Made by a program: the position numbers and the translations under genes. From positions 62,001 to 126,000 of the forward strand of contig NZ_JABWRJ020000001.1 of assembly GCF_014268935.2 (NCBI RefSeq): 64,000 nucleotides of DNA. The letters run 5' to 3'. Under the pieces are notes generated by a model. It made no database searches and was not told the DNA's origin. It saw only the letters and a program-made list of their open reading frames with translations. The stretch is from Pseudomonas peradeniyensis (GTDB taxonomy: Bacteria > Pseudomonadota > Gammaproteobacteria > Pseudomonadales > Pseudomonadaceae). Below, piece after piece: positions 1 to 64,000 of this stretch; within the stretch, counting starts at the first letter, position 1; each line of letters starts with the position of its first letter.

Positions 1-578
1 GCTTCCCGGTGTTCACCGTCGAGCGCATCACCCACCGGCAGAAACCGATCTACCACAGCACCTACACCGGCCGGCCGCCGGATGAACCGGCGATCCTCGG
101 CGTGGCGCTGAACGAAGTGTTCGTGCCGATCCTGCAGAAGCAGTTCCCCGAGATCACCGACTTCTACCTGCCGCCGGAAGGCTGCTCGTACCGCATGGCG
201 GTGGTGACCATGAAGAAGCAGTATCCAGGCCACGCCAAGCGCGTCATGCTGGGTGTGTGGTCGTTCCTGCGACAGTTCATGTACACCAAGTTCGTTATCG
301 TCACCGACGACGACATCAACGCCCGCGACTGGAACGATGTGATCTGGGCCATCACCACGCGCATGGACCCCAAGCGTGATACGGTGATGATCGACAACAC
401 CCCGATCGACTACCTCGACTTCGCGTCGCCGGTGTCGGGCCTGGGGTCGAAGATGGGCCTGGATGCCACGCACAAATGGCCGGGCGAGACTACACGCGAA
501 TGGGGCCGGGTCATCGTCAAGGACGAGGCCGTCACCCGCCGTATCGATGAGCTGTGGGACCAGTTGGGAATAGATTGA
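1..578 (+). CDS. ubiD: UbiD 4-hydroxy-3-polyprenylbenzoate decarboxylase, 3' part
   Basis: The reading frame is open to the left edge of the window (frame starts at base 3), so this is the C-terminal 190 or so residues of a protein of about 490. The residues match Ubi[55 protein letters not shown] and [21 protein letters not shown]. UbiD removes the carboxyl group from the polyprenylated ring in ubiquinone synthesis, using the prenylated FMN made by UbiX. The stop codon overlaps the start of the next gene (TGATG), so the two are probably co-translated. The start and promoter lie outside the window. Confidence 0.97.
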
Positions 579-1546
579 TGCAGGTAACCTTGCAGCCTTC
601 CGGGGCGGTACTGGCGGTCGAACCGGGTGAAAGGATTCTGGATGCCGCGCGGCGCCTGGGCTACGAATGCCCAAGCAGCTGCCGCAATGGCAACTGCCAT
701 GTGTGTGCCGCGCTGCTGGTGGAGGGCAGTGTTCGCCAGGAAGGCCAAGTCCGCGATCACGGTGAACTGTTCACCTGCATCGCCGAGCCGCTGGAGGACT
801 GCGTGTTGCTGTGGGATGGTGTGCTGGCCCTGGGCGAGCTGCCGGTGCGCAAGCTGGCCTGTACCGTGAGCGAATGCGTCGAGGTCGGTGGCGACGTCTG
901 GCGCGTGCGCCTGCGCGCGCCCGCCGGCAAGCCGCCGCGCTATCACGCGGGGCAGTACCTGATGATCGAGCGCGACGGCATGGACAAGGCGGCCTTCTCC
1001 CTCGCCTCGGCGCCCCACGGTGGCCGTGACCTGGAGCTGCATGTGCTGGCCCGGGAAAGCAGCGCCGTGCAGTTGATCGAGCAACTGCGGCGCAGTGGCC
1101 TGGCGCGTATCGAACTGCCGTTCGGTGATGCCCATCTGGCGGAGCTGCCCGACGGCCCGCTGGTGCTGATCGCCGCCGGTACCGGCATGGGCCAGATGCA
1201 CAGCCTGGTCGAGCACTGCCGCGCCCAGGGGTTCAAGCATCCGGTGCATTTGTACTGGGGCGTGCGCCGGCCCGAGGACTTCTACGAGATCGAGCACTGG
1301 GACGAGTGGCAGCGCCTGCCCAACCTGTTCCTGCACAAGGTGGTCAGCGACCTGTGCGGCTGGGAAGGGCGCTGCGGCCTGTTGCACGAGGCGGTGTGCG
1401 AGGACATCGGCGACCTGAACCAGGTGCACGTCTATGCCAGCGGCTCGCCGAACATGGTCTACGCCACCCTTGATGCGTTGGTCGAGGCCGGCATGGATGC
1501 CCACCGCATGCGTGCCGACGTGTTTGCCTACGCGCCGCGGGGGTGA
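578..1546 (+). CDS. 2Fe-2S ferredoxin/FAD/NAD(P) oxidoreductase (CDP-6-deoxy-glucoseen reductase-like)
   Basis: A protein of 322 residues. The N-terminal plant-type ferredoxin domain (about 1-90) has cluster cysteines C35, C40 and C43 (spacing C-x4-C-x2-C) and probably C67. A flavodoxin-reductase FAD domain follows (about 100-200, with RYHAGQYLMIE), then an NAD-binding domain (VLIAAGTGMGQMHSLVEH and the late YASGSPNMVY). The family moves electrons from NAD(P)H through flavin to the cluster and on to a partner. Homologues are named after AscD/RfbI but many serve oxygenases or ubiquinone-related enzymes. The ATG overlaps the ubiD stop, which hints at a role tied to UbiD or quinone metabolism. 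The true acceptor cannot be read from the sequence. Confidence 0.88.
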   Translation: MQVTLQPSGAVLAVEPGERILDAARRLGYECPSSCRNGNCHVCAALLVEGSVRQEGQVRDHGELFTCIAEPLEDCVLLWDGVLALGELPVRKLACTVSECVEVGGDVWRVRLRAPAGKPPRYHAGQYLMIERDGMDKAAFSLASAPHGGRDLELHVLARESSAVQLIEQLRRSGLARIELPFGDAHLAELPDGPLVLIAAGTGMGQMHSLVEHCRAQGFKHPVHLYWGVRRPEDFYEIEHWDEWQRLPNLFLHKVVSDLCGWEGRCGLLHEAVCEDIGDLNQVHVYASGSPNMVYATLDALVEAGMDAHRMRADVFAYAPRG

Positions 1547-1613
1547 TGCCACTTATCTTTGAGCAAGTCAGCGGGTCGGGGCTTGCACGCCGTCGTTTCG
1601 GCGAGCGGTTCAT

Positions 1614-2492
1614 TCAGCGATTGGCAAGCTGCTGAAGGCTTTCGACAACCTCTGACAAGTCTTCGGTAAATGGCGATGCCGTCGCAGCGTCGGCGTGTTG
1701 CGCCTGGCGGTATTCGCTAGGGGTACAACCGACTAATTGCTTGAAGGCGCGGGCGAAGTATGACGGGTCCTTGAACCCGACGCCGTAGCCGATGCTGGTG
1801 ATAGGCATCTGACTGTTGGTGAGCAGCTCCTTGGCGCAGTCCATGCGTTTGCTCAGCAGGTATTCCATGAAGCCCAGTCCGTTGACTTCCTTGAATAGCC
1901 GGCTGAAGCGGAAGGCGGTCATGCCGCAACGTTTTGCCAGTGCTTTTTGGTCGATTTCGCTGCGAAAGTGCTGGTCGATGTAGAGCAGCACGTCATTGAG
2001 CGCCTGGTGTTTGTGGTGCTCGTTCGTCAGGCGGATGCTGTCCGGCAGCGCGGGACCATGCTCGACCTGTGTCTTGTTGCCGCTGGACTGTATGCTGCGG
2101 CGCAGCTCGCAGAGCTGTTCCAGCGCATGTAGAAAACGTTGCTTCTCTTTGTTGGAAAGAGGTAACACGATGTACTCCCAGACCCGGGAGCGCATGGCCC
2201 ACACGGCAAGCTCCTCGGAGTGCTGCACGGTGAACATGGCGATTGGTATGGACGACGCCTTGCGCTTGATCTCCAGCAGCAGGTTGAGCCCGGGCATGTC
2301 GGGGCGATCGTAGTGGATGCAGATCATGTTCGGTTGGGGCGTGCCATCGACATCAAGTTCGGACAATGCGGCGACCTTGGCGATACGGCAGTCGCAGGTC
2401 GGACGGAACTGCGCAACCAACAGCTCGGCCGATCGGTCTCGGGTGAGATCAAACCACAGCAGGTGGGGCGGGCTGGCCGATGCGGACTTCAT
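1614..2492 (-). CDS. AraC-family regulator with degenerate receiver-like N-terminus, probable regulator of the Flp pilus
   Basis: A protein of 292 residues. The C-terminal third is a clear AraC/XylS DNA-binding domain with two helix-turn-helices (QKALAKRCGMTAFRFSRLFK and SIGYGVGFKDPSYFARAFKQ, then GCTPSEYRQ). The first 130 or so residues have the length and hydrophobic-strand pattern of a response-regulator receiver domain, but the usual signatures are poor: no standard D-x-x-M-P spacing, and EYIVLPLS where the invariant K-P should be. Phosphorylation control is therefore doubtful. The gene is divergent from flp1 with 333 bp between them. Tandem repeats typical of an AraC-type operator precede both flp genes, so its most likely role is activating pilin transcription. 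That link is inferred, not shown. Confidence 0.88.
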   Translation of the reverse strand: MKSASASPPHLLWFDLTRDRSAELLVAQFRPTCDCRIAKVAALSELDVDGTPQPNMICIHYDRPDMPGLNLLLEIKRKASSIPIAMFTVQHSEELAVWAMRSRVWEYIVLPLSNKEKQRFLHALEQLCELRRSIQSSGNKTQVEHGPALPDSIRLTNEHHKHQALNDVLLYIDQHFRSEIDQKALAKRCGMTAFRFSRLFKEVNGLGFMEYLLSKRMDCAKELLTNSQMPITSIGYGVGFKDPSYFARAFKQLVGCTPSEYRQAQHADAATASPFTEDLSEVVESLQQLANR

Positions 2493-2825
2493 CCTGGTAT
2501 TCCTGTTGCGTTCCCTGCGTCCTCGTACGACGCGCGTCGCACTCCGTGTGCTTGCTCATTGCGAGTTGCCATTTTGACGATGCCGTTCATCCATTACAGT
2601 CCTCGCAGGTGAAGGGCTGGCAGAGCGTTTGTTACTACTAACTAAATAATGTCAAAGAACTATTTCTGGTGGTGAGTTGCTTGGCGTGTTCAGGGCATGC
2701 TGCAAAATAGTCCTACCCATCGACAAAAAACTCCTAACCCTCCGTGATTCTAGCTGACTAGGATTCACACAGGCGGCACACTAACTAACCGCCTCGGTAG
2801 ATCGATGTTATATGAGGTGCACAGA
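2493..2825. other. 333-bp divergent control region between the AraC-type gene and flp1
   Basis: No gene is supported here. The stretch from about 2625 to 2770 is more AT-rich than its surroundings. It holds the tandem operator-like repeats (listed separately), a candidate -10 (TAGGAT at 2759-2764) and the flp1 ribosome site GAGGTG at 2814-2819. The promoter of the regulator gene should also lie here, but I cannot point to a convincing one. Confidence 0.6.
2702..2740 (+). promoter_or_regulatory. Tandem operator-like repeat and promoter of flp1
   Basis: Two copies of one motif lie in direct orientation: GCAAAATAGTCCTACCC (2702-2718) and GACAAAAAACTCCTAACCC (2722-2740). Their TCCTA cores start at 2711 and 2732, exactly 21 bp apart, so they sit on the same face of the helix. 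The same pair occurs upstream of flp2. The downstream copy would overlap the -35 region of a promoter whose -10 is TAGGAT (2759-2764), as expected for an AraC-type activator acting next to RNA polymerase. The 21-bp phasing matches known AraC half-site spacing. The protein that binds is inferred. Confidence 0.7.
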
Positions 2826-3017
2826 ATGAATATTCAATCGATGAAACTGTCGGTGCTGAAATTCATCAAGGACGAAGAAGGCCTGACGATTGTGGAGTAT
2901 GCGGTAGCGGGTGGTCTGATCACCCTGGGTGCCGTCGCGGCTTTCATAACACTGGGCGGCAATGTGAGTACCGCCATCACCAGTCTCGGTTGTGCCGTTA
3001 AAGGCACCACGTGCTAG
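2826..3017 (+). CDS. flp: Flp/Fap-type pilin 1 (type IVb prepilin)
   Basis: A prepilin of 63 residues. The leader is positively charged and ends KDEEG, followed by the Flp motif LTIVEYAVAGG. TadV should cleave after the glycine, leaving E5-Y6 in a 44-residue mature pilin that is mostly one hydrophobic helix (GLITLGAVAAFITLGG). Two cysteines near the C-terminus (SLGCAVKGTTC) could form a disulfide loop. An in-frame ATG at 2805 exists, but GAGGTG at 2814-2819 is properly spaced for 2826, and flp2 has the same arrangement. The mature pilin differs from the second one at three positions. Flp subunits polymerise into the thin Tad pilus used for adhesion and biofilms. Confidence 0.95.
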   Translation: MNIQSMKLSVLKFIKDEEGLTIVEYAVAGGLITLGAVAAFITLGGNVSTAITSLGCAVKGTTC

Positions 3018-3036
3018 GCAGTCCACGTGCGTTTTC

Positions 3037-3066
3037 GGCCCCGTCGTGAGCATTCGCAGCGGGGCC
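3037..3066 (+). terminator. Hairpin after flp1, possible terminator or mRNA stabiliser
   Basis: The arms GGCCCCG and CGGGGCC pair perfectly over 7 bp around a 16-nt loop, 20 bases after the flp1 stop codon. There is no run of T after it, so it is not a standard intrinsic terminator. It could separate high-level flp1 message from the downstream genes, which have their own promoter. Confidence 0.4.
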
Positions 3067-3504
3067 TGATAAGGAGGAACCACGGGGCACCCGAGGGATG
3101 CGTCGTGGGGACAAAAGCGCATCATGGATAGACTCTGCCTGATTCTCCAATCACGGTCCGGTTCGGACAACGCATCAGTGTGTCTCTGCAGGCCAGAGGC
3201 ATGCGCGTACCGAGCATTCAAACAACCCCACCTCCTGGCAAGTCGGACTGCACTGTCGCGATTGCGCTCCTGAATGGTTTCTCCTCGCTGACCAGTATCG
3301 TCGCTGTACCACTTCCCAATAGATCGAATCACGATAGACACATGACCATTCTGGCCATTTCGAGGCCTATTGCTCGACAGGATGGCTTGGCGCGGTGTTT
3401 TCATCCGCTGGGTGGGGGCAGGGTAACGGGGATGAGTCATTTACGAACGCGCTGCCAAGTGTCCAGGCCGCAAGTCGCATCGTTTGTAGCGTGTGATGAC
3501 AGGG

Positions 3505-3543
3505 GCAAAAAACTCCTAGCGATCAGCAAAAAACTCCTAACCC
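3505..3543 (+). promoter_or_regulatory. Tandem operator-like repeat and promoter of flp2
   Basis: Two direct copies, GCAAAAAACTCCTAGCG (from 3505) and GCAAAAAACTCCTAACCC (3526-3543), have TCCTA cores at 3514 and 3535, again 21 bp apart. Compared with the flp1 pair, the offset of the core (803 bp) equals the offset of the shared CTGACTA (2754-2760 and 3557-3563), so core, candidate -10 (TACTGT, 3562-3567) and their 27-bp spacing are all conserved. The stop of the repeat to the ATG is 83 bases here and 86 at flp1. The promoter was probably duplicated with its gene and then kept under selection. Confidence 0.72.
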
Positions 3544-3625
3544 CAAGGGTGCACTTCTGACTACTGTTCAACTCAACAACACGGCAAGTGTTGCTCGATA
3601 ACAAACATTGTGTGAGGTGAGCGAA

Positions 3626-3817
3626 ATGAAACTGCAATCAATTAAAACTTCTGTTGCGAAGTTCATCAAAGACGAAGATGGCCTGACCATCGTGGAGTAT
3701 GCCGTCGCCGGTGGGCTGATCACGCTGGGTGCCGTTGCGGCGTTCATCACCCTGGGCGGCAACGTGAAAACCGCCATTACCAGCCTGGGCTGCGCTGTCC
3801 AGGGCAAGACTTGCTGA
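3626..3817 (+). CDS. flp: Flp/Fap-type pilin 2 (type IVb prepilin)
   Basis: A prepilin of 63 residues with leader ending KDEDG and mature sequence starting LTIVEYAVAGG. The mature part is identical to pilin 1 at 41 of 44 positions (changes S to K, K to Q and T to K, all near the C-terminus) and keeps both C-terminal cysteines. The leaders differ more than the mature chains. The ATG at 3626 follows GAGGTGAG, as at flp1. It is the first gene of the tad operon proper, 29 bases before tadV. Whether both pilins enter one fibre or are made under different conditions cannot be told from sequence. Confidence 0.95.
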   Translation: MKLQSIKTSVAKFIKDEDGLTIVEYAVAGGLITLGAVAAFITLGGNVKTAITSLGCAVQGKTC

Positions 3818-3846
3818 GGCCATAGCATCCAACGAGGGTCGCAGTC

Positions 3847-4365
3847 ATGGGCATCGAGCAGTCGATCGTCATTGCAACGTTGCTGGGGCTGCTGGGTACT
3901 GCGGTGCTGAGCGATCTGCGCTGGCACCGTATCCCTAACTTTTTGGTACTGCTTGGCCTTGCCCTGGGCTTGACCAGCCAGGTCTCCATTCTGGGCGCCC
4001 TTGGCTTGGGCCACTGGGCCTTGGGCATGACGATCGGCTTTGCCATATTCCTGCCGATGTATGCCTTTGGCGGGATGGCCGCCGGTGACGTCAAGCTCAT
4101 GGCCATGGTCGGTGCCTTTCTCACCCCGCACGACGCCCTGTGGGCCGCGCTTTTCAGCCTGATTGCCGGTGCGCTTTGCGGACTCTTGATCGTCCTTGCG
4201 CGGGGGCAGGTACAGCAGACCGTGGGGCGCTACTGGTTGATGTTCAGAGCCAGGGCCTATATGGCGCCAGCGGTCGATGAGGTGGCAGGCAAGCCCTTTC
4301 CTTATTCAGTTGCGGTCTTGCTTGGCACCTTGACCAGCGTCTTCTGGCTGCCCTTCGGCCAGTAA
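3847..4365 (+). CDS. tadV: TadV/CpaA prepilin peptidase (A24 family)
   Basis: A 172-residue polytopic membrane protein, the usual size for the short A24 prepilin peptidases that lack the N-methylating domain of PilD. The two catalytic aspartates are visible in SDLRWHRIPNFL (first Asp, near residue 22) and in the GD motif of AAGDVKLMAMVGAF. It should cleave the leaders of both Flp pilins and the TadE/TadF pseudopilins after glycine at the inner face of the membrane. It lies 29 bases after flp2 behind the ribosome site GAGGG and 14 bases before the AAA+ gene. Confidence 0.93.
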   Translation: MGIEQSIVIATLLGLLGTAVLSDLRWHRIPNFLVLLGLALGLTSQVSILGALGLGHWALGMTIGFAIFLPMYAFGGMAAGDVKLMAMVGAFLTPHDALWAALFSLIAGALCGLLIVLARGQVQQTVGRYWLMFRARAYMAPAVDEVAGKPFPYSVAVLLGTLTSVFWLPFGQ

Positions 4366-4379
4366 GTCAGGAGAACACC

Positions 4380-5705
4380 ATGGACGCCGCCGACAAGAGT
4401 GACACCATTCACGACGAGCGCGAACTTGTGCAGCGCTTGGCCCCGCAGCCGCGTACCGTGCGCGAAACCGGGTTGGCGGAAAACCTGCTCGGTGACCTGG
4501 TCTGCAAGCATTTGCACGATGCAGGCGTGCTGGACATGCCCCGACTGGTGGAACGTCTGGCACTGACGGGGGCGGTGCTTGAAGAGGTCTTGACCTCGCT
4601 GCGCAAGGACGGTCGCATCGAAATACTCGGCCAGAACGGTGGCCAGACATTGCGCTATGGGTTGACCGAGCGCGGTCGCAGCGCCGCCCGCGACGCCTTG
4701 GCACGCAGCGGCTATATCGGTGCGGCGCCGTTTCCGGTCAGTCAGTACCGGGCGCTGCTCAAGGTGCAGACCATCCATCACGGCCAGATCAATGCACAGG
4801 ACATGCAGCAGGCTTTCAAAGGGGTGGTTCTGGCGCAAGGCATGCTTGATCAACTGGGCGTGGCGCTCAATTCGGGTCGCGCCATCATGATTTACGGGCC
4901 GGCGGGCACGGGCAAGACCTATGTCAGCAGCCGTCTGGCGCGCCTGTTCGATGAAGCGATCTGGGTTCCGTATGCCATTGCGGTCAACGAGTCGGTGATC
5001 GAAATCTACGACCCTCAGGTACACCGCTGCCTGGATGATCAGGATGATCAGCAGAACACCCTGCTGCTTGACGAAGGGATCGACCGGCGACTGCTTCGCT
5101 GCATGCGCCCGCTGGTGATCACCGGCGGTGAGCTGAGCATGGAGCAGTTGGATGTGCGCTACGACCCGTTCACCCGTCAGTACCAGGCGCCGTTGCAGCT
5201 CAAGGCCAGCAATGGCTTGTTCATCATCGACGACATGGGCCGGCAGCGCATGTCGCCGGCCGAGCTGCTCAACCGCTGGATCGTGCCGATGGAAGAGAAG
5301 CGCGACTTTCTCAACCTCGGCGGCGGGCGGCACTGCGAGCTGCCGTTCGACTTGGTCCTGGTGTTCTCGACCAACCTCAATCCGCTGGAGTTGGCCGATG
5401 AAGCGTTTTTGCGGCGAATTGGCTACAAGCTGCAGTTCGGCTACCTGAAACCCGAGGAATACGAGCGTATCTGGCGCCAGGAGTGCGAGCGGTTGAGTCT
5501 GGCCTTCGATCCGCGACTACTGCATTTCGCGCTGGAGGCGTTGTACGGCGCCGAGAACATGCCACTGGTGCCGTGCCATCCCCGTGACTTGCTGAGCATG
5601 GCCCTTGACCGCCAACGCTATCAGGGTGGCTCCGGGCCGCTGTCGGCGCAGGAGGTGAAGTGGGCCTGGACCAACTACTTCGTACAGTTCGACTTTCTTG
5701 GATAG
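4380..5705 (+). CDS. AAA+ ATPase with N-terminal winged-helix-like domain, Tad-locus accessory protein
   Basis: A protein of 441 residues and not one of the classical Tad/Rcp/Cpa set. Residues about 35-110 look like a winged helix (PRLVERLALTGAVLEEVLTS, then a wing ending LRYGLTERGRSAARDAL). The AAA+ module follows: Walker A GPAGTGKT at 173-180, Walker B FIIDDMG at 281-287, sensor-1-like VFSTNLNP at 328-335 and an arginine pair FLRRIG at 343-348. No membrane segment is evident. It lies between tadV and cpaB with 14- and 16-bp gaps, so it is part of the operon. MoxR-like AAA+ proteins often remodel or load partner proteins. A role in pilus assembly or its control is inferred; the exact function is unknown. 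Confidence 0.82.
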   Translation: MDAADKSDTIHDERELVQRLAPQPRTVRETGLAENLLGDLVCKHLHDAGVLDMPRLVERLALTGAVLEEVLTSLRKDGRIEILGQNGGQTLRYGLTERGRSAARDALARSGYIGAAPFPVSQYRALLKVQTIHHGQINAQDMQQAFKGVVLAQGMLDQLGVALNSGRAIMIYGPAGTGKTYVSSRLARLFDEAIWVPYAIAVNESVIEIYDPQVHRCLDDQDDQQNTLLLDEGIDRRLLRCMRPLVITGGELSMEQLDVRYDPFTRQYQAPLQLKASNGLFIIDDMGRQRMSPAELLNRWIVPMEEKRDFLNLGGGRHCELPFDLVLVFSTNLNPLELADEAFLRRIGYKLQFGYLKPEEYERIWRQECERLSLAFDPRLLHFALEALYGAENMPLVPCHPRDLLSMALDRQRYQGGSGPLSAQEVKWAWTNYFVQFDFLG

Positions 5706-5721
5706 GTGAGGAGATACCGGC

Positions 5722-6537
5722 ATGAGCTCTCGTACTTTCATCTTGATTGCCTTGTCCTTGATCCTGGGATTGGGCGCTGCGTGGATGGCCAACACCTGGC
5801 TCAGTGCCCGGCTCAACGCCAGCGCCGATGACAGTCAGCGCAATGTGGTGGTCGCCACGGTAGAGATTCCGTTCGGGCAGATGGTCGAGGCGCAGCAGGT
5901 GACGCTGGTACGCATGCCCAAGGACGCGATACCGGATGACGCCTTCGATGCCACCGAAAAGGTCGTGGGCAAGATCGCCACCTTCGCCATGCTCGGCGGC
6001 GACATCCTGCGTGGTGCGCGCCTGGCCGAGCACTTGGGCGGCAGCACGCTGTCCTCGCTGATCGAACCGAGCAAACGGGCGATCTCGGTGCGGGTTGACG
6101 ACGTGGTTGGCGTTGGTGGCTTCCTCTTGCCGGGCAACCGGGTCGATGTCCTGGCGACCAGGCAGGTCGGCGGTACCGGTAATGCCGAGTCGCGCACCAT
6201 TCTGGAGGATCTGCGCGTGCTGGCCGTGGACCAGACGGCCAGCACCGACAAAACCCAGCCAGTGGTGGTGCGTGCGGTGACCTTGGAAATGACCCCTGCC
6301 CAGGCGGAACTGCTGGTCAAGGGCATGACCGACGGCAAACTGCAGCTGGCCCTGCGCAACCCGCTCGACAACAACAAGGTGCCGGTTCCCGCCGAGCCGG
6401 TGGCGCTGGCCCAGGCTGAGCCAGTGGCGCCGGTGCCGATGGTCAAGCCCATCGTCCGTCGCAAGAGTGTGTCTGGCCCCAGCGGTATCACGGTGATTCG
6501 CGGTATCGAGGTGAATGTCGTCAACACCCAGATGTAG
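5722..6537 (+). CDS. rcpC: RcpC/CpaB Flp pilus assembly protein (SAF domain)
   Basis: A protein of 271 residues with one N-terminal signal anchor (SSRTFILIALSLILGLGAAW), a SAF/ChapFlgA-like domain (VATVEIPFGQMVEAQQVTLV and GDILRGARLAEHLGG) and a CpaB-type domain (RAISVRVDDVVGVGGFLLPGNRVDVLAT, where the first 20 residues hold the core). The family works in the periplasm with the RcpA secretin and is needed for Flp pilus biogenesis. The C-terminal 50 residues are rich in Pro and Val, probably a flexible tail. The ribosome site GTGAGGAG lies 10 bases before the ATG. Confidence 0.92.
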   Translation: MSSRTFILIALSLILGLGAAWMANTWLSARLNASADDSQRNVVVATVEIPFGQMVEAQQVTLVRMPKDAIPDDAFDATEKVVGKIATFAMLGGDILRGARLAEHLGGSTLSSLIEPSKRAISVRVDDVVGVGGFLLPGNRVDVLATRQVGGTGNAESRTILEDLRVLAVDQTASTDKTQPVVVRAVTLEMTPAQAELLVKGMTDGKLQLALRNPLDNNKVPVPAEPVALAQAEPVAPVPMVKPIVRRKSVSGPSGITVIRGIEVNVVNTQM

Positions 6538-6629
6538 CCGCCGGACGCAATCGCTGACAGCCACGCCGAGTTACCGGCGTCGTGTACCGACACCCTGCAG
6601 GACAAGGTCGGTAGCACTGGAGGGTCTGA

Positions 6630-7970
6630 ATGATGAACGCGCATATTCGACAGCCGCTGCACAGATGCCCGCGGCATCAGCGGGGCACGGCTCTCGTGCT
6701 GGTGGTGATCGCCCTGGCCGCCATCCTGTTGATGGGGGCCCTGGCGCTGGACGGTAGTCACATGCTGGTGAACAAGGCCCGGCTGCAGAATGCCGTCGAT
6801 GCCGCTGCCCTGAGCGGGGCCAAGAAACTGAGCGAGGTGTACGGTGCGACCGGCTCCGCCAGCACCACCCAAGCCGCTGCCAGGGACACGCTGGCGCGCA
6901 ATGCCAACGCCGATGGCAACCAGGAACTGGCCAAGGCCATTGGCAACGACATAAGCGGTTTCGCCACGGTGGAGCTGTCTGCCAGTGTCTACGGACCGTT
7001 CTCTTTCCCTGGCCCTGCCAATGCACGGTATGTGCGGGTGTCGGTGCCCAATTACCCGCTCAGCGGGTTCTTCTGGGGCATGTTGCAGGCGGTCGGTAAT
7101 GGCGCTGCCCCGTCCAAGGCCGTGGCGGCCGTGGCCACCGCCGGTCCCAGCCCCGCCAGTCCCTGCGACTTGACCCCGCTGCTGGTGTGTGGCGACCCAA
7201 CCAAGAACGACCCCGGCAATGGGCTGTTCTGGGGGTTTCGCTTCGGTGACCTGCAGGTGTTGAAAACGGCGGCGAACAACAGTTCGAGCATTGGCCCGGG
7301 TAATTTTCAGTTGCTTGACTTCGGTTCCGGGGGCAACACGGTCCGGGACGGACTGGCGGGAGGCATCAAGCAGTGCAACCGTGTTGGCGACAACGTGCAG
7401 ACCAAACCGGGTAACACCGTCGGCCCTTCGGCCCAAGGCCTCAATACTCGCTTCAACCAGTATACCGGCAACCTCAGCGCGGCCGACTATCCGCCAGACC
7501 TGGTGATTACGGTCAACAGCAAGTCGTTCACCTACAACGGTTCACCAGCGCAGATCCAGTACAACAACCAGTCGGTGACCTCGACCAACGGCAACCTCGC
7601 CACCGCCAGTGGTGCGTTGTACGACTACAACGACTGGGCGCAGGCCTCCGCCGATTGTGCGTCCGGCTCGGCGGGTGGTTGCCAGAGCAATGGCGCATTC
7701 GAGCGGCGGATTCTCAAGGTGGTGGTCGGTGATTGCTCCGGCAAGAACGATGGGGCCAGTTCGATTCCGGTAATGGGCTTTGGCTGTTACTTCGTGCTGC
7801 AACCGGAGTCGCAGCAGGGCGGCTCGGCGCAAATCTTCGGCCAGTTCGTCAAGCAGTGTGATGGCGACAATGTGCCCGGCCCTCATCCAGCCAGCGACAC
7901 CGGTCCGCAGATCATCCAGCTGTACAAGACCTACATCGATAACAACCAGACGCCGAGCACCGACTCCTAG
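6630..7970 (+). CDS. tadG: TadG-like pilus assembly protein (Tad domain, cysteine-rich)
   Basis: A protein of 446 residues. A short cytoplasmic N-terminus ending HQRG is followed by one membrane helix (TALVLVVIALAAILLMGALA) and LDGSHMLVNKARLQNAVDAA, the hallmark of the Tad/TadG N-terminal domain. The remaining 380 residues are predicted outside the membrane and hold several cysteine pairs (for example PCDLTPLLVCGDP, DCASGSAGGC and DCSGKN), suggesting disulfides. It lacks the glutamate at +5 of true pilins. Ninety-two bases of apparently non-coding DNA separate it from rcpC. Family members are thought to anchor the pilus or act as minor components. Confidence 0.85.
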   Translation: MMNAHIRQPLHRCPRHQRGTALVLVVIALAAILLMGALALDGSHMLVNKARLQNAVDAAALSGAKKLSEVYGATGSASTTQAAARDTLARNANADGNQELAKAIGNDISGFATVELSASVYGPFSFPGPANARYVRVSVPNYPLSGFFWGMLQAVGNGAAPSKAVAAVATAGPSPASPCDLTPLLVCGDPTKNDPGNGLFWGFRFGDLQVLKTAANNSSSIGPGNFQLLDFGSGGNTVRDGLAGGIKQCNRVGDNVQTKPGNTVGPSAQGLNTRFNQYTGNLSAADYPPDLVITVNSKSFTYNGSPAQIQYNNQSVTSTNGNLATASGALYDYNDWAQASADCASGSAGGCQSNGAFERRILKVVVGDCSGKNDGASSIPVMGFGCYFVLQPESQQGGSAQIFGQFVKQCDGDNVPGPHPASDTGPQIIQLYKTYIDNNQTPSTDS

Positions 7971-7978
7971 GAGGTCTC

Positions 7979-8449
7979 ATGGGACACCGCGGATGCAGGT
8001 CTGCGCAGGCCCAGCGAGGGCTGGCGATGGTGGAAATGGTGATCACGCTGCCGCTGCTGTTGCTGTTGTTGTTCGCCTTCGGCGAGTTCGGTCGCATGTT
8101 GTTCCAGTACAACAGCCTGATGCAGGCCAGCCGCGATGCCGGACGCTTCGTCTCCGGTCAAGCCTGGAACCCGACCCTGGGCAAGCTCTCGCTGAGTGCC
8201 GACCTCGTGTCCAAGACGCGAAGCGTCGCGGTCTACGGCGTGCCGGCCAACCCCAGCGGCTACCCGCCCGTGGTCCCGGGACTGACCACCGACAAGGTCA
8301 CGGTGCAGGCCGTGGGTACCGACCATGTCCAGGTCAGCATCAGCTACACCTTCGTGCCGGTAATCGGTAGCGCAATACCAGCGTTGTACGGCCAGAGCGT
8401 GCCGCTCGGCCTGACCTTGACCTCGACTGTGGTGATGAGGGCCTTGTGA
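7979..8449 (+). CDS. tadE: TadE-like pseudopilin
   Basis: A protein of 156 residues. The start AQRGLAMVEMVITLPLLLLL has a prepilin-like cleavage site (G before LAMVEM, with Glu at +5) and one hydrophobic helix, then the family pattern FGEFGRMLFQYNSLMQASRD. TadE and TadF are pseudopilins matured by TadV. The ribosome site is GGAGG at 7970-7974. The stop overlaps the start of the next gene (TGATG). Confidence 0.9.
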   Translation: MGHRGCRSAQAQRGLAMVEMVITLPLLLLLLFAFGEFGRMLFQYNSLMQASRDAGRFVSGQAWNPTLGKLSLSADLVSKTRSVAVYGVPANPSGYPPVVPGLTTDKVTVQAVGTDHVQVSISYTFVPVIGSAIPALYGQSVPLGLTLTSTVVMRAL

Positions 8450-8952
8450 TGAATAAGCAGCGTATGCGCGGGATGTATGTCGTTGAATTCGCCATTACCG
8501 GCCTGGTGCTGTTCACGCTGCTGTTCGGCGTGTTGGAGGTAGGCCGGTTGTATTTCACCGTCAACGCGCTCAACGAGAGCGTACGTCGTGGTGCGCGCCT
8601 GGCGGCGGTGTGCGATATCCGTGATCCGGTGATCTTGCGCCGGGCGATTTTCAATGCTGCCGACAACAGCGGCAAAAGCAGCCTGATCGGCAACCTGGCC
8701 ACCGCCAACCTCAGTCTGGTGTATCTGGACGCCAATGGCGCGGTGGTCGCCAACCCGGACGACCTCGGCAGCGCCAGCGGCTTTCGCGCTATTCGCTACA
8801 TCCAGCTGCAACTGAGCAACTTCACTTTCAACCTGCTGATTCCAGGGTTCGGTGGGGGCTTCACCCTGCCGGTGTACAGGTCGACCGTGCCGCGTGAAAG
8901 CCTCGGTCGGCAACCCGAGGCGGGCGTCACCCCGGAGATTACGCCATGCTAA
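8449..8952 (+). CDS. tadF: Second TadE/TadF-like pseudopilin
   Basis: A protein of 167 residues with the prepilin-like site MRG before MYVVEFAITGLVLFTLLFGV, where Glu is at +5, followed by LEVGRLYFTVNALNESVRRGA. The helix and the position after TadE fit the second pseudopilin of Tad loci, usually called TadF, although by sequence it could equally be called a TadE paralogue. A GTG three bases upstream is possible, but the ATG overlapping the tadE stop is the better start. The end overlaps the start of tadZ by a few bases. Confidence 0.82.
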   Translation: MNKQRMRGMYVVEFAITGLVLFTLLFGVLEVGRLYFTVNALNESVRRGARLAAVCDIRDPVILRRAIFNAADNSGKSSLIGNLATANLSLVYLDANGAVVANPDDLGSASGFRAIRYIQLQLSNFTFNLLIPGFGGGFTLPVYRSTVPRESLGRQPEAGVTPEITPC

Positions 8953-10163
8953 TGACCAAAGAAGCACCCACCACCGGTGTGACTGAGAATCCCGGTATGC
9001 ACCTGTTGATCAGTGGCCGTGACGGGGGCGCGTTGAACCAGCTCAAAGCGCTGAGCCAGTGCCTGCCCAACCTGAATGTCACCACCCGCTTGGTTAGCAA
9101 TGGCCACACCGACCCCTTGTTCGGGCTGGAGCAGATGCCTGACCTGCTGCTGCTGCGTGTCAGCCACCTGTGGCGCGAGGAACTGGCCGCATTGCTTCAG
9201 CACCCGCTCAAGGAGCGCCCACCGTTGCTGGTGTGCGGCCCCTTGGACGAGCGCGAGGGTATGCGCCTGGCAATGCAGGCTGGAGCCCGGGATTTTCTGA
9301 CCGAGCCGGTGGCCGCCGACGAACTGACGGCGGCGATCAACCGTATGGTGATGGAAGCCCATGCCGAGCAAGGCTCCGGGGGCAAGCTGGTCGCCGTGAT
9401 GAACGCCAAGGGTGGCTCAGGCGCGACCATGCTGGCCTGCAACCTGGCGCATCAACTCAGCGTGCGAGGCGGGCGTACGTTGCTGCTGGACCTGGATCTG
9501 CAGTTCGGGACGGTGGCCCACAGCCTGGATGTGTTGCCGCAGCACTGCCACATGGAGGTGCTCAAGCAGATCGATGAGCTGGACAGCATCGCCTTGCGCG
9601 GCTTTTGCAGTCACTTCAGCCCGACCCTGCATGTGCTCAGTGGCCGCGCGGGCGAGTTGTGCCTGGCCCAGGACGTTCGCCTGGAGCAGTTGGAAAGCCT
9701 GCTGCGCCTGGCGCGCAACACCTATGACTGGGTGGTGGTTGACCTGCCGCGGCAGATCGACCACCTCACGGGGGTCACGCTGGAGCAGGCCGACCGGATC
9801 TACATCGTGGTGCAACAAAGCCTCAGCCACCTCAAAGATGGCACGCGGCTGACCCACATCCTGCGCAACGACCTAGGCGTGCAAGGCAATCGCCTGAAGG
9901 TGGTGGTCAACCGCTACAACAAAGCCTCTCCCGTCAGTCTCAAGGACATCAGCGATGCCATGCGCTGCAGCAATGTGCACAAGCTGCCCAATGACTATTC
10001 GGCGGTCAACGAAAGCCAGAACACCGGCGTGCCCCTGGAGGTGCATGCGCCACGTGCTGCGGTGACTGTCAGTCTGCATGAGTTGAGCCAGGACCTGATC
10101 GGGGTCGTGGCCAGCGAGCGGGGCCTGTTTAAACGTACCTTTGGCCGTTTGTTCGGAGGGTGA
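8946..10163 (+). CDS. tadZ: TadZ/CpaE pilus localisation ATPase
   Basis: A protein of 405 residues. The first 130 or so resemble a receiver domain without the phosphate-accepting aspartate (LLLLRVSHLWREE), as is usual in TadZ. A MinD/ParA-type ATPase domain follows, with deviant Walker A NAKGGSGATMLACNLAHQ in which the second lysine is Ala, LLLDLDLQFGTV, and YDWVVVDLPRQIDHLTG as Walker B. TadZ places the Tad machine, often at a cell pole. Two ATG codons (8946 and 8952) are possible. The gene overlaps tadF and ends 3 bases before tadA, so expression is tightly coupled. Confidence 0.92.
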   Translation: MLMTKEAPTTGVTENPGMHLLISGRDGGALNQLKALSQCLPNLNVTTRLVSNGHTDPLFGLEQMPDLLLLRVSHLWREELAALLQHPLKERPPLLVCGPLDEREGMRLAMQAGARDFLTEPVAADELTAAINRMVMEAHAEQGSGGKLVAVMNAKGGSGATMLACNLAHQLSVRGGRTLLLDLDLQFGTVAHSLDVLPQHCHMEVLKQIDELDSIALRGFCSHFSPTLHVLSGRAGELCLAQDVRLEQLESLLRLARNTYDWVVVDLPRQIDHLTGVTLEQADRIYIVVQQSLSHLKDGTRLTHILRNDLGVQGNRLKVVVNRYNKASPVSLKDISDAMRCSNVHKLPNDYSAVNESQNTGVPLEVHAPRAAVTVSLHELSQDLIGVVASERGLFKRTFGRLFGG

Positions 10164-10166
10164 ACC

Positions 10167-11600
10167 ATGCTCAGCGACTTTCGTAATCGCCTGCGCCAGC
10201 AGGCCGGCAAGAGCGCCCCGGCAGACGGGCAGGGGACGCAGCCGGACAGTGCCAGCTGCGACAGCGTACTCATGGCCTGGGAGGCCGCGATACCGGATGT
10301 GCCTTACGAGACCCGGACCAAGCTCAACCAGGTGGAGACCGAGTGGCGGGAGAAGATCTATCAGTTGCTGCTCAAGGTCATGGACCTGTCATTGCTCGAC
10401 TCCCTGGAACCGGGCGACGCCTCGCGGCAGATCCGCGACATCTGCCAGCGCCTGCTCGACGAGCACTCGGCGCCGGTCAGCGCCAGCAGCCGGCAGTTGA
10501 TCATCAAGCAGATCACCGACGAAGTGCTCGGTCTCGGCCCGCTGGAGCCGTTGCTGGCCGATCACAGTGTATCGGACATTCTGGTCAACGGTGCCGACTC
10601 GGTGTACGTCGAGCGCTTTGGCAAGCTGCAACGAACCGATGTGCATTTTCGCGATAATCACCACCTGTTGAACATCATCGACCGTATTGTTTCCAGTCTG
10701 GGCCGGCGCATCGATGAGTCGTCACCACTGGTGGACGCACGGCTCAAGGATGGCTCGCGGGTCAACGCCATCATTCCGCCCTTGGCCATCGACGGGCCGA
10801 GCATGTCGATCCGGCGCTTTGCCGTGGACCTGCTCAACACCGAGAGCCTGGTGAAGATGGGCACCCTTACGCCGTCGATCGCCCTGATGCTCAAGGCCAT
10901 CGTGCGCGGGCGCATGAACGTGCTGATCTCCGGCGGGACCGGTAGCGGCAAGACCACCATGCTCAACGTGCTGTCGAGCTTCATCCCCCACAATGAGCGG
11001 ATCGTCACGATCGAGGACTCGGCCGAACTGCAACTGCAACAACCTCATGTGGTACGCCTCGAAACCCGTCCGTCGAACATCGAGGGCAAGGGCGAGGTCA
11101 GCCAGCGCGACCTGGTGCGCAACAGTTTGCGCATGCGCCCCGACCGTATCGTCATCGGTGAGGTGCGTGGCGCCGAGGCGCTGGACATGCTGACGGCGAT
11201 GAACACCGGCCACGACGGCTCGCTCACCACCATCCACGCCAACACCGCGCGCGATGCCCTGGGGCGGATCGAGAACATGGTCTCGATGACCGGTGCGACC
11301 TTCCCGATCAAGGCCCTGCGCCAACAGATCGCTTCTGCCCTGAGTGTGGTCATCCAGTTGGAGCGCCAGGAGGATGGCACGCGGCGCTTGATCAGCGTTC
11401 AGGAAATCAATGGCATGGAAGGCGAGATCATCACCATGACCGAGATTTTTTCGTTCGTGCGTAATGGTATCGGTGAACGCGGTGAAGTCCTCGGCGAGTT
11501 CCGCCCCACGGGCATGGTTCCCGCGTTCCGCGAGGTCCTGGCCAAGCGCGGCATCGAACTGCCACTGAGCCTGTTCCGGCCCGATTGGATGGAGGGATGA
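10167..11600 (+). CDS. tadA: TadA/CpaF secretion ATPase
   Basis: A 477-residue hexameric motor ATPase of the VirB11/GspE superfamily, TadA/CpaF subfamily. Visible motifs are [20 protein letters not shown] in the N-terminal domain, Walker A GGTGSGKT at 256-263, the Asp box [14 protein letters not shown], and the Walker B/His box region [18 protein letters not shown] followed by [20 protein letters not shown]. It powers both extension and retraction of Flp pili in studied systems. It is the only motor ATPase in the operon; the AAA+ protein upstream belongs to a different class. Confidence 0.96.
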
Positions 11601-11602
11601 AC

Positions 11603-12589
11603 ATGAGCCAAATTCCCAGTGAATATATTCTGGCGTTCCTTGGCATGGTGTTCACCGCCATGTTCCTGCTCAGTCAAGGTTTGGCGATCCCGGTGTTCGG
11701 TGAGGCCAATAAGGTCCGCAAGCGTATCCGTAGCCGTCTGAACGTGCTGGAGAGCAGCAGTAACCTGGCGAACATGCAGTCGGTACTGCGGCAGAAATAC
11801 CTGCGCCGGCTGTCGCCGCTGGAGGCGCGCCTGGAGCAGTTGCCGGGCATGGAGGGTCTGGCGCAGATGATCGAGCAAGCCGGGCATGAGTACCGTGCCT
11901 ATCGGGTGCTGTTGCTTGGCCTGATCCTGGCCGTGACCGCTGCGGTGGTGCTGTGGCTGTTCACTCAGCTGTGGTGGATGGCCCTTGCCGGTGGCCTGGC
12001 CACGTTCTGGCTGCCGGTGCTGAAGATCTCCCGTGACCGCAGCAAGCGTTTCGCCCAGTTCGAAGAAGGCCTGCCCGATGCGCTGGATGCGGTATGCCGC
12101 GCGCTGCGCGCCGGCCATCCATTCAACGAGACCCTGCAGTTGGTCGCCGAGGAGCATAAAGGTCCAGTCGCCCACGAGTTCGGCCTGACCTTCGCCGACA
12201 TCAACTATGGCAACGATGTACGCCGGGCCATGCTCGGCCTGCTCGAGCGCATGCCGAGCATGACCGTGATGATGCTGGTGACCACGGTGCTGATCCACCG
12301 TGAGACCGGGGGCAACCTGACCGAGGTGCTGGAGCGCCTGAGCAGCCTGATTCGTGGGCGTTTCCGTTTCCAGCGCAAGGTCAAGACGCTGTCGGCCGAG
12401 GGGCGCATGTCGGGCTGGATACTGGTTGCCGTGCCTTTCGTGTTGGCGGCGGCGATCGTGCTATCGAGCCCGAGCTATCTGCCCATGCTGCTCAGTGAAC
12501 CCCTGGGCCAGAAGCTGGTGATCGGGGCGTTCGTGGCGATGCTGATCGGGATTTTCTGGATACGCAAAATCATCCGGATTCAGGTTTGA
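11603..12589 (+). CDS. tadB: TadB inner membrane platform protein
   Basis: About 328 residues with an N-terminal helix (YILAFLGMVFTAMFLLSQG), a central helix pair (LLLGLILAVTAAVVLWLFTQ and the following segment) and a type II secretion F (GspF) domain: FEEGLPDALDAVCRALRAGH, TLVGEEHK-like LVAEEHKGPVAHEFG, and a C-terminal helix pair. TadB and TadC form the inner-membrane platform that TadA drives. Starts at 11585 (TTG) and 11597 (ATG) are also in frame; I chose 11603 because GGAGG at 11591-11595 is well spaced for it. Confidence 0.92.
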   Translation: MSQIPSEYILAFLGMVFTAMFLLSQGLAIPVFGEANKVRKRIRSRLNVLESSSNLANMQSVLRQKYLRRLSPLEARLEQLPGMEGLAQMIEQAGHEYRAYRVLLLGLILAVTAAVVLWLFTQLWWMALAGGLATFWLPVLKISRDRSKRFAQFEEGLPDALDAVCRALRAGHPFNETLQLVAEEHKGPVAHEFGLTFADINYGNDVRRAMLGLLERMPSMTVMMLVTTVLIHRETGGNLTEVLERLSSLIRGRFRFQRKVKTLSAEGRMSGWILVAVPFVLAAAIVLSSPSYLPMLLSEPLGQKLVIGAFVAMLIGIFWIRKIIRIQV

Positions 12590-12616
12590 ACACCGCCAGG
12601 TGTCAAGGAGGGGGTC

Positions 12617-13585
12617 ATGAACTATCTGCTGAGTCTGATCAACAGTGCGGTGGGGGACGAGGAGTTGGCTCGCCTGCTGTTCGCCGCAGCCATCGGCTTG
12701 AGCGTGGTACTGGCGGTGGTCACGTTGGTGTTGCTGGTGCAAGGGTTGCAAGATCCGGTACAGCGGCGCCTGCTGTTGCTCAAGCGCGGTCATGCCGGGG
12801 CTGGTTACGAGCAGCACACCACCAGCAGCCTGCAACTGCTGCTGGAACAGGTCGGCCAGCGCTTCTCGCCGACGGAGCCGACAGCCAGTTCGGCGACCCA
12901 CACACTGCTGACCCATGCTGGCTATCGCTCGCATGCGGCGGTACAGATGTACTGGGCGACTCGCCTGTTGTCGCCGTTGCTGACGGTGGGCCTGGCGTTG
13001 CTGGCCCTGCCGTTGGTTCCGACACTTTCGCTGCCTTTGGGTATTGTCATCCTGGTCACGGCGCTGGGCGTGGGATGGTTGGCACCGGCGATTTATGTCA
13101 ATGCGCGTAAACAGGCGCGGATGACCCGGTTGATGGTGGCCTTTCCCGATGCTCTGGACCTGATGGTTGTATGTGTGGAGTCGGGCCTGGCATTGCCCCA
13201 GGCGATCGAGCGGGTGTCCGAGGAAATGGCGGTCAGCCAACCGGACTTGGCCATTGAGCTGGCGCTGGTCAACGCCGAGATTCGCGCGGGGATTCCCAGC
13301 ACCGAGGCGCTCAAGCACTTGGCTGATCGGACGGGGTTGGAGGACATTCGCGGATTGGTCAGCCTGCTCGCACAGAGCATCCGTTTTGGCACCAGCGTCG
13401 GCGCCACCTTGCGCATCTATGCCGAGGAGTTTCGTGACCGGCGCACGCAAATGGCCGAGGAGAAGGCGGCAAAGATCGGTACCAAACTGGTGTTCCCGCT
13501 GATCTTCTGCCTGTGGCCAAGCTTCTTCCTGGTGGCCATCGGGCCTGCGATCGTCGGTGTGTTCAAGGTGTTCGGCAAGCTCTGA
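12617..13585 (+). CDS. tadC: TadC inner membrane platform protein
   Basis: A protein of 322 residues. It has membrane helices near residues 20-40 and 110-160, a GspF domain (FPDALDLMVVCVESGLALPQ, AIERVSEEMAVSQPDLAIEL, and DRRTQMAEEKAAKIGTKLVF) and a last helix LIFCLWPSFFLVAIGPAIVG. It is the partner of TadB in the assembly platform. The strong ribosome site AAGGAGGGGG precedes the ATG. This is the last plus-strand gene of the tad operon; a perfect 20-bp inverted repeat follows. Confidence 0.93.
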   Translation: MNYLLSLINSAVGDEELARLLFAAAIGLSVVLAVVTLVLLVQGLQDPVQRRLLLLKRGHAGAGYEQHTTSSLQLLLEQVGQRFSPTEPTASSATHTLLTHAGYRSHAAVQMYWATRLLSPLLTVGLALLALPLVPTLSLPLGIVILVTALGVGWLAPAIYVNARKQARMTRLMVAFPDALDLMVVCVESGLALPQAIERVSEEMAVSQPDLAIELALVNAEIRAGIPSTEALKHLADRTGLEDIRGLVSLLAQSIRFGTSVGATLRIYAEEFRDRRTQMAEEKAAKIGTKLVFPLIFCLWPSFFLVAIGPAIVGVFKVFGKL

Positions 13586-13603
13586 GCAAACGCCGCATAC
13601 AAA

Positions 13604-13651
13604 CCGGGCCCGGGCCTCCAGCGCGAGGAAACGCTGGAGGCCCGGGCCCGG
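13604..13651. terminator. Perfect 20-bp inverted repeat, probable bidirectional terminator
   Basis: The arms CCGGGCCCGGGCCTCCAGCG (13604-13623) and its exact reverse complement (13632-13651) enclose the 8-nt loop CGAGGAAA. It sits between the convergent tadC and DUF3613-like genes, where it can stop both transcripts. There is no clear T-tract on either side. The stem is GC-rich and does not match the REP elements of this window. Confidence 0.7.
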
Positions 13652-13663
13652 TACCGTCTGTGG

Positions 13664-13924
13664 TTACTTGCGTTGTCCGCCGGAATATTCCTTGTAGTAT
13701 TCGGGGATGGCGTGTTTGTAGCTCTCCAGCCAGCGCTGCAAGGCCAGGTCGCGCTCACTGGCTGCAGCCGTTTGCCGGATGGGCGACATGGCCTGGCCGT
13801 GAGATTGCAGCACCAGCCAGACTTCGGTTTGCTGCTGTTGCTCCGAGGAAGGGCCGGGTTCGATGGCCTGGGCTGCGAGCGGAACGAGCAACAGCCCCAG
13901 GCAACTGGCTAGGTTGTTTTTCAT
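13664..13924 (-). CDS. Small secreted DUF3613-like protein of the Tad locus
   Basis: A protein of about 86 residues with a signal peptide (MKNNLASCLGLLLVPLAAQA) followed by a charged domain holding SERDLALQRWLESYKHAIPE and YYKEYSGG, the pattern I associate with DUF3613. Its function is unknown. It is the third gene of the rcpA-tadD transcript and starts just after the tadD stop, so it is probably a small periplasmic accessory of the Flp machine. A GTG one codon upstream is also possible. Confidence 0.75.
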   Translation of the reverse strand: MKNNLASCLGLLLVPLAAQAIEPGPSSEQQQQTEVWLVLQSHGQAMSPIRQTAAASERDLALQRWLESYKHAIPEYYKEYSGGQRK

Positions 13925-13926
13925 CA

Positions 13927-14688
13927 CTACCTCTGCGTTGTTGACGGGTTGGCAACCGACGGCTCGATGGCCGTTGTGACACGATCACTGGGCACTGCCG
14001 CAGCGGTCGTCGATGCCTTGAGTTTTTCCGCACGCTCCTTGGCCTGGGTGACTTGCTCGGGGTTCAGGCCGGCACGGCTGGCCAGCTCCGAGGCTTGCTT
14101 CCAGTTGCCTTGGTAAATCAGCAGGGTCACCAGGTTGCTGGCTGCCAAGGTGTCGGACGGCTTCAGTTCCATGGCGGTGATCAGTTCGAAACGGGCTTCC
14201 TTGAGTTTCAGTTGCTTGAGGTAGACCACGCCCAGGTCGTTGCGAATCTTCTCGTCGGTGGGGGACAGACGCGCGGCGCGCTGCAAGTGTTCGAGCGCTT
14301 GCTCGGCGTCGGCGCGGGAAGTCGCCAACTGCCCCAGGCCGTGCTCGCCCTCAGCGGTCAGGCAGGTACCGAGCAAGCTGCGATACAGCGGTTCGGCCTC
14401 ACTCTGGCCAAGCATGCGATAGATCTTGGCCTTGCGCAGGCGTACTGCGGCAAGGTCGTCAGGGAGGTTCTGCAGGTTGGCCAGGCCTGCGTGCAACTTG
14501 CCGTCGCCGATCATGTCGTCGGCCATGCTCAGCGACAGCTCCTGATCGGGGGTCGGTTTGGTGCAACTGGTGCTTCCCAGGCTTGACCACCTGCCGCCCC
14601 CATCGGAGGCGCAGCCACCGAGCATCATCAATCCCAGCACCGCGATCAGTGTTTTCACCCTGTGCTCCCGCAAGGCCCTGATGCTCAT
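13927..14688 (-). CDS. tadD: TadD tetratricopeptide lipoprotein
   Basis: A protein of 253 residues. The N-terminus has a lipoprotein signal (LIAVLGLMMLGGCASDGGG) with the lipobox cysteine in LGGC. TPR repeats follow (around LGQLATSRADAEQALEHLQR, LSPTDEKIRNDLGVVYLKQL and KPSDTLAASNLVTLLIYQGN). TadD is an outer-membrane-linked TPR lipoprotein that probably helps RcpA secretin assembly, like PilF/PilW in type IVa pili. Its ATG overlaps the rcpA stop by four bases. The last 30 residues are rich in Ala, Thr and Ser and probably disordered. Confidence 0.9.
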   Translation of the reverse strand: MSIRALREHRVKTLIAVLGLMMLGGCASDGGGRWSSLGSTSCTKPTPDQELSLSMADDMIGDGKLHAGLANLQNLPDDLAAVRLRKAKIYRMLGQSEAEPLYRSLLGTCLTAEGEHGLGQLATSRADAEQALEHLQRAARLSPTDEKIRNDLGVVYLKQLKLKEARFELITAMELKPSDTLAASNLVTLLIYQGNWKQASELASRAGLNPEQVTQAKERAEKLKASTTAAAVPSDRVTTAIEPSVANPSTTQR

Positions 14689-15929
14689 TGCGACAACCCA
14701 CTGAGCCGGTCGAAGTTGCCGTCTTCGAGGAAATACATGCGGAACCAGTTCGGGTCGTAATTACGCAGGTTCTCCCCCGGCAACGACGGCAGGCGGGCAT
14801 TCGCCGCCAACGGTTGCACCAGGTGCGGGGTGACGATCATCAGCAGTTCCTTTTCCTCGCGGCTGATGGTGGAATCACGGAAGAACGCCCCCAGGACCGG
14901 AACATCGCCCAGACCTGGGAACTTGCTCACGGACGAAATGTTGCTGGTACTGATCAAACCACTGATCACGAAGCTCTCGCCGTTGGCCAGGGAAATACTG
15001 GTGTCGGTGCGACGCACGCTCAGCGCCGGTACGGTGATGCCCGCGATGCGCACGCCGTTGTTGTAGTCGAGTTCGCTGACCTCTGGCGCCACTTTCAAGG
15101 CAATACGGTCACGTCCGACGATGGTTGGCGTGAGGGTCAGGCGAATACCGAACTCCTTGTACTCGATCGAGATGGTGTCGCTGCCGCTGCTGGGCACCGG
15201 AATCGGTACCTCACCCCCGGCCAGGAAGCTCGCGCTCTGACCACTGAGTGCCACCAGGCTCGGCCGCGCCAGCGTGTAGGCGAAGCCACTGCCTTCGAGC
15301 GCATTGATCAGCCCGAGGACTTTGCCGCCGCCGATACCGATGTTGAACGTGCTGTTGTTCAGCGGGATGGCGGTAGCTGTGTTACCGAGTTGGCCGGGCG
15401 ACACGGTCACCAGCGGGACGGTGCCTGGGGAGCCGAACAGGAAGCTTCCGCCTTTGCCGAAGATCGAGGTACTGGCTTCCTTGAGCTTGGTACGGCTGAC
15501 TTCGACGAAGCGTATGTCGGTTTGCACCTGGCTGGGCAGCGAGGGATCTTCCGACGGCGGCAACGCCGTGCTCATCAGCGAGCCGGCACCCTTGCCCTGG
15601 ACGAACACCATGCTTTGGCGCGGGGCGCTGGAGCAGGCAGTCCAGACCATCAGGCTGGTGGCACCGGGAGCGATGCCGGTCAGCAGGTACGCATCATTTT
15701 TACCATAGGTCTGAACGTCGGCGACTTTCGGGTCGCCGACGGCCAGACGCGTGATGGCAACCTCAGAATTCATCACCTTCTGCATACCTTCGCCGACCTC
15801 GATCACCGCCGGCAGGGCGGACAATGCAGAGCAATTGCCGGGGGCGGCCTGGGCGATGTTCATGGACAGTCCAGTGAAGATCAACGTCCATGCAACGCGT
15901 TTGAGTACTTTCACGCAATCACTGTCCAT
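14685..15929 (-). CDS. rcpA: RcpA/CpaC outer membrane secretin
   Basis: A protein of 414 residues with a signal peptide (ending NIAQA before APGNC), a BON-like/pilus-assembly N-terminal domain (EVAITRLAVGDPKVADVQTY, then GKNDAYLLTGIAPGATSLMV) and a GspD-type secretin core: RFVEVSRTKLKEASTSIFGK, VPIPVPSSGSDTISIEYKEF, GIRLTLTPTIVGRDRIALKV and the end motif EEKELLMIVTPHLVQPL. It forms the outer-membrane channel for the Flp fibre. It runs opposite to the main operon and leads the rcpA-tadD-DUF3613 unit. I find no separate rcpB (cpaD) gene in the window. Confidence 0.95.
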   Translation of the reverse strand: MDSDCVKVLKRVAWTLIFTGLSMNIAQAAPGNCSALSALPAVIEVGEGMQKVMNSEVAITRLAVGDPKVADVQTYGKNDAYLLTGIAPGATSLMVWTACSSAPRQSMVFVQGKGAGSLMSTALPPSEDPSLPSQVQTDIRFVEVSRTKLKEASTSIFGKGGSFLFGSPGTVPLVTVSPGQLGNTATAIPLNNSTFNIGIGGGKVLGLINALEGSGFAYTLARPSLVALSGQSASFLAGGEVPIPVPSSGSDTISIEYKEFGIRLTLTPTIVGRDRIALKVAPEVSELDYNNGVRIAGITVPALSVRRTDTSISLANGESFVISGLISTSNISSVSKFPGLGDVPVLGAFFRDSTISREEKELLMIVTPHLVQPLAANARLPSLPGENLRNYDPNWFRMYFLEDGNFDRLSGLSQ

Positions 15930-16294
15930 TCACTGCTTCCTTGTCTGATTTAGGTCTGGATATTGCGGCTCGCTCAAACCTAATGTTCGGCCAGGGAACC
16001 CGGGCATGGGCACGTCACTGGTTCGAACAAACGTCGTTGTTATCTGACGTTAGCGCAGAAAGGTCAAAATGCTATTAATTGGAAAAATACCATTCGTCGG
16101 CGCCGGGGATCGCTTGTTCACTGGACGCTGTCCTTGCGTTTAGCCTAGGATCCAGCCGAAGATCATTTCAAAGAAAAGACATCACTTTGGATCTTCCGGG
16201 GTTTGTCCGAGAACAAGGTGCAACGGAGCATGCAGTTCGCGTTGTCGACTCTGTGAAGATGCGCAGGATTGATTGACCCCTATGGCGGCAGCTC
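15930..16294. other. 365-bp divergent region between rcpA and chaC
   Basis: No gene is supported. It must hold the rcpA promoter (minus strand; ribosome site AAGGAAG about 10 bases before the ATG) and the chaC promoter. The section around 16065-16095 is AT-rich. TTTAGGT (15949) and ACCTAA (15979) form a weak dyad, but I do not find the phased flp-type repeat here. Confidence 0.5.
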
Positions 16295-16945
16295 ATGTCG
16301 ACACTTGAAAGTTCATCCTGGCAAATAGCCTATCCGCCGTCACTCGACTTCGGGCAGCAGTTGACCCGCGAACAACTGCAGCGCTCGATGCAGGAAACCA
16401 TGTCCCTGCACGAAGGCGGCCCGGTCTGGCTGTTCGCCTACGGCTCGCTGATCTGGCGCCCCGAATGCAATTCGGTCGAGCGCCAGCGGGCACGGGTGCA
16501 TGGCTACCATCGCGGCCTGTACCTGTGGTCTCACGAGCACCGCGGCACACCGGAATGCCCGGGCCTGGTGTTCGGCCTGGACCGTGGCGGTTCCTGCAGC
16601 GGTTTCGCCTACCGTCTGGATGACAGCAACCTCGACGATTCGCTGATGGCCCTGTGGCAACGGGAAATGCCTTTCCCGGCCTATCGCCCGCACTGGCTCA
16701 GCTGCCGTCTGGGCGATGGCAGCAAGGTCCAGGCCCTGGGCTTCGTACTGGAACGGCACCTGCCGTGCTACGCGGGCAACCTGCCGGACACCCTGCTCAG
16801 CCAGATCCTCGCCAGCGCCAAGGGGCGCTACGGCACCACGCGCGATTACGTGGAGCAGACCCTCAACGCCCTGCGCAGCCACCAGATGCCCGATCGCAAC
16901 CTGGAAGCCCGTTTCAGGCGTTGCCACAACCTGCGCGAGGTGTGA
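16295..16945 (+). CDS. ChaC-like gamma-glutamylcyclotransferase
   Basis: A protein of 216 residues with the cyclotransferase signature VWLFAYGSLIW (YGSLIW at 49-54) and a candidate catalytic Glu in LWQREMPFPAYRP. ChaC enzymes cut glutathione into 5-oxoproline and Cys-Gly in the cytoplasm. The gene converges with the cystine ABC operon, leaving only 16 bases between stops. It probably contributes to thiol turnover, which fits the sulfur genes beside it, though ChaC genes also occur alone. Confidence 0.9.
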   Translation: MSTLESSSWQIAYPPSLDFGQQLTREQLQRSMQETMSLHEGGPVWLFAYGSLIWRPECNSVERQRARVHGYHRGLYLWSHEHRGTPECPGLVFGLDRGGSCSGFAYRLDDSNLDDSLMALWQREMPFPAYRPHWLSCRLGDGSKVQALGFVLERHLPCYAGNLPDTLLSQILASAKGRYGTTRDYVEQTLNALRSHQMPDRNLEARFRRCHNLREV

Positions 16946-16961
16946 GCCCCGCGCGGTGGGG

Positions 16962-17723
16962 TCATTCCTGGCCGGCGGCGGTGCCGAGGAACTTGCGCAG
17001 GAACTGGCGGGTGCGCTCTTCCTTGGGGTTGGCGAACAGCGCCTTGGCCTCGCCCTGCTCGACGATCACACCTTTGTCGAAGAAGATCACCCGGTTGGCG
17101 ACATCGCGGGCAAAGCTCATTTCGTGGGTGACGATGATCATGGTGCGCTTTTCCTCGGCCAGGCCGCGGATGGTCTCCAGCACCTCGCCCACCAGCTCCG
17201 GGTCGAGCGCCGAGGTGGGTTCGTCGAACAGGATCACTTCGGGTTCCATGGCCAGGGCGCGGGCGATGGCCACCCGCTGCTGCTGGCCGCCGGACAGGCG
17301 GCGCGGGTAGGCGTCTTCCTTGCCCGCCAGGCCGACCTTGGCCAGCAGGCGCCTGGCCAGCTCGATGGCCTTGTCGCGGGGCGTCTTCTTGACGATCACC
17401 GGCCCTTCGATGACGTTCTCCAGGGCGGTGCGGTGGGGAAACAGGTTGAAGTTCTGGAACACGAATCCGGCCTGCTGGCGCAGGCGGCGGATCGCACCCT
17501 GCTGGCCACCCAGCGGGCGATTGGCGTCGATACTGATGTCGCCGATCTGGATGCGCCCGGCATCGGGGGTTTCCAGCAGGTTCAGGCAACGCAGGAAGGT
17601 GGTCTTGCCCGAGCCGCTGGGGCCGATGATGGCGACCACCTCGCCGGGTTGCACGGTCAGGTCGATGCCGTTGAGCACGGTATGGCCCTTGAACTGCTTG
17701 CTCAGGCCTTCTACTACGATCAT
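16962..17723 (-). CDS. tcyN: L-cystine ABC transporter ATP-binding protein
   Basis: A 253-residue ABC ATPase of the polar amino acid class. Walker A is GPSGSGKTT, the signature is LSGGQQQRVAIARALA, Walker B is VILFDEPTSALD, and the switch His is in IIVTHEMSFARDV. It is the last gene of the binding protein-permease-ATPase unit and starts 2 bases from the permease stop. The substrate is assigned from the binding protein and the sulfur context; similar systems carry other amino acids. Confidence 0.88.
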   Translation of the reverse strand: MIVVEGLSKQFKGHTVLNGIDLTVQPGEVVAIIGPSGSGKTTFLRCLNLLETPDAGRIQIGDISIDANRPLGGQQGAIRRLRQQAGFVFQNFNLFPHRTALENVIEGPVIVKKTPRDKAIELARRLLAKVGLAGKEDAYPRRLSGGQQQRVAIARALAMEPEVILFDEPTSALDPELVGEVLETIRGLAEEKRTMIIVTHEMSFARDVANRVIFFDKGVIVEQGEAKALFANPKEERTRQFLRKFLGTAAGQE

Positions 17724-17724
17724 C

Positions 17725-18393
17725 TCAGTGCTCCTGGTCGTGCTGGTTGACCCGCGCTTCCATGCGGTTCTGGAAGTGCGCCAGGATGCTGCAGAGGATC
17801 CAGTAGACCACCGCGACAGCCAGGTACATGGTGAAGACCTCGAAGGTCCGGGCGGTGATCAGCTGCGCCTGGCGGAACAGCTCGGGCACCTGGATGGTCG
17901 CCGCCAGGGCGGTGTCCTTGACCAGTGAGATGAAGCTGTTGCCCAGCGGCGGCAGGGCGGTGCGCAGGGCCTGCGGCAGGATCGCCCTACGCATGGCCTG
18001 GGTGCGGGTCATGCCGATGCTGGCCGCCGCTTCCCACTGGCCACGGTCGATCGAGGAGATCGCCGCGCGGAGGATTTCGCAGATGTACGCCGCCATGTTC
18101 AGCGACAGGCCGATCAGCGACGCCGGGATCGGGTCGAGCTCGATGCCGATCTGCGGCAGGCCGAAGTAGATCACGAACAGCTGCACCAGCAGCGGCGTGC
18201 CGCGGAAGAACGACACGTAGATGCGGGCGAGCCAGTCCAGCGGCAGGATCTTCGACAGGCGCATCAGCGCCAGGGCGAAGCCCAGCACCAGGCCGAAGAA
18301 CATGCCGCCGACACTGAGCAGCACGGTATAGCCCGCGCCCTTGAGCAGGAAGGGCGCGGAATCGACAACGAGTTGCAGGCTTTCAGCGATCAT
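17725..18393 (-). CDS. tcyL: L-cystine ABC transporter permease
   Basis: A 222-residue permease of the HisMQ family with about five membrane helices (for example GYTVLLSVGGMFFGLVLGFA) and the EAA loop near EAAASIGMTRTQAMRRAILP-QALR. A single permease gene implies a homodimer, as in E. coli cystine uptake. Its start overlaps the stop of the binding protein gene by 4 bases. Confidence 0.88.
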   Translation of the reverse strand: MIAESLQLVVDSAPFLLKGAGYTVLLSVGGMFFGLVLGFALALMRLSKILPLDWLARIYVSFFRGTPLLVQLFVIYFGLPQIGIELDPIPASLIGLSLNMAAYICEILRAAISSIDRGQWEAAASIGMTRTQAMRRAILPQALRTALPPLGNSFISLVKDTALAATIQVPELFRQAQLITARTFEVFTMYLAVAVVYWILCSILAHFQNRMEARVNQHDQEH

Positions 18394-19196
18394 TTGGTGA
18401 CATCGGCACCGAAGTATTTCTCGGACAGCTTGGCCAGCGTGCCATCGGCCTTGAGCTTGTCGATGGCCTTGTTCAGCGCGTCGAGCAGTTCAGGCTCACC
18501 CTTGCGCAGGGCCACGCCCGATTCCAGCTTGGAGAATTTCTCGCCGGCCAGCGCGGTCGGTTTCTTGTCCTTGGCGGTTTTCTGCACGTACTCGAGCGCG
18601 GCCAGGCGGTCGATCAGGATGGCGTCGATACGGCCGTTGCGCAGGTCGGCGAATTTGGTCGGGTCGTCTTCGTAGGTGCGGACATCGGCTGTCGGCACGT
18701 CCTGTTTCACCCATTGCTCGTAGTTGGTGCCCAGGCCGACGCCGACCTTCTTGCCACCGAGGTCGGCGGCGGTCTTGATGTTCTTCTCGTTGTCGCTGCC
18801 CTTGAGCACCAGGGCCTGGATGCCGGAAACGGTGTAGGGCTCGGAGAAGTCGTACTTCTTCTTGCGCTCTTCGGAGATGGTCACCTGGTTGATCACCACG
18901 TCCAGGCGCTTGGACTCCAGGGCGGCGAGGATGCCGTCCCACTTGGTCGGCTGGACCTTGGCCTTGACCCCCAGCTCCTTGGCCAGCAGTTCGGACAGCT
19001 CGACCTCGAAGCCGGTCAGCTTGCCGTTCTCGTCCTGGAAACTGAACGGTGGGTAGGTGCCTTCCAGGCCGACGTTGATCACGCCTTTCTCCTGGATGGT
19101 CTTCAACTGCTCGCCGGCGAAGGCCTGGCCGAGCAGGCCGGCGCCGAGCAGGAGCGCCAGGCTGGCGTTGAGAAGGGGTTTGGCGAATTTGGTCAT
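18390..19196 (-). CDS. tcyJ: L-cystine-binding periplasmic protein (FliY/TcyJ-like)
   Basis: A 268-residue solute-binding protein of the amino acid family. The signal peptide ends near GQAFAGEQLK. Typical features are VINVGLEGTYPPFSFQDENG, LTGFEVELSELLAKELGVKA, and DVVINQVTISEERKKKYDFS. It closely resembles the cystine receptor called FliY or TcyJ. It is the first gene of the unit; the AT-rich promoter region lies at about 19230-19320. CysB control would be expected from other bacteria but is not shown here. Confidence 0.88.
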   Translation of the reverse strand: MTKFAKPLLNASLALLLGAGLLGQAFAGEQLKTIQEKGVINVGLEGTYPPFSFQDENGKLTGFEVELSELLAKELGVKAKVQPTKWDGILAALESKRLDVVINQVTISEERKKKYDFSEPYTVSGIQALVLKGSDNEKNIKTAADLGGKKVGVGLGTNYEQWVKQDVPTADVRTYEDDPTKFADLRNGRIDAILIDRLAALEYVQKTAKDKKPTALAGEKFSKLESGVALRKGEPELLDALNKAIDKLKADGTLAKLSEKYFGADVTK

Positions 19197-19501
19197 GGCA
19201 GGCCCCGCGCTTGTTGTGGAAGTAGTGAGGTGGCGACTATAGAGGTGGGCTTAATAGGTCGGGAAATAATAAAAAATCAGGTTGTTATTCCCGTTTCTGC
19301 ATTTTGCAGTCGCTTATGCCCGACTTAGCTCAGGATGGAATAAAGCGTTGTTTTTTCCAAGAGGCAGATTTGACGTATCGTTGATCCATTCGATTGATCG
19401 TGGGAGCGGGCTTGCCCCGCGATAGCGCCATCGCGGGGCAAGCCCGCTCCCACGCCAGAAAAATCCAGATATCAGAACAATGGCCTGGCAGGAGAAACAC
19501 C
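19197..19501. other. 305-bp divergent region between the cystine operon and cysE
   Basis: No gene is supported. An AT-rich stretch (about 19235-19320) is the probable promoter of the cystine operon. A paired REP element fills 19399-19454, and the cysE ribosome site (CAGGAG) follows. Confidence 0.55.
19399..19454. repeat. REP pair (inverted), GGGGCAAGCCCGC class
   Basis: Two REP units in opposite orientation: CGTGGGAGCGGGCTTGCCCC... (19399-19423) and its reverse complement (19429-19454), separated by 5-6 bases. They can fold into one long hairpin. It lies just upstream of the cysE start. Confidence 0.9.
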
Positions 19502-20440
19502 GTGAGCGAACAACCATCAACCGGGCACTGGCAACTGCAGGGCATCGTCAGTGGCCTGCGCAGCGCCCGTGAGCAGTGGCGCAGCAGCAACGGCCGCAGC
19601 AGCGGCGAGCAGGGCGGGCGCGAGCTGCCGTCGCGCGAGGCGCTGCGGCAGATTCTCGAGCAGCTGTGCGGCGCGCTGTTCCCCATGCGCCTGGGCCCGG
19701 TGGATCTGCGTGAAGAGAGCGAAGACTTCTACGTCGGCCACACCCTCGACGCCGCGCTCACCGCGCTGCTGGCCCAGGCCCGCCTGGAACTGCGCTACGC
19801 GGCGCGCCATGGCAAGACCGAAGTAGTCGATGTCGATGGCCACGCCCTGCGTCTGATCCAGGACTTCGCCGCGGCCCTGCCGGCCCTGCGCGTGCTGCTG
19901 GACACTGACGTGCTCGCCGCCTACCACGGCGACCCGGCGGCGCGCAGCGTCGACGAGGTGCTGCTGTGCTACCCGGGCATTCTGGCGATCATCCACCACC
20001 GCCTGGCCCACCATCTGTACCGGGCCGGCTTGCCGCTGCTGGCGCGGATCAGCTCGGAGCTGGCGCACTCGGCTACCGGCATCGACATCCACCCCGGCGC
20101 GCAGATTGGCCCGAGCTTTTTCATCGACCATGGCACCGGCGTGGTGATCGGCGAGACCGCGATCATCGGCGAGCGGGTGCGTATCTACCAGGCCGTGACC
20201 CTGGGCGCCAAGCGCTTCCCCAGCGACGAGTCGGGCACCCTGCACAAGGGCCTGGCCCGCCACCCGATCGTCGAGGACGACGTGGTGATCTACGCGGGTG
20301 CGACCATTCTCGGGCGGATCACCATCGGCAAGGGCTCGACCATCGGCGGCAACGTGTGGCTGACCCGCAGCGTGCCGGCTGACAGCAACATTACCCAGGC
20401 TAACCTACAGCTGGATTGCGAGGGCAAGAAGGCCCTCTAG
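19502..20440 (+). CDS. cysE: Serine O-acetyltransferase (EpsC type)
   Basis: A protein of 312 residues, longer at the N-terminus than E. coli CysE, as in EpsC-type enzymes. The left-handed beta-helix hexapeptides are clear: ATGIDIHPGAQIGPSFFIDH, GTGVVIGETAIIGERVRIYQ, AVTLGAKRFPSDESG, and DDVVIYAGATILGRITIGKG. The active-site His is in FIDHGTGVVIGE. It acetylates L-serine to give the precursor of cysteine. The start is GTG at 19502 behind CAGGAG; longer frames would run through the REP pair. A possible second copy elsewhere in the genome cannot be judged. Confidence 0.92.
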   Translation: MSEQPSTGHWQLQGIVSGLRSAREQWRSSNGRSSGEQGGRELPSREALRQILEQLCGALFPMRLGPVDLREESEDFYVGHTLDAALTALLAQARLELRYAARHGKTEVVDVDGHALRLIQDFAAALPALRVLLDTDVLAAYHGDPAARSVDEVLLCYPGILAIIHHRLAHHLYRAGLPLLARISSELAHSATGIDIHPGAQIGPSFFIDHGTGVVIGETAIIGERVRIYQAVTLGAKRFPSDESGTLHKGLARHPIVEDDVVIYAGATILGRITIGKGSTIGGNVWLTRSVPADSNITQANLQLDCEGKKAL

Positions 20441-20451
20441 CTCAGGGGTTA

Positions 20452-20484
20452 TGTCGCGTGGGGCGGAAAGCCCGCTCCCACGTC
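20452..20484. repeat. Single degenerate REP element
   Basis: GTCGCGTGGGGCGGAAAGCC followed by CGCTCCCACG resembles the REP unit with a changed core. It stands alone, 12 bases after the cysE stop. Confidence 0.6.
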
Positions 20485-20598
20485 GACCTATTCTGGAGCG
20501 TCATCGGGTCGCATTGAAATCCGATCCATGTTTAACTTGAACGCTTGTTCAACGAAAAACGCTGGTCCATTGCCGGTGTTCAAAAGGAGGAATCGCCT

Positions 20599-20655
20599 TT
20601 GCTGAACCCGTTCAATCCGAACCTCACGTCCTTCGACGAGGTGCCCGTTCAATGA
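20599..20655 (+). CDS. Possible 18-residue leader peptide coupled to betT
   Basis: A very good Shine-Dalgarno sequence (AAGGAGG, 20584-20590) lies 8 bases before a TTG that opens the frame MLNPFNPNLTSFDEVPVQ. Its TGA (20653-20655) overlaps the betT ATG (20652-20654). The betT start itself has only a weaker site (GAGG about 10 bases upstream). The arrangement fits translational coupling. The peptide has no recognised family. An alternative is that the AAGGAGG is fortuitous. Confidence 0.45.
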   Translation: MLNPFNPNLTSFDEVPVQ

Positions 20656-22655
20656 GTGCACCGACCCCCGACCTTGCCCACGGCAAGATCCGCATGAACC
20701 CCCCCGTGTTCTACTTCGCGGCAAGCTTCATCCTTCTTTTCGGCCTGGTCGTCATCGCCCAGCCCCAGGCTGCCGGCGACTGGCTGCTGGCGGCGCAGAA
20801 CTGGGCGGCCAACACCGTCGGCTGGTACTACATGCTGGCCATGACCCTGTACCTGGTCTTCGTGGTGGTCACTGCCTTGTCCGGCTACGGCAAGATCAAG
20901 CTCGGCGCCGACCATGACGAGCCCGAGTTCAGCTACCTGTCCTGGGCCGGCATGCTGTTCGCCGCCGGCATCAGCATCACCCTGTTCTTCTTCTGCGTCT
21001 CCGAGCCGCTGACCCACATGCTCCAGCCGCCGCAGGGCGAGGCCGGCACGGCCGAGGCCGGGCGCCAGGCGATGCAGATCCTGTTCCTGCACTGGGGCCT
21101 GCACGGCTGGGGCGTGTTCGCCTTCGTCGGCATGGCGCTGGCCTACTTCGCCTACCGGCACAACCTGCCGCTGGCCCTGCGCTCGGCGCTGTACCCGCTG
21201 ATCGGCAAACGCATCAACGGCCCGATCGGCTACGCGGTGGACGGCTTCGGCATCATCGCCACGGTGTTCGGCCTGGGCGCCGACATGGGCTTCGGCGTGC
21301 TGCACCTGAACGCCGGCCTCGACTACCTGTTCGGCATCAGCCACAGCCAGTGGGTGCAGGTGATCCTCATCACCCTGATGATGGGCGCGGCGGTGGCCGT
21401 GGCGGTCGCCGGGGTGGAGAAGGGCGTGCGGGTGATGAGCGACATCAACCTGTTCCTGGCCTGCGCGCTGCTGCTGTTCGTGCTGTTCGCCGGGCCCACC
21501 CAGCACCTGTTCAACACTTTGATCCAGAACCTCGGCGACTACCTGGGCGCGTTGCCGCGCAAGAGCTTCGATGTGTACGCCTACGGCGAGCAACGCGACT
21601 GGCTGGGTGGATGGACGGTGTTCTACTGGGCCTGGTGGATTGCCTGGGCGCCGTTCGTGGGGCTGTTCATCGCGCGCATTTCGCGCGGGCGCACCATCCG
21701 CGAGTTCGTCTTCGGCGTGTTGCTGATCCCGCTGGGCTTCACCCTGGCGTGGATGTCGATCTTCGGCAACAGCGCCCTGGACCAGGTGATCAACCACGGC
21801 ATGACCGCGCTGGGGCAGTCGGCCATCGACAACCCGTCGATGAGCCTGTACCTGCTGCTGGAAACCTACCCGTGGAGCAAGACGGTGATCGCCGTGACGG
21901 TGTTCATCAGCTTCGTGTTCTTCGTCACCTCGGCCGATTCCGGCACGGTGGTGCTGTCGACGCTGTCAGCCAAGGGCGGTGGCGCCGACGAGGACGGCCC
22001 GAACTGGCTGCGTATCTTCTGGGGCGCGATGACCGCGCTGATCACCAGCGCGCTGCTGTTCGCCGGCAGCATCGATTCGCTGAAGTCGGCGGTGGTGCTG
22101 ACCTCGCTGCCGTTCTCGCTGATCCTGCTGTGCATGATGTGGGGGCTGCACAAGGCCTTCTACCTGGAAAGCCAGCGGCAGATCGCGCAGATGCACTCAC
22201 TGGCGCCGTTCGCCCAGTCCCGCCGTGGGCGTGGCGGTTGGCGCCAGCGGCTGAGCCAGGCCGTGCACTTCCCGTCGCGGGACGAGGTGTATCGCTTCAT
22301 GGACGATGTGGTGCGTCCGGCGATCGCCGAGGTGCGCGAGGTGTTCGAGCAGAAGGGGCTGGTGCTGATTACCCAGGACGATCCGAGCCATGACAACGTC
22401 AGCCTCAAGATCGGCCATGGCGAGGAGCAGCCGTTCATCTACCAGGTGCAGATGCGTGGCTACTTCACGCCGTCGTTCGCGCTAGGTGGATTGGGTACGC
22501 AGGAGTTGAAGAACCGCCGTTACTACCGGGCCGAGGTGCACTTGAGCGAAGGTAGCCAGAACTATGATCTGGTCGGCTACAGCAAGGAGCAGATCATCAA
22601 CGACATCCTCGACCAGTATGAGCGGCACATGCAGTACCTGCATCTGGTGAGGTAA
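20652..22655 (+). CDS. betT: BCCT-family choline/glycine betaine transporter
   Basis: A protein of 667 residues with about 12 membrane helices and the BCCT signature region GGWTVFYWAWWIAWAPFVGL followed by FIARISRGRTIREF. The long cytoplasmic C-terminal part (about residues 500-667, DEVYRFMDDVVRPAIAEVRE and onward) is typical of BetT-type transporters that sense osmotic strength. It imports choline or betaine with a coupling ion. Beside sulfur genes it may simply be an ancestral neighbour. A possible leader peptide overlaps its start, and a REP pair separates it from tauD. Confidence 0.92.
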   Translation: MSAPTPDLAHGKIRMNPPVFYFAASFILLFGLVVIAQPQAAGDWLLAAQNWAANTVGWYYMLAMTLYLVFVVVTALSGYGKIKLGADHDEPEFSYLSWAGMLFAAGISITLFFFCVSEPLTHMLQPPQGEAGTAEAGRQAMQILFLHWGLHGWGVFAFVGMALAYFAYRHNLPLALRSALYPLIGKRINGPIGYAVDGFGIIATVFGLGADMGFGVLHLNAGLDYLFGISHSQWVQVILITLMMGAAVAVAVAGVEKGVRVMSDINLFLACALLLFVLFAGPTQHLFNTLIQNLGDYLGALPRKSFDVYAYGEQRDWLGGWTVFYWAWWIAWAPFVGLFIARISRGRTIREFVFGVLLIPLGFTLAWMSIFGNSALDQVINHGMTALGQSAIDNPSMSLYLLLETYPWSKTVIAVTVFISFVFFVTSADSGTVVLSTLSAKGGGADEDGPNWLRIFWGAMTALITSALLFAGSIDSLKSAVVLTSLPFSLILLCMMWGLHKAFYLESQRQIAQMHSLAPFAQSRRGRGGWRQRLSQAVHFPSRDEVYRFMDDVVRPAIAEVREVFEQKGLVLITQDDPSHDNVSLKIGHGEEQPFIYQVQMRGYFTPSFALGGLGTQELKNRRYYRAEVHLSEGSQNYDLVGYSKEQIINDILDQYERHMQYLHLVR

Positions 22656-22664
22656 GCCTGTTCC

Positions 22665-22743
22665 GGCCTCTTCGCGGGGCAAGCCCGCTCCTACAGGGAT
22701 CGCGTAACCCTTGTAGGAGCGGGCTTGTCCCGCGAAGAGGCCC
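22665..22743. repeat. REP pair between betT and tauD
   Basis: The sequence GGCCTCTTCGCGGGGCAAGC followed by CCGCTCCTACA pairs with TGTAGGAGCGGGCTTGTCCC followed by GCGAAGAGGCC around a short centre. The extended arms GGCCTCTT/AAGAGGCC lengthen the hairpin. It lies between two convergent genes and probably ends both transcripts. Confidence 0.88.
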
Positions 22744-22755
22744 GCACAGGAAACC

Positions 22756-23637
<882 letters not shown>

Positions 23638-24477
23638 TCAATGGCTCTGGCCATGCCAGGGCACCAGCTTGCGCTGCAGGGCGCGCAGGCCCATCTCCAG
23701 GGCGAAGGCGATCAGGGCGATCAGCAGGATCCCCAGCACCACCACGTCGGTAACCAGGAACTGCGCCGCCGACTGCACCATGAAGCCCAGGCCGCTGGTG
23801 GCGGCGATCAGCTCGGCGGCGACCAGGGTCGACCAGCCCACGCCGAGGCCGATGCGGATGCCGGTGAGGATGTCGGGCAAGGCGCTGGGCAGGATCACAT
23901 GGCGGATCAGTTGCGCCCGGGTGGCCCCCAGCGACTGCGCGGCGCGCAGCTTGGCCGGGTCGACGGTGCGCACGCCGGTGGCGGTGGCGATGGCGATCGG
24001 GGCGAAGATCGCCAGGTAGATCAGCAACACCTTCGACAGCTCGCCGATACCGCACCAGATAACGATCAGCGGCAGGTAGGCCAGCGGCGGGATCGGCCGG
24101 TAGAACTCGATCAGCGGGTCGAGGATGCCGCGGGCCACACGGTTGTAGCCGATGGCCAGGCCGACGGGGATGGCGGTCAGGGTCGCCGCCACCAGCGCCA
24201 GGCCGATACGGCCCAGGCTCGCGCCCAGGTGCTGCCACAGGCTGGCGTCCATGTAGCCCTGGGTGAGCAGCGTCCAGCCCTTGGCCAGGATGTCGGCGGG
24301 CGAGGGCAGGAACAGGGGTTCGATCCAGCCGGCGGCGGTTACCAGCCACCACACCAGCAGCAGGGCGGCCAGGGTGAGGGCGCTGATCCAGCGGGTCGAC
24401 AAGGGCTTGCGGGTCTTCACGACAGGAGGTGTGCGTTGTGCCTGCTTGGCGGCGGCCGGCAATTCGATGCTACTCAT
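23638..24477 (-). CDS. tauC: Taurine ABC transporter permease
   Basis: A 279-residue permease with about six membrane helices (for example [20 protein letters not shown]) and an EAA-type loop around [20 protein letters not shown]. The SsuC/TauC family imports sulfonates. Its start overlaps the tauB stop by 4 bases. Confidence 0.93.
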
Positions 24478-25253
24478 GCGGACTCCTGGCGTTGCGAGAA
24501 TACCCGCGCCAGCACGTGCTCGCGGGTTTCGATGAAGCGGGGATCGGACTTGATCGCCCGGGCCGACTCACCAGCGGCATAGCGCTGGCCGAAGTCCAGC
24601 TGCAGACGCTCGACCACGCGCCCCGGATTGGGCGCCAGGAGCACCAGCTCGGTGGCGAGGAACACCGCCTCTTCGATGTCGTGGGTGATCAGGAACACCG
24701 GCTTGGCGGTGCGCTGCCAGACCTGCAGCAGCAGCTCCTGCATCTGTTCGCGGGTAAAGGCATCGAGGGCGCCGAACGGCTCGTCCATCAACAGCACCCG
24801 AGGGTCGGCGGCCAGCGCCCGGGCCAGGCCCACGCGCTGCTTCTGCCCGCCGGACAGTTGCCAGATACGCCGCTCGCCGAAGCCGGCCAGGTCGACCAGC
24901 GCCAGCATCTCACGGGCCTTGGCTTCACGCTGGGCACGGGGCACGCCGGCCAGCTCGAGGCCGAAGGCGACGTTGCCGAGCACGTCCTGCCAGGGCAGCA
25001 GGGCATCGTCCTGGAATACCACGCCACGCTCGGCACTCGGGCCTTGCACCGGCGCGCCATCGAGGCTGATGCGCCCGCCGCTGGGGGCGACGAAGCCGGC
25101 GATCAGGTTGAGCAGCGAGGTCTTGCCGCTGCCGGATGGCCCGAGGGCCACCAGCAGCTGGCGCGGGCCCAGGCTCAGGTTGATGTCGGCCAGCACCGGG
25201 GTGGTGGCGCCGGGGTACTGTGCGCTGATGCGCTCCAGTTCGAGCAAGGCCAT
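24474..25253 (-). CDS. tauB: Taurine ABC transporter ATP-binding protein
   Basis: A 259-residue ABC ATPase of the nitrate/sulfonate/taurine class. Walker A is [12 protein letters not shown], the signature is [16 protein letters not shown], Walker B is [13 protein letters not shown], and the switch His is in [13 protein letters not shown]. It drives taurine uptake through TauC. Confidence 0.94.
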
Positions 25254-25266
25254 GACGGGCTCCGGA

Positions 25267-26238
25267 TCAGTTGGGCAGGTATTGGGCGCTGACGTAGGGC
25301 GAGTAGTCAGGCAGCACGGCGTCGACCTTGCCCTGTTGCTTGAGGAAGGTGGCGGTGTCGGTCAGTGCCTGGGTGGTCGGCGCGCCCAGTGCGCTGGCCT
25401 GGTCGGCGGCCAGCGGGTAGACGTTGCCCTGCAACAGCACCGGGATATCGGCCGGCTTGGCGCCGGACAGCTTGACCAGCTTGGCGACGTTGTCCTTGTC
25501 GGCCAGCCAGGCTTTCGGGTCCTTGCGGTAGTCGGCATAGGCGTCGAGGGTGACCTTGGCGAACGACTTGACGATCTCCGGGTGCTTGGCGGCGAAGTCC
25601 TTGCGCACGATCCAGGCATCGAAGGTCGGCGCGCCTTTCTCGGCCAGCTCGCCCGAGGTGATCAGCACCTTGCCGTTCTCCTTGGCCACGCCCAGGGCCG
25701 GGTCCCAGACGTAGGTGGCGTCGATGTCGCCGCGTTTCCAGGCGGCGATGATCGCCGGTGGCGCGAGGTTGAGGATCTGCACCTTCGATGGGTCGATGTT
25801 CCAGCTCTTGAGTGCGGCCAGCAGGCTGTAATGGCCGGTGGAAACGAACGGCACGGCGACTTTCTTGCCCACCAGGTCCTGCGGGGTCTTGATGCTGTCG
25901 CGGGCGACAAGGGCTTCGCCTGCGCCGATCTGGGTGGCGATCAGGAAGGTCTCGACCGGCAGCTTGCGGGTGGCGGCGGCGGCCAGTGGGCTGGAGCCGA
26001 GGTAGCCGATCTGCACATCGCCCGAGGCGACGGCGGTGATCACATCGGCGCCATTGTCGAATTTGCGCCAGTCGATGCTGGCCTTGCTGTCCTTTTCATA
26101 GGTGCCATCGACCTGGGCCACCTTGGCCGGGTCGACGGTGGTCTGGTAGGCGACGGTCAGGTCGGCGGCCTGGGCCAGCCAGCTGGCACTGGCGAGGGTC
26201 AAGGCGGCGAACAGGCGCAGCGGAGCATGCGGGATCAT
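25267..26238 (-). CDS. tauA: Taurine-binding periplasmic protein
   Basis: A 323-residue sulfonate-type solute-binding protein. The signal peptide ends [15 protein letters not shown]. Family features include [40 protein letters not shown] and [20 protein letters not shown]. It heads the tauABCD unit. Upstream, 26275-26340, is AT-rich and likely holds the sulfur-controlled promoter. Confidence 0.93.
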
Positions 26239-26777
26239 GGTTGAACCTCTCGTCAGGCATTCTGGGATGGATGGCGAGAAGACTAGATGATCTAAGAAAT
26301 AGTAAATAAATAACTTTTTGGACTTAGCTTAAAAGCCAAACGCTCTGACCCCCATGTTGGTGTGGGGCCGTTTTCATCGCAGGACAAGCTCGCTTCCACA
26401 AGCGGGGGCGAAGCTGGCGGAATCGCTCAAGACAGCTAGTCTTGTCCGGTTCCTGCGGGGGGACCGCTGGTCGACAGCTCGGCAAACGTTTGCACATAAC
26501 CTAAAGGTATGATTGACGGCGTCGATACAACGTTTCGTATGAATGGTTCCGATGTTATTCCGTAAAAATCTTACAGATTCATAAAACGGTCATTTTGGAT
26601 TTATAGGATTGTCATTATCCTGTAGCGCAGATCGGCGGATTAGACCAAAGTCGCAGATCGATCGTTAGCGATTGACTTGGCGGTCACGCATTGGTGCTAA
26701 ATCGCCAATCCGGGCGAGTGGGGCAGCAGATCCCGCCGCTTGAGACGCACAAAAATTAGAACGTAGAGGAGCAAAAC
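26239..26777. other. 539-bp divergent region between tauA and the porin gene
   Basis: No gene is supported. AT-rich blocks at about 26275-26340 (toward tauA) and 26550-26630 (toward the porin) are the likely promoters. A degenerate single REP-like sequence lies at about 26375-26405, and a small hairpin CAAGAC-AGCTA-GTCTTG lies at 26428-26444. CysB or similar regulators would be expected, but I cannot assign sites. Confidence 0.55.
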
Positions 26778-28121
26778 ATGTACAAGTCCAGCCTGGCCCT
26801 GGCCGTGGCACTGGGGGTTCTCGCCCAACAAGCAGGCGCTGCCGGTTTCATCGAGGACAGCAAGCTGTCCCTGAGCTCGCGCACCATGTACTTCAACAAC
26901 GATAACCGTGAAGCCCACGGCAACCCTCGCCCGGATCAGCGTGAGTCCGGCCAGGGCTTCAAGCTCGACTACATCTCGGGCTTCACCGAAGGCACCGTCG
27001 GTTTCGGTGTTGACGCCCAGGCCCTGTGGGGCATCCGTCTGGACGGCGGCAAGGGTTATCACAAAGGTGGTTTCTTCCCGGATGACGGCAAAGGTGCTGC
27101 GGACCAGTGGGCCCGTTTCGGCGCCAATGCCAAGGCTCGCTTCTCCAAGACAGAAGCGCACTTCGGTAGCGCTCTCGCGCCGAACCTGCCGATTCTGGTC
27201 TCCAACGATGGTCGTCTGCTGCCACAGACCTTCGAGGGCGGCACCATCCAGTCGAAGGAAATCGACAACCTGACCATCAACGCCGGTCAGCTGACTCACG
27301 CCATGGGCCGTGCTTCGAGCAACCGTACCGGTCTGTCCGTTGCTGGCGCCACTGCCGAAAGCAACAAGTTCCGCTACGGCGGTCTGGACTACAAGCTCAC
27401 TCCGGACCTGACCCTGCAGTACTACTACTCGAACCTGGAAGATTTCTACAAGCAGCACTTCCTGGGAGCGACCCACGTCTTCAAGATCGCTGACGACCAA
27501 TCGTTCAAGACCGACCTGCGCTACTTCGACAGCAGCAGCGATGGCAAGAACGGCCACGACAGCACCTATAACTTCAGCAACAACGGCGGCTACGCCAAGA
27601 ACACCGGCAAGGTCGACAACAAGACCTGGTCCGCCATGTTCACCTATACCCTGGGTGGCCATGCGCTGATGCTCGGCCGTCAGCAGATCGGTGACGACGG
27701 TGGCTTCGTCTGGATGGGTCAGGGCAACCTGGTCAACGACAGCGGTACTTCGGAAGGTGCTGGTGGTTCCAGCTTCTACCTGTTCACCGACAGCATGATC
27801 AACCAGTTCGCCCGTGCTGGCGAGAACACCAACTTCGGTCAGTACTCCTATGACTTCGCCGGTCTGGGTGTGCCGGGCCTGAAAGCGTCTGTTTCCTACC
27901 TGCGCGGTGATGATATTCGCTACAAGAGCGGCCACGGCACCTACAACGAGTGGGAACGTGACGCCCGCGTCGACTACACCATCCAGCAAGGTACCTTCAA
28001 AGGCCTGGGCTTCAGCCTGCGCCAGGGCGTGTACCGTGGCAGCGGTGGTTCGACCAGCGAGTTCACCAAAGACCAGGACCAGACTCGCTTCATCGTCAAC
28101 TACACTTACGCCTTCATGTAA
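26778..28121 (+). CDS. OprD-family outer membrane porin (OprE/OprQ-like)
   Basis: A protein of 447 residues with a signal peptide (MYKSSLALAVALGVLAQQAG, cleavage after AGA or AAG). The mature start FIEDSKLSLSSRTMYFNNDN, the early GFKLDYISGFTEGTVGFGVD and PNLPILVSNDGRLLPQTFEG, and a C-terminus ending in an aromatic strand (RFIVNYTYAFM) are typical of OprD 18-strand channels. Its place between the tau and ssu genes suggests uptake of organosulfonates or related sulfur sources. The true substrate is unknown. An intrinsic terminator follows. Confidence 0.93.
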   Translation: MYKSSLALAVALGVLAQQAGAAGFIEDSKLSLSSRTMYFNNDNREAHGNPRPDQRESGQGFKLDYISGFTEGTVGFGVDAQALWGIRLDGGKGYHKGGFFPDDGKGAADQWARFGANAKARFSKTEAHFGSALAPNLPILVSNDGRLLPQTFEGGTIQSKEIDNLTINAGQLTHAMGRASSNRTGLSVAGATAESNKFRYGGLDYKLTPDLTLQYYYSNLEDFYKQHFLGATHVFKIADDQSFKTDLRYFDSSSDGKNGHDSTYNFSNNGGYAKNTGKVDNKTWSAMFTYTLGGHALMLGRQQIGDDGGFVWMGQGNLVNDSGTSEGAGGSSFYLFTDSMINQFARAGENTNFGQYSYDFAGLGVPGLKASVSYLRGDDIRYKSGHGTYNEWERDARVDYTIQQGTFKGLGFSLRQGVYRGSGGSTSEFTKDQDQTRFIVNYTYAFM

Positions 28122-28138
28122 GTCGTAGCGGCATCAAG

Positions 28139-28168
28139 AAAGCCTCGCCTAGTGCGAGGCTTTTTTGT
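28139..28168 (+). terminator. Intrinsic terminator after the porin gene
   Basis: The stem AAGCCTCGC / GCGAGGCTT with loop CTAGT is followed by six T. It starts about 18 bases after the stop codon. Confidence 0.9.
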
Positions 28169-28285
28169 GTCTGCGAATCCGTATTCTTAATGGTTATAAA
28201 TAAATCGATATTTATTCTTTTTATTTTTATTCGGAAGCAGGCACATTGAACCCACAAGGCCAGACACAGCACAGGAGCCGCTTCC

Positions 28286-28924
28286 ATGAGCCTCAAACTT
28301 GGCGATATCGCCCCCGATTTCGAACAGGATTCCAGCGCCGGCAAGATCCGCTTCCACGAATGGCTGGGCGACAGCTGGGGCGTGCTGTTCTCCCACCCGG
28401 CCGACTTCACCCCGGTGTGCACCACCGAGCTGGGCCTGACCGCCAAGCTCAAGGAGGACTTCGCCAAGCGTGGCGTGAAAGCCATCGCCTTGTCGGTGGA
28501 CCCGGTCGACTCGCACCACAAGTGGATCGATGACATCAACGAGACTCAGAACACCGTGGTCAACTTCCCAATCATCGCCGACGCCGACCGCAAGGTCTCC
28601 GACCTGTACGACCTAATCCACCCCAACGCCAGCGACACCCTGACCGTGCGCTCGCTGTTCGTCATCGACCCGAACAAGAAGGTGCGCCTGACCATCACCT
28701 ATCCGGCCAGTACCGGGCGCAACTTCAACGAGATCCTGCGGGTGATCGACTCGCTGCAGCTGACCGACAACTACAAGGTCGCCACGCCAGGCAACTGGCA
28801 GGACGGCGACGAGGTAGTGATCGTGCCTTCGCTCAAGGACGAGGACGAAATCAAACGGCGCTTCCCGAAAGGGTACCGGGCGGTGAAACCCTATCTGCGA
28901 CTGACCCCGCAACCGAATCGATGA
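28286..28924 (+). CDS. lsfA: LsfA 1-Cys peroxiredoxin
   Basis: A 212-residue peroxiredoxin of the Prx6 class. The peroxidatic Cys45 lies in DFTPVCTTELG, and no resolving Cys is apparent (C45 is the only cysteine I see). The C-terminal extension RFPKGYRAVKPYLRLTPQ is typical. LsfA was first found in Pseudomonas as a protein induced when sulfate is scarce; it reduces peroxides. It probably counters oxidants made while flavin and iron oxygenases release sulfite. The upstream 28180-28235 is very AT-rich, a likely promoter. Confidence 0.95.
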   Translation: MSLKLGDIAPDFEQDSSAGKIRFHEWLGDSWGVLFSHPADFTPVCTTELGLTAKLKEDFAKRGVKAIALSVDPVDSHHKWIDDINETQNTVVNFPIIADADRKVSDLYDLIHPNASDTLTVRSLFVIDPNKKVRLTITYPASTGRNFNEILRVIDSLQLTDNYKVATPGNWQDGDEVVIVPSLKDEDEIKRRFPKGYRAVKPYLRLTPQPNR

Positions 28925-28966
28925 GGTATTCCTCGTTGCATTGCTCTTAGCCAAGCAGGGATCTTC

Positions 28967-28990
28967 GGGCCGTTTCGACGGCCCTTTTTT
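28967..28990 (+). terminator. Intrinsic terminator after lsfA
   Basis: The stem GGGCCGT / ACGGCCC with a TTCG tetraloop is followed by six T. Confidence 0.92.
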
Positions 28991-29018
28991 ATTGTTCCGA
29001 AGGGTGGAGGTGGTTGAG

Positions 29019-29072
29019 CGTGGGAGCGGGCTTGCCCCGCGATGGCCATCGCGGGGCAAGCCCGCTCCCACG
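29019..29072. repeat. REP pair downstream of lsfA
   Basis: CGTGGGAGCGGGCTTGCCCC... and its inverted copy ...GCAAGCCCGCTCCCACG meet at ATGGCCAT, giving a near-perfect 27-bp hairpin. It lies between the lsfA terminator and the ssuE promoter. Confidence 0.9.
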
Positions 29073-29129
29073 TTGTTTGAAATGTATTTTTGATCTAAAC
29101 AAATGCAAAAATATGATTTCTAGATATAT

Positions 29130-29150
29130 GTGACGAACTGTTAATGTCAC
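29130..29150. promoter_or_regulatory. Dyad GTGAC-N11-GTCAC upstream of ssuE
   Basis: GTGAC (29130-29134) and GTCAC (29146-29150) form an inverted repeat in an AT-rich region 60 bases before the ssuE start. It could be a regulator site for sulfur control, but a chance match is possible. Confidence 0.35.
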
Positions 29151-29210
29151 TTCCATCCAGCGGGGACAACCCCTCGCGGCCCTGCAATCGAATCGAAGGA
29201 AGCGCTTTCA

Positions 29211-29804
29211 ATGCTGGTTGTTTCTGTCGGTGGTAGCCCCAGTCTTCGTTCACGCTCCGGCGTGCTGCTAGAACGCTCGCGCGACTGGCTGCAGGAGCGC
29301 GGCGTAGAGGTGGCGACCTTCCAGGTGCGGGAATTCCCCGCCGAGGACCTGCTCCACGCGCGCTTCGACAGCCCGCAGGTGCGTCACTTCAATGAACTGG
29401 TGGCCCAGGCCGATGGCCTGGTGGTTGCCACTCCGGTGTACAAGGCGTCGTTCGCCGGTGCCCTGAAGACCTTGCTCGACCTGCTGCCCGAGCGTGCCCT
29501 GGAACACAAGGTGGTCCTGCCGATCGCCACCGGCGGCAGCATCGCCCACATGCTGGCCGTGGACTACGCCCTCAAGCCCGTGCTGTCGGCCCTCAAGGCG
29601 CAGGAGACCCTGCAGGGGATCTTCGCCGACGACAGCCAGGTCGCCTACGGCGAAGGCACCCGACCCGCGCAACTGGCCGCTGCCCTGGAGCAGCGCCTGC
29701 AGGATTCGCTGGAAACGTTCCACAGCGCCCTGGCGCGCCGGCCTCGGCCGGTGGTGCCGGGCGAGCTCAACGAACGCCTGATCAGTGCCCGTTGGAGCAT
29801 CTGA
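29211..29804 (+). CDS. ssuE: NAD(P)H-dependent FMN reductase of alkanesulfonate desulfonation
   Basis: A 197-residue flavodoxin-like reductase. The start [16 protein letters not shown] is the phosphate-binding loop; [20 protein letters not shown] and [20 protein letters not shown] match SsuE, including the tyrosine in VDYALKP that SsuE has where some relatives differ. It supplies reduced FMN to SsuD. It is the first gene of ssuEADCBF. Confidence 0.94.
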
Positions 29805-29899
29805 TCGCCCGCTACACCGCTTGACCGTTGTTCCCACCTTACTCGCCCGTCAACGAGGCAAGCAGGTGCTACCCGAACCCACTCGCACAGGAGAGCGCC

Positions 29900-30865
29900 A
29901 TGCGCACAATCTTCTTGCGTCGCGGTCTGGTCGCCCTGTTTGCGGCGGCTGTGTCCTTCGGCGCCATCACTCAAGCCCAGGCCGAGAGCCTGCGCATCGG
30001 TTATCAGAAATACGGCACCCTGGTGCTGCTCAAGGCCAAGGGCTCGCTGGAAAAGCGCCTGAAGGAACAGGGCATCGACGTGCAATGGACCGAGTTCCCC
30101 GGCGGCCCGCAACTGCTCGAAGGCCTCAACGTCGGCTCCATCGACTTCGGCGTGACCGGTGAAACCCCGCCGGTGTTCGCCCAGGCCGCGGGTGCCGACC
30201 TGCTGTACGTCGCCTATGAGCCGCCAGCCCCGCACAGCGAGGCGATCCTGGTGCCGAAGGGATCGACGATCCAGTCGGTGACGGAACTCAAGGGCAAGAA
30301 AGTCGCCCTCAACAAGGGTTCCAACGTGCACTACCTGCTGGTGCGCGCCCTGGAAGACGCTGGCCTCAAGTACACCGATATCCAGCCTGTCTACCTGCCA
30401 CCGGCCGATGCCCGCGCCGCCTTCGAGCGCGGCAGCGTCGACGCCTGGGTGATCTGGGACCCGTACCAGGCCGCCGCCGAGCAACAGCTGCAGGCACGCA
30501 CCCTGCGTGACGGCAAGGACCTGGTCGACAACCACCAGTTCTACCTGGCCACCCGCAGCTATGCCACCCAGCACCCGGCGGTGATCAACACCCTGGTCGA
30601 GGAAGTGCGCGCCGTGGGCGAATGGTCCCGGGCCAACCCGCAGCAGGTCACCGACCAGGTCGCGCCGCTGCTCGGCCTGCCCGCCGACATCACCCTGACC
30701 TCGGTGAAACGCCAGGGCTACGGCGCCGCGCCGCTGACCCCGGAAGTGATCGCCGCGCAGCAGAAGATCGCCGACACCTTCCAGGCCCTGAAGCTGATTC
30801 CCAAGCCCTTGAGCATCAAGGACGTGATCTGGACACCCCCGGCCAAGGTCGCCAGCGCGCCTTGA
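29900..30865 (+). CDS. ssuA: Aliphatic sulfonate-binding protein
   Basis: A 321-residue solute-binding protein with a signal peptide (LVALFAAAVSFGAITQAQA). Features are LRIGYQKYGTLVLLKAKGSL, GSIDFGVTGETPPVFAQAAG and VDAWVIWDPYQAAAEQQLQA, typical of SsuA. The ATG at 29900 follows ACAGGAGAG and opens on the signal peptide, so a longer frame upstream is unlikely. It binds alkanesulfonates for SsuCB. Confidence 0.94.
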   Translation: MRTIFLRRGLVALFAAAVSFGAITQAQAESLRIGYQKYGTLVLLKAKGSLEKRLKEQGIDVQWTEFPGGPQLLEGLNVGSIDFGVTGETPPVFAQAAGADLLYVAYEPPAPHSEAILVPKGSTIQSVTELKGKKVALNKGSNVHYLLVRALEDAGLKYTDIQPVYLPPADARAAFERGSVDAWVIWDPYQAAAEQQLQARTLRDGKDLVDNHQFYLATRSYATQHPAVINTLVEEVRAVGEWSRANPQQVTDQVAPLLGLPADITLTSVKRQGYGAAPLTPEVIAAQQKIADTFQALKLIPKPLSIKDVIWTPPAKVASAP

Positions 30866-30925
30866 ACGATTCGCCTGCGCCGGGGCGCCGCCCCGGCATG
30901 AGCCACCCTTGAGGAGACAACTCCA

Positions 30926-32074
30926 ATGAGCCTTAACATCTTCTGGTTCCTCCCCACCCACGGTGACGGCAAGTACCTGGGCACCAGCGAAGGCGCCCGC
31001 GCCGTCGACCACGGCTACCTGAGCCAGATCGCCCAGGCCGCCGACCGCCTGGGCTTCGGCGGCGTGCTGATCCCCACCGGACGTTCCTGCGAGGACTCCT
31101 GGCTGGTGGCGGCCTCGCTGATCCCGCTGACCGAGCGCCTGAAGTTCCTGGTGGCCCTGCGCCCGGGGATCATTTCGCCGACCGTGGCCGCGCGTCAGGC
31201 CGCCACCCTCGATCGCCTGTCCAACGGCCGTGCGCTGTTCAACCTGGTGACCGGCGGTGATCCGGACGAGCTGGCCGGCGATGGCCTGCACCTGAACCAC
31301 CAGGAACGCTACGAGGCGTCGGTGGAATTCACCCGCATCTGGCGCAAGGTGCTCGAAGGCGAAACGGTCGACTACGACGGCAAGCACATCCAGGTGAAAG
31401 GCGCCAAGCTGCTCTACCCGCCGATCCAGCAGCCGCGTCCGCCGCTGTACTTCGGTGGCTCCTCCGAGGCCGCCCAGGACCTGGCCGCCGAGCAGGTCGA
31501 GCTGTACCTGACCTGGGGCGAGCCGCCGGCGGCCGTTGCTGAGAAGATCGCCCAGGTGCGCGAGAAGGCTGCGGCCCAAGGCCGTGAAGTGCGCTTCGGC
31601 ATCCGCCTGCACGTGATCGTGCGGGAAACCAATGAAGAAGCCTGGGCCGCCGCCGACAAGCTGATCTCGCACCTGGACGACGACACCATCGCCCGCGCCC
31701 AGGCATCGCTGGCGCGCTTCGACTCAGTCGGCCAGCAGCGCATGGCCGCCCTGCATGGCGGCAAACGCGACAAGCTGGAAGTGGCGCCGAACCTGTGGGC
31801 CGGTGTCGGCCTGGTGCGTGGCGGCGCCGGCACCGCGCTGGTGGGTGATGGCCCGACCGTCGCGGCGCGGGTCAAGGAATATGCCGATCTTGGCATCGAC
31901 ACGTTCATTTTCTCTGGTTATCCACACCTGGAGGAGTCGTACCGCGTCGCCGAGCTGCTGTTCCCGCACCTGGACGTGCAGCGCCCGGAGCAGCCGAAGA
32001 CCGGTGGCTACGTGAGCCCGTTCGGTGAAATGGTCGCCAACGACATCCTGCCCAAGTCCGTGTCGCAGAGCTGA
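30926..32074 (+). CDS. ssuD: FMNH2-dependent alkanesulfonate monooxygenase
   Basis: A 382-residue luciferase-like TIM-barrel enzyme. Matches to SsuD include [60 protein letters not shown] and [20 protein letters not shown]. With FMNH2 from SsuE and oxygen it splits C1 and longer alkanesulfonates into aldehyde and sulfite. Length fits the family. Confidence 0.97.
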
Positions 32075-32085
32075 GGACCGGGGCC

Positions 32086-32883
32086 ATGAGTCGTGCATCC
32101 CCCACCACCTGGTCCAAGCGCCTGGCGCCCTGGGCCCTGCCGATCCTGCTGCTGGCGGTATGGCAGCTGGCGGTCAGCGCGGGCTGGCTGTCGACCCGCA
32201 TCCTGCCGGCGCCGAGCGCGGTGGTCAGTGCCGGTGTCGAGCTGGTGCGCAGCGGCCAGCTCTGGACCCACCTGGCCATCAGCGGCTGGCGTGCCGGCCT
32301 GGGCTTCGTGATCGGCGGTAGCCTCGGCCTGTTGCTGGGCTTCATCACCGGCCTGTCGAACTGGGGCGAGCGCCTGCTCGACAGCTCGGTGCAGATGATC
32401 CGCAACGTGCCGCACCTGGCGCTGATCCCGCTGGTGATCCTGTGGTTCGGCATCGACGAGTCGGCAAAGATATTCCTGGTGGCGCTGGGGACGCTGTTCC
32501 CCATCTACCTGAACACCTACCACGGGATCCGCAACGTCGATCCGGCACTGGTGGAGATGGCGCGCAGCTACGGGCTATCGGGCTTCGCATTGTTTCGCCA
32601 GGTGATCCTGCCGGGGGCGCTGCCCTCGATCCTGGTCGGCGTGCGCTTCGCCCTGGGCTTCATGTGGCTGACGCTGATCGTCGCCGAGACCATCTCGGCC
32701 AACGCCGGCATCGGCTACCTGGCGATGAACGCCCGCGAGTTCCTGCAGACCGATGTGGTGGTGCTGGCCATCGTCCTGTACGCGGTGCTCGGCAAGCTGG
32801 CCGACCTGGCCGCCCGGGGCCTGGAGCGGGTGTGGCTGCGCTGGCACCCGGCGTACCAGGTGGCGAAGAAGGAGGGCGCATGA
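32086..32883 (+). CDS. ssuC: Alkanesulfonate ABC transporter permease
   Basis: A 265-residue permease with about six helices. Family features are [20 protein letters not shown], the EAA-type loop [20 protein letters not shown] and [20 protein letters not shown]. Its stop overlaps the ssuB start (ATGATGA), so the two are co-translated. Confidence 0.95.
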
Positions 32884-33695
32884 TGACCGTGCTCAAGGAA
32901 CAGCCGCCACGCCTGCTGCGTGGCATCCCCCTGGCGGCCCGGGACCTGCGTCGCACCTTTGGCCAGCGTGAAGTGCTGCGTGGCATCGACCTGCACATTC
33001 CGGCCGGCCAGTTTGTCGCCATCGTCGGTCGCAGTGGCTGCGGCAAGAGCACCTTGCTGCGCCTGCTGGCCGGGCTCGACCAACCCAGCGCCGGCCAACT
33101 GCTGGCGGGGGCCGCACCGCTGGCCGAGGCCCGCGAGGATACCCGCCTGATGTTCCAGGACGCGCGTCTGCTGCCCTGGAAGAAGGTGATCGACAACGTG
33201 GGCCTGGGCTTGTCCGGCAACTGGCGGCCCCGCGCCCTGGAGGCATTGGAGGCGGTCGGCCTGGTCGATCGCGCCAACGACTGGCCGGCGGCGTTGTCCG
33301 GCGGCCAGAAGCAGCGGGTGGCCCTGGCCCGGGCGCTGATTCACCAGCCGCGCCTGCTGCTGCTGGATGAGCCACTGGGCGCGCTGGATGCCCTGACCCG
33401 TATCGAAATGCAGCAATTGATCGAGCGCCTGTGGCGCCAGCACGGTTTCACCGTGCTGCTGGTCACCCACGACGTCAGCGAAGCCGTCGCCGTGGCCGAC
33501 CGGGTGATCCTGATCGAAGACGGCGCCGTCGGCCTGGACCTGGTCGTTGATCTGCCCCGGCCACGGGTGCGGGGTTCGCACCGCCTGGCGGCGCTGGAAA
33601 GCGAAGTGCTCAACCGTGTTCTGTCCGTCCCGGGCACGCCGCCCGATCCGGAACCTGTAGCCCCATTGCCCACGCAGTTGCGTTGGGCTCACTGA
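32883..33695 (+). CDS. ssuB: Alkanesulfonate ABC transporter ATP-binding protein
   Basis: About 270 residues. Walker A is [12 protein letters not shown], the signature [16 protein letters not shown], Walker [14 protein letters not shown], switch His in [13 protein letters not shown]. An ATG three bases upstream is also possible; I chose 32883 because GGAGGG at 32871-32876 is better spaced. The proline-rich C-terminal tail ([16 protein letters not shown]) is outside the ATPase core. Confidence 0.95.
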
Positions 33696-33724
33696 ATCCT
33701 CGAAGCCGCAAAAGGAATGACGCC

Positions 33725-33940
33725 ATGACCATCAAAGCCATCAACGTTCGCAACCAGTTCAAAGGCACCGTGAAGGAAATCCTCGAAGGCCCGGTACTGT
33801 CGGAAATCGACGTGCAGACCGCCTCCGGTATCGTCACTTCGGTGATCACCACCCGCTCCGTGAAGGAACTGGAGCTGCAGGTGGGCAGTGAAGTGATCGC
33901 CTTCGTGAAATCGACCGAGGTGTCCATCGCCAAGCTCTGA
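33725..33940 (+). CDS. ssuF: Molybdopterin-binding (Mop) protein of the ssu operon
   Basis: A 71-residue protein consisting of one Mop/TOBE-like domain (AINVRNQFKGTVKEILEGPV and EIDVQTASGIVTSVITTRSV). In Pseudomonas the gene ends the ssu operon and was reported as needed for growth on sulfonates, although how it acts is unclear. The ATG follows AAAGGAATG. A REP pair follows 20 bases after the stop. Confidence 0.9.
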   Translation: MTIKAINVRNQFKGTVKEILEGPVLSEIDVQTASGIVTSVITTRSVKELELQVGSEVIAFVKSTEVSIAKL

Positions 33941-33959
33941 TTTCCGGTGTCTTGCGAAG

Positions 33960-34048
33960 CGTGGGAGCGGGCTTGCCCCGCGATGGCGTCAGTCGACACA
34001 TCTACGTGGCCTGACTTGACGCTATCGCGGGGCAAGCCCGCTCCCACG
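33960..34048. repeat. REP pair between ssuF and the TetR gene
   Basis: Two inverted REP units (33960-33984 and about 34024-34048) of the GGGGCAAGCCCGC class flank a 40-base centre. They lie between convergent genes and probably act in transcript ending. Confidence 0.9.
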
Positions 34049-34053
34049 CGGGA

Positions 34054-34680
34054 TCAGCGCTTGGCCAGAAACGGCGGCAGATACAGCCCCAGATACGCCT
34101 CGAACACCCGCATCCCCTCTTCCGCCATGCGTGGCGTGATCGCTTCATGCAACTGCATCGAGCGGGCATACACCCGGTCGCTCAGCTCCATCGCCAACGC
34201 GAACACATCCATGTCCCGAGGCATCGCCGGCAGCTGGAAATGCCGGTCGAACAGCCGGTGCATCAGCTCGCCCAGCTCCAGGTCGTGCTGACGGTCGGCC
34301 TGCACCACCTCACTCAACCCATGCTGGGCCAGGATCAACTGCCGCGCCGCGGCATCTTCGTTGTAGATGTCGAGCATGCGCTGCTCGATCAGCCGCGACA
34401 GTTGCGGCCAGGTACTGAATGCGCTGCTGTCGATAGGCGCGTTCAGGGCCTCGCGAAATGCCCGGTGCACATCGGCGGTCAACGCCTCGAGCAAGGCCGG
34501 CACGCTGGCGAAGAAGTGATACACCGACGACGGCGGAATCTGCGCCCGTTCGGCCACGCTATAGATCGACAGCGCCGCCACCCCTTGCCCGGCCAGCAGC
34601 TCGCGGGCCGCGGCCAGGATCGCTTCGATCCTGGCCTGGCTGCTGGCGCGTGGCTTGCGCGGGGAGGTGGGGCGGGTCAT
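34054..34680 (-). CDS. TetR-family regulator coupled to gshA
   Basis: A 208-residue protein. The N-terminal HTH is clear (RIEAILAAARELLAGQGVAA, LSIYSVAERAQIPPSSVYHF, FASVPALLEALTADVH). The C-terminal ligand domain is not recognised. The ATG overlaps the gshA stop (TGATG), so it is made with GshA. Longer frames upstream run through gshA and are not credible. It may control the gshA unit or the neighbouring ssu genes; neither is shown. Confidence 0.9.
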   Translation of the reverse strand: MTRPTSPRKPRASSQARIEAILAAARELLAGQGVAALSIYSVAERAQIPPSSVYHFFASVPALLEALTADVHRAFREALNAPIDSSAFSTWPQLSRLIEQRMLDIYNEDAAARQLILAQHGLSEVVQADRQHDLELGELMHRLFDRHFQLPAMPRDMDVFALAMELSDRVYARSMQLHEAITPRMAEEGMRVFEAYLGLYLPPFLAKR

Positions 34681-36272
34681 CAGTTGCTGATCGCCAGGAT
34701 GCTGGCCTGGTAGGCGCCGACGAACAGGTCGAAGTCGCCCACCTCCTGCTGCTCCAGGCGCGACTGCTCGGCCAGGGACTCGCGGGCGAGGGTCTCGAAG
34801 GCCTGCTGGCGCTCGGTGGGCAGCGGCTGCTCGCGGAAGCTCTCGGCGTGCAGGCGGCTCTGGCGCAGGGAGAACTGGACGAAGCTCTCGTCGTGCTCGG
34901 TCATGCGCGCCAGCACCTGGGCCGATGGCGTCAGCTCGGGGTCGTCGACCTTGGCCTGCTGCGCTTCCAGGGCCTTGGCGTGTTCGTTGCCGCCCTGGGC
35001 GCGGTCGAGCAGCCCGGCCAGCTGGCCGATGCGTTCGATCAGTTCGCTTGCCCATGCCTTCAGCGCGACCGGCTGGCCGTCACGGCGCAGCTCCAGGCCC
35101 GGGCGCCGGCCCTCCTTGACCACGGTGAGGAAGTTGTCGGTGCACTGGCCGCACTCGCCGTTGTCCAGCTGCGGGCTTTCTTCCAGGGCGCAGAACAGCA
35201 GGAAGGCGTCGAGGAAGCGCGCTTCGGTCAGGTCGATACCCACCGGCAGGAACGGGTTGATGTCCAGGCAGCGCACTTCCACGTACTGCACGCCACGGGA
35301 GGTCAGGGCCTGGATCGGCCGCTCGCCGGTGTAGGTGACGCGCTTGGGGCGGATGTTCGAGTAGTACTCGTTCTCGATCTGCAGGATGTTGGTGTTCAAC
35401 TGCACCCACTCGCCATCCTTGTGCGTGCCGACCTCGACATAGGGCGGGTAGGGCGTGCCGACGGCCTTGCGCAGGCTGTCGGTGTAGCTGGCCAGGTTGT
35501 TGTAGCAGGGCGTCAGGCCCGCCTGGGCGTTGCTCTGGTAGCCCAGGTCGCTCATGCGCAGGCTGGTGGCGTAGGGCAGGTAGAGGGTCTGGGCATCCAG
35601 CTCTTCGAGCTGGTGCGGGCGGCCGCGCAGGAAGCCTTTGTCCAGGGCCGGGGAGGCGCCGAACAGGTACATCAGCAGCCAGCTGTAGCGGCGGAAGTTG
35701 CGGATCAGCGCGATATAGGCCGAGGACTGGTAGTCGCGGTCGTCCTGCTCGCCGCCTTCGGCGTCGCGCAGCAATGGCCACAGCGCCTCGGGCAGGGAGA
35801 AGTTGTAGTGGATGCCGGCGATGCACTGCATGGTGCGGCCGTAGCGCAGGGCCAGGCCCTTGCGATAGACGTGCTTGAGCTTGCCGATGTTCGAGCTGCC
35901 GTATTCGGCGATCGGGATGTCTTCCTCGGCCGGCAGCGCGCAGGGCATCGATGGGCTCCACAGGTATTCGTCGCCCAGCTTGGTGTAGACGAAACGGTGG
36001 ATCTGGTCGAGGCTTTCGAGCACCTTGGCCGGGTCGGCCAGGGCCGGGGTGATGAACTCCAGCAGCGACTCGGAATAGTCGGTGGTGATCTGCTCGTTGG
36101 TCAGCGCCGAACCCAGGGCCTCGGGGTGCGGGGTCTGGGCCAGGCGACCGTCATCGGTCACGCGCAGGCATTCGCGCTCAATGCCGTGCAGGCACTGCTT
36201 GAGCAGGTCGATATTGTCGCCGAGCAGGCTCAGGCGGCGGTTGAGGAGGTCGCTCAAGATGGATTCCTTCAC
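34680..36272 (-). CDS. gshA: Glutamate-cysteine ligase
   Basis: A 530-residue proteobacterial type 1 GshA. Matches include [60 protein letters not shown] and HYNFSLPE. It joins Glu and Cys in the first, rate-setting step of glutathione synthesis in the cytoplasm. Its length fits the family. It lies downstream of the sulfur region that supplies cysteine and is followed by the overlapping TetR gene. Confidence 0.97.
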
Positions 36273-36385
36273 GCGTCAGTCGCCCCAATATGGGGGTAGG
36301 GATGACGGTCTACAAGGGTAGTTGGGAAAGGAACTGGCGTTGTCGCCTGGTTTACGCGGTTCCGGCTCGGTTCAGCGTTGGTTTT

Positions 36386-36482
36386 GGGCCGCTTCGCGCC
36401 CCATCGCCGGCAAGCCGGCTCCCACAGAGCATGCATCCCCCTGTGGGAGCCGGCTTGCCGGCGATGGGGCGCGAAGCGGCCC
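36386..36482. repeat. REP pair, GCCGGCAAGCCGGC class, between gshA and the thioesterase gene
   Basis: GGGCCGCTTCGCGCCCCATC followed by GCCGGCAAGCCGGCTCCCACAG meets its inverted copy after a 12-base centre. The core GCCGGCAAGCCGGC differs from the more common GGGGCAAGCCCGC type. The long arms reach GGGCCGCTTCGCG / CGCGAAGCGGCCC. Confidence 0.9.
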
Positions 36483-36521
36483 TGAGTGCTGTCGAAAATA
36501 CCGCAGATGTGGCTCCGTCAG

Positions 36522-36904
36522 CTAGAGAACCGCGAAGGTTCCCTGGGCCTTGGCCACCAGCTTGTCGTCCTGAAGCACGTCGGCGTCGACCACCAGCGTG
36601 CGCCGCCCGGCGTGCAGCACCCGGGCGGTGCACAGCACCTCGCCCTCGCTGACGGCGCGCATGTAGTTGATCTTGCACTCGATGGTCACGCTCTGCTGGT
36701 CGAAGCCATGGCTGGCCGAGCAGGCCAGGCCCATGGCGATGTCCACCAGGCTGAAGATCGCTCCGCCGTGCAGCTTCTGGCCGCGGTTGCGCAGGTGCGG
36801 TTCGAGCGCCAGGGCCACCTCTGCAACACCCGTGTCCAGGCGTTGCAGGCGGCAGCCCAGGAGCTGGCTGAAGGCGCTCTCGACGTACGCTTTCGGTACG
36901 TCCA

Positions 36905-36905
<1 letters not shown>
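36522..36905 (-). CDS. PaaI-like hotdog-fold thioesterase
   Basis: A 127-residue hotdog thioesterase. The family pattern is seen in RNRGQKLHGGAIFSLVDIAM (HGG-x-I-x-x-x-x-D) and TIECKINYMRAVSEGEVLCT. Such enzymes cut acyl-CoA thioesters. The ATG overlaps the tex stop (TGATG), so it is translated with tex. Its substrate is unknown. Confidence 0.9.
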
Positions 36906-39229
<2,324 letters not shown>

Positions 39230-39458
39230 GAAAACCACCTGACAAATAGTGAATGCAAGGCCGCGGGTGGGCATTCATGCCCGGCGGCGCTGGGTGAAAG
39301 CCGCGCATTATACCCATCGTGCCGGGCTTGCGGTGATGGCGCGGCGCCAGCCGACGACGGGGCGACAGTGGCATGCCGGGAAAAATCTGCTAACAATGCA
39401 CACGGCACGCGCTGCAGTGGCTACGCCATAATGCGCGGCGATATCAGAGGAGTTATTC

Positions 39459-40199
39459 ATGACCAGCACCGCAAACGCCGCAGAAGGCGACAAGATTCTC
39501 ATCGTCGACGACGACCCGGGCCTGAGCAGCCTGCTGGACCGTTTCTTCACCAGCAAGGGCTTCCGTGTCCGCACCGTGCCCAACGTCGAACAGATGGACC
39601 GCCTGCTGGCCCGTGAAGTGTTCAACCTGGTGGTCCTCGACCTGATGCTGCCGGGCGAGGACGGTCTGTCCGCGTGCAAGCGCCTGCGCGCGTCGAACAA
39701 CCAGATCCCGATCATCATGCTTACCGCCAAGGGCGACGAGCTCAGCCGCATCAAGGGCCTGGAGCTGGGCGCCGACGACTACCTGGCCAAGCCGTTCAAC
39801 CCAGACGAGCTGGTGGCCCGGGTCAAGGCCGTGCTGCGTCGCCAGTCCCCGAGCGTGCCGGGCGCGCCGGGCAGCGAGGAAGAGACTGTCACCTTCGGCG
39901 ACTACGAACTGTCGCTGGCCACCCGCGAACTCAAGCGCGGCGAGGAGACGCACATGCTCACCACCGGTGAGTTCGCCGTGCTCAAGGCCCTGGTGATGCA
40001 CGCCCGCGAGCCGCTGACCCGCGACAAGCTGATGAACCTGGCCCGTGGCCGCGAGTGGGACGCCCTGGAGCGCTCCATCGACGTGCAGATCTCACGCCTG
40101 CGCCGGATGATCGAGCCCGACCCGTCCAAGCCGCGCTACATCCAGACCGTATGGGGTGTGGGCTACGTCTTCGTGCCGGACGGAAACGCCGGCAAATGA
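39459..40199 (+). CDS. ompR: OmpR response regulator
   Basis: A 246-residue OmpR/PhoB-class regulator. The receiver has the acidic pair in VDDDPGLSSLL, phospho-acceptor D61 in VVLDLMLPGEDGL and K111 in YLAKPF. The C-terminal winged helix is seen in LTTGEFAVLKALVMHAREPL and RSIDVQISRLRRMIEPDPSK. It forms a two-component pair with EnvZ, linked to osmotic and envelope responses. It is divergent from tex, with 229 bases between. Confidence 0.95.
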   Translation: MTSTANAAEGDKILIVDDDPGLSSLLDRFFTSKGFRVRTVPNVEQMDRLLAREVFNLVVLDLMLPGEDGLSACKRLRASNNQIPIIMLTAKGDELSRIKGLELGADDYLAKPFNPDELVARVKAVLRRQSPSVPGAPGSEEETVTFGDYELSLATRELKRGEETHMLTTGEFAVLKALVMHAREPLTRDKLMNLARGREWDALERSIDVQISRLRRMIEPDPSKPRYIQTVWGVGYVFVPDGNAGK

Positions 40200-40223
40200 G
40201 CCTGTCGGCTCGTCAGGGTGCAG

Positions 40224-40252
40224 CAGGGCGACCCACGCGGGTCGCCCTGTTT
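40224..40252 (+). terminator. Hairpin between ompR and envZ (possible attenuator)
   Basis: CAGGGCGACCC (40224-40234) pairs perfectly over 11 bp with GGGTCGCCCTG (40239-40249) around the loop ACGC, followed by TTTG. It resembles a weak intrinsic terminator placed inside the ompR-envZ unit, 45 bases before envZ. It may lower envZ relative to ompR. Confidence 0.6.
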
Positions 40253-40293
40253 GCGTCTGTGGCGGCCGGCCTTTTCAGCACAGTAGTTGATCG

Positions 40294-41607
40294 ATGAAAA
40301 CGCCTCTCTGGTTCCCGCAAAGCTTCTTCGCCCGCACCCTCTGGCTGGTGCTGATCGTCGTGCTGTTCTCCAAGGCACTGACGCTCGTGTACCTGCTGAT
40401 GAACGAGGACGTGCTGGTCGACCGCCAGTACAGCCACGGCGTAGCCTTGACGTTGCGCGCCTACTGGGCCGCGGATGAAGAGAACCGTGACCAGATCGCC
40501 GAGGCGGCCGGCCTGATCCGCGTGACCGGCGCCGGCGTGCCGGAGGGCGAGCAGCACTGGCCCTACAGCGAGATCTACCAGCGCCAGATGCAGGCCGAGC
40601 TGGGCGATGACACCGAGGTGCGGCTGCGCATCCACGCGCCGCCCGCGCTGTGGGTGAACGCCCCGAGCCTGGGCCCGGGCTGGCTCAAGGTGCCGCTGTA
40701 TCCGCACCCGCTGCGCGGGCAGAAGATCTGGAACGTGCTCGGTTGGTTCCTGGCCATCGGCCTGTTGTCCACGGCATCGGCGTGGATCTTCGTGCGCCAG
40801 CTCAACCAGCCGCTCAAGCGCCTGGTGTTCGCCGCCCGCCAGCTGGGCCAGGGGCGCAGCGTGCGCCTGCCAATCAGCGACACCCCGAGCGAGATGACCG
40901 AGGTGTACCGCGCGTTCAACCAGATGGCCGAGGATGTCGAGCAGGCCGGGCGTGAGCGCGAGCTGATGCTGGCCGGGGTGTCCCATGACCTGCGCACGCC
41001 GCTGACCCGGCTGCGCCTGTCATTGTCGTTGATGGATAACGACAGCGACCTCAGCGAGGACATGGTCCGCGATATCGAGGACATGGACGCTATCCTCGAC
41101 CAGTTCCTGGCGTTCATTCGGGACGGGCGCGACGAACCGGTGGAGGAGGTCGATCTCAACGACCTGATCTACGAAGTGGTGGCGCCCTACAACCAGCACA
41201 AGGAGCAGGTGCGCCTGTGCCTGGAGCCGATCCCGCCGTTCCCGCTGCGCCGGGTGTCGCTCAAGCGCATGCTGGGCAACCTGATCGGCAACGCCCTGCA
41301 TCACGCTGGCAAGGGCGTCGAAGTGGCGGCCTATGTGTCGGGCGACCAGAGCGCGCCGTATGTGGTGCTCAGCGTGCTGGACCGTGGCGCGGGCATCGAC
41401 GAGTCGGAGTTGGAGACCATCTTCAACCCGTTCATCCGTGGCGACCGGGCACGGGGTGGCAAGGGCACCGGGCTGGGGCTGGCGATCGTCAAGCGCATCG
41501 CCGCGCAGCATGGCGGCAATGTGGAGTTGCGCAACCGCTCGGGTGGCGGGATCGAGGCGCGGGTGAGGTTGCCGCTGGGGTTGTTGCTGCCGCGTAATGC
41601 TGTCTGA
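40294..41607 (+). CDS. envZ: EnvZ sensor histidine kinase
   Basis: A 437-residue membrane kinase. Two helices (about residues 13-35 and 145-167) enclose a periplasmic domain of about 110 residues. HAMP follows (RQLNQPLKRLVFAARQLGQG), then the dimerisation/phospho-His box HDLRTPLTRLRLS with H231, and ATP-binding boxes N (LIGNALHH), G1 (VLDRGAGIDESELETIF) and G2 (GKGTGLGLAIVKRIAAQHGG). It is the partner of OmpR. The gap of 94 bases and the hairpin between them are noted separately. Confidence 0.95.
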   Translation: MKTPLWFPQSFFARTLWLVLIVVLFSKALTLVYLLMNEDVLVDRQYSHGVALTLRAYWAADEENRDQIAEAAGLIRVTGAGVPEGEQHWPYSEIYQRQMQAELGDDTEVRLRIHAPPALWVNAPSLGPGWLKVPLYPHPLRGQKIWNVLGWFLAIGLLSTASAWIFVRQLNQPLKRLVFAARQLGQGRSVRLPISDTPSEMTEVYRAFNQMAEDVEQAGRERELMLAGVSHDLRTPLTRLRLSLSLMDNDSDLSEDMVRDIEDMDAILDQFLAFIRDGRDEPVEEVDLNDLIYEVVAPYNQHKEQVRLCLEPIPPFPLRRVSLKRMLGNLIGNALHHAGKGVEVAAYVSGDQSAPYVVLSVLDRGAGIDESELETIFNPFIRGDRARGGKGTGLGLAIVKRIAAQHGGNVELRNRSGGGIEARVRLPLGLLLPRNAV

Positions 41608-41620
41608 TCGTTGTTGTTTG

Positions 41621-41705
41621 TACGGGCCTCTTCGCGGCTAAAGCCGCTCCCACAGGTTTTTGCATGTTCTCTGTGGGAGCGGCTTTAGCCGCGAAGAGGC
41701 CCGTA
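41621..41705. repeat. REP pair, GCGGCTAAAGCCGC class, between envZ and rimK
   Basis: TACGGGCCTCTTCGCGGCTA followed by AAGCCGCTCCCACAG and its inverted copy. The core GCGGCTAAAGCCGC is a third variant. It lies between convergent genes and likely stops both transcripts. Confidence 0.9.
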
Positions 41706-41714
41706 AAGGCGTCA

Positions 41715-42620
41715 TCAGCCCTTGCCCTTGGTCCGCGTCTGGTTCGGCCCGCTGTTCTTCTCCAGGTGCTCGATGATCATCCCGGCCACGTCCTTGCCGG
41801 TGGTCACCTCGATACCCTCAAGCCCCGGCGATGAATTCACCTCCATCACCAGCGGCCCGTGATTGGAACGCAGGATATCCACCCCCGCCACGCTCAGGCC
41901 CATGACCTTTGCCGCGCGAATCGCGGTCATGCGCTCCTCGGGGGTGATCTTGATCAGGCTGGCCACGCCACCGCGGTGCAGGTTGGAACGAAACTCGCCC
42001 GGCTTGGCCTGGCGCTTCATCGAGGCGATCACCTTGTCGCCCACCACGAAGCAGCGAATGTCGGCGCCCCCGGCCTCCTTGATGTATTCCTGGACCATGA
42101 TGTTCTGCTTCAGCCCCATGAAAGCCTCGATCACCGATTCGGCGGCCTTGGTGGTCTCGCACAGCACCACGCCGATGCCCTGGGTGCCTTCGAGCACCTT
42201 GATCACCAGCGGCGCGCCGTTGACCATCTGGATCAGGTCGGGGATATCGTCCGGCGAGTGGGCGAAACCGGTGATCGGCAGGCCGATACCGCGCCGAGAC
42301 AGCAGCTGCAGCGAGCGCAGCTTGTCCCGTGAGCGGGCAATGGCCACCGATTCGTTGAGCGGGTACACGCCCATCATCTCGAACTGGCGCAGCACCGCGC
42401 AGCCATAGAAGGTGACCGATGCGCCGATGCGCGGGATCACCGCATCGAACCCCTCCAGCGGCTTGCCGCGGTAATGGATCTGCGGCTTGTGGCTGGCGAT
42501 GTTCATATAGGCCCGGAGCGTGTCGATCACCACCACTTCGTGGCCCCGCTGGGTACCGGCCTCGACCAGGCGGCGGGTGGAATACAGACGCGGATTGCGC
42601 GACAGCACAGCGATCTTCAT
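41715..42620 (-). CDS. rimK: RimK L-glutamate ligase acting on ribosomal protein S6
   Basis: A 301-residue ATP-grasp ligase. Features are [20 protein letters not shown] at the start, the ATP-grasp region [20 protein letters not shown] and the metal-binding end [18 protein letters not shown]. RimK adds glutamates to the C-terminus of ribosomal protein S6 and in Pseudomonas affects proteome and motility. Its start overlaps the rimB stop by 4 bases. Confidence 0.95.
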
Positions 42621-43099
42621 GCAGCACCTGTGACAGGGGAAAGGGTGGCCGGGAAGGCCGGTTTGTCCTGGACGTACTTAAGGCCTGGGTTGACCACCAG
42701 CTGGCCATGGATGAGCGCCTTCGAGCCGAGCAGCAGCCGATAGCGCATGCTCTTGCGGCAGGCCAGGGTGAACTCGACCTCCCAGACCCGGTCGCCGAGC
42801 GCCAGGGCCGTACGGATCACGTAGCGGATCTGGGCCTGGCCGTTGGAGCTCTTGATGGTCTTCATGGTCACCAGTGGCGCCTCGCAACGCCGGTGGCGCA
42901 ACTGCACCACCGAGCCCAGGTGCGCGGTGAAGCGCACCCATGGCTGGCCATCGCGCTCGAACGGTTCGACCTCGGTGGCGTGCAGGCTGGAGGTGCTGGC
43001 GCCGGTGTCGATCTTGGCGCGCAGGCCGGCGACACCCAGCTCGGGCAGGGCGACCCACTCGCGCAGGCCGATCACAGTCAGGTGGTCAAATGTCTTCAC
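42617..43099 (-). CDS. rimB: RimB retropepsin-like aspartic protease
   Basis: A 160-residue protein of the family often called ATP-dependent zinc protease or RimB. The protease-like motif DTGAS is present in [20 protein letters not shown], followed by [20 protein letters not shown] and [20 protein letters not shown]. It is co-translated with rimK and in Pseudomonas works in the RimK pathway, cutting glutamated S6. I use GTG at 43099 because the family starts at [12 protein letters not shown]; a frame start at 43156 adds an unlikely segment. No rimA is seen here. Confidence 0.88.
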
Positions 43100-43208
43100 G
43101 AAGCGTGCCCTGGGGATATGGAGGTGAACTGTAATGACGGCACGGACTTTTTGCATCCGTCAGTCACGGTAGTACAGTTCCGTGAAAGACAGAATTCGAG
43201 GAAAGACC

Positions 43209-43610
43209 ATGGCACAAAAGCCTGAAGACGACGACAAGGTACGCCTGGACAAATGGCTGTGGGCGGCGCGTTTCTACAAGACCCGCGCCCTGGCCAAGGC
43301 GGCGATCGAAAGCGGCAAGGTGCACTGCCGGGGCGAGCGCTGCAAGCCAGGCAAGGAGCCGCGGGTGGGCGACGAGTTCGTGCTGCGCACCGGTTTCGAC
43401 GAGCGCACCGTGGTGGTCAGGGCATTGTCGGTGGTGCGCCGCGGCGCGCCCGAGGCGCAGGCGCTGTATGAGGAAACGGCCGAAAGCGTGAAGCGCCGCG
43501 AACAGGCGGCCGAGCTGCGCAAGGCGGGCGCGCTGGGCATGACCAGCGACGGGCGGCCGAACAAGAAGCAGCGGCGCCAGATCCATCAGTTGCAGGGCAG
43601 TTTCGAATGA
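43209..43610 (+). CDS. hslR: Hsp15 ribosome-associated S4-domain heat shock protein
   Basis: A 133-residue basic protein with an S4 RNA-binding domain (VRLDKWLWAARFYKTRALAK, AAIESGKVHCRGERCKPGKE). Hsp15 binds stalled 50S subunits with nascent chains and helps recycle them after heat shock. The ATG at 43209 was chosen because the family starts just before this S4 domain; a start at 43182 adds nine residues. It runs divergent from rimB with 109 bases between. Confidence 0.93.
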   Translation: MAQKPEDDDKVRLDKWLWAARFYKTRALAKAAIESGKVHCRGERCKPGKEPRVGDEFVLRTGFDERTVVVRALSVVRRGAPEAQALYEETAESVKRREQAAELRKAGALGMTSDGRPNKKQRRQIHQLQGSFE

Positions 43611-43683
43611 TCGGGGCTGTCGTTTAGCGCGTTGCAACCAACCCTTGCAACATTCGGTAACTCCTCGGCAGATGAGCAAGAAA

Positions 43684-43701
43684 ATGGGATTCACTACCAT
43701 T
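43684..43701 (+). promoter_or_regulatory. Candidate Fur box upstream of the iron-binding protein gene
   Basis: ATGGGATTCACTACCATT matches the Fur consensus core ATGATAATCATTATCATT at 13 of 18 positions and keeps the outer dyad (AAATGG / CCATTT). It lies 33 bases before the start codon of a ferric iron uptake gene, where an iron-responsive operator is expected. Confidence 0.6.
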
Positions 43702-43733
43702 TACACCTCTCAATCCAGCGAGGAGTACCCCCG

Positions 43734-44735
43734 ATGTTGCCCCGCAAGCCCCTACTGGCCGCCTTGGCCCTCACTCTGTTCGGCGGCACCGCCCAGGCGG
43801 CGGATGAAGTGGTGGTGTACTCCTCGCGCATCGACGAGCTGATCAAGCCGGTGTTCGACGCCTATACCGCCAAGACCGGCGTCAAGATCAAGTTCATCAC
43901 CGACAAGGAAGCCCCGTTGATGCAGCGCATCAAGGCCGAGGGCGAGAACGGCGTGGCTGACCTGCTGCTCACCGTCGATGCCGGCAACCTCTGGCAGGCC
44001 GAGCAGATGGGCATCCTGCAGCCGATCAAGTCGGCGGTCATCGACCAGAACATCCCGTCGCAGTACCGCGCCTCGTCCCATGACTGGACCGGCCTGAGCC
44101 TGCGCGCGCGGACCATCGCCTACTCCACCGACCGGGTCAAGCCGGGGGAGCTCAGCACTTACGAGGCCCTGGCCGACAAGAACTGGGAGGGCCGCCTGTG
44201 CCTGCGCACGGCGAAGAAGGTCTACAACCAGTCGCTGACCGCCACGCTGATCGAGAACCACGGCGAGGCCGCGACCGAGAAGCTGATCAAGGGCTGGGTC
44301 AACAACCTGTCCACCGATGTGTTCTCCGACGACACCGCAGTAATCCAGGCCATCGCCGCCGGCCAGTGCGACGTGGGCATCGTCAACACCTACTACTACG
44401 GGCGCCTGCACAAGGAGAAGCCTGACCTGCCGGTGAAGCTGTTCTGGCCCAACCAGGCTGATCGCGGCGTGCACGTCAACCTGTCGGGCATCGGCCTGAC
44501 CAAGCATGCACCGCATCCGGAAGCGGCGAAGAAACTGGTGGAGTGGATGACCGGCGAGGAGGCGCAGAAGCTGTTCGCCGACATCAACCAGGAGTTCCCG
44601 GCCAACCCGAAGGTCAAGCCTTCGGCGGAAGTCGCGGCCTGGGGCAGCTTCAAGGCCGACAGCATTCCGGTGGAAGTCGCCGGCAAGCGCCAGGCCGAAG
44701 CCATTCGCTTGATGGACCGGGCTGGCTGGAACTGA
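43734..44735 (+). CDS. Ferric iron-binding periplasmic protein (FbpA/FutA type)
   Basis: A 333-residue solute-binding protein of the Fe(III) transferrin-like class. The signal peptide is [22 protein letters not shown]. Features are [20 protein letters not shown] and the paired tyrosines in [14 protein letters not shown], which bind iron in this family. The ATG at 43734 follows GAGGAG. It supplies the permease encoded downstream; no matching ATPase gene lies beside them. Confidence 0.92.
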
Positions 44736-44761
44736 GCCTGTCGCCTTATCCTTGAGAACCA

Positions 44762-44822
44762 ATCGCGGGGCAAGCCCTCTCCCACGAACCATGCGGACGT
44801 GGGAGCGGGCTTGCCCCGCGAT
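44762..44822. repeat. REP pair between the iron-binding protein and permease genes
   Basis: ATCGCGGGGCAAGCCCTCTC and its inverted copy ending GCTTGCCCCGCGAT. One arm has a CT for CG change. It sits within an apparent operon, 30 bases before the permease start, and could reduce downstream expression. Confidence 0.88.
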
Positions 44823-44851
44823 GCTATCGCCCAGCCATCGAGATCTTCGAT

Positions 44852-46474
44852 TTGCCCCACACCCCCCAACGCCGCTGGTACCTACCGGTCTCCCTGATCG
44901 CCGCCCTGGTCCTGCTTCCACTGAGCGTCCTGCTGCTGTCCTGGCAATCGGTCGACATGCAGATCTGGTCTCACCTGCTCGACACCCAGATGGGCCGCCT
45001 GCTGGGTAACACCCTCACGCTGGTGGTCGGCGTTGGCGCCGGTGTGACCGTGCTGGGGGTGAGCCTGGCCTGGCTCACCAGCCTCTGCGAGTTCCCCGGC
45101 CGGCGCTGGCTGGACTGGGCGCTGATGCTACCGTTCGCGATTCCGGCCTATGTCCTGGCGTTCGTCTTCGTCGGCCTGCTCGACTTCGCAGGCCCGGTGC
45201 AGACGGCCCTGCGCGAGGTGTTCGGGCCCATGCGCCTGCCACGGGTACGTTCCACCGGCGGGGTGATCACAGTATTGGTGCTGGTGTTCTATCCCTACGT
45301 CTACCTGCTGGCGCGTACCGCGTTCCTGGCCCAGGGCAAGGGCCTGATGGAGGCGGCGCGGGTGCTCGGGCTGTCGCCGCTGCAGGCGTTCTGGCGGGTG
45401 GCCTTGCCCATGGCGCGCCCGGCCATCGGCGCCGGCATCGCCCTGGCGCTGATGGAGACCCTGGCCGATTTCGGCGCGGTGGCGGTGTTCAACTTCGACA
45501 CCTTCACCACGGCCATCTACAAGACCTGGTACGGCTTCTTCAGTCTGTCCAGCGCGGCGCAGCTGGCCAGCCTGCTGCTGCTGGCGGTGATGCTGGTGCT
45601 GTATGGCGAGCGCCGTGCCCGGGGCGCCAGCCGCAGTGGCAACGAGCGACCACGGGGTCAGGCGCTGTATCACTTGCGGGGTATCAAGGCCTTGGCCGCC
45701 AGCGGCTGGTGCCTGGTGGTGTTTGCCTGCGCCTTCGTCATCCCGATGCTGCAGCTGCTGGCGTGGTTCTGGCAGCGCGGCCGGCACGACCTGGACGAGC
45801 GCTACCTCGGCCTGGTCATGCACACCCTGTACCTCGGCGCCATGGCGGCGCTGATCACGGTCAGCGTGGCCATGCTGATGGCCTTCGCCCGGCGCCAGGC
45901 GCCGACCACGGCCATCCGCGCGGGGGTCGGCCTGGCCAACCTCGGCTATGCCTTGCCGGGCTCGGTGTTGGCGGTGTCGATCATGCTGGCGTTCAGCTAC
46001 CTGGACAACCAGCTGGTGATACCGCTGTCGCAGTGGTTGGGCGGGGCGGGCAAGCCATTGTTGCTGGGCAGCCTGTCGGCCCTGCTGCTGGCCTACCTGG
46101 TGCGGTTCATCGCCGTGGCCTATGGCCCGCTGGAAAGCAGCCTGGAGCGGATCCGCCCGTCGTTGCCGGAGGCTTCACGCAGCCTCGGGGTCGCCGGGCC
46201 GGGATTGTTTTTCAAGGTGTATCTGCCGCTGCTGGTGCCCGGTGCGCTCAGCGCCGCCCTGTTGGTGTTCGTCGACGTGTTGAAGGAGATGCCGGCGACA
46301 CTGCTGATGCGCCCATTCGGCTGGGACACCCTGGCCGTGCGGGTGTTCGAGATGACCAGCGAGGGCGAATGGGCACGGGCCTCGCTGCCGGCCCTGACCC
46401 TGGTGCTGGTCGGCCTGCTGCCGGTGATCGGCCTGATCCGTCGCTCGGCCCATCGTCCGGGCCACCCGCGCTGA
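44852..46474 (+). CDS. Ferric iron ABC transporter permease (FbpB type)
   Basis: A 540-residue permease with two fused halves and about 12 helices. EAA-type loops are seen in [20 protein letters not shown] and in the second half [20 protein letters not shown]. FbpB-type proteins carry Fe(III) from the binding protein. The start appears to be TTG at 44852 with a poor ribosome site; I see no better ATG. The REP pair just upstream is noted separately. Confidence 0.88.
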
Positions 46475-46598
46475 GGGTGCCACGCAGCTTCCTTGCGGCT
46501 ACAATGCGCGGCATTCGCAGCGACGGGTCCTACAAAAACAGGTGATGATTGAACATCGCCGACCGCCGCCGCCTCGCCACGCCCGGAAGGAGAAACCC

Positions 46599-47681
46599 AT
46601 GGGACAGCGTACGCCTCTGTATGACCTGCACCTGGCGCTCGGCGCCAAGACGGTCGATTTCGGCGGATGGGACATGCCCCTGCATTACGGCTCGCAAGTC
46701 GAGGAGCACCACCAGGTGCGCAGTGACTGCGGGGTCTTCGATGTCTCCCACATGACCGTCATCGATATCGACGGTTGCGCCGCCACGCCCTGGCTGCAAC
46801 ACCTGCTGGCCAATGACGTGACGCGTCTGGAAAACCCCGGCAAGGCCCTCTACAGCCCCCTGCTCAACGCCGATGGCGGAGTGATCGACGACCTGATCGC
46901 CTACCGCACCGAGGACGGCTACCGCCTGGTGGCCAACGCCGCCACCCGCGACAAGGTACTGGCCTGGCTGCAGGCGCGCAGCGAAGGTTTCAAGGTCAGC
47001 TTCAAGGTACGCCCCGAACTGGCCATCCTCGCCATCCAGGGCCCTCACGCCCGGGAAAAGGTCGCTGCCCTGCTCAGCGCCTCGCGTGCCGCGCTGATCC
47101 GCGAACTGCGCCCCTTCGAAGGCCTCGCCGACGGTGACTGGTTCATCGCCCGCACCGGTTACACCGGCGAGGACGGCCTGGAGATCATCCTTCCCGGCGA
47201 GCAGGCCCCGGCATTCTTCAACGACCTGGTCGGCGCCGGCATCGCCCCGAGCGGCCTGGGCGCGCGCGACACCCTGCGCCTGGAGGCCGGCATGAACCTT
47301 TACGGCCAGGACATCGACGAAGCCCACACCCCGCTGACCTCCAACCTGGGCTGGAGCGTCGCCTGGGAGCCGGCGGGCCGCGAGTTCATCGGCCGTGCCG
47401 GCCTTCTGGCGGAAATCGAGCAGGGCGTGAAGGAAAAACTGGTCGGCCTGGTGCTCGAGGAGCGTGGTGTTCTGCGTGCCCACCAGGTGGTCCGTGTATC
47501 CGGGATTGGCGAAGGAGAGATCACCAGTGGTAGTTTCTCGCCTACGCTGAGCAAATCCATTGCCCTGGCCCGCGTGCCCATGGCCACCGGCGACCGCGCC
47601 GAAGTGGAGATCCGCGGCAAGTGGTACCCGGTGCGGGTGGTCAAGCCGACCTTCGTGCGCCATGGCAAGATCCTGATCTGA
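46599..47681 (+). CDS. gcvT: Glycine cleavage T protein (aminomethyltransferase)
   Basis: A 360-residue protein. Matches include [34 protein letters not shown], the folate-binding region [20 protein letters not shown] and [20 protein letters not shown]. It takes the aminomethyl group from lipoyl-GcvH, gives methylene-THF and frees ammonia. The ATG at 46599 follows GGAAGGAG. gcvH follows after 49 bases. Confidence 0.97.
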
Positions 47682-47730
47682 TTATCCAAATGGCGGGCCG
47701 ACCGCTGACCCTAACGAGGAATACAAGACA

Positions 47731-48114
47731 ATGAGCCAAATCCCCGCCGACCTGCGTTATGCCGAAAGCCATGAATGGGCCCGCCTGGAAGCCGATGGCA
47801 CCGTGACCGTGGGCATCAGCGACCACGCCCAGGCCGCCCTGGGTGACGTGGTGTTCGTCGAGCTGGCCGAAGTCGGCAAGGTGTTCGCCGCCGGCGACGC
47901 CGCTGGCGTGGTCGAGTCGGTCAAGGCCGCCTCGGACATCTACGCGCCAGTGGGCGGCGAGGTGATCGCGGTCAACGAAGAACTGGCCGACAGCCCGGAA
48001 CTGCTCAACGAATCGCCGTACGATTCGTGGATCTTCAAGCTCAAGCCGAGCGACAAGTCCGAGCTGGACAAGCTGCTGGATGCCGCTGGTTACGCAGCCC
48101 TGATCGGCGAGTGA
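47731..48114 (+). CDS. gcvH: Glycine cleavage H protein
   Basis: A 127-residue lipoyl carrier. The lipoylated lysine is in [20 protein letters not shown]; the start [20 protein letters not shown] is typical. It shuttles the aminomethyl group between GcvP, GcvT and the lipoamide dehydrogenase. The ribosome site ACGAGGAAT precedes the start. Confidence 0.98.
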
Positions 48115-48121
48115 CAGGACC

Positions 48122-48195
48122 GGCCTCATCGCGGGGCAAGCCCGCTCCCACGCATGGTACACATCGTAGGAGCGGGCTTGCCCCGCGATGAGGCC
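48122..48195. repeat. REP pair between gcvH and gcvP
   Basis: GGCCTCATCGCGGGGCAAGC followed by CCGCTCCCACG and its inverted copy with arms GGCCTCATCG / CGATGAGGCC. It lies 8 bases after the gcvH stop and may separate gcvTH message from gcvP. Confidence 0.9.
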
Positions 48196-48240
48196 TGTAC
48201 GGCCAATGCAATAATCCCCGCACATTCGGCAATCCTTCCT

Positions 48241-48254
48241 AGACTTGTAAGTCT
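48241..48254. promoter_or_regulatory. Small dyad upstream of gcvP
   Basis: AGACTTGTAAGTCT (arms AGACTT / AAGTCT around GT) lies 35 bases before the gcvP start. It could be part of a promoter or operator; no known site is recognised. Confidence 0.3.
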
Positions 48255-48288
48255 CCCATGAGAACTGGTCCAGGAAGAGATCGTCGCC

Positions 48289-51162
48289 ATGTCCCAGTCG
48301 CCATCCCTGCATCAACTGCAAGAGCCCAACCCCTTCCTGCGTCGCCACCTGGGGCCCGATGCCCAGGAGCAGCAGGCCATGCTCGACGTCCTCGGCGTCG
48401 CCAGCCGCAGCGAACTGATCGAGCAGACGGTACCGCCGGGGATCCGCTTCAACCGCCCGCTGGACCTGCCGCCGGCCCTCGATGAGCAGGCCGCGCTGGC
48501 CAGGCTGGCGGGCCATGCCGCGCAGAACCAGCTGTGGACCAGCCTGATCGGCATGGGCTACCACGCGACCATCACCCCTACTGTCATCCTGCGCAACGTG
48601 CTGGAGAATCCCGGCTGGTACACCGCCTACACGCCCTATCAGCCGGAGATCGCCCAGGGGCGGCTGGAGGCGCTGCTGAACTACCAGCAGATGGTCATCG
48701 ACCTCACCGGCCTGGCGCTGGCCAATGCCTCCTTGCTCGACGAGGCCACTGCCGCCGCCGAGGCCATGGCCATGGCCAAGCGCGTGGCGCGCAGCAAGAG
48801 CAACGCCTTCTTCGCCGACGAACACTGCCACCCGCAGACCCTGTCGGTGCTCAAGACCCGTGCCGAGGGCTTCGGTTTCGAGCTGATCATCGATTCTGTG
48901 GATAACCTGGCCAAGCACAAGGTGTTCGGGGCGTTGCTGCAGTACCCGGACACCCACGGCGAGGTGCGCGACCTGCGCCCGCTGATCGACCAGCTGCACG
49001 CCCAGCAGGCCCTGGCCTGCGTCGCCGCCGACATCCTCAGCCTGGTGGTGCTGACGCCGCCGGGCGAGCTGGGGGCCGACGTGGTGCTCGGCTCGACCCA
49101 GCGTTTTGGCGTGCCGATGGGCTACGGCGGGCCGCACGCGGCCTATTTCGCCTGCCGCGACGACTACAAGCGGGCCATGCCCGGGCGCATCATCGGCGTG
49201 TCCCGCGATGCCCGCGGCAATACCGCGCTGCGCATGGCCCTGCAGACCCGCGAGCAACACATTCGCCGGGAGAAGGCCAACTCCAATATCTGCACGGCCC
49301 AGGTGCTGCTGGCCAACATCGCCGGCTTTTACGCCGTCTACCACGGCCCTGAAGGCCTGCAGCGCATCGCCCAGCGGGTGCACCGGCTGACCTTCATCCT
49401 CGCCGCCGGCCTCGAAGCCAAGGGCATCAAGCGCCTCAACCAGCACTTCTTCGACACCCTGACCCTGGACGTCGGCGGCACCCAGGCGGCAATCATCGAG
49501 AGCGCCGAGGCCGCGCGCATCAACCTGCGCATCCTCGGGCGCGGGCACCTGGGGGTGAGCCTGGACGAAACCTGTAACGAAGCCACGGTGCTCAAGCTGC
49601 TGGATATCTTCCTCGGCGTCGACCACGGCCTGGACATCGCCACGCTCGACCAGCAGGCGCTGCCCGAAGGCATCCCCGGCGCGCTGGTGCGGCGTACGCC
49701 GATCCTCGGGCACGCGGTGTTCAACCTGCACCACAGCGAAACCGAGATGCTGCGCTACCTCAAGCAGCTGGAGAACAAGGACCTGGCGCTGAACCAGTCG
49801 ATGATCCCGCTGGGCTCGTGCACCATGAAGCTCAATGCCAGCAGCGAGATGATCCCCATCACCTGGCCGGAGTTCGCCCAGCCGCATCCCTTCGCCCCGG
49901 CCGCCCAGGTGCAAGGCTACAAGGCGATGATCGACGAGCTGGAAAGCTGGTTGTGCGCGATCACCGGCTTCGACGCCATCTGCATGCAGCCCAACTCCGG
50001 TGCCCAGGGCGAATACGCCGGGCTCATGGCCATCACCCGTTACCACCGCAGCCGCCACCAGCCCGGGCGCACCTTGTGCCTGATTCCGTCCTCGGCCCAT
50101 GGCACCAACCCGGCATCGGCGCAGATGGCCGGCATGGAGGTGGTGATCGTCGAGTGCGACGAAGACGGCAACGTCGATCTCGACGACCTCAAGGCCAAGG
50201 CCCACGCTGCCGGCGAGCGGCTGTCATGCCTGATGGTGACCTACCCCTCCACCCACGGTGTGTACGAGGAGGGGATCCGCGAGATCTGCGAGGTGGTGCA
50301 CCAGCACGGCGGGCAGGTGTACATGGACGGCGCCAACCTCAATGCCCAGGTGGGGCTGGCGCGGCCGGCGGACATCGGCGCCGATGTCTCGCACATGAAC
50401 CTGCACAAGACCTTCTGCATTCCCCATGGCGGTGGCGGCCCGGGCATGGGCCCGATCGGCATCCGCGCCCACCTCAAGCCGTTCGTCGCCAGCCACCCGG
50501 TGGTGCCGGTACCGGGGCTGGAACCGACCAACAGCGCGGTGAGCGCGGCGCCCTGGGGCAGTGCCAGCATCCTGCCGATCAGCTGGATGTACATCGCCAT
50601 GATGGGGCCGCAACTGGCCGACGCCAGCGAGGTGGCGATCCTGTCCGCCAACTACCTGGCCAGCCAGCTGCGCGATGCCTTCCCGGTGCTCTACCGTGGG
50701 CGCAACCAGCGGGTCGCCCACGAGTGCATCTTCGACCTGCGGCCGCTCAAGGCGCTGACCGGCATCACCGAGGAGGATGTGGCCAAGCGCCTGATGGACT
50801 TCGGCTTCCATGCGCCGACCATGTCGTTCCCGGTGCCGGGCACGCTGATGGTCGAGCCCACCGAGAGCGAGTCGAAGGCCGAACTGGATCGTTTCGTCGA
50901 GGCGATGCTGGCGATCAGGGCGGAAATCGCCGAGGTGCAGGAGGGCAACTGGCCGGCCGAGGACAATCCGCTCAAGCACGCGCCGCACACCCTGGCCGAC
51001 GTGTTGGCGCCGTGGGACCGGCCATACAGCATCGAGCAGGGCATCGCCCCCAGCGCTCACGCGCGCCAGCATAAATACTGGCCGGCGGTGAACCGGGTCG
51101 ACAACGTGTATGGGGACAGGAATCTGTTCTGTGCGTGCGTGCCGGTGGAGGCGTATCGCTAG
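48289..51162 (+). CDS. gcvP: Glycine cleavage P protein (glycine dehydrogenase, decarboxylating)
   Basis: A 957-residue fused P protein (the alpha-like and beta-like halves in one chain), the usual proteobacterial form. The N-terminal half has [20 protein letters not shown] and [20 protein letters not shown]. The C-terminal half has the PLP-lysine region [20 protein letters not shown] and [20 protein letters not shown]. It decarboxylates glycine and loads the aminomethyl group on GcvH. A REP pair separates it from gcvH, so it may have its own promoter at 48196-48288. GGAAGAGAT precedes the ATG. Confidence 0.98.
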
Positions 51163-51208
51163 CGTCTGGCGTGGGAGGGGCAACTGTCTTGCATTGGGGC
51201 CGCTGTGC

Positions 51209-51300
51209 GTATCGCCGGCAAGCCGGCTCCCACAAGGGCCGCGTATGGCTTGAGGCGACGCGGTCGGGGTGGGAGCCGGCTTGCCGGCGATGGGCTGCAA
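51209..51300. repeat. REP pair, GCCGGCAAGCCGGC class, after gcvP
   Basis: ATCGCCGGCAAGCCGGCTCC (from 51211) and its inverted copy ending GCCGGCTTGCCGGCGAT (to 51291) flank a 35-base centre. It lies between the convergent gcvP and DUF2388-like genes. Confidence 0.88.
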
Positions 51301-51314
51301 AGCAGCCCCTGGAC

Positions 51315-51629
51315 TTACTCGGCCACGGCGTTCTTGGCCAGGATTGCGTTGGCCAGTTCCATGTCGCTGGCCTGGACGCCCGGGTTGTCCGCGCGCACCT
51401 GGCGGATCGCGGCTTCCAGGAACGGACCGCGGATGGCGCCTTCACTGGCGACGAAGCTGCCGGCGTCGTCCTGGGCGGCGACGATCAGCTTGTGGTCCTT
51501 GAAGGTCAGGTAGGTCGAGGCAGTGGTGGCACCGGAGGAGATGACGTTGCGCCAGAACGTGTCGGCCATGGCGGAGCCAAGGGGCAGCGAGCAGAGGACG
51601 GTGGCTGCGATGGCTGTTTTGAAACGCAT
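51315..51629 (-). CDS. Small secreted DUF2388-like protein
   Basis: A 104-residue protein with a signal peptide (MRFKTAIAATVLCSLPLGSA-MA) and a domain with FKDHKLIVAAQDDAGSFVAS and IRGPFLEAAIRQVRADNPGV, which I associate with DUF2388, a family common in Pseudomonas. Its function is unknown. It stands alone, convergent with gcvP and downstream of the GspE-type gene. GAGGTGATT precedes the start. Confidence 0.78.
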   Translation of the reverse strand: MRFKTAIAATVLCSLPLGSAMADTFWRNVISSGATTASTYLTFKDHKLIVAAQDDAGSFVASEGAIRGPFLEAAIRQVRADNPGVQASDMELANAILAKNAVAE

Positions 51630-51721
51630 GATGAATCACCTCGGTCGATGAGGGCTGTCGGAATGCCGGTTTGATCCGGTTTACCACTGCCAAGTTCCCG
51701 ACCACACAGGGGATTTCTTAC

Positions 51722-53404
51722 TTATCCACAGACCCGCAGCACCTCCTCCAAGGAGGTCAGCCGTTGCTCGGCCAGCCGGCGCCCGCAGCGGCGCAGGTCG
51801 TGCAGGCCATCGGCGGCCGCCTGCTGGCGCAGCGCCTCCAGGTCGGCGCCCGGGGTGATGCGCTGGCGCAGCGCGCTGCCGACCCGGAGCAGCTCGAATA
51901 GCCCGGTGCGGCCATGAAAGCCGCTGCCCCGGCAGGTCTGGCAGGCGGGGCGATCGGTGTGTTCCATGCCTTGGCAGGATGGACACAGGGTGCGCACCAG
52001 GCGTTGGGCCATGACCCCGAGTAGCGTGGCCCTGATCAGATAGTCGGCCACCTTCAGTTCCTGCAGGCGGGTGATCGCCGCGCAGGCATCGTCGGTATGC
52101 AGGGTGGACAGCACCAGATGGCCGGTCAGCGCCGCCTGTACCGCCACCTGAGCGGTTTCCTGGTCGCGGATCTCGCCGATCATGATGATGTCCGGGTCTT
52201 GCCGCAGCAGGGCGCGCACGCCATCGGCGAAGCCCAGGCCCAGGCCGGGTTGCACCTGCAACTGGTTGATCGCCGGCTCCAGGCGCTCGATGGGGTCTTC
52301 GATGCTGCACAGGTTGACCTGGGGCGTGGCCAGGTGGCGCAGGCTGGCGTAAAGGGTGCTGGTCTTGCCCGAACCGGTGGGGCCGGTCACCAGCAGGATG
52401 CCCTGGCGCCGCTGCAGCAGGGCTTTCCACTGGGCCAGCAAGGGCGCCTCCAGGCCAAGGTGTTCGAGGGCTTCGTGGCGTAGCTGCGGATCGAACAGGC
52501 GCAGCACCAGCTTCTCGCCGAATGGCGTGGGCAGCGTGGACAGGCGCAGTTCGATCTGCGCGCCATCCGGCAGGCGACTTTTCAGGCGACCGTCCTGTGG
52601 CCGGCGTTTCTCCGCCACGTTCATCCGGCCCAGGTGCTTCAGGCGGCTGACCATGGCCAGGGTGACGCCCGCCGGGAAGGCGTAGACGGGGTACAGCAGG
52701 CCATCGATGCGCAGGCGCAGGTGACCCAGCTCGCGGCGTGGTTCCAGGTGGATATCGCTGGCGCGCTGCTCGATGGCGTACTGCAGCATCCAGTCGACGA
52801 TGCGCACCACATGTTGATCCTCGGTCCCCGCCTGGGCCTGGCTGGCGCCCAGCCCCAGCAGTTGCTCCAGCTCGCCGAGCCCGGCTGCCGGGGGCTGTCC
52901 GGCACCGCGCAGCGAATGCGCCAGGCCGAAGAAGGTGGGCGTCAGCTGGCGAATCTGCCGTGGACTGGCCAGCACCCGTTGCACGCGCTTGCCCAGGCCT
53001 TGGCTCAGGTCGGCTTCCCAATCACGTCGATAGGGTTGTGCGCTGGCCACGGTCACGCTGCTGTCGTCCACCGCCACGGCCAGAATGCCGTGACGTTCGG
53101 CGAAGGCCGCGGACATCAGGCTGGCGACCTGTGCCAGGTCGATCTGCAACGGGTCGATATGCAGGAACTGCTGGCCTACCTGGTCGGCAAACCAGTGGCA
53201 GAGCGCATCGAGGCCCAGGCGCTGGCCAGGGTGCAACGGGTCCGGCAGGGCCAGCTCGGCGATCAGCTCCAGGGGATGTGCGTCAGGGTGCTGCCTGGCC
53301 CGCTCGAGCGCCTTGAGCGCGTCGCACGCGGCGATCCGCTGTTCGGCGAGCAAGGCGTCCAGCAGCCGGTTCAGGTCCAGGTCTTGGCTAGCGTTGGCGA
53401 ACAT
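51722..53404 (-). CDS. Orphan GspE/PilB-type secretion ATPase
   Basis: A 560-residue ATPase of the type II secretion/type IV pilus E family. The order is an N-terminal MshE/GspE domain, the central arginines (IHLEPRRELGHLRLRIDGLL), Walker A GPTGSGKTSTLY, Asp box CSIEDPIERLEPAINQLQVQ, Walker B region LLRQDPDIIMIGEIRDQETA, His box STLHTDDACAAITRLQE, and the four-cysteine zinc motif (CPSC ... CQTC, in RTLCPSCQGMEHTDRPACQT). All catalytic motifs look intact. No secretin, platform or pseudopilin gene is near, and it is distinct from TadA in this window. It probably serves a machine encoded elsewhere. Confidence 0.88.
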   Translation of the reverse strand: MFANASQDLDLNRLLDALLAEQRIAACDALKALERARQHPDAHPLELIAELALPDPLHPGQRLGLDALCHWFADQVGQQFLHIDPLQIDLAQVASLMSAAFAERHGILAVAVDDSSVTVASAQPYRRDWEADLSQGLGKRVQRVLASPRQIRQLTPTFFGLAHSLRGAGQPPAAGLGELEQLLGLGASQAQAGTEDQHVVRIVDWMLQYAIEQRASDIHLEPRRELGHLRLRIDGLLYPVYAFPAGVTLAMVSRLKHLGRMNVAEKRRPQDGRLKSRLPDGAQIELRLSTLPTPFGEKLVLRLFDPQLRHEALEHLGLEAPLLAQWKALLQRRQGILLVTGPTGSGKTSTLYASLRHLATPQVNLCSIEDPIERLEPAINQLQVQPGLGLGFADGVRALLRQDPDIIMIGEIRDQETAQVAVQAALTGHLVLSTLHTDDACAAITRLQELKVADYLIRATLLGVMAQRLVRTLCPSCQGMEHTDRPACQTCRGSGFHGRTGLFELLRVGSALRQRITPGADLEALRQQAAADGLHDLRRCGRRLAEQRLTSLEEVLRVCG

Positions 53405-53503
53405 GGCGATATCCCTGCCAGGTGATCCATGACGCTGGCAAGGCTAGCCAGAGGGCGCGGTAGTTGGGTGAATAAAGGGTTTCGGAATCTTGCCGGAGCG
53501 CGA

Positions 53504-53818
53504 TCAGGCCGAGGCGGCCTGGGCCAGGCGTGGCTGGCACTCCAGGCTGACATCGGCCACGCAGACCAGGTTGCGCAGCTTCTGCGCGATGACTTCGGCG
53601 CGGTGCCAGCTCAGCCCGCCGATGCCGATTTCCATGTCCAGCAGGTCATCGCACTGGTTGACCCGCACGCTGTGCGGCGTGAGGAACTGCAGGGCGAACA
53701 GGTTGAGCACCCGGCACAGGCTGTCCGGTTCCACCTCGGCCTGCAGGCGATAGTGGACAGTGCTGTGGGCGGTGTTGGCGGCCCAGGCGTCGATCCTGGG
53801 GTGTTCGGCTGCGTGCAT
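53504..53818 (-). CDS. ACT-like small protein divergent from the lrp-like gene
   Basis: A protein of 104 residues. VHYRLQAEVEPDSLCRVLNL, FALQFLTPHSVRVNQ and VIAQKLRNLVCVADVSLECQ follow the strand-helix-strand pattern of ACT domains, close in layout to the small regulatory subunit IlvM. I chose the ATG at 53818 (MHAAEHPRID); an upstream start at 53914 adds a basic, low-complexity segment inside the promoter region. It is not beside a large acetolactate synthase gene. Its place next to a Lrp regulator suggests amino-acid sensing. Confidence 0.72.
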   Translation of the reverse strand: MHAAEHPRIDAWAANTAHSTVHYRLQAEVEPDSLCRVLNLFALQFLTPHSVRVNQCDDLLDMEIGIGGLSWHRAEVIAQKLRNLVCVADVSLECQPRLAQAASA

Positions 53819-53898
53819 GGCGTTTCTCCGCGAAGGTGGAGAAATTCTTGCACGTTGGCGGTGGTATTTTTTCGCTATGATTTGAGTGTTTTGTATTG

Positions 53899-53922
53899 TT
53901 TGCGAATAATTCAATTCGCAAA
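53899..53922. promoter_or_regulatory. Perfect operator-like palindrome in the lrp/ACT divergent promoter
   Basis: TTTGCGAAT (53899-53907) and its exact reverse complement ATTCGCAAA (53914-53922) are separated by AATTCA. It lies in an AT-rich 126-bp divergent region, 22 bases before the Lrp-like start. Lrp/AsnC proteins commonly bind such AT-rich dyads and regulate themselves and a divergent neighbour. Confidence 0.65.
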
Positions 53923-53944
53923 GTTGAACTTTGGAGAATTAATA

Positions 53945-54415
53945 ATGCATGGCGAACTGGATGCCTATGATCGGCGGATCCTCGAATTGCTGCAGGAGGA
54001 CGCGTCACTGTCCAGCGCGCAGATCGCCGAGCGTGTGGGCCTGTCGCAGTCGCCGTGCTGGCGGCGCATCCAGCGCTTGAAGGAAGAGGGCGTGATCCGT
54101 GGGCAGGTGACCCTGCTGGATCGCAAGAAGGTGGGGCTGAACACGCAGATCTTTGCCGAGGTGAAGCTCAACGCCCACGGGCGTTCGAACTTCGCCGAGT
54201 TCACCGAGGCCATCCGCGGTTTTCCCGAAGTGCTGGAATGCTACGTGCTGATGGGGGCGGTGGACTTCCTGCTGCGCATCGTCACCTCGGATATCGAGGC
54301 TTACGAGCGGTTCTTCTTCGAAAAACTATCGAACGTGCCGGGTATCCAGGAAGTGAATTCGATCGTGGCGTTGTCGGAGATCAAGTCGACCACCAGCTTG
54401 CCGCTGAGACCCTGA
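53945..54415 (+). CDS. Lrp/AsnC-family transcriptional regulator
   Basis: A 156-residue protein. The HTH is in LDAYDRRILELLQEDASLSS, AQIAERVGLSQSPCWRRIQR, and the RAM (ACT-like) effector domain has IFAEVKLNAHGRSNFAEFTE, EVLECYVLMGAVDFLLRIVT and PGIQEVNSIVALSEIKSTTS. These proteins sense amino acids as octamers. TTGGAGAAT precedes the ATG. The palindrome upstream is a likely binding site. The target set cannot be read. Confidence 0.92.
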   Translation: MHGELDAYDRRILELLQEDASLSSAQIAERVGLSQSPCWRRIQRLKEEGVIRGQVTLLDRKKVGLNTQIFAEVKLNAHGRSNFAEFTEAIRGFPEVLECYVLMGAVDFLLRIVTSDIEAYERFFFEKLSNVPGIQEVNSIVALSEIKSTTSLPLRP

Positions 54416-54420
54416 AGAGT

Positions 54421-54485
54421 CGATCGCGGGGCAAGTCGCAACGGCGCACCGCCGCTCCCACGCAGTGCGGGAGCGGGCGGTGCGG
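54421..54485. repeat. Altered REP element after the lrp-like gene
   Basis: A REP start (CGATCGCGGGGCAAG) is interrupted by other sequence, then GCACCGCCGCTCCCACGCAG pairs with TGCGGGAGCGGGCGGTGC. The layout suggests a REP pair changed by rearrangement, or a hybrid hairpin. It lies between convergent genes. Confidence 0.65.
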
Positions 54486-54487
54486 AC

Positions 54488-55867
54488 TCAGGCCTTGAGC
54501 AGGTGTTTCCAGGCGCGGTTCTGCTCGATGGCGCGGGCCTGCTCGATGCGGGCTTCGAGCAGTTCTTCCTTGCCTTCTTCCACCAGCGGCTGCTCGGCCA
54601 GCTCGTGCAGCTTGTTCAGCTCGCCGTAGAGGCGGTCCTGCTGCGGCAGGTCCAGCACCTGGCGGGCGTGGTGCAGCCAGGTCTGCACGCATTCGATGCG
54701 CGGCAGCTGTTCGGCCAGGTCTTCCGGACGCTGCACGTACAGCGGCAGCTTCAGGGCGCGGGACTCCTCGCCCAGCAGGTGCTGCAGCCAGCTGGCCAGC
54801 TGCGCCTTGCCCTGACGCTCGCCACGGCCCTTGCGCTCGGCGGTCCAGGCGCGGGCGCTCAGCCAGCGCGCGGTCTCCAGGGAGAACTGGCCCCAGCGCG
54901 GGTCTTCCAGTTCTTCGGCGAACTGCTCGGGGGCGGCGCGGCGAATGTCCTCGTCATCGTTGCCGGCCAGCACCAGCGGGCGCCAGTCTTCCAGCAGCGC
55001 GTCGAGGCTGGCGCGCAAGGCGCGGGTGGTCGGGCGCGGCGCGGCCTGGCCGAGGCTGGCGGTGAGGGCGCGCAGTTCGGCCAGGCAACGAACCCAGTCC
55101 TGCAGCAGGCGCCAGTGGCCATTGTGGCGATACTGCTCGGCCAGGCGCTGGCTGCTGCCCAGCAGTTGCCAGGCGAGGGCGGCATAGGCGTCGTCCAGCT
55201 GCATCTCGGCCTGCAGTTCGGTCACCGGCAGGCCCAGCTCGTAGCTGTCCGGATCGAGCAGGCGGTAGCCGCGCTCGGCCTTGCTGATGTCGCAGGGCAT
55301 CAGCGGCAGGCTGGCGGCCAGCTCGGCGGCCAGCTCCAGCAGCGCCTCAGGGGTGCCTTCACGCAGTTCCAGCTCCAGCTCGCAGATTTCTTCCTTGCGC
55401 TTGCCTGCGATCACGAAACCTTGATCCAGCGCGGCCTCGATCACTACCTTCGCCTTGCCGCGGCCCCAGGCGATCTCGGCGTACTCGCGGGTGAAGTCGG
55501 TGGTGAACAGCGGCTTGATGGTCTTCTTGTCCAGCTCGGCCAGTTGCTCGGGCCAGCAGGTGGCGTCGAGCTTCTTCAGGTCGAGCTTGACCTTGTCCAG
55601 GTGCCACTCGTGCTCGTTGCGCTCGGACAGCCCGGCGACGCTCTGGCCACGGCACTTGAGGGTCTGGATGATGACCTCGCCATCACGGCGCAGGCGCAGG
55701 GCGACACGGGCGGCGGACAGGTCGCGCTCCGGGGTGTCGAAGTACTGGTTGAGCAGTTCGCGGGTCTGCCAGCCGGACTTGTTGCGCTTCTTCAGCAGGG
55801 GGTGCTCGCGCAGGGCGGCAAGGGTCTCGCGGCTGGCGCGGAGTTTGAGTTCGGTTTCTTTGTGCAT
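54488..55867 (-). CDS. CYTH-CHAD domain inorganic triphosphatase (YgiF-like)
   Basis: A 459-residue protein. The N-terminal CYTH domain starts with the E-x-E-x-K motif ETELK at 4-8 and has the tunnel residues around YFDTPERDLSAARVALRLRR and EICELELELREGTPEALLEL. The C-terminal CHAD domain (about 220-459) is rich in helices and basic residues. CYTH enzymes cut tripolyphosphate or related substrates with Mg; CHAD binds polyphosphate. It probably acts in polyphosphate metabolism. Confidence 0.88.
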   Translation of the reverse strand: MHKETELKLRASRETLAALREHPLLKKRNKSGWQTRELLNQYFDTPERDLSAARVALRLRRDGEVIIQTLKCRGQSVAGLSERNEHEWHLDKVKLDLKKLDATCWPEQLAELDKKTIKPLFTTDFTREYAEIAWGRGKAKVVIEAALDQGFVIAGKRKEEICELELELREGTPEALLELAAELAASLPLMPCDISKAERGYRLLDPDSYELGLPVTELQAEMQLDDAYAALAWQLLGSSQRLAEQYRHNGHWRLLQDWVRCLAELRALTASLGQAAPRPTTRALRASLDALLEDWRPLVLAGNDDEDIRRAAPEQFAEELEDPRWGQFSLETARWLSARAWTAERKGRGERQGKAQLASWLQHLLGEESRALKLPLYVQRPEDLAEQLPRIECVQTWLHHARQVLDLPQQDRLYGELNKLHELAEQPLVEEGKEELLEARIEQARAIEQNRAWKHLLKA

Positions 55868-55932
55868 CGCGGGCTCGGGAAGGGGGCGTCGTAGGCGTGC
55901 AGTCTACCGCAGTTACGGCCTGAATCCTTGTT

Positions 55933-56020
55933 CGTGGGAGCGGGCTTGTCCCGCGATGCTGGCAGATCCGAATGCGAGGGTGTGCAGGCTTGCGCCATCG
56001 CGGGGCAAGCCCGCTCCCAC
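55933..56020. repeat. REP pair between the triphosphatase gene and argE
   Basis: Inverted REP units (55933-55957 and about 55997-56020) of the GGGGCAAGCCCGC class flank about 40 bases. They lie upstream of two divergent genes, a position where REP elements are less common. Confidence 0.88.
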
Positions 56021-56103
56021 CAAGTTGTCTTCATCAGGTTTTCGGCTTGCCCTGTGAAGCTTTCACGTTGTTATGATGAACCACGCTTCCGAGGAGTCCG
56101 CGC

Positions 56104-57249
56104 ATGCCGTTGCCGTCGCTGAAAGACCAGTTCGCCGCCCTGATCGCCGCGCCCTCGGTCAGTTGCACCCAGCCTGCGCTGGACCAGTCCAACCGCGCGG
56201 TCATCGACCTGCTGGCCGGCTGGCTGGACGACCTGGGGTTCACCTGCGAGATCCAGCAGGTCAGCCCCGGCAAGTTCAACCTCCTGGCCAGTCGCGGTAC
56301 CGGCCCGGGCGGCCTGGTGCTGGCCGGGCACAGCGATACCGTGCCCTACGACCCGCAGCTGTGGGGTAGCGATCCACTCAAGCTGACCGAGGTCGATGGC
56401 CGCTGGGTCGGGCTGGGCAGCTGCGACATGAAGGGCTTCTTCGCCCTGGTCATCGATGCGGTCATCCCGCTGCTCGAACACGATTTCAAGCAACCGCTGC
56501 TGATCCTCGCCACCTGCGACGAGGAAAGCTCGATGTCCGGCGCCCGTGCCCTGGCCGAGGCCGGCCAGCCGCTCGGCCGGGCGGCGGTGATCGGTGAGCC
56601 CACCGGGCTCAAGCCGATCAGGATGCACAAGGGCATCCTCATGGACCGCATCGATATCCTCGGACGCAGTGGCCATTCGTCGGATCCGAGCCTGGGCCGC
56701 AGCGCCATGGAAGCCATGCACGCGGTGATGGGCGAGCTGATGGGCCTGCGCCGCACCTGGCAGGAGCAGTACCGCAACCCGCAGTTCACGGTGCCGACGC
56801 CGACCCTGAACTTCGGCTGCATCCACGGTGGCGACAACCCCAACCGCATCTGTGGCCAGTGCGCCCTGGAATTCGACCTGCGCCCGCTGCCGGGCATGGA
56901 TGTCGAGCAGCTGCGCGCGGCGATCCGCGGCAAGATCGCGCCACTGGCCGAGCGCCACGACGTGCGTATCGACTATGCGCCGCTGTTCCCCGAAGTGCCG
57001 CCGTTCGAGCAGAACGCCGACAGCGAACTGGTGCGCCTGGCCGAACGCCTGACCGGCCACCGCGCCGAAGCGGTGGCCTTCGGCACCGAAGCGCCTTATC
57101 TTCAGCAGCTCGGTTGCCAGACCATCGTGCTCGGCCCGGGAGACATCGCCTGTGCCCACCAGCCCGGCGAATACCTTGAAATGTCACGAATCGAGCCTAC
57201 CGTGCGTCTATTGCGTGACCTGATCCGGCACTATTGCCTGAGCCATTGA
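56104..57249 (+). CDS. argE: Acetylornithine deacetylase
   Basis: A 381-residue M20-family metallohydrolase. Metal-site features are VLAGHSDTVPYDPQLW, WVGLGSCDMKGFFALVIDAV and the catalytic-Glu region ATCDEESSMSGARAL. It hydrolyses N-acetylornithine in arginine synthesis. CCGAGGAG precedes the ATG. argA follows after about 110 bases. Confidence 0.93.
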   Translation: MPLPSLKDQFAALIAAPSVSCTQPALDQSNRAVIDLLAGWLDDLGFTCEIQQVSPGKFNLLASRGTGPGGLVLAGHSDTVPYDPQLWGSDPLKLTEVDGRWVGLGSCDMKGFFALVIDAVIPLLEHDFKQPLLILATCDEESSMSGARALAEAGQPLGRAAVIGEPTGLKPIRMHKGILMDRIDILGRSGHSSDPSLGRSAMEAMHAVMGELMGLRRTWQEQYRNPQFTVPTPTLNFGCIHGGDNPNRICGQCALEFDLRPLPGMDVEQLRAAIRGKIAPLAERHDVRIDYAPLFPEVPPFEQNADSELVRLAERLTGHRAEAVAFGTEAPYLQQLGCQTIVLGPGDIACAHQPGEYLEMSRIEPTVRLLRDLIRHYCLSH

Positions 57250-57358
57250 TCTTTCCCTGAGCAGAGGAGACCGCGCGTGACCGCAAGCCTGTTCCGACGA
57301 TGACTTTCGAACGTTGTGCGCCTTTTCGTTCTCCGTTCACTTATCCACAGGCCCTGTC

Positions 57359-58657
57359 ATGCCCGATTACGTCAACTGGCTGCGTCATGCGTCTCCCTAC
57401 ATCAACGCCCACCGCGACTGCACCTTCGTGGTCATGCTCCCCGGTGACGGCGTCGAACACCCGAACTTCGGCAACATCGTCCACGACCTGGTGCTGCTGC
57501 ACAGCCTTGGCGTGCGCCTGGTGCTGGTCCACGGCTCGCGCCCGCAGATCGAAAGCCGCCTGGCCGCGCGCGGCCTGACCCCGCACTACCATCACGGCAT
57601 GCGCATTACCGACGCGGCGACGCTCGATTGCGTGATCGATGCGGTCGGCGCCCTGCGCCTGGCCATCGAGGCGCGCCTGTCGATGGACATGGCGGCCTCG
57701 CCGATGCAGGGCTCGCGCCTGCGGGTGGCCTCCGGCAACCTGGTCACCGCACGGCCGATCGGCGTGCTCGAAGGGGTCGACTACCACCACACCGGCGAGG
57801 TGCGCCGGGTCGACCGCAAGGGCATCAACCGCCTACTCGACGAGCGCTCCATCGTGCTGCTGTCGCCGTTGGGCTATTCGCCGACCGGCGAGATCTTCAA
57901 CCTCGCCTGCGAGGACGTGGCCACCCGCGCCGCCATCGAGCTGGGTGCCGACAAGCTGCTGCTGTTCGGCGCCGAACCGGGCCTGCTGGACGCGCATGGC
58001 CAGCTGGTGCGCGAGCTGCGGCCGCAGCAGATCGCCCCGCACCTGCAGCGCCTGGGCAGCGACTACCAGGCCGAGCTGCTGGATGCCGCCGCCGAGGCCT
58101 GCAAGGGCGGCGTGGCGCGCAGCCATATCGTCAGCTATGCCGAGGACGGTGCGCTGCTGACCGAGCTGTTCACCCGTGGCGGTGGCGGTACGCTGGTGTC
58201 CCAGGAGCAGTTCGAAGTGGTGCGCGAGGCGACCATCGAGGATGTCGGCGGCCTGCTGGAGCTGATCAGCCCGCTGGAAGAGCAGGGCATCCTGGTGCGC
58301 CGTTCGCGCGAGGTGCTGGAGCGGGAGATCGAGCAGTTCAGCGTGGTCGAGCGCGAGGGCATGATCATCGCCTGTGCGGCGCTGTACCCGATTGCCGACT
58401 CCGAGGCCGGGGAGCTGGCGTGCCTGGCGGTGAACCCGGAGTACCGGCATGGCGGGCGTGGCGACGAACTGCTCGAGCGCATCGAGGAGCGGGCGCGCAA
58501 GCTTGGGCTCAATACCCTGTTCGTGCTGACGACTCGGACCGCGCATTGGTTCCGTGAACGCGGTTTCGCGCCCAGTGGCGTGGAACGGCTGCCGGCGGCG
58601 CGGGCTTCGCTGTACAACTACCAGCGCAATTCGAAGATCTTCGAGAAGCCGCTCTGA
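57359..58657 (+). CDS. argA: N-acetylglutamate synthase
   Basis: A 432-residue protein with the N-terminal amino-acid-kinase-like domain (MPDYVNWLRHASPYINAHRD, LHSLGVRLVLVHGSRPQIES) and a C-terminal GNAT domain (LACLAVNPEYRHGGRGDELL). It acetylates glutamate, the first step of arginine synthesis, and is usually feedback-inhibited by arginine. The ATG at 57359 matches the usual start MPDYVNWLR. A terminator and REP pair follow. Confidence 0.96.
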   Translation: MPDYVNWLRHASPYINAHRDCTFVVMLPGDGVEHPNFGNIVHDLVLLHSLGVRLVLVHGSRPQIESRLAARGLTPHYHHGMRITDAATLDCVIDAVGALRLAIEARLSMDMAASPMQGSRLRVASGNLVTARPIGVLEGVDYHHTGEVRRVDRKGINRLLDERSIVLLSPLGYSPTGEIFNLACEDVATRAAIELGADKLLLFGAEPGLLDAHGQLVRELRPQQIAPHLQRLGSDYQAELLDAAAEACKGGVARSHIVSYAEDGALLTELFTRGGGGTLVSQEQFEVVREATIEDVGGLLELISPLEEQGILVRRSREVLEREIEQFSVVEREGMIIACAALYPIADSEAGELACLAVNPEYRHGGRGDELLERIEERARKLGLNTLFVLTTRTAHWFRERGFAPSGVERLPAARASLYNYQRNSKIFEKPL

Positions 58658-58658
58658 T

Positions 58659-58738
58659 GCCATCGCGGGTCAAGCCCGCTCCCACGGTGTACACGGGCTG
58701 GCACACGTGGGAGCGGGCTTGACCCGCGATGCGATGGC
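58659..58738. repeat. REP pair after argA
   Basis: CATCGCGGGTCAAGCCCGCTCCCACG (26 bases, from 58661) and its inverted copy, with the core variant GGGTCAAGCCCGC. It lies just after the argA stop and before the terminator. Confidence 0.85.
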
Positions 58739-58742
58739 AAAG

Positions 58743-58771
58743 AAAAACGCCGCCCTTGTGGGCGGCGTTTT
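58743..58771. terminator. Bidirectional terminator between argA and the puuA-like gene
   Basis: The stem AAAACGCCGCCC / GGGCGGCGTTTT with loop TTGT has A and T runs on both sides, so it can act in both directions between the convergent genes. Confidence 0.9.
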
Positions 58772-58774
58772 CGT

Positions 58775-60151
58775 TTACACGGTATGCAGGTACCAGTTGT
58801 ACTCGAGGTCGGAGATCGAATGCTCGAACTCCTCCAGCTCGCTCTCCTTGCACGCGACGAAGATGTCGATGTACTTCGGATCGATGTACTTGTTGAGGAT
58901 CTCGCTGTCGTCCAGCTCGCGCAGGGCATCGCGCAGGTTGTTCGGCAGGCTCTGCTCCAACTGCTCGTACGAGTTGCCTTCGATCGGCTCGCCCGGTTCG
59001 ATCTTGTTGGTCAGACCGTGGTGCACGCCGGCCAGCACGGCGGCCATCATCAGGTACGGGTTGGCGTCGGCGCCGGCCACGCGGTGCTCGATGCGCACGG
59101 CGTCCGCCGAGCCGGTCGGCACGCGCAGGGCCACGGTGCGGTTGTCCAGGCCCCAGCTCGGTGCGTTCGGCACGTAGAACTGCGCGCCGAAACGGCGGTA
59201 CGAGTTGACGTTCGGGCAGAGGAACGCCATCGAAGCGGGCAGGGTCTCGAGCACACCGCCGACAGCGTGACGTAGCGCGGCGTTCTGCTCGGGATCCTCG
59301 CTGGTGAAGATGTTGTTGCCATCCTTGTCCAGCACGGAAATGTGTACATGCAGGCCGTTGCCTGCCTGGCCCGGGTAGGGCTTGGCCATGAACGTGGTGT
59401 CCATTTCATGGTCGTAGGCGATGTTCTTGATCAGGCGCTTGAGCAGCACCGCGTAGTCACAGGCCTTGAGCGGGTCGGCGACGTGGTGCAGGTTGACTTC
59501 GAACTGCGCCGGGGCGCTTTCCTTGACGATGGCGTCGGCCGGGATGCCTTGCTCCTTCGCGCCTTCGAGGATGTCCTGCAGGCAGTCGGCGTATTCGTCG
59601 AGGTCGTCGATCAGGTAGACCTGGGTCGATTGCGGGCGCTTGCCCGAGATCGGCGAGCGCGGCGGCTGCGGACGGCCGTTCACGTTCTCCTGGTCGATCA
59701 GGTAGAACTCCAGCTCGAACGCGGCGCAGATGGTCAGGCCCATCTCGGTGAACTTGCTCACCACCTGGCGCAGCACTTCGCGCGGGTCGGCGAAGAAGGG
59801 CTCGCCTTCGAGTTCGTGCATGGTCATCAGCAGCTGCGCGGTCGGGCGCTTCTGCCAGGGTTCGTTGGAGAGAGTGCCGGGGATGGGGTAGCAGATGCGG
59901 TCGGCATCGCCGATGTCCAGGCCAAGGCCGGTGCTTTCGACGGTCGAACCGTTGATATCCAGGGCGAAGAGGGAGGCAGGCAGGTTGATGCCTTTCTCGT
60001 AAACCTTGTGGAGGCTGGTGCGCTCGATGCGCTTGCCACGCACCACACCATTCATATCTGCAATCAGAAGGTCAACGTAGAGAACCTCAGGATGTTCCTT
60101 AAGGAACGCGTTCGCTTCGTTAAGCTGAACGGCACGCGGGGGTACCGACAT
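58775..60151 (-). CDS. spuI: Gamma-glutamylpolyamine synthetase (GS family)
   Basis: A 458-residue glutamine synthetase-like ligase. Features are YVDLLIADMNGVVRGKRIER in the N-terminal domain, the substrate region MAKPYPGQAGNGLHVHISVL and PNAPSWGLDNRTVALRVPTG. Enzymes of this group (PuuA, SpuI, SpuB) glutamylate polyamines to start their breakdown rather than make glutamine. It is divergent from a second such gene, and a spuC transaminase lies nearby. Naming it spuI rests on that context; the exact amine is unknown. Confidence 0.85.
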   Translation of the reverse strand: MSVPPRAVQLNEANAFLKEHPEVLYVDLLIADMNGVVRGKRIERTSLHKVYEKGINLPASLFALDINGSTVESTGLGLDIGDADRICYPIPGTLSNEPWQKRPTAQLLMTMHELEGEPFFADPREVLRQVVSKFTEMGLTICAAFELEFYLIDQENVNGRPQPPRSPISGKRPQSTQVYLIDDLDEYADCLQDILEGAKEQGIPADAIVKESAPAQFEVNLHHVADPLKACDYAVLLKRLIKNIAYDHEMDTTFMAKPYPGQAGNGLHVHISVLDKDGNNIFTSEDPEQNAALRHAVGGVLETLPASMAFLCPNVNSYRRFGAQFYVPNAPSWGLDNRTVALRVPTGSADAVRIEHRVAGADANPYLMMAAVLAGVHHGLTNKIEPGEPIEGNSYEQLEQSLPNNLRDALRELDDSEILNKYIDPKYIDIFVACKESELEEFEHSISDLEYNWYLHTV

Positions 60152-60818
60152 GATGCAACACCTTTGTTGTTAAAAATATCAATCAAGGGGGGCTTGCAAC
60201 CCCAGTCAATCGGAAAGACCAGGTGAAGTCAAGCCAAGCCCATGATGCCCTTAAATGGCACATCTACGGCAGATTTGCTGCATATCGGGGCGTGCCATTA
60301 TCCGCTATTTTCGCCCTGAAGGGTTATCCCGAGCAGGGCGTGTTTTATTTTTTACGGAGAGGTTGTGTAAAAAAATGAACGAGGATAAGCTCGGTCACAA
60401 CCCAGAACACAATAATACGAGGGTCACATGGTCCGCTTGCCGAGACCTGTCAGCGCCGCATGCACGGTGCGTTCAGGTACATCTCCCGGTTGCCGTCCGG
60501 TCATCGCACGCCTGCATCGAAGGGGCGCCGCGCTGGCCGCAATAATTGACGGTTCGCGTAAAAAAGCCATACCTCGTAACGCTTTACCGCAACACCTCCT
60601 TTCTTTCTGCCCTTCGCTTTCTGTCCGGACGCGCCGCCATGGCGTGCTTGCACTGTCGTCCTGCGCGAGGGTTTTTGCTTTAGCCATGCACAGCATCCAG
60701 AATCAAGGCGCGGGCCTTTCCAGGCCCCTCGGCGCCCTGCGCGCCGACTTTGCCCGACGCCTGGCGTCAGTGGCCGCCGGTTGCCTTCAATCGCGCCACA
60801 TTACCTCCTGAGGTATTT
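60152..60818. other. 667-bp divergent region between the two gamma-glutamylpolyamine synthetase genes
   Basis: I find no supported gene. AT-rich tracts at about 60165-60185 and 60335-60375 are likely promoter sites for the two directions. A small frame starting ATGAACGAGGATAAG at 60375 has a fair ribosome site but no family resemblance. A hairpin GGGCCT-TTCC-AGGCCC lies at 60712-60727, about 90 bases before the downstream start. The spacer is long for such a pair, so a long leader or unseen small RNA is possible. Confidence 0.5.
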
Positions 60819-62177
60819 ATGAGTCACAACCTCGACCAGCTCACCGATTGGTTGAAAGAGCACAAGATCACCGAAGTGGAATGCCTGATCAGCGACCTGA
60901 CCGGCATCACCCGCGGCAAGATCTCGCCCACCAACAAGTTCATCGCCGAGAAGGGCATGCGCCTGCCCGAAAGCGTGCTGCTGCAGACCGTGACCGGCGA
61001 CTACGTCGACGATGACATCTATTACGAACTGCTCGACCCGGCCGACATCGACATGATCTGCCGCCCCGACGAGAACGCGGTGTTTCTCGTGCCATGGGCC
61101 ATCGAACCGACCGCCCAGGTGATCCACGACACCTACGACAAGAAGGGCAACCCGGTCGAGCTGTCGCCGCGCAACGTGCTGAAGAAGGTCCTGAAGCTCT
61201 ACGCCGACAAGGGCTGGCAGCCAATCGTCGCGCCCGAGATGGAGTTCTATCTCACCAAGCGTAGCGAAGACCCGGACTTTCCGCTGCAGCCGCCGGTGGG
61301 CCGTTCCGGCCGTCCGGAAACCGGGCGGCAGTCGTTCTCCATCGAGGCGGCCAACGAATTCGACCCGCTGTTCGAGGATGTCTACGACTGGTGCGAACTG
61401 CAGCAGCTGGACCTCGACACGCTGATCCACGAGGACGGCACCGCGCAGATGGAAATCAACTTCCGTCACGGCGATGCCCTGCACCTGGCCGACCAGATCC
61501 TGGTGTTCAAGCGCACCATGCGCGAGGCCGCGCTCAAGCACAACGTGGCCGCCACCTTCATGGCCAAGCCCATGACCGGCGAGCCGGGCAGCGCGATGCA
61601 CCTGCACCAGAGCGTGGTCGACGTGGCCACCGGCAAGAACATCTTCTCCAACGCCGACGGCAGCATGAGCGAGTTGTTCCTGCACCACATCGGCGGCCTG
61701 CAGAAGTTCATCCCCGAGGCGCTGCCGCTGTTCGCCCCCAACGTCAACTCGTTCCGCCGCTTCCTGCCGGATACCTCGGCGCCGGTGAACGTCGAGTGGG
61801 GTGAAGAGAACCGTACCGTCGGCCTGCGCGTGCCGGATGCCGGCCCGCAGAACCGCCGGGTCGAGAACCGCCTGCCAGGCGCCGACGCCAACCCCTACCT
61901 GGCCATCGCCGCGAGCCTGCTGTGCGGCTATATCGGCATGGTCGAAGGCATCGAGGCCAGCGCGCCGGTGCAGGGCCGTGGTTACGAGCGGCGCAACCTG
62001 CGCCTGCCGCTGACCATCGAGGACGCCCTCGAGCGCATGGAGAACAGCCGCGCGCTGGTGCAGTACCTGGGCAAGAAATTCATCACCGGCTACGTCGCCA
62101 CCAAGCGCGCCGAGCATGAGAACTTCAAGCGCGTCATCAGCTCCTGGGAGCGTGAGTTCCTGCTGTTTGCTGTGTGA
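60819..62177 (+). CDS. spuB: Second gamma-glutamylpolyamine synthetase (GS family)
   Basis: A 452-residue glutamine synthetase-like ligase. Features are VECLISDLTGITRGKISPTN, ATFMAKPMTGEPGSAMHLHQ and PVNVEWGEENRTVGLRVPDA. It is clearly related to, but distinct from, the divergent neighbour, so the two may prefer different polyamines or diamines. The ATG at 60819 follows CCTGAGG. It is 48 bases before spuC and probably in the same transcript. Confidence 0.88.
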   Translation: MSHNLDQLTDWLKEHKITEVECLISDLTGITRGKISPTNKFIAEKGMRLPESVLLQTVTGDYVDDDIYYELLDPADIDMICRPDENAVFLVPWAIEPTAQVIHDTYDKKGNPVELSPRNVLKKVLKLYADKGWQPIVAPEMEFYLTKRSEDPDFPLQPPVGRSGRPETGRQSFSIEAANEFDPLFEDVYDWCELQQLDLDTLIHEDGTAQMEINFRHGDALHLADQILVFKRTMREAALKHNVAATFMAKPMTGEPGSAMHLHQSVVDVATGKNIFSNADGSMSELFLHHIGGLQKFIPEALPLFAPNVNSFRRFLPDTSAPVNVEWGEENRTVGLRVPDAGPQNRRVENRLPGADANPYLAIAASLLCGYIGMVEGIEASAPVQGRGYERRNLRLPLTIEDALERMENSRALVQYLGKKFITGYVATKRAEHENFKRVISSWEREFLLFAV

Positions 62178-62225
62178 TCAACCCTGAGGCCGCCTGCGGG
62201 CGGCCACCGGAAAATGGAGAGGCAC

Positions 62226-63587
62226 ATGAGCGTCAACAACCCGCAAACCCGTGAATGGCAAACCCTGAGCGGCGAGCACCACCTTGCACCTTTCAGCGAC
62301 TACAAGCAGCTGAAGGAGAAGGGGCCGCGCATCATCACCAAGGCGCAGGGCGTGCATTTGTGGGACAGCGAGGGGCACAAGATCCTCGACGGCATGGCCG
62401 GCCTGTGGTGCGTGGCGGTCGGCTATGGCCGCGAAGAGCTGGTGCAGGCGGCAGAAAAGCAGATGCGCGAACTGCCGTACTACAACCTGTTCTTCCAGAC
62501 CGCCCACCCGCCGGCGCTGGAGCTGGCCAAGGCGATCACCGACGTGGCGCCCAAGGGCATGACCCATGTGTTCTTCACCGGTTCCGGTTCCGAGGGCAAC
62601 GACACCGTGCTGCGCATGGTCCGCCACTACTGGGCGCTGAAGGGCAAGCCGCACAAGCAGACCATCATCGGCCGCATCAACGGCTACCACGGCTCCACCT
62701 TTGCGGGTGCGTGCCTGGGCGGCATGAGTGGCATGCACGAGCAGGGCGGCCTGCCGATTCCGGGCATCGTGCATATCCCGCAGCCGTACTGGTTCGGCGA
62801 GGGGGGCGACATGACCCCGGACGAATTCGGCGTGTGGGCGGCCGAGCAGCTGGAGAAGAAGATTCTCGAAGTCGGCGAGGACAACGTCGCCGCCTTCATC
62901 GCCGAGCCGATCCAGGGCGCCGGCGGGGTGATCATTCCGCCTGAGACCTACTGGCCGAAGATCAAGGAGATCCTCGCCAAGTACGACATCCTGTTCGTTG
63001 CCGACGAAGTGATCTGCGGTTTCGGCCGCACCGGCGAGTGGTTCGGCTCCGACTACTACGACCTTGCGCCCGACCTGATGACCATCGCCAAGGGCCTGAC
63101 CTCCGGTTACATCCCCATGGGCGGTGTGATCGTGCGTGACACAGTGGCCAAGGTGATCAGCGAAGGTGGCGACTTCAACCACGGATTTACCTACTCCGGG
63201 CACCCGGTGGCGGCGGCGGTGGGCCTGGAAAACCTGCGCATCCTGCGTGACGAGAAGATTGTCGAGCGTGCCCGCAACGAAACGGCACCGTATTTGCAAA
63301 AACGACTGCGTGAGCTGCAGGACCACCCGCTGGTGGGCGAGGTACGCGGCCTGGGCCTGCTCGGCGCGATCGAGCTGGTCAAGGACAAGGCCACCCGCAG
63401 CCGCTACGAGGGCAAGGGCGTCGGCATGATCTGCCGCACCCACTGCTTCGAGAACGGCCTGGTGATGCGCGCGGTGGGCGACACCATGATCATCGCGCCG
63501 CCGCTGGTGATCAGCCGCGAAGAGATCGACGAACTGGTGGAAAAGGCGCGCAAGTGCCTGGATCTGACCTACGAGGCGGTGAAATGA
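62226..63587 (+). CDS. spuC: Polyamine:pyruvate aminotransferase
   Basis: A 453-residue class III PLP transaminase. The PLP lysine lies in MTIAKGLTSGYIPMGGVIVR; GSGSEGNDTVLRMVRHYWAL and ADEVICGFGRTGEWFG are further cofactor contacts. SpuC transfers an amino group from putrescine or similar diamines to pyruvate. Length and context match Pseudomonas SpuC. ATGGAGAGG precedes the ATG. Confidence 0.94.
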   Translation: MSVNNPQTREWQTLSGEHHLAPFSDYKQLKEKGPRIITKAQGVHLWDSEGHKILDGMAGLWCVAVGYGREELVQAAEKQMRELPYYNLFFQTAHPPALELAKAITDVAPKGMTHVFFTGSGSEGNDTVLRMVRHYWALKGKPHKQTIIGRINGYHGSTFAGACLGGMSGMHEQGGLPIPGIVHIPQPYWFGEGGDMTPDEFGVWAAEQLEKKILEVGEDNVAAFIAEPIQGAGGVIIPPETYWPKIKEILAKYDILFVADEVICGFGRTGEWFGSDYYDLAPDLMTIAKGLTSGYIPMGGVIVRDTVAKVISEGGDFNHGFTYSGHPVAAAVGLENLRILRDEKIVERARNETAPYLQKRLRELQDHPLVGEVRGLGLLGAIELVKDKATRSRYEGKGVGMICRTHCFENGLVMRAVGDTMIIAPPLVISREEIDELVEKARKCLDLTYEAVK

Positions 63588-63609
63588 CAGTCTGCTAGGC
63601 TGGCGAGGT

Positions 63610-63621
63610 GACATTAATGTC
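63610..63621. promoter_or_regulatory. Perfect 12-bp palindrome between spuC and the polyamine-binding protein gene
   Basis: GACATTAATGTC is a perfect palindrome 23 bases after the spuC stop and 135 bases before the next start. It may be a regulator site, but a chance occurrence cannot be excluded. Confidence 0.3.
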
Positions 63622-63720
63622 GTTGCAAGGCCCTGCTTCTGTTGAAACAGCGCCTTGTAACTTGCCAGACTAACGGCTGTTTAGTCGCCCAACGCGCGTC
63701 CCGTGGTACCTGGCTGCTGA

Positions 63721-64000
<280 letters not shown>

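Follow-up and report, generated by a model that had tools for sequence, protein, structure and literature searches.

AraC activates the araBAD promoter of E. coli. Among Flp/Tad pili, type A, which has the PprAB system, and type B are set apart in the available text of PMC7716237. For the type-B pilus of P. ogarae F113, the accessible parts of two further papers describe a role in biofilm formation and rhizosphere colonisation (PMC10850567) and place flp-1 expression under AmrZ, FleQ and c-di-GMP (PMC9279365). In these accounts type-B pili have so far been described with global regulators only. Here we present, for the pilin genes of a type-B locus, a specific candidate regulator, an operator read at base level and a defined promoter.

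An earlier note on this DNA had put forward a dedicated pilin switch that it did not recognise from described Tad systems. That absence of a precedent has held as far as the accessible text of these papers goes, PprAB belonging to type A and AmrZ, FleQ and c-di-GMP to type B in F113. Our search of the open literature, whose scope left out most subscription papers, found no description of this regulator or operator for Tad pili. AraC is unmentioned in the available parts of PMC7716237, PMC10850567 and PMC9279365, which deal with type-B Flp/Tad; the available part of PMC10146422 mentions AraC twice, neither time for this locus, and that of PMC6713353 mentions no regulator or promoter.

Results

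The pilin genes and their tad locus

The window, that is, the whole 64-kb stretch of DNA that was analysed, carries two pilin genes on its forward strand, flp1 (2826–3017) and flp2 (3626–3817). Each encodes 63 amino acids and matches Flp_Fap below the Pfam gathering score (E 7.3e-6 and 1.3e-6, respectively). The remaining tad locus occupies 3847–15929 on both strands, with TadV, an AAA ATPase, RcpC, TadG, two TadE/F-like proteins, TadZ, TadA, TadB and TadC encoded on the forward strand and TadD and RcpA on the reverse strand. TadV, the ATPase, RcpC and TadG were named by Pfam and the others from the list of open reading frames; tblastn found the same tad gene set in the loci of relatives. The set as a whole (flp-1/flp-2, TadV, ATPase, RcpC, RcpA, TadA–G and TadZ) is that of a type-B Flp/Tad locus, an assignment made by gene content against the definition in the available text of PMC7716237 (Blanco-Romero et al. 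2020).

Several features of the locus are worth recording in their own right. Between flp1 and flp2 lies a long stretch without an assigned gene (3018–3500), and flp2 has a site of its own; many relatives with two flp genes have them about 150 bases apart, with a site before the first one only. The AAA ATPase (4380–5705), whose homologues occupy the same position in related tad loci, is weakly matched in NCBIfam by the anti-phage ATPase IteA, far under the cut-off (E 6e-6). Outside the window, the source genome (G000) holds a second, weak RcpC-like match (contig C3, about position 832626, E 3.6e-11) and a second TadA-like match, which may together mark a second, type-A-like Tad locus.

A phased pair of half-sites before each flp gene

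Direct reading bore out the earlier description of two TCCTA cores 21 bp apart before each pilin gene, at 2711/2732 for flp1 and 3514/3535 for flp2. The sequence AAACTCCTAACCC occurs exactly at 2728–2740 and 3531–3543, its end lying 86 and 83 bases before the ATGs at 2826 and 3626, and the candidate -10 hexamers, TAGGAT (2759) and TACTGT (3562), are each placed 27 bp after the proximal core; these distances are as first given. The half-sites reach further upstream than had been noted, having the form GC-N7-TCCTA, or AC-N7-TCCTA in the proximal copy of flp1. On the forward strand, the distal half-site of flp1, read directly and by alignment with relatives, spans 2702–2715 (GC-N7-TCCTA) and its proximal half-site 2723–2738 (AC-N7-TCCTAAC), the latter appearing, from the place of the -10, to overlap the -35 position. 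Direct reading places those of flp2 at 3505–3518 (GC-N7-TCCTA) and 3526–3541 (GC-N7-TCCTAAC).

The proposal was vulnerable to the motif being frequent elsewhere in the genome. The pattern TCCTA-N16-TCCTA is found at just two places in the 5.92 Mb and nine contigs of the source genome, both before flp, against 25 matches to a reversed control pattern. Single copies of the 13-mer AAACTCCTAACCC with up to three mismatches are not enriched in the 64-kb window (4 found, 6.0 expected), so the signal resides in the phased pair. A weight matrix made from 82 sites, both window sites among them, scores above -5 only at the two flp sites in the window; over the 1.52 Mb of 80 loci (the best 80 of 107 relatives) it gives 84 matches above 40, the next best reaching 15.4. 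The consensus of the 82 sites reads GCAAAAAAGTCCTAGCGAT-NN-GCAAAATCCTCCTAAC, then a more variable stretch and CTGACTAGGGT.

Promoter geometry

A set of 106 sites, taken with a relaxed distal core, was scanned for TANNNT at nine possible places. Every one of them has exactly one such hexamer, 27 bp (75 sites) or 26 bp (31 sites) after the proximal core. The base preceding it, which lay outside the search pattern, is C in all 77 distinct promoters, so that the -10 elements of the window extend over 2758–2764 (CTAGGAT, flp1) and 3561–3567 (CTACTGT, flp2) of the forward strand. A C before the -10 is a feature of sigma-S promoters, and its invariance here makes stationary-phase use of the flp promoter possible. 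The -35 is poor throughout: the best match to TTGACA 16–18 bp upstream of the -10 is 1/6 in 7 sites, 2/6 in 55, 3/6 in 41 and 4/6 in 3, and no recognisable -35 was found in the flp1 promoter. Such a promoter should need help. The position of the proximal site over the -35, which is the class II geometry, recurs in 106 of 106 sites, as judged from the place of the -10.

Two other readings of this geometry have to be weighed. TCCTAAC might itself serve an alternative (ECF-type) sigma factor as its -35, with CTGACTA as the place of the -10, the distal copy being incidental. This would suit a promoter without a normal -35, as well as the presence of AAC after TCCT in 82 of 82 proximal cores and its absence from most distal ones; yet the loci that were read preserve the distal half-site too, and in phase, and TANNNT with its invariant preceding C is compatible with sigma-70 or sigma-S. 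We regard an alternative sigma factor as highly improbable. Alternatively, the AraC-like protein could bind the sites and repress flp by blocking the -35, with expression following upon relief, as the likely overlap of the proximal site with that position might suggest. Against repression, a -35 match of four in six in only 3 of 106 sites suggests a promoter in need of assistance, and araBAD uses the same geometry for activation; we consider it very unlikely that the protein acts in this way.

Conservation and co-inheritance with an AraC-like gene

Relatives were gathered by searching genome contigs with the AraC-like protein encoded beside flp1, and the best 80 of 107, all titled Pseudomonas, were read. 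The exact pattern TCCTA-N16-TCCTA is present in 76 of these 80 loci, and in three more (L041, L043 and L054) the phased pair departs from it at a single base of one core; in L111, which starts near a contig end, no flp match was found. The pair thus stands in all 79 flp-containing loci, where an absence of conservation before flp in relatives would have spoken against an operator. Within 250 bases upstream of 128 flp places in the 80 loci, TCCTA pairs are spaced by 21 bp in 80 cases, and any other spacing occurs at most twice. Many second flp genes of relatives have no site of their own; two sites each are found in the window, L033, L034, L035, L038, L112 and L154, and L126 also counts two, one of them without a recognised flp start behind it. 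The phased pair before flp is a real, deeply conserved and single-purpose candidate operator.

We then turned to a sample of 298 genomes of the genus, some of whose species were also among the loci that supplied the pattern. With at most one mismatch, the phased pattern occurs at 60 sites in 55 genomes (control pattern, one match). An orthologue of the AraC-like protein (E < 1e-90) is encoded in 59 genomes, a sixtieth (G280) having a 33% identical paralogue only, and all 55 motif genomes fall within these 59. The other four (G143, G244, G308 and G242) have a phased pair before flp with a diverged distal core, for example GCAAAAAACTACCAG. The genomes with strong RcpC and with strong TadA are the same 59, so the pair, diverged in four cases, precedes flp in 59 of 59 type-B tad genomes. 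A Fisher test on the co-occurrence of site and gene over the 298 genomes was made without correction for phylogeny. The close form of the site (at most one mismatch), which also misses the four diverged pairs, is absent from the other 239 genomes; in 164 of these the only TadA matches are more distant ones (E 1.7e-142 or weaker), presumably belonging to type A or another system, which ties the site to type-B-like tad and not to tad at large. The type-B locus as a whole is a confounder here: none that lacked the AraC gene turned up, and so loss could not be used to tell gene and site apart.

All but one of the 60 sites of the genus sample are no more than 1.5 kb from the AraC-like gene. The sixtieth, in G203 (L127, 4580–4900), consists of an operator, a -10 and a hairpin without an flp gene. 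We considered it as a new target and set it aside, since ATPase and RcpC remnants and transposase-like genes, recognised by eye, make it in our judgement a decayed tad copy; tblastn at E 1e-3 found no tad protein there.

The same distribution bears on the possibility that the tandem is bound by a global biofilm regulator, AmrZ or FleQ, and not by an AraC-like protein. According to the available text of PMC9279365, AmrZ, FleQ and c-di-GMP govern flp-1 expression in F113, and the promoter region of that gene is reported to hold an AmrZ site. AmrZ is, however, described as conserved across pseudomonads (PMC10146422, in the part available), and the 239 genomes without the AraC gene are all devoid of the site in its close form. 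For a global regulator one would moreover expect further targets that carry the site; of the 60 sites, 59 are next to the AraC-like gene. We regard binding of the tandem by AmrZ or FleQ as very improbable; either may act elsewhere in the same flp promoter. PprB was also considered as the binder and rejected, its putative site in the pprB promoter, GGCTAATAC (PMC6821963, available part), being unlike the flp site.

Both repeats also contain CAAAA(A) tracts, 21 bp apart, which could bend DNA unaided. The repeats might be phased A-tracts, two helical turns apart, that work as an UP-like or bent-DNA element and need no specific protein. In one clade, though, the TCCTA/TCCTAAC cores are the steadier part: other letters (ATTGAG, AACGGAG) stand in place of the tracts and the proximal core is kept. 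Distal cores do vary in some clades. Bending alone would also leave the co-inheritance with a DNA-binding gene unexplained, and we consider it very unlikely to be the function of the repeats.

The pair beyond close linkage and beyond the genus

In a wider family sample of 248 genomes, 44 encode an orthologue of the AraC-like protein (E < 1e-70) and 41, every one of them among the 44, have strong RcpC. The flp promoter was read in 15 of the 44, and each of the 15 shows the phased pair, in some cases with altered cores. In six of them, from one genus (L135–L140), the AraC gene and flp are at opposite ends of the tad locus, 13–15 kb apart, and the pair is kept; in G334 the gene is on another contig and the pair still stands before flp; and in G242, from the genus sample, a diverged pair is kept 11 kb from the gene. 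The persistence of the pair at such distances, or across contigs, indicates more than linkage.

A 21-bp repeat of the same kind is found at greater divergence. A genome of another family (G054) encodes an AraC-like protein 39% identical over residues 54–288. About 100 bp before its flp gene there are two repeats of 18 bases, spaced by 21 bp and containing TGCAAAATAGT and TGCAACAAAGT; the pattern repeated there is TGCAAxAxAGT. These repeats are below detection by the weight matrix, and a -10 at the usual distance was not seen. The matrix missed L149 and L155, where direct reading found a phased pair and a related 21-bp repeat, respectively. In one genus (L143, L149–L153) the regulator has S194 and R241 in its DNA-binding helices, and in the site the third base before the proximal core is G; elsewhere in the compared set that G occurs only in L058 and L095, both without S194. 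The correlation between S194 and G comes from one clade, perhaps from one event, and is no more than suggestive.

Three of the 44 genomes have the AraC orthologue without strong RcpC. One of them, G501, still has other tad genes at the locus; the other two, G342 and G375, have orthologues of 47–48% identity, with no site scoring 15 or more within 12–13 kb around the gene. The 47–48% orthologues in genomes without strong RcpC (loci L141 and L142) are either relics or proteins with another target. For the orphan in L142 (47%), tad genes were not found and the neighbours resemble, by eye, ordinary metabolic and regulatory genes. Paralogues of 33–36% identity that match both parts of the AraC-like protein occur in L128–L133, L146 and L147, with no tad genes in the stretch around them.

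The AraC-like regulator

The AraC-family gene reported to adjoin flp1 is indeed there, at 1614–2492 on the reverse strand. It encodes 292 amino acids, and Pfam, an AlphaFold2 model and its co-occurrence with the sites make the product the proposed binder. A C-terminal DNA-binding domain of the AraC type, which has two helix-turn-helix motifs, is present at residues 185–263 (HTH_18, E 1.4e-24, above the gathering score). The best NCBIfam matches, PocR and AraC, cover the DNA-binding part, and the best sequence matches in the PDB are 12aw_A (residues 54–268) and, second, the AraC domain 2k9s. Response_reg matches weakly (E 3.3e-5; score 24.5, below the gathering score of 30.2). In the AlphaFold2 model, built with 35 sequences (mean pLDDT 78.5), residues 10–137 form the alternating strands and helices of a receiver-like fold, joined to an AraC helix-turn-helix domain; the pTM of 0.49 leaves the relative placement of the domains uncertain. 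Fold matches to the model are AraC-type domains (the C-terminal domains of YesN and AraT) and, separately, receivers.

An equal-length Pfam match of residues 53–114 to 42–103 sets the receiver register, in which residue 60 falls at what we take to be the position of the phospho-accepting Asp and residue 110 at that of the conserved Lys. Residue 60 is His in all 35 aligned orthologues and residue 110 is Leu in at least 90% of them; more distant members have Gln or Glu at position 60. The protein thus lacks the Asp and Lys of a canonical response regulator, and its receiver-like domain probably works without ordinary phosphorylation. This is not certain, as D62, two residues away, could serve as an unusual phosphorylation site. 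Region 86–107 is nearly invariant. It is conceivable, though doubtful, that this pseudo-receiver protein senses the state of the pilus, through a ligand such as c-di-GMP or a Tad component, via its almost invariant FTVQHSEELAVWAMR..VWEY stretch, and so couples assembly to pilin transcription, as one of a family of regulators with paralogues outside tad loci.

A hairpin in the flp leader

A hairpin AGGCGG...CCGCCT can be drawn on the forward strand at 2771–2794, where the flp1 mRNA is predicted to begin. The flp2 leader, by direct reading, has CAACAC-ggcaa-GTGTTG at 3577–3593, with covariation across the family. Among 48 distinct leaders, all six named stem pairs show changes on both sides (as many in 4 of 500 shuffles), with 33 both-side-changed cells against 12.4 in shuffles (as high in none of 500); evidence from further pair types is weaker (32 of 500). 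Pairing cells amount to 86.6%, against 24.9–75.8% when the stem is slid, a comparison that favours the stem because it was drawn from the same sequences. RNAalifold recovers five of the stem pairs on its own. The mRNA strand shows 31 G-U pairs; A-C/C-A cells, equivalent to G-U on the opposite strand, amount to 10. This excess favours an RNA hairpin over a DNA palindrome. A 5'-terminal hairpin slows mRNA decay in the case of ompA, and by analogy the flp leader hairpin is possibly an mRNA stabiliser.

Discussion

We propose that the AraC-like protein has its operator in the phased pair and would activate flp as a class II activator, and we put the probability of this reading, drawn from comparative sequence evidence, at about 0.8. 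The protein, as a dimer or as two monomers, would occupy two direct GC-N7-TCCTA half-sites whose spacing of 21 bp, two helical turns, would set them on one face of the DNA. From the proximal half-site, over the place of the -35, it would recruit RNA polymerase to a promoter with a CTANNNT -10 and no -35, and a signal would reach it via the receiver-like domain, probably without ordinary phosphorylation. The phased pair would then very probably be an on-switch for a surface-attachment pilus. The targets seen are type-B Flp pilin promoters only, which argues for a dedicated pilin activator. The earlier term 'dedicated pilin switch' stands in its first half, with 59 of 60 sites beside the AraC-like gene; that the device is a bistable switch is unsupported.

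With a candidate regulator and operator in hand, pilin expression can be put to a direct test in plant-beneficial strains. The sites and proteins also form a large natural set of variants of an AraC-type operator, material for studying how a regulator and its site change together.

The proposed regulator would be of a known kind, an AraC-type class II activator; what is new is its pilin target, its receiver-like sensing domain and the leader hairpin. The araI query used for comparison matches 5334 of 5426 E. coli genomes and lies between araB and araC in MG1655. From GC to GC, araI1 and araI2 are 21 bp apart, as are the flp pairs, and the proximal GC lies 35 bp from the -10 at araBAD and 35–36 bp at flp. 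The AraC-type half-site spacing first suggested for flp is thus matched by araI1-I2 and araBAD to within one base, in spacing and in -10 distance. The DNA-binding domains of the two regulators are related. The half-sites differ in part: GC-N7-TCC is found only in I1 of araI, I2 having ACC, whereas it occurs in both half-sites of 78 of 106 flp pairs and in at least one of all 106, the proximal TCC being required by selection. In the window the joint pattern occurs once, before flp2, the proximal half-site of flp1 starting with AC. The second box is TCCTA(AC) at flp, as against TCCATA in I1 and ACCTGA in I2. AraC has an N-terminal arabinose-binding domain, in contrast to the receiver-like domain here, and the flp targets are pilins. 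A half-site pattern like that of AraC also agrees with the available text of PMC4514859.

Response regulators of the YesN/AraT type share the domain order and folds, a receiver followed by an AraC domain, but the candidate flp regulator has His for the phospho-Asp and Leu, in at least 90% of orthologues, for the Lys. PprA-PprB, for the type-A Flp/Tad of P. aeruginosa, is a dedicated flp regulator, as the AraC-like protein would be, of another protein type and for another pilus type. The AmrZ-FleQ-c-di-GMP system of P. ogarae F113 acts on what is by description the same pilus type and the same gene, through regulators that are global.
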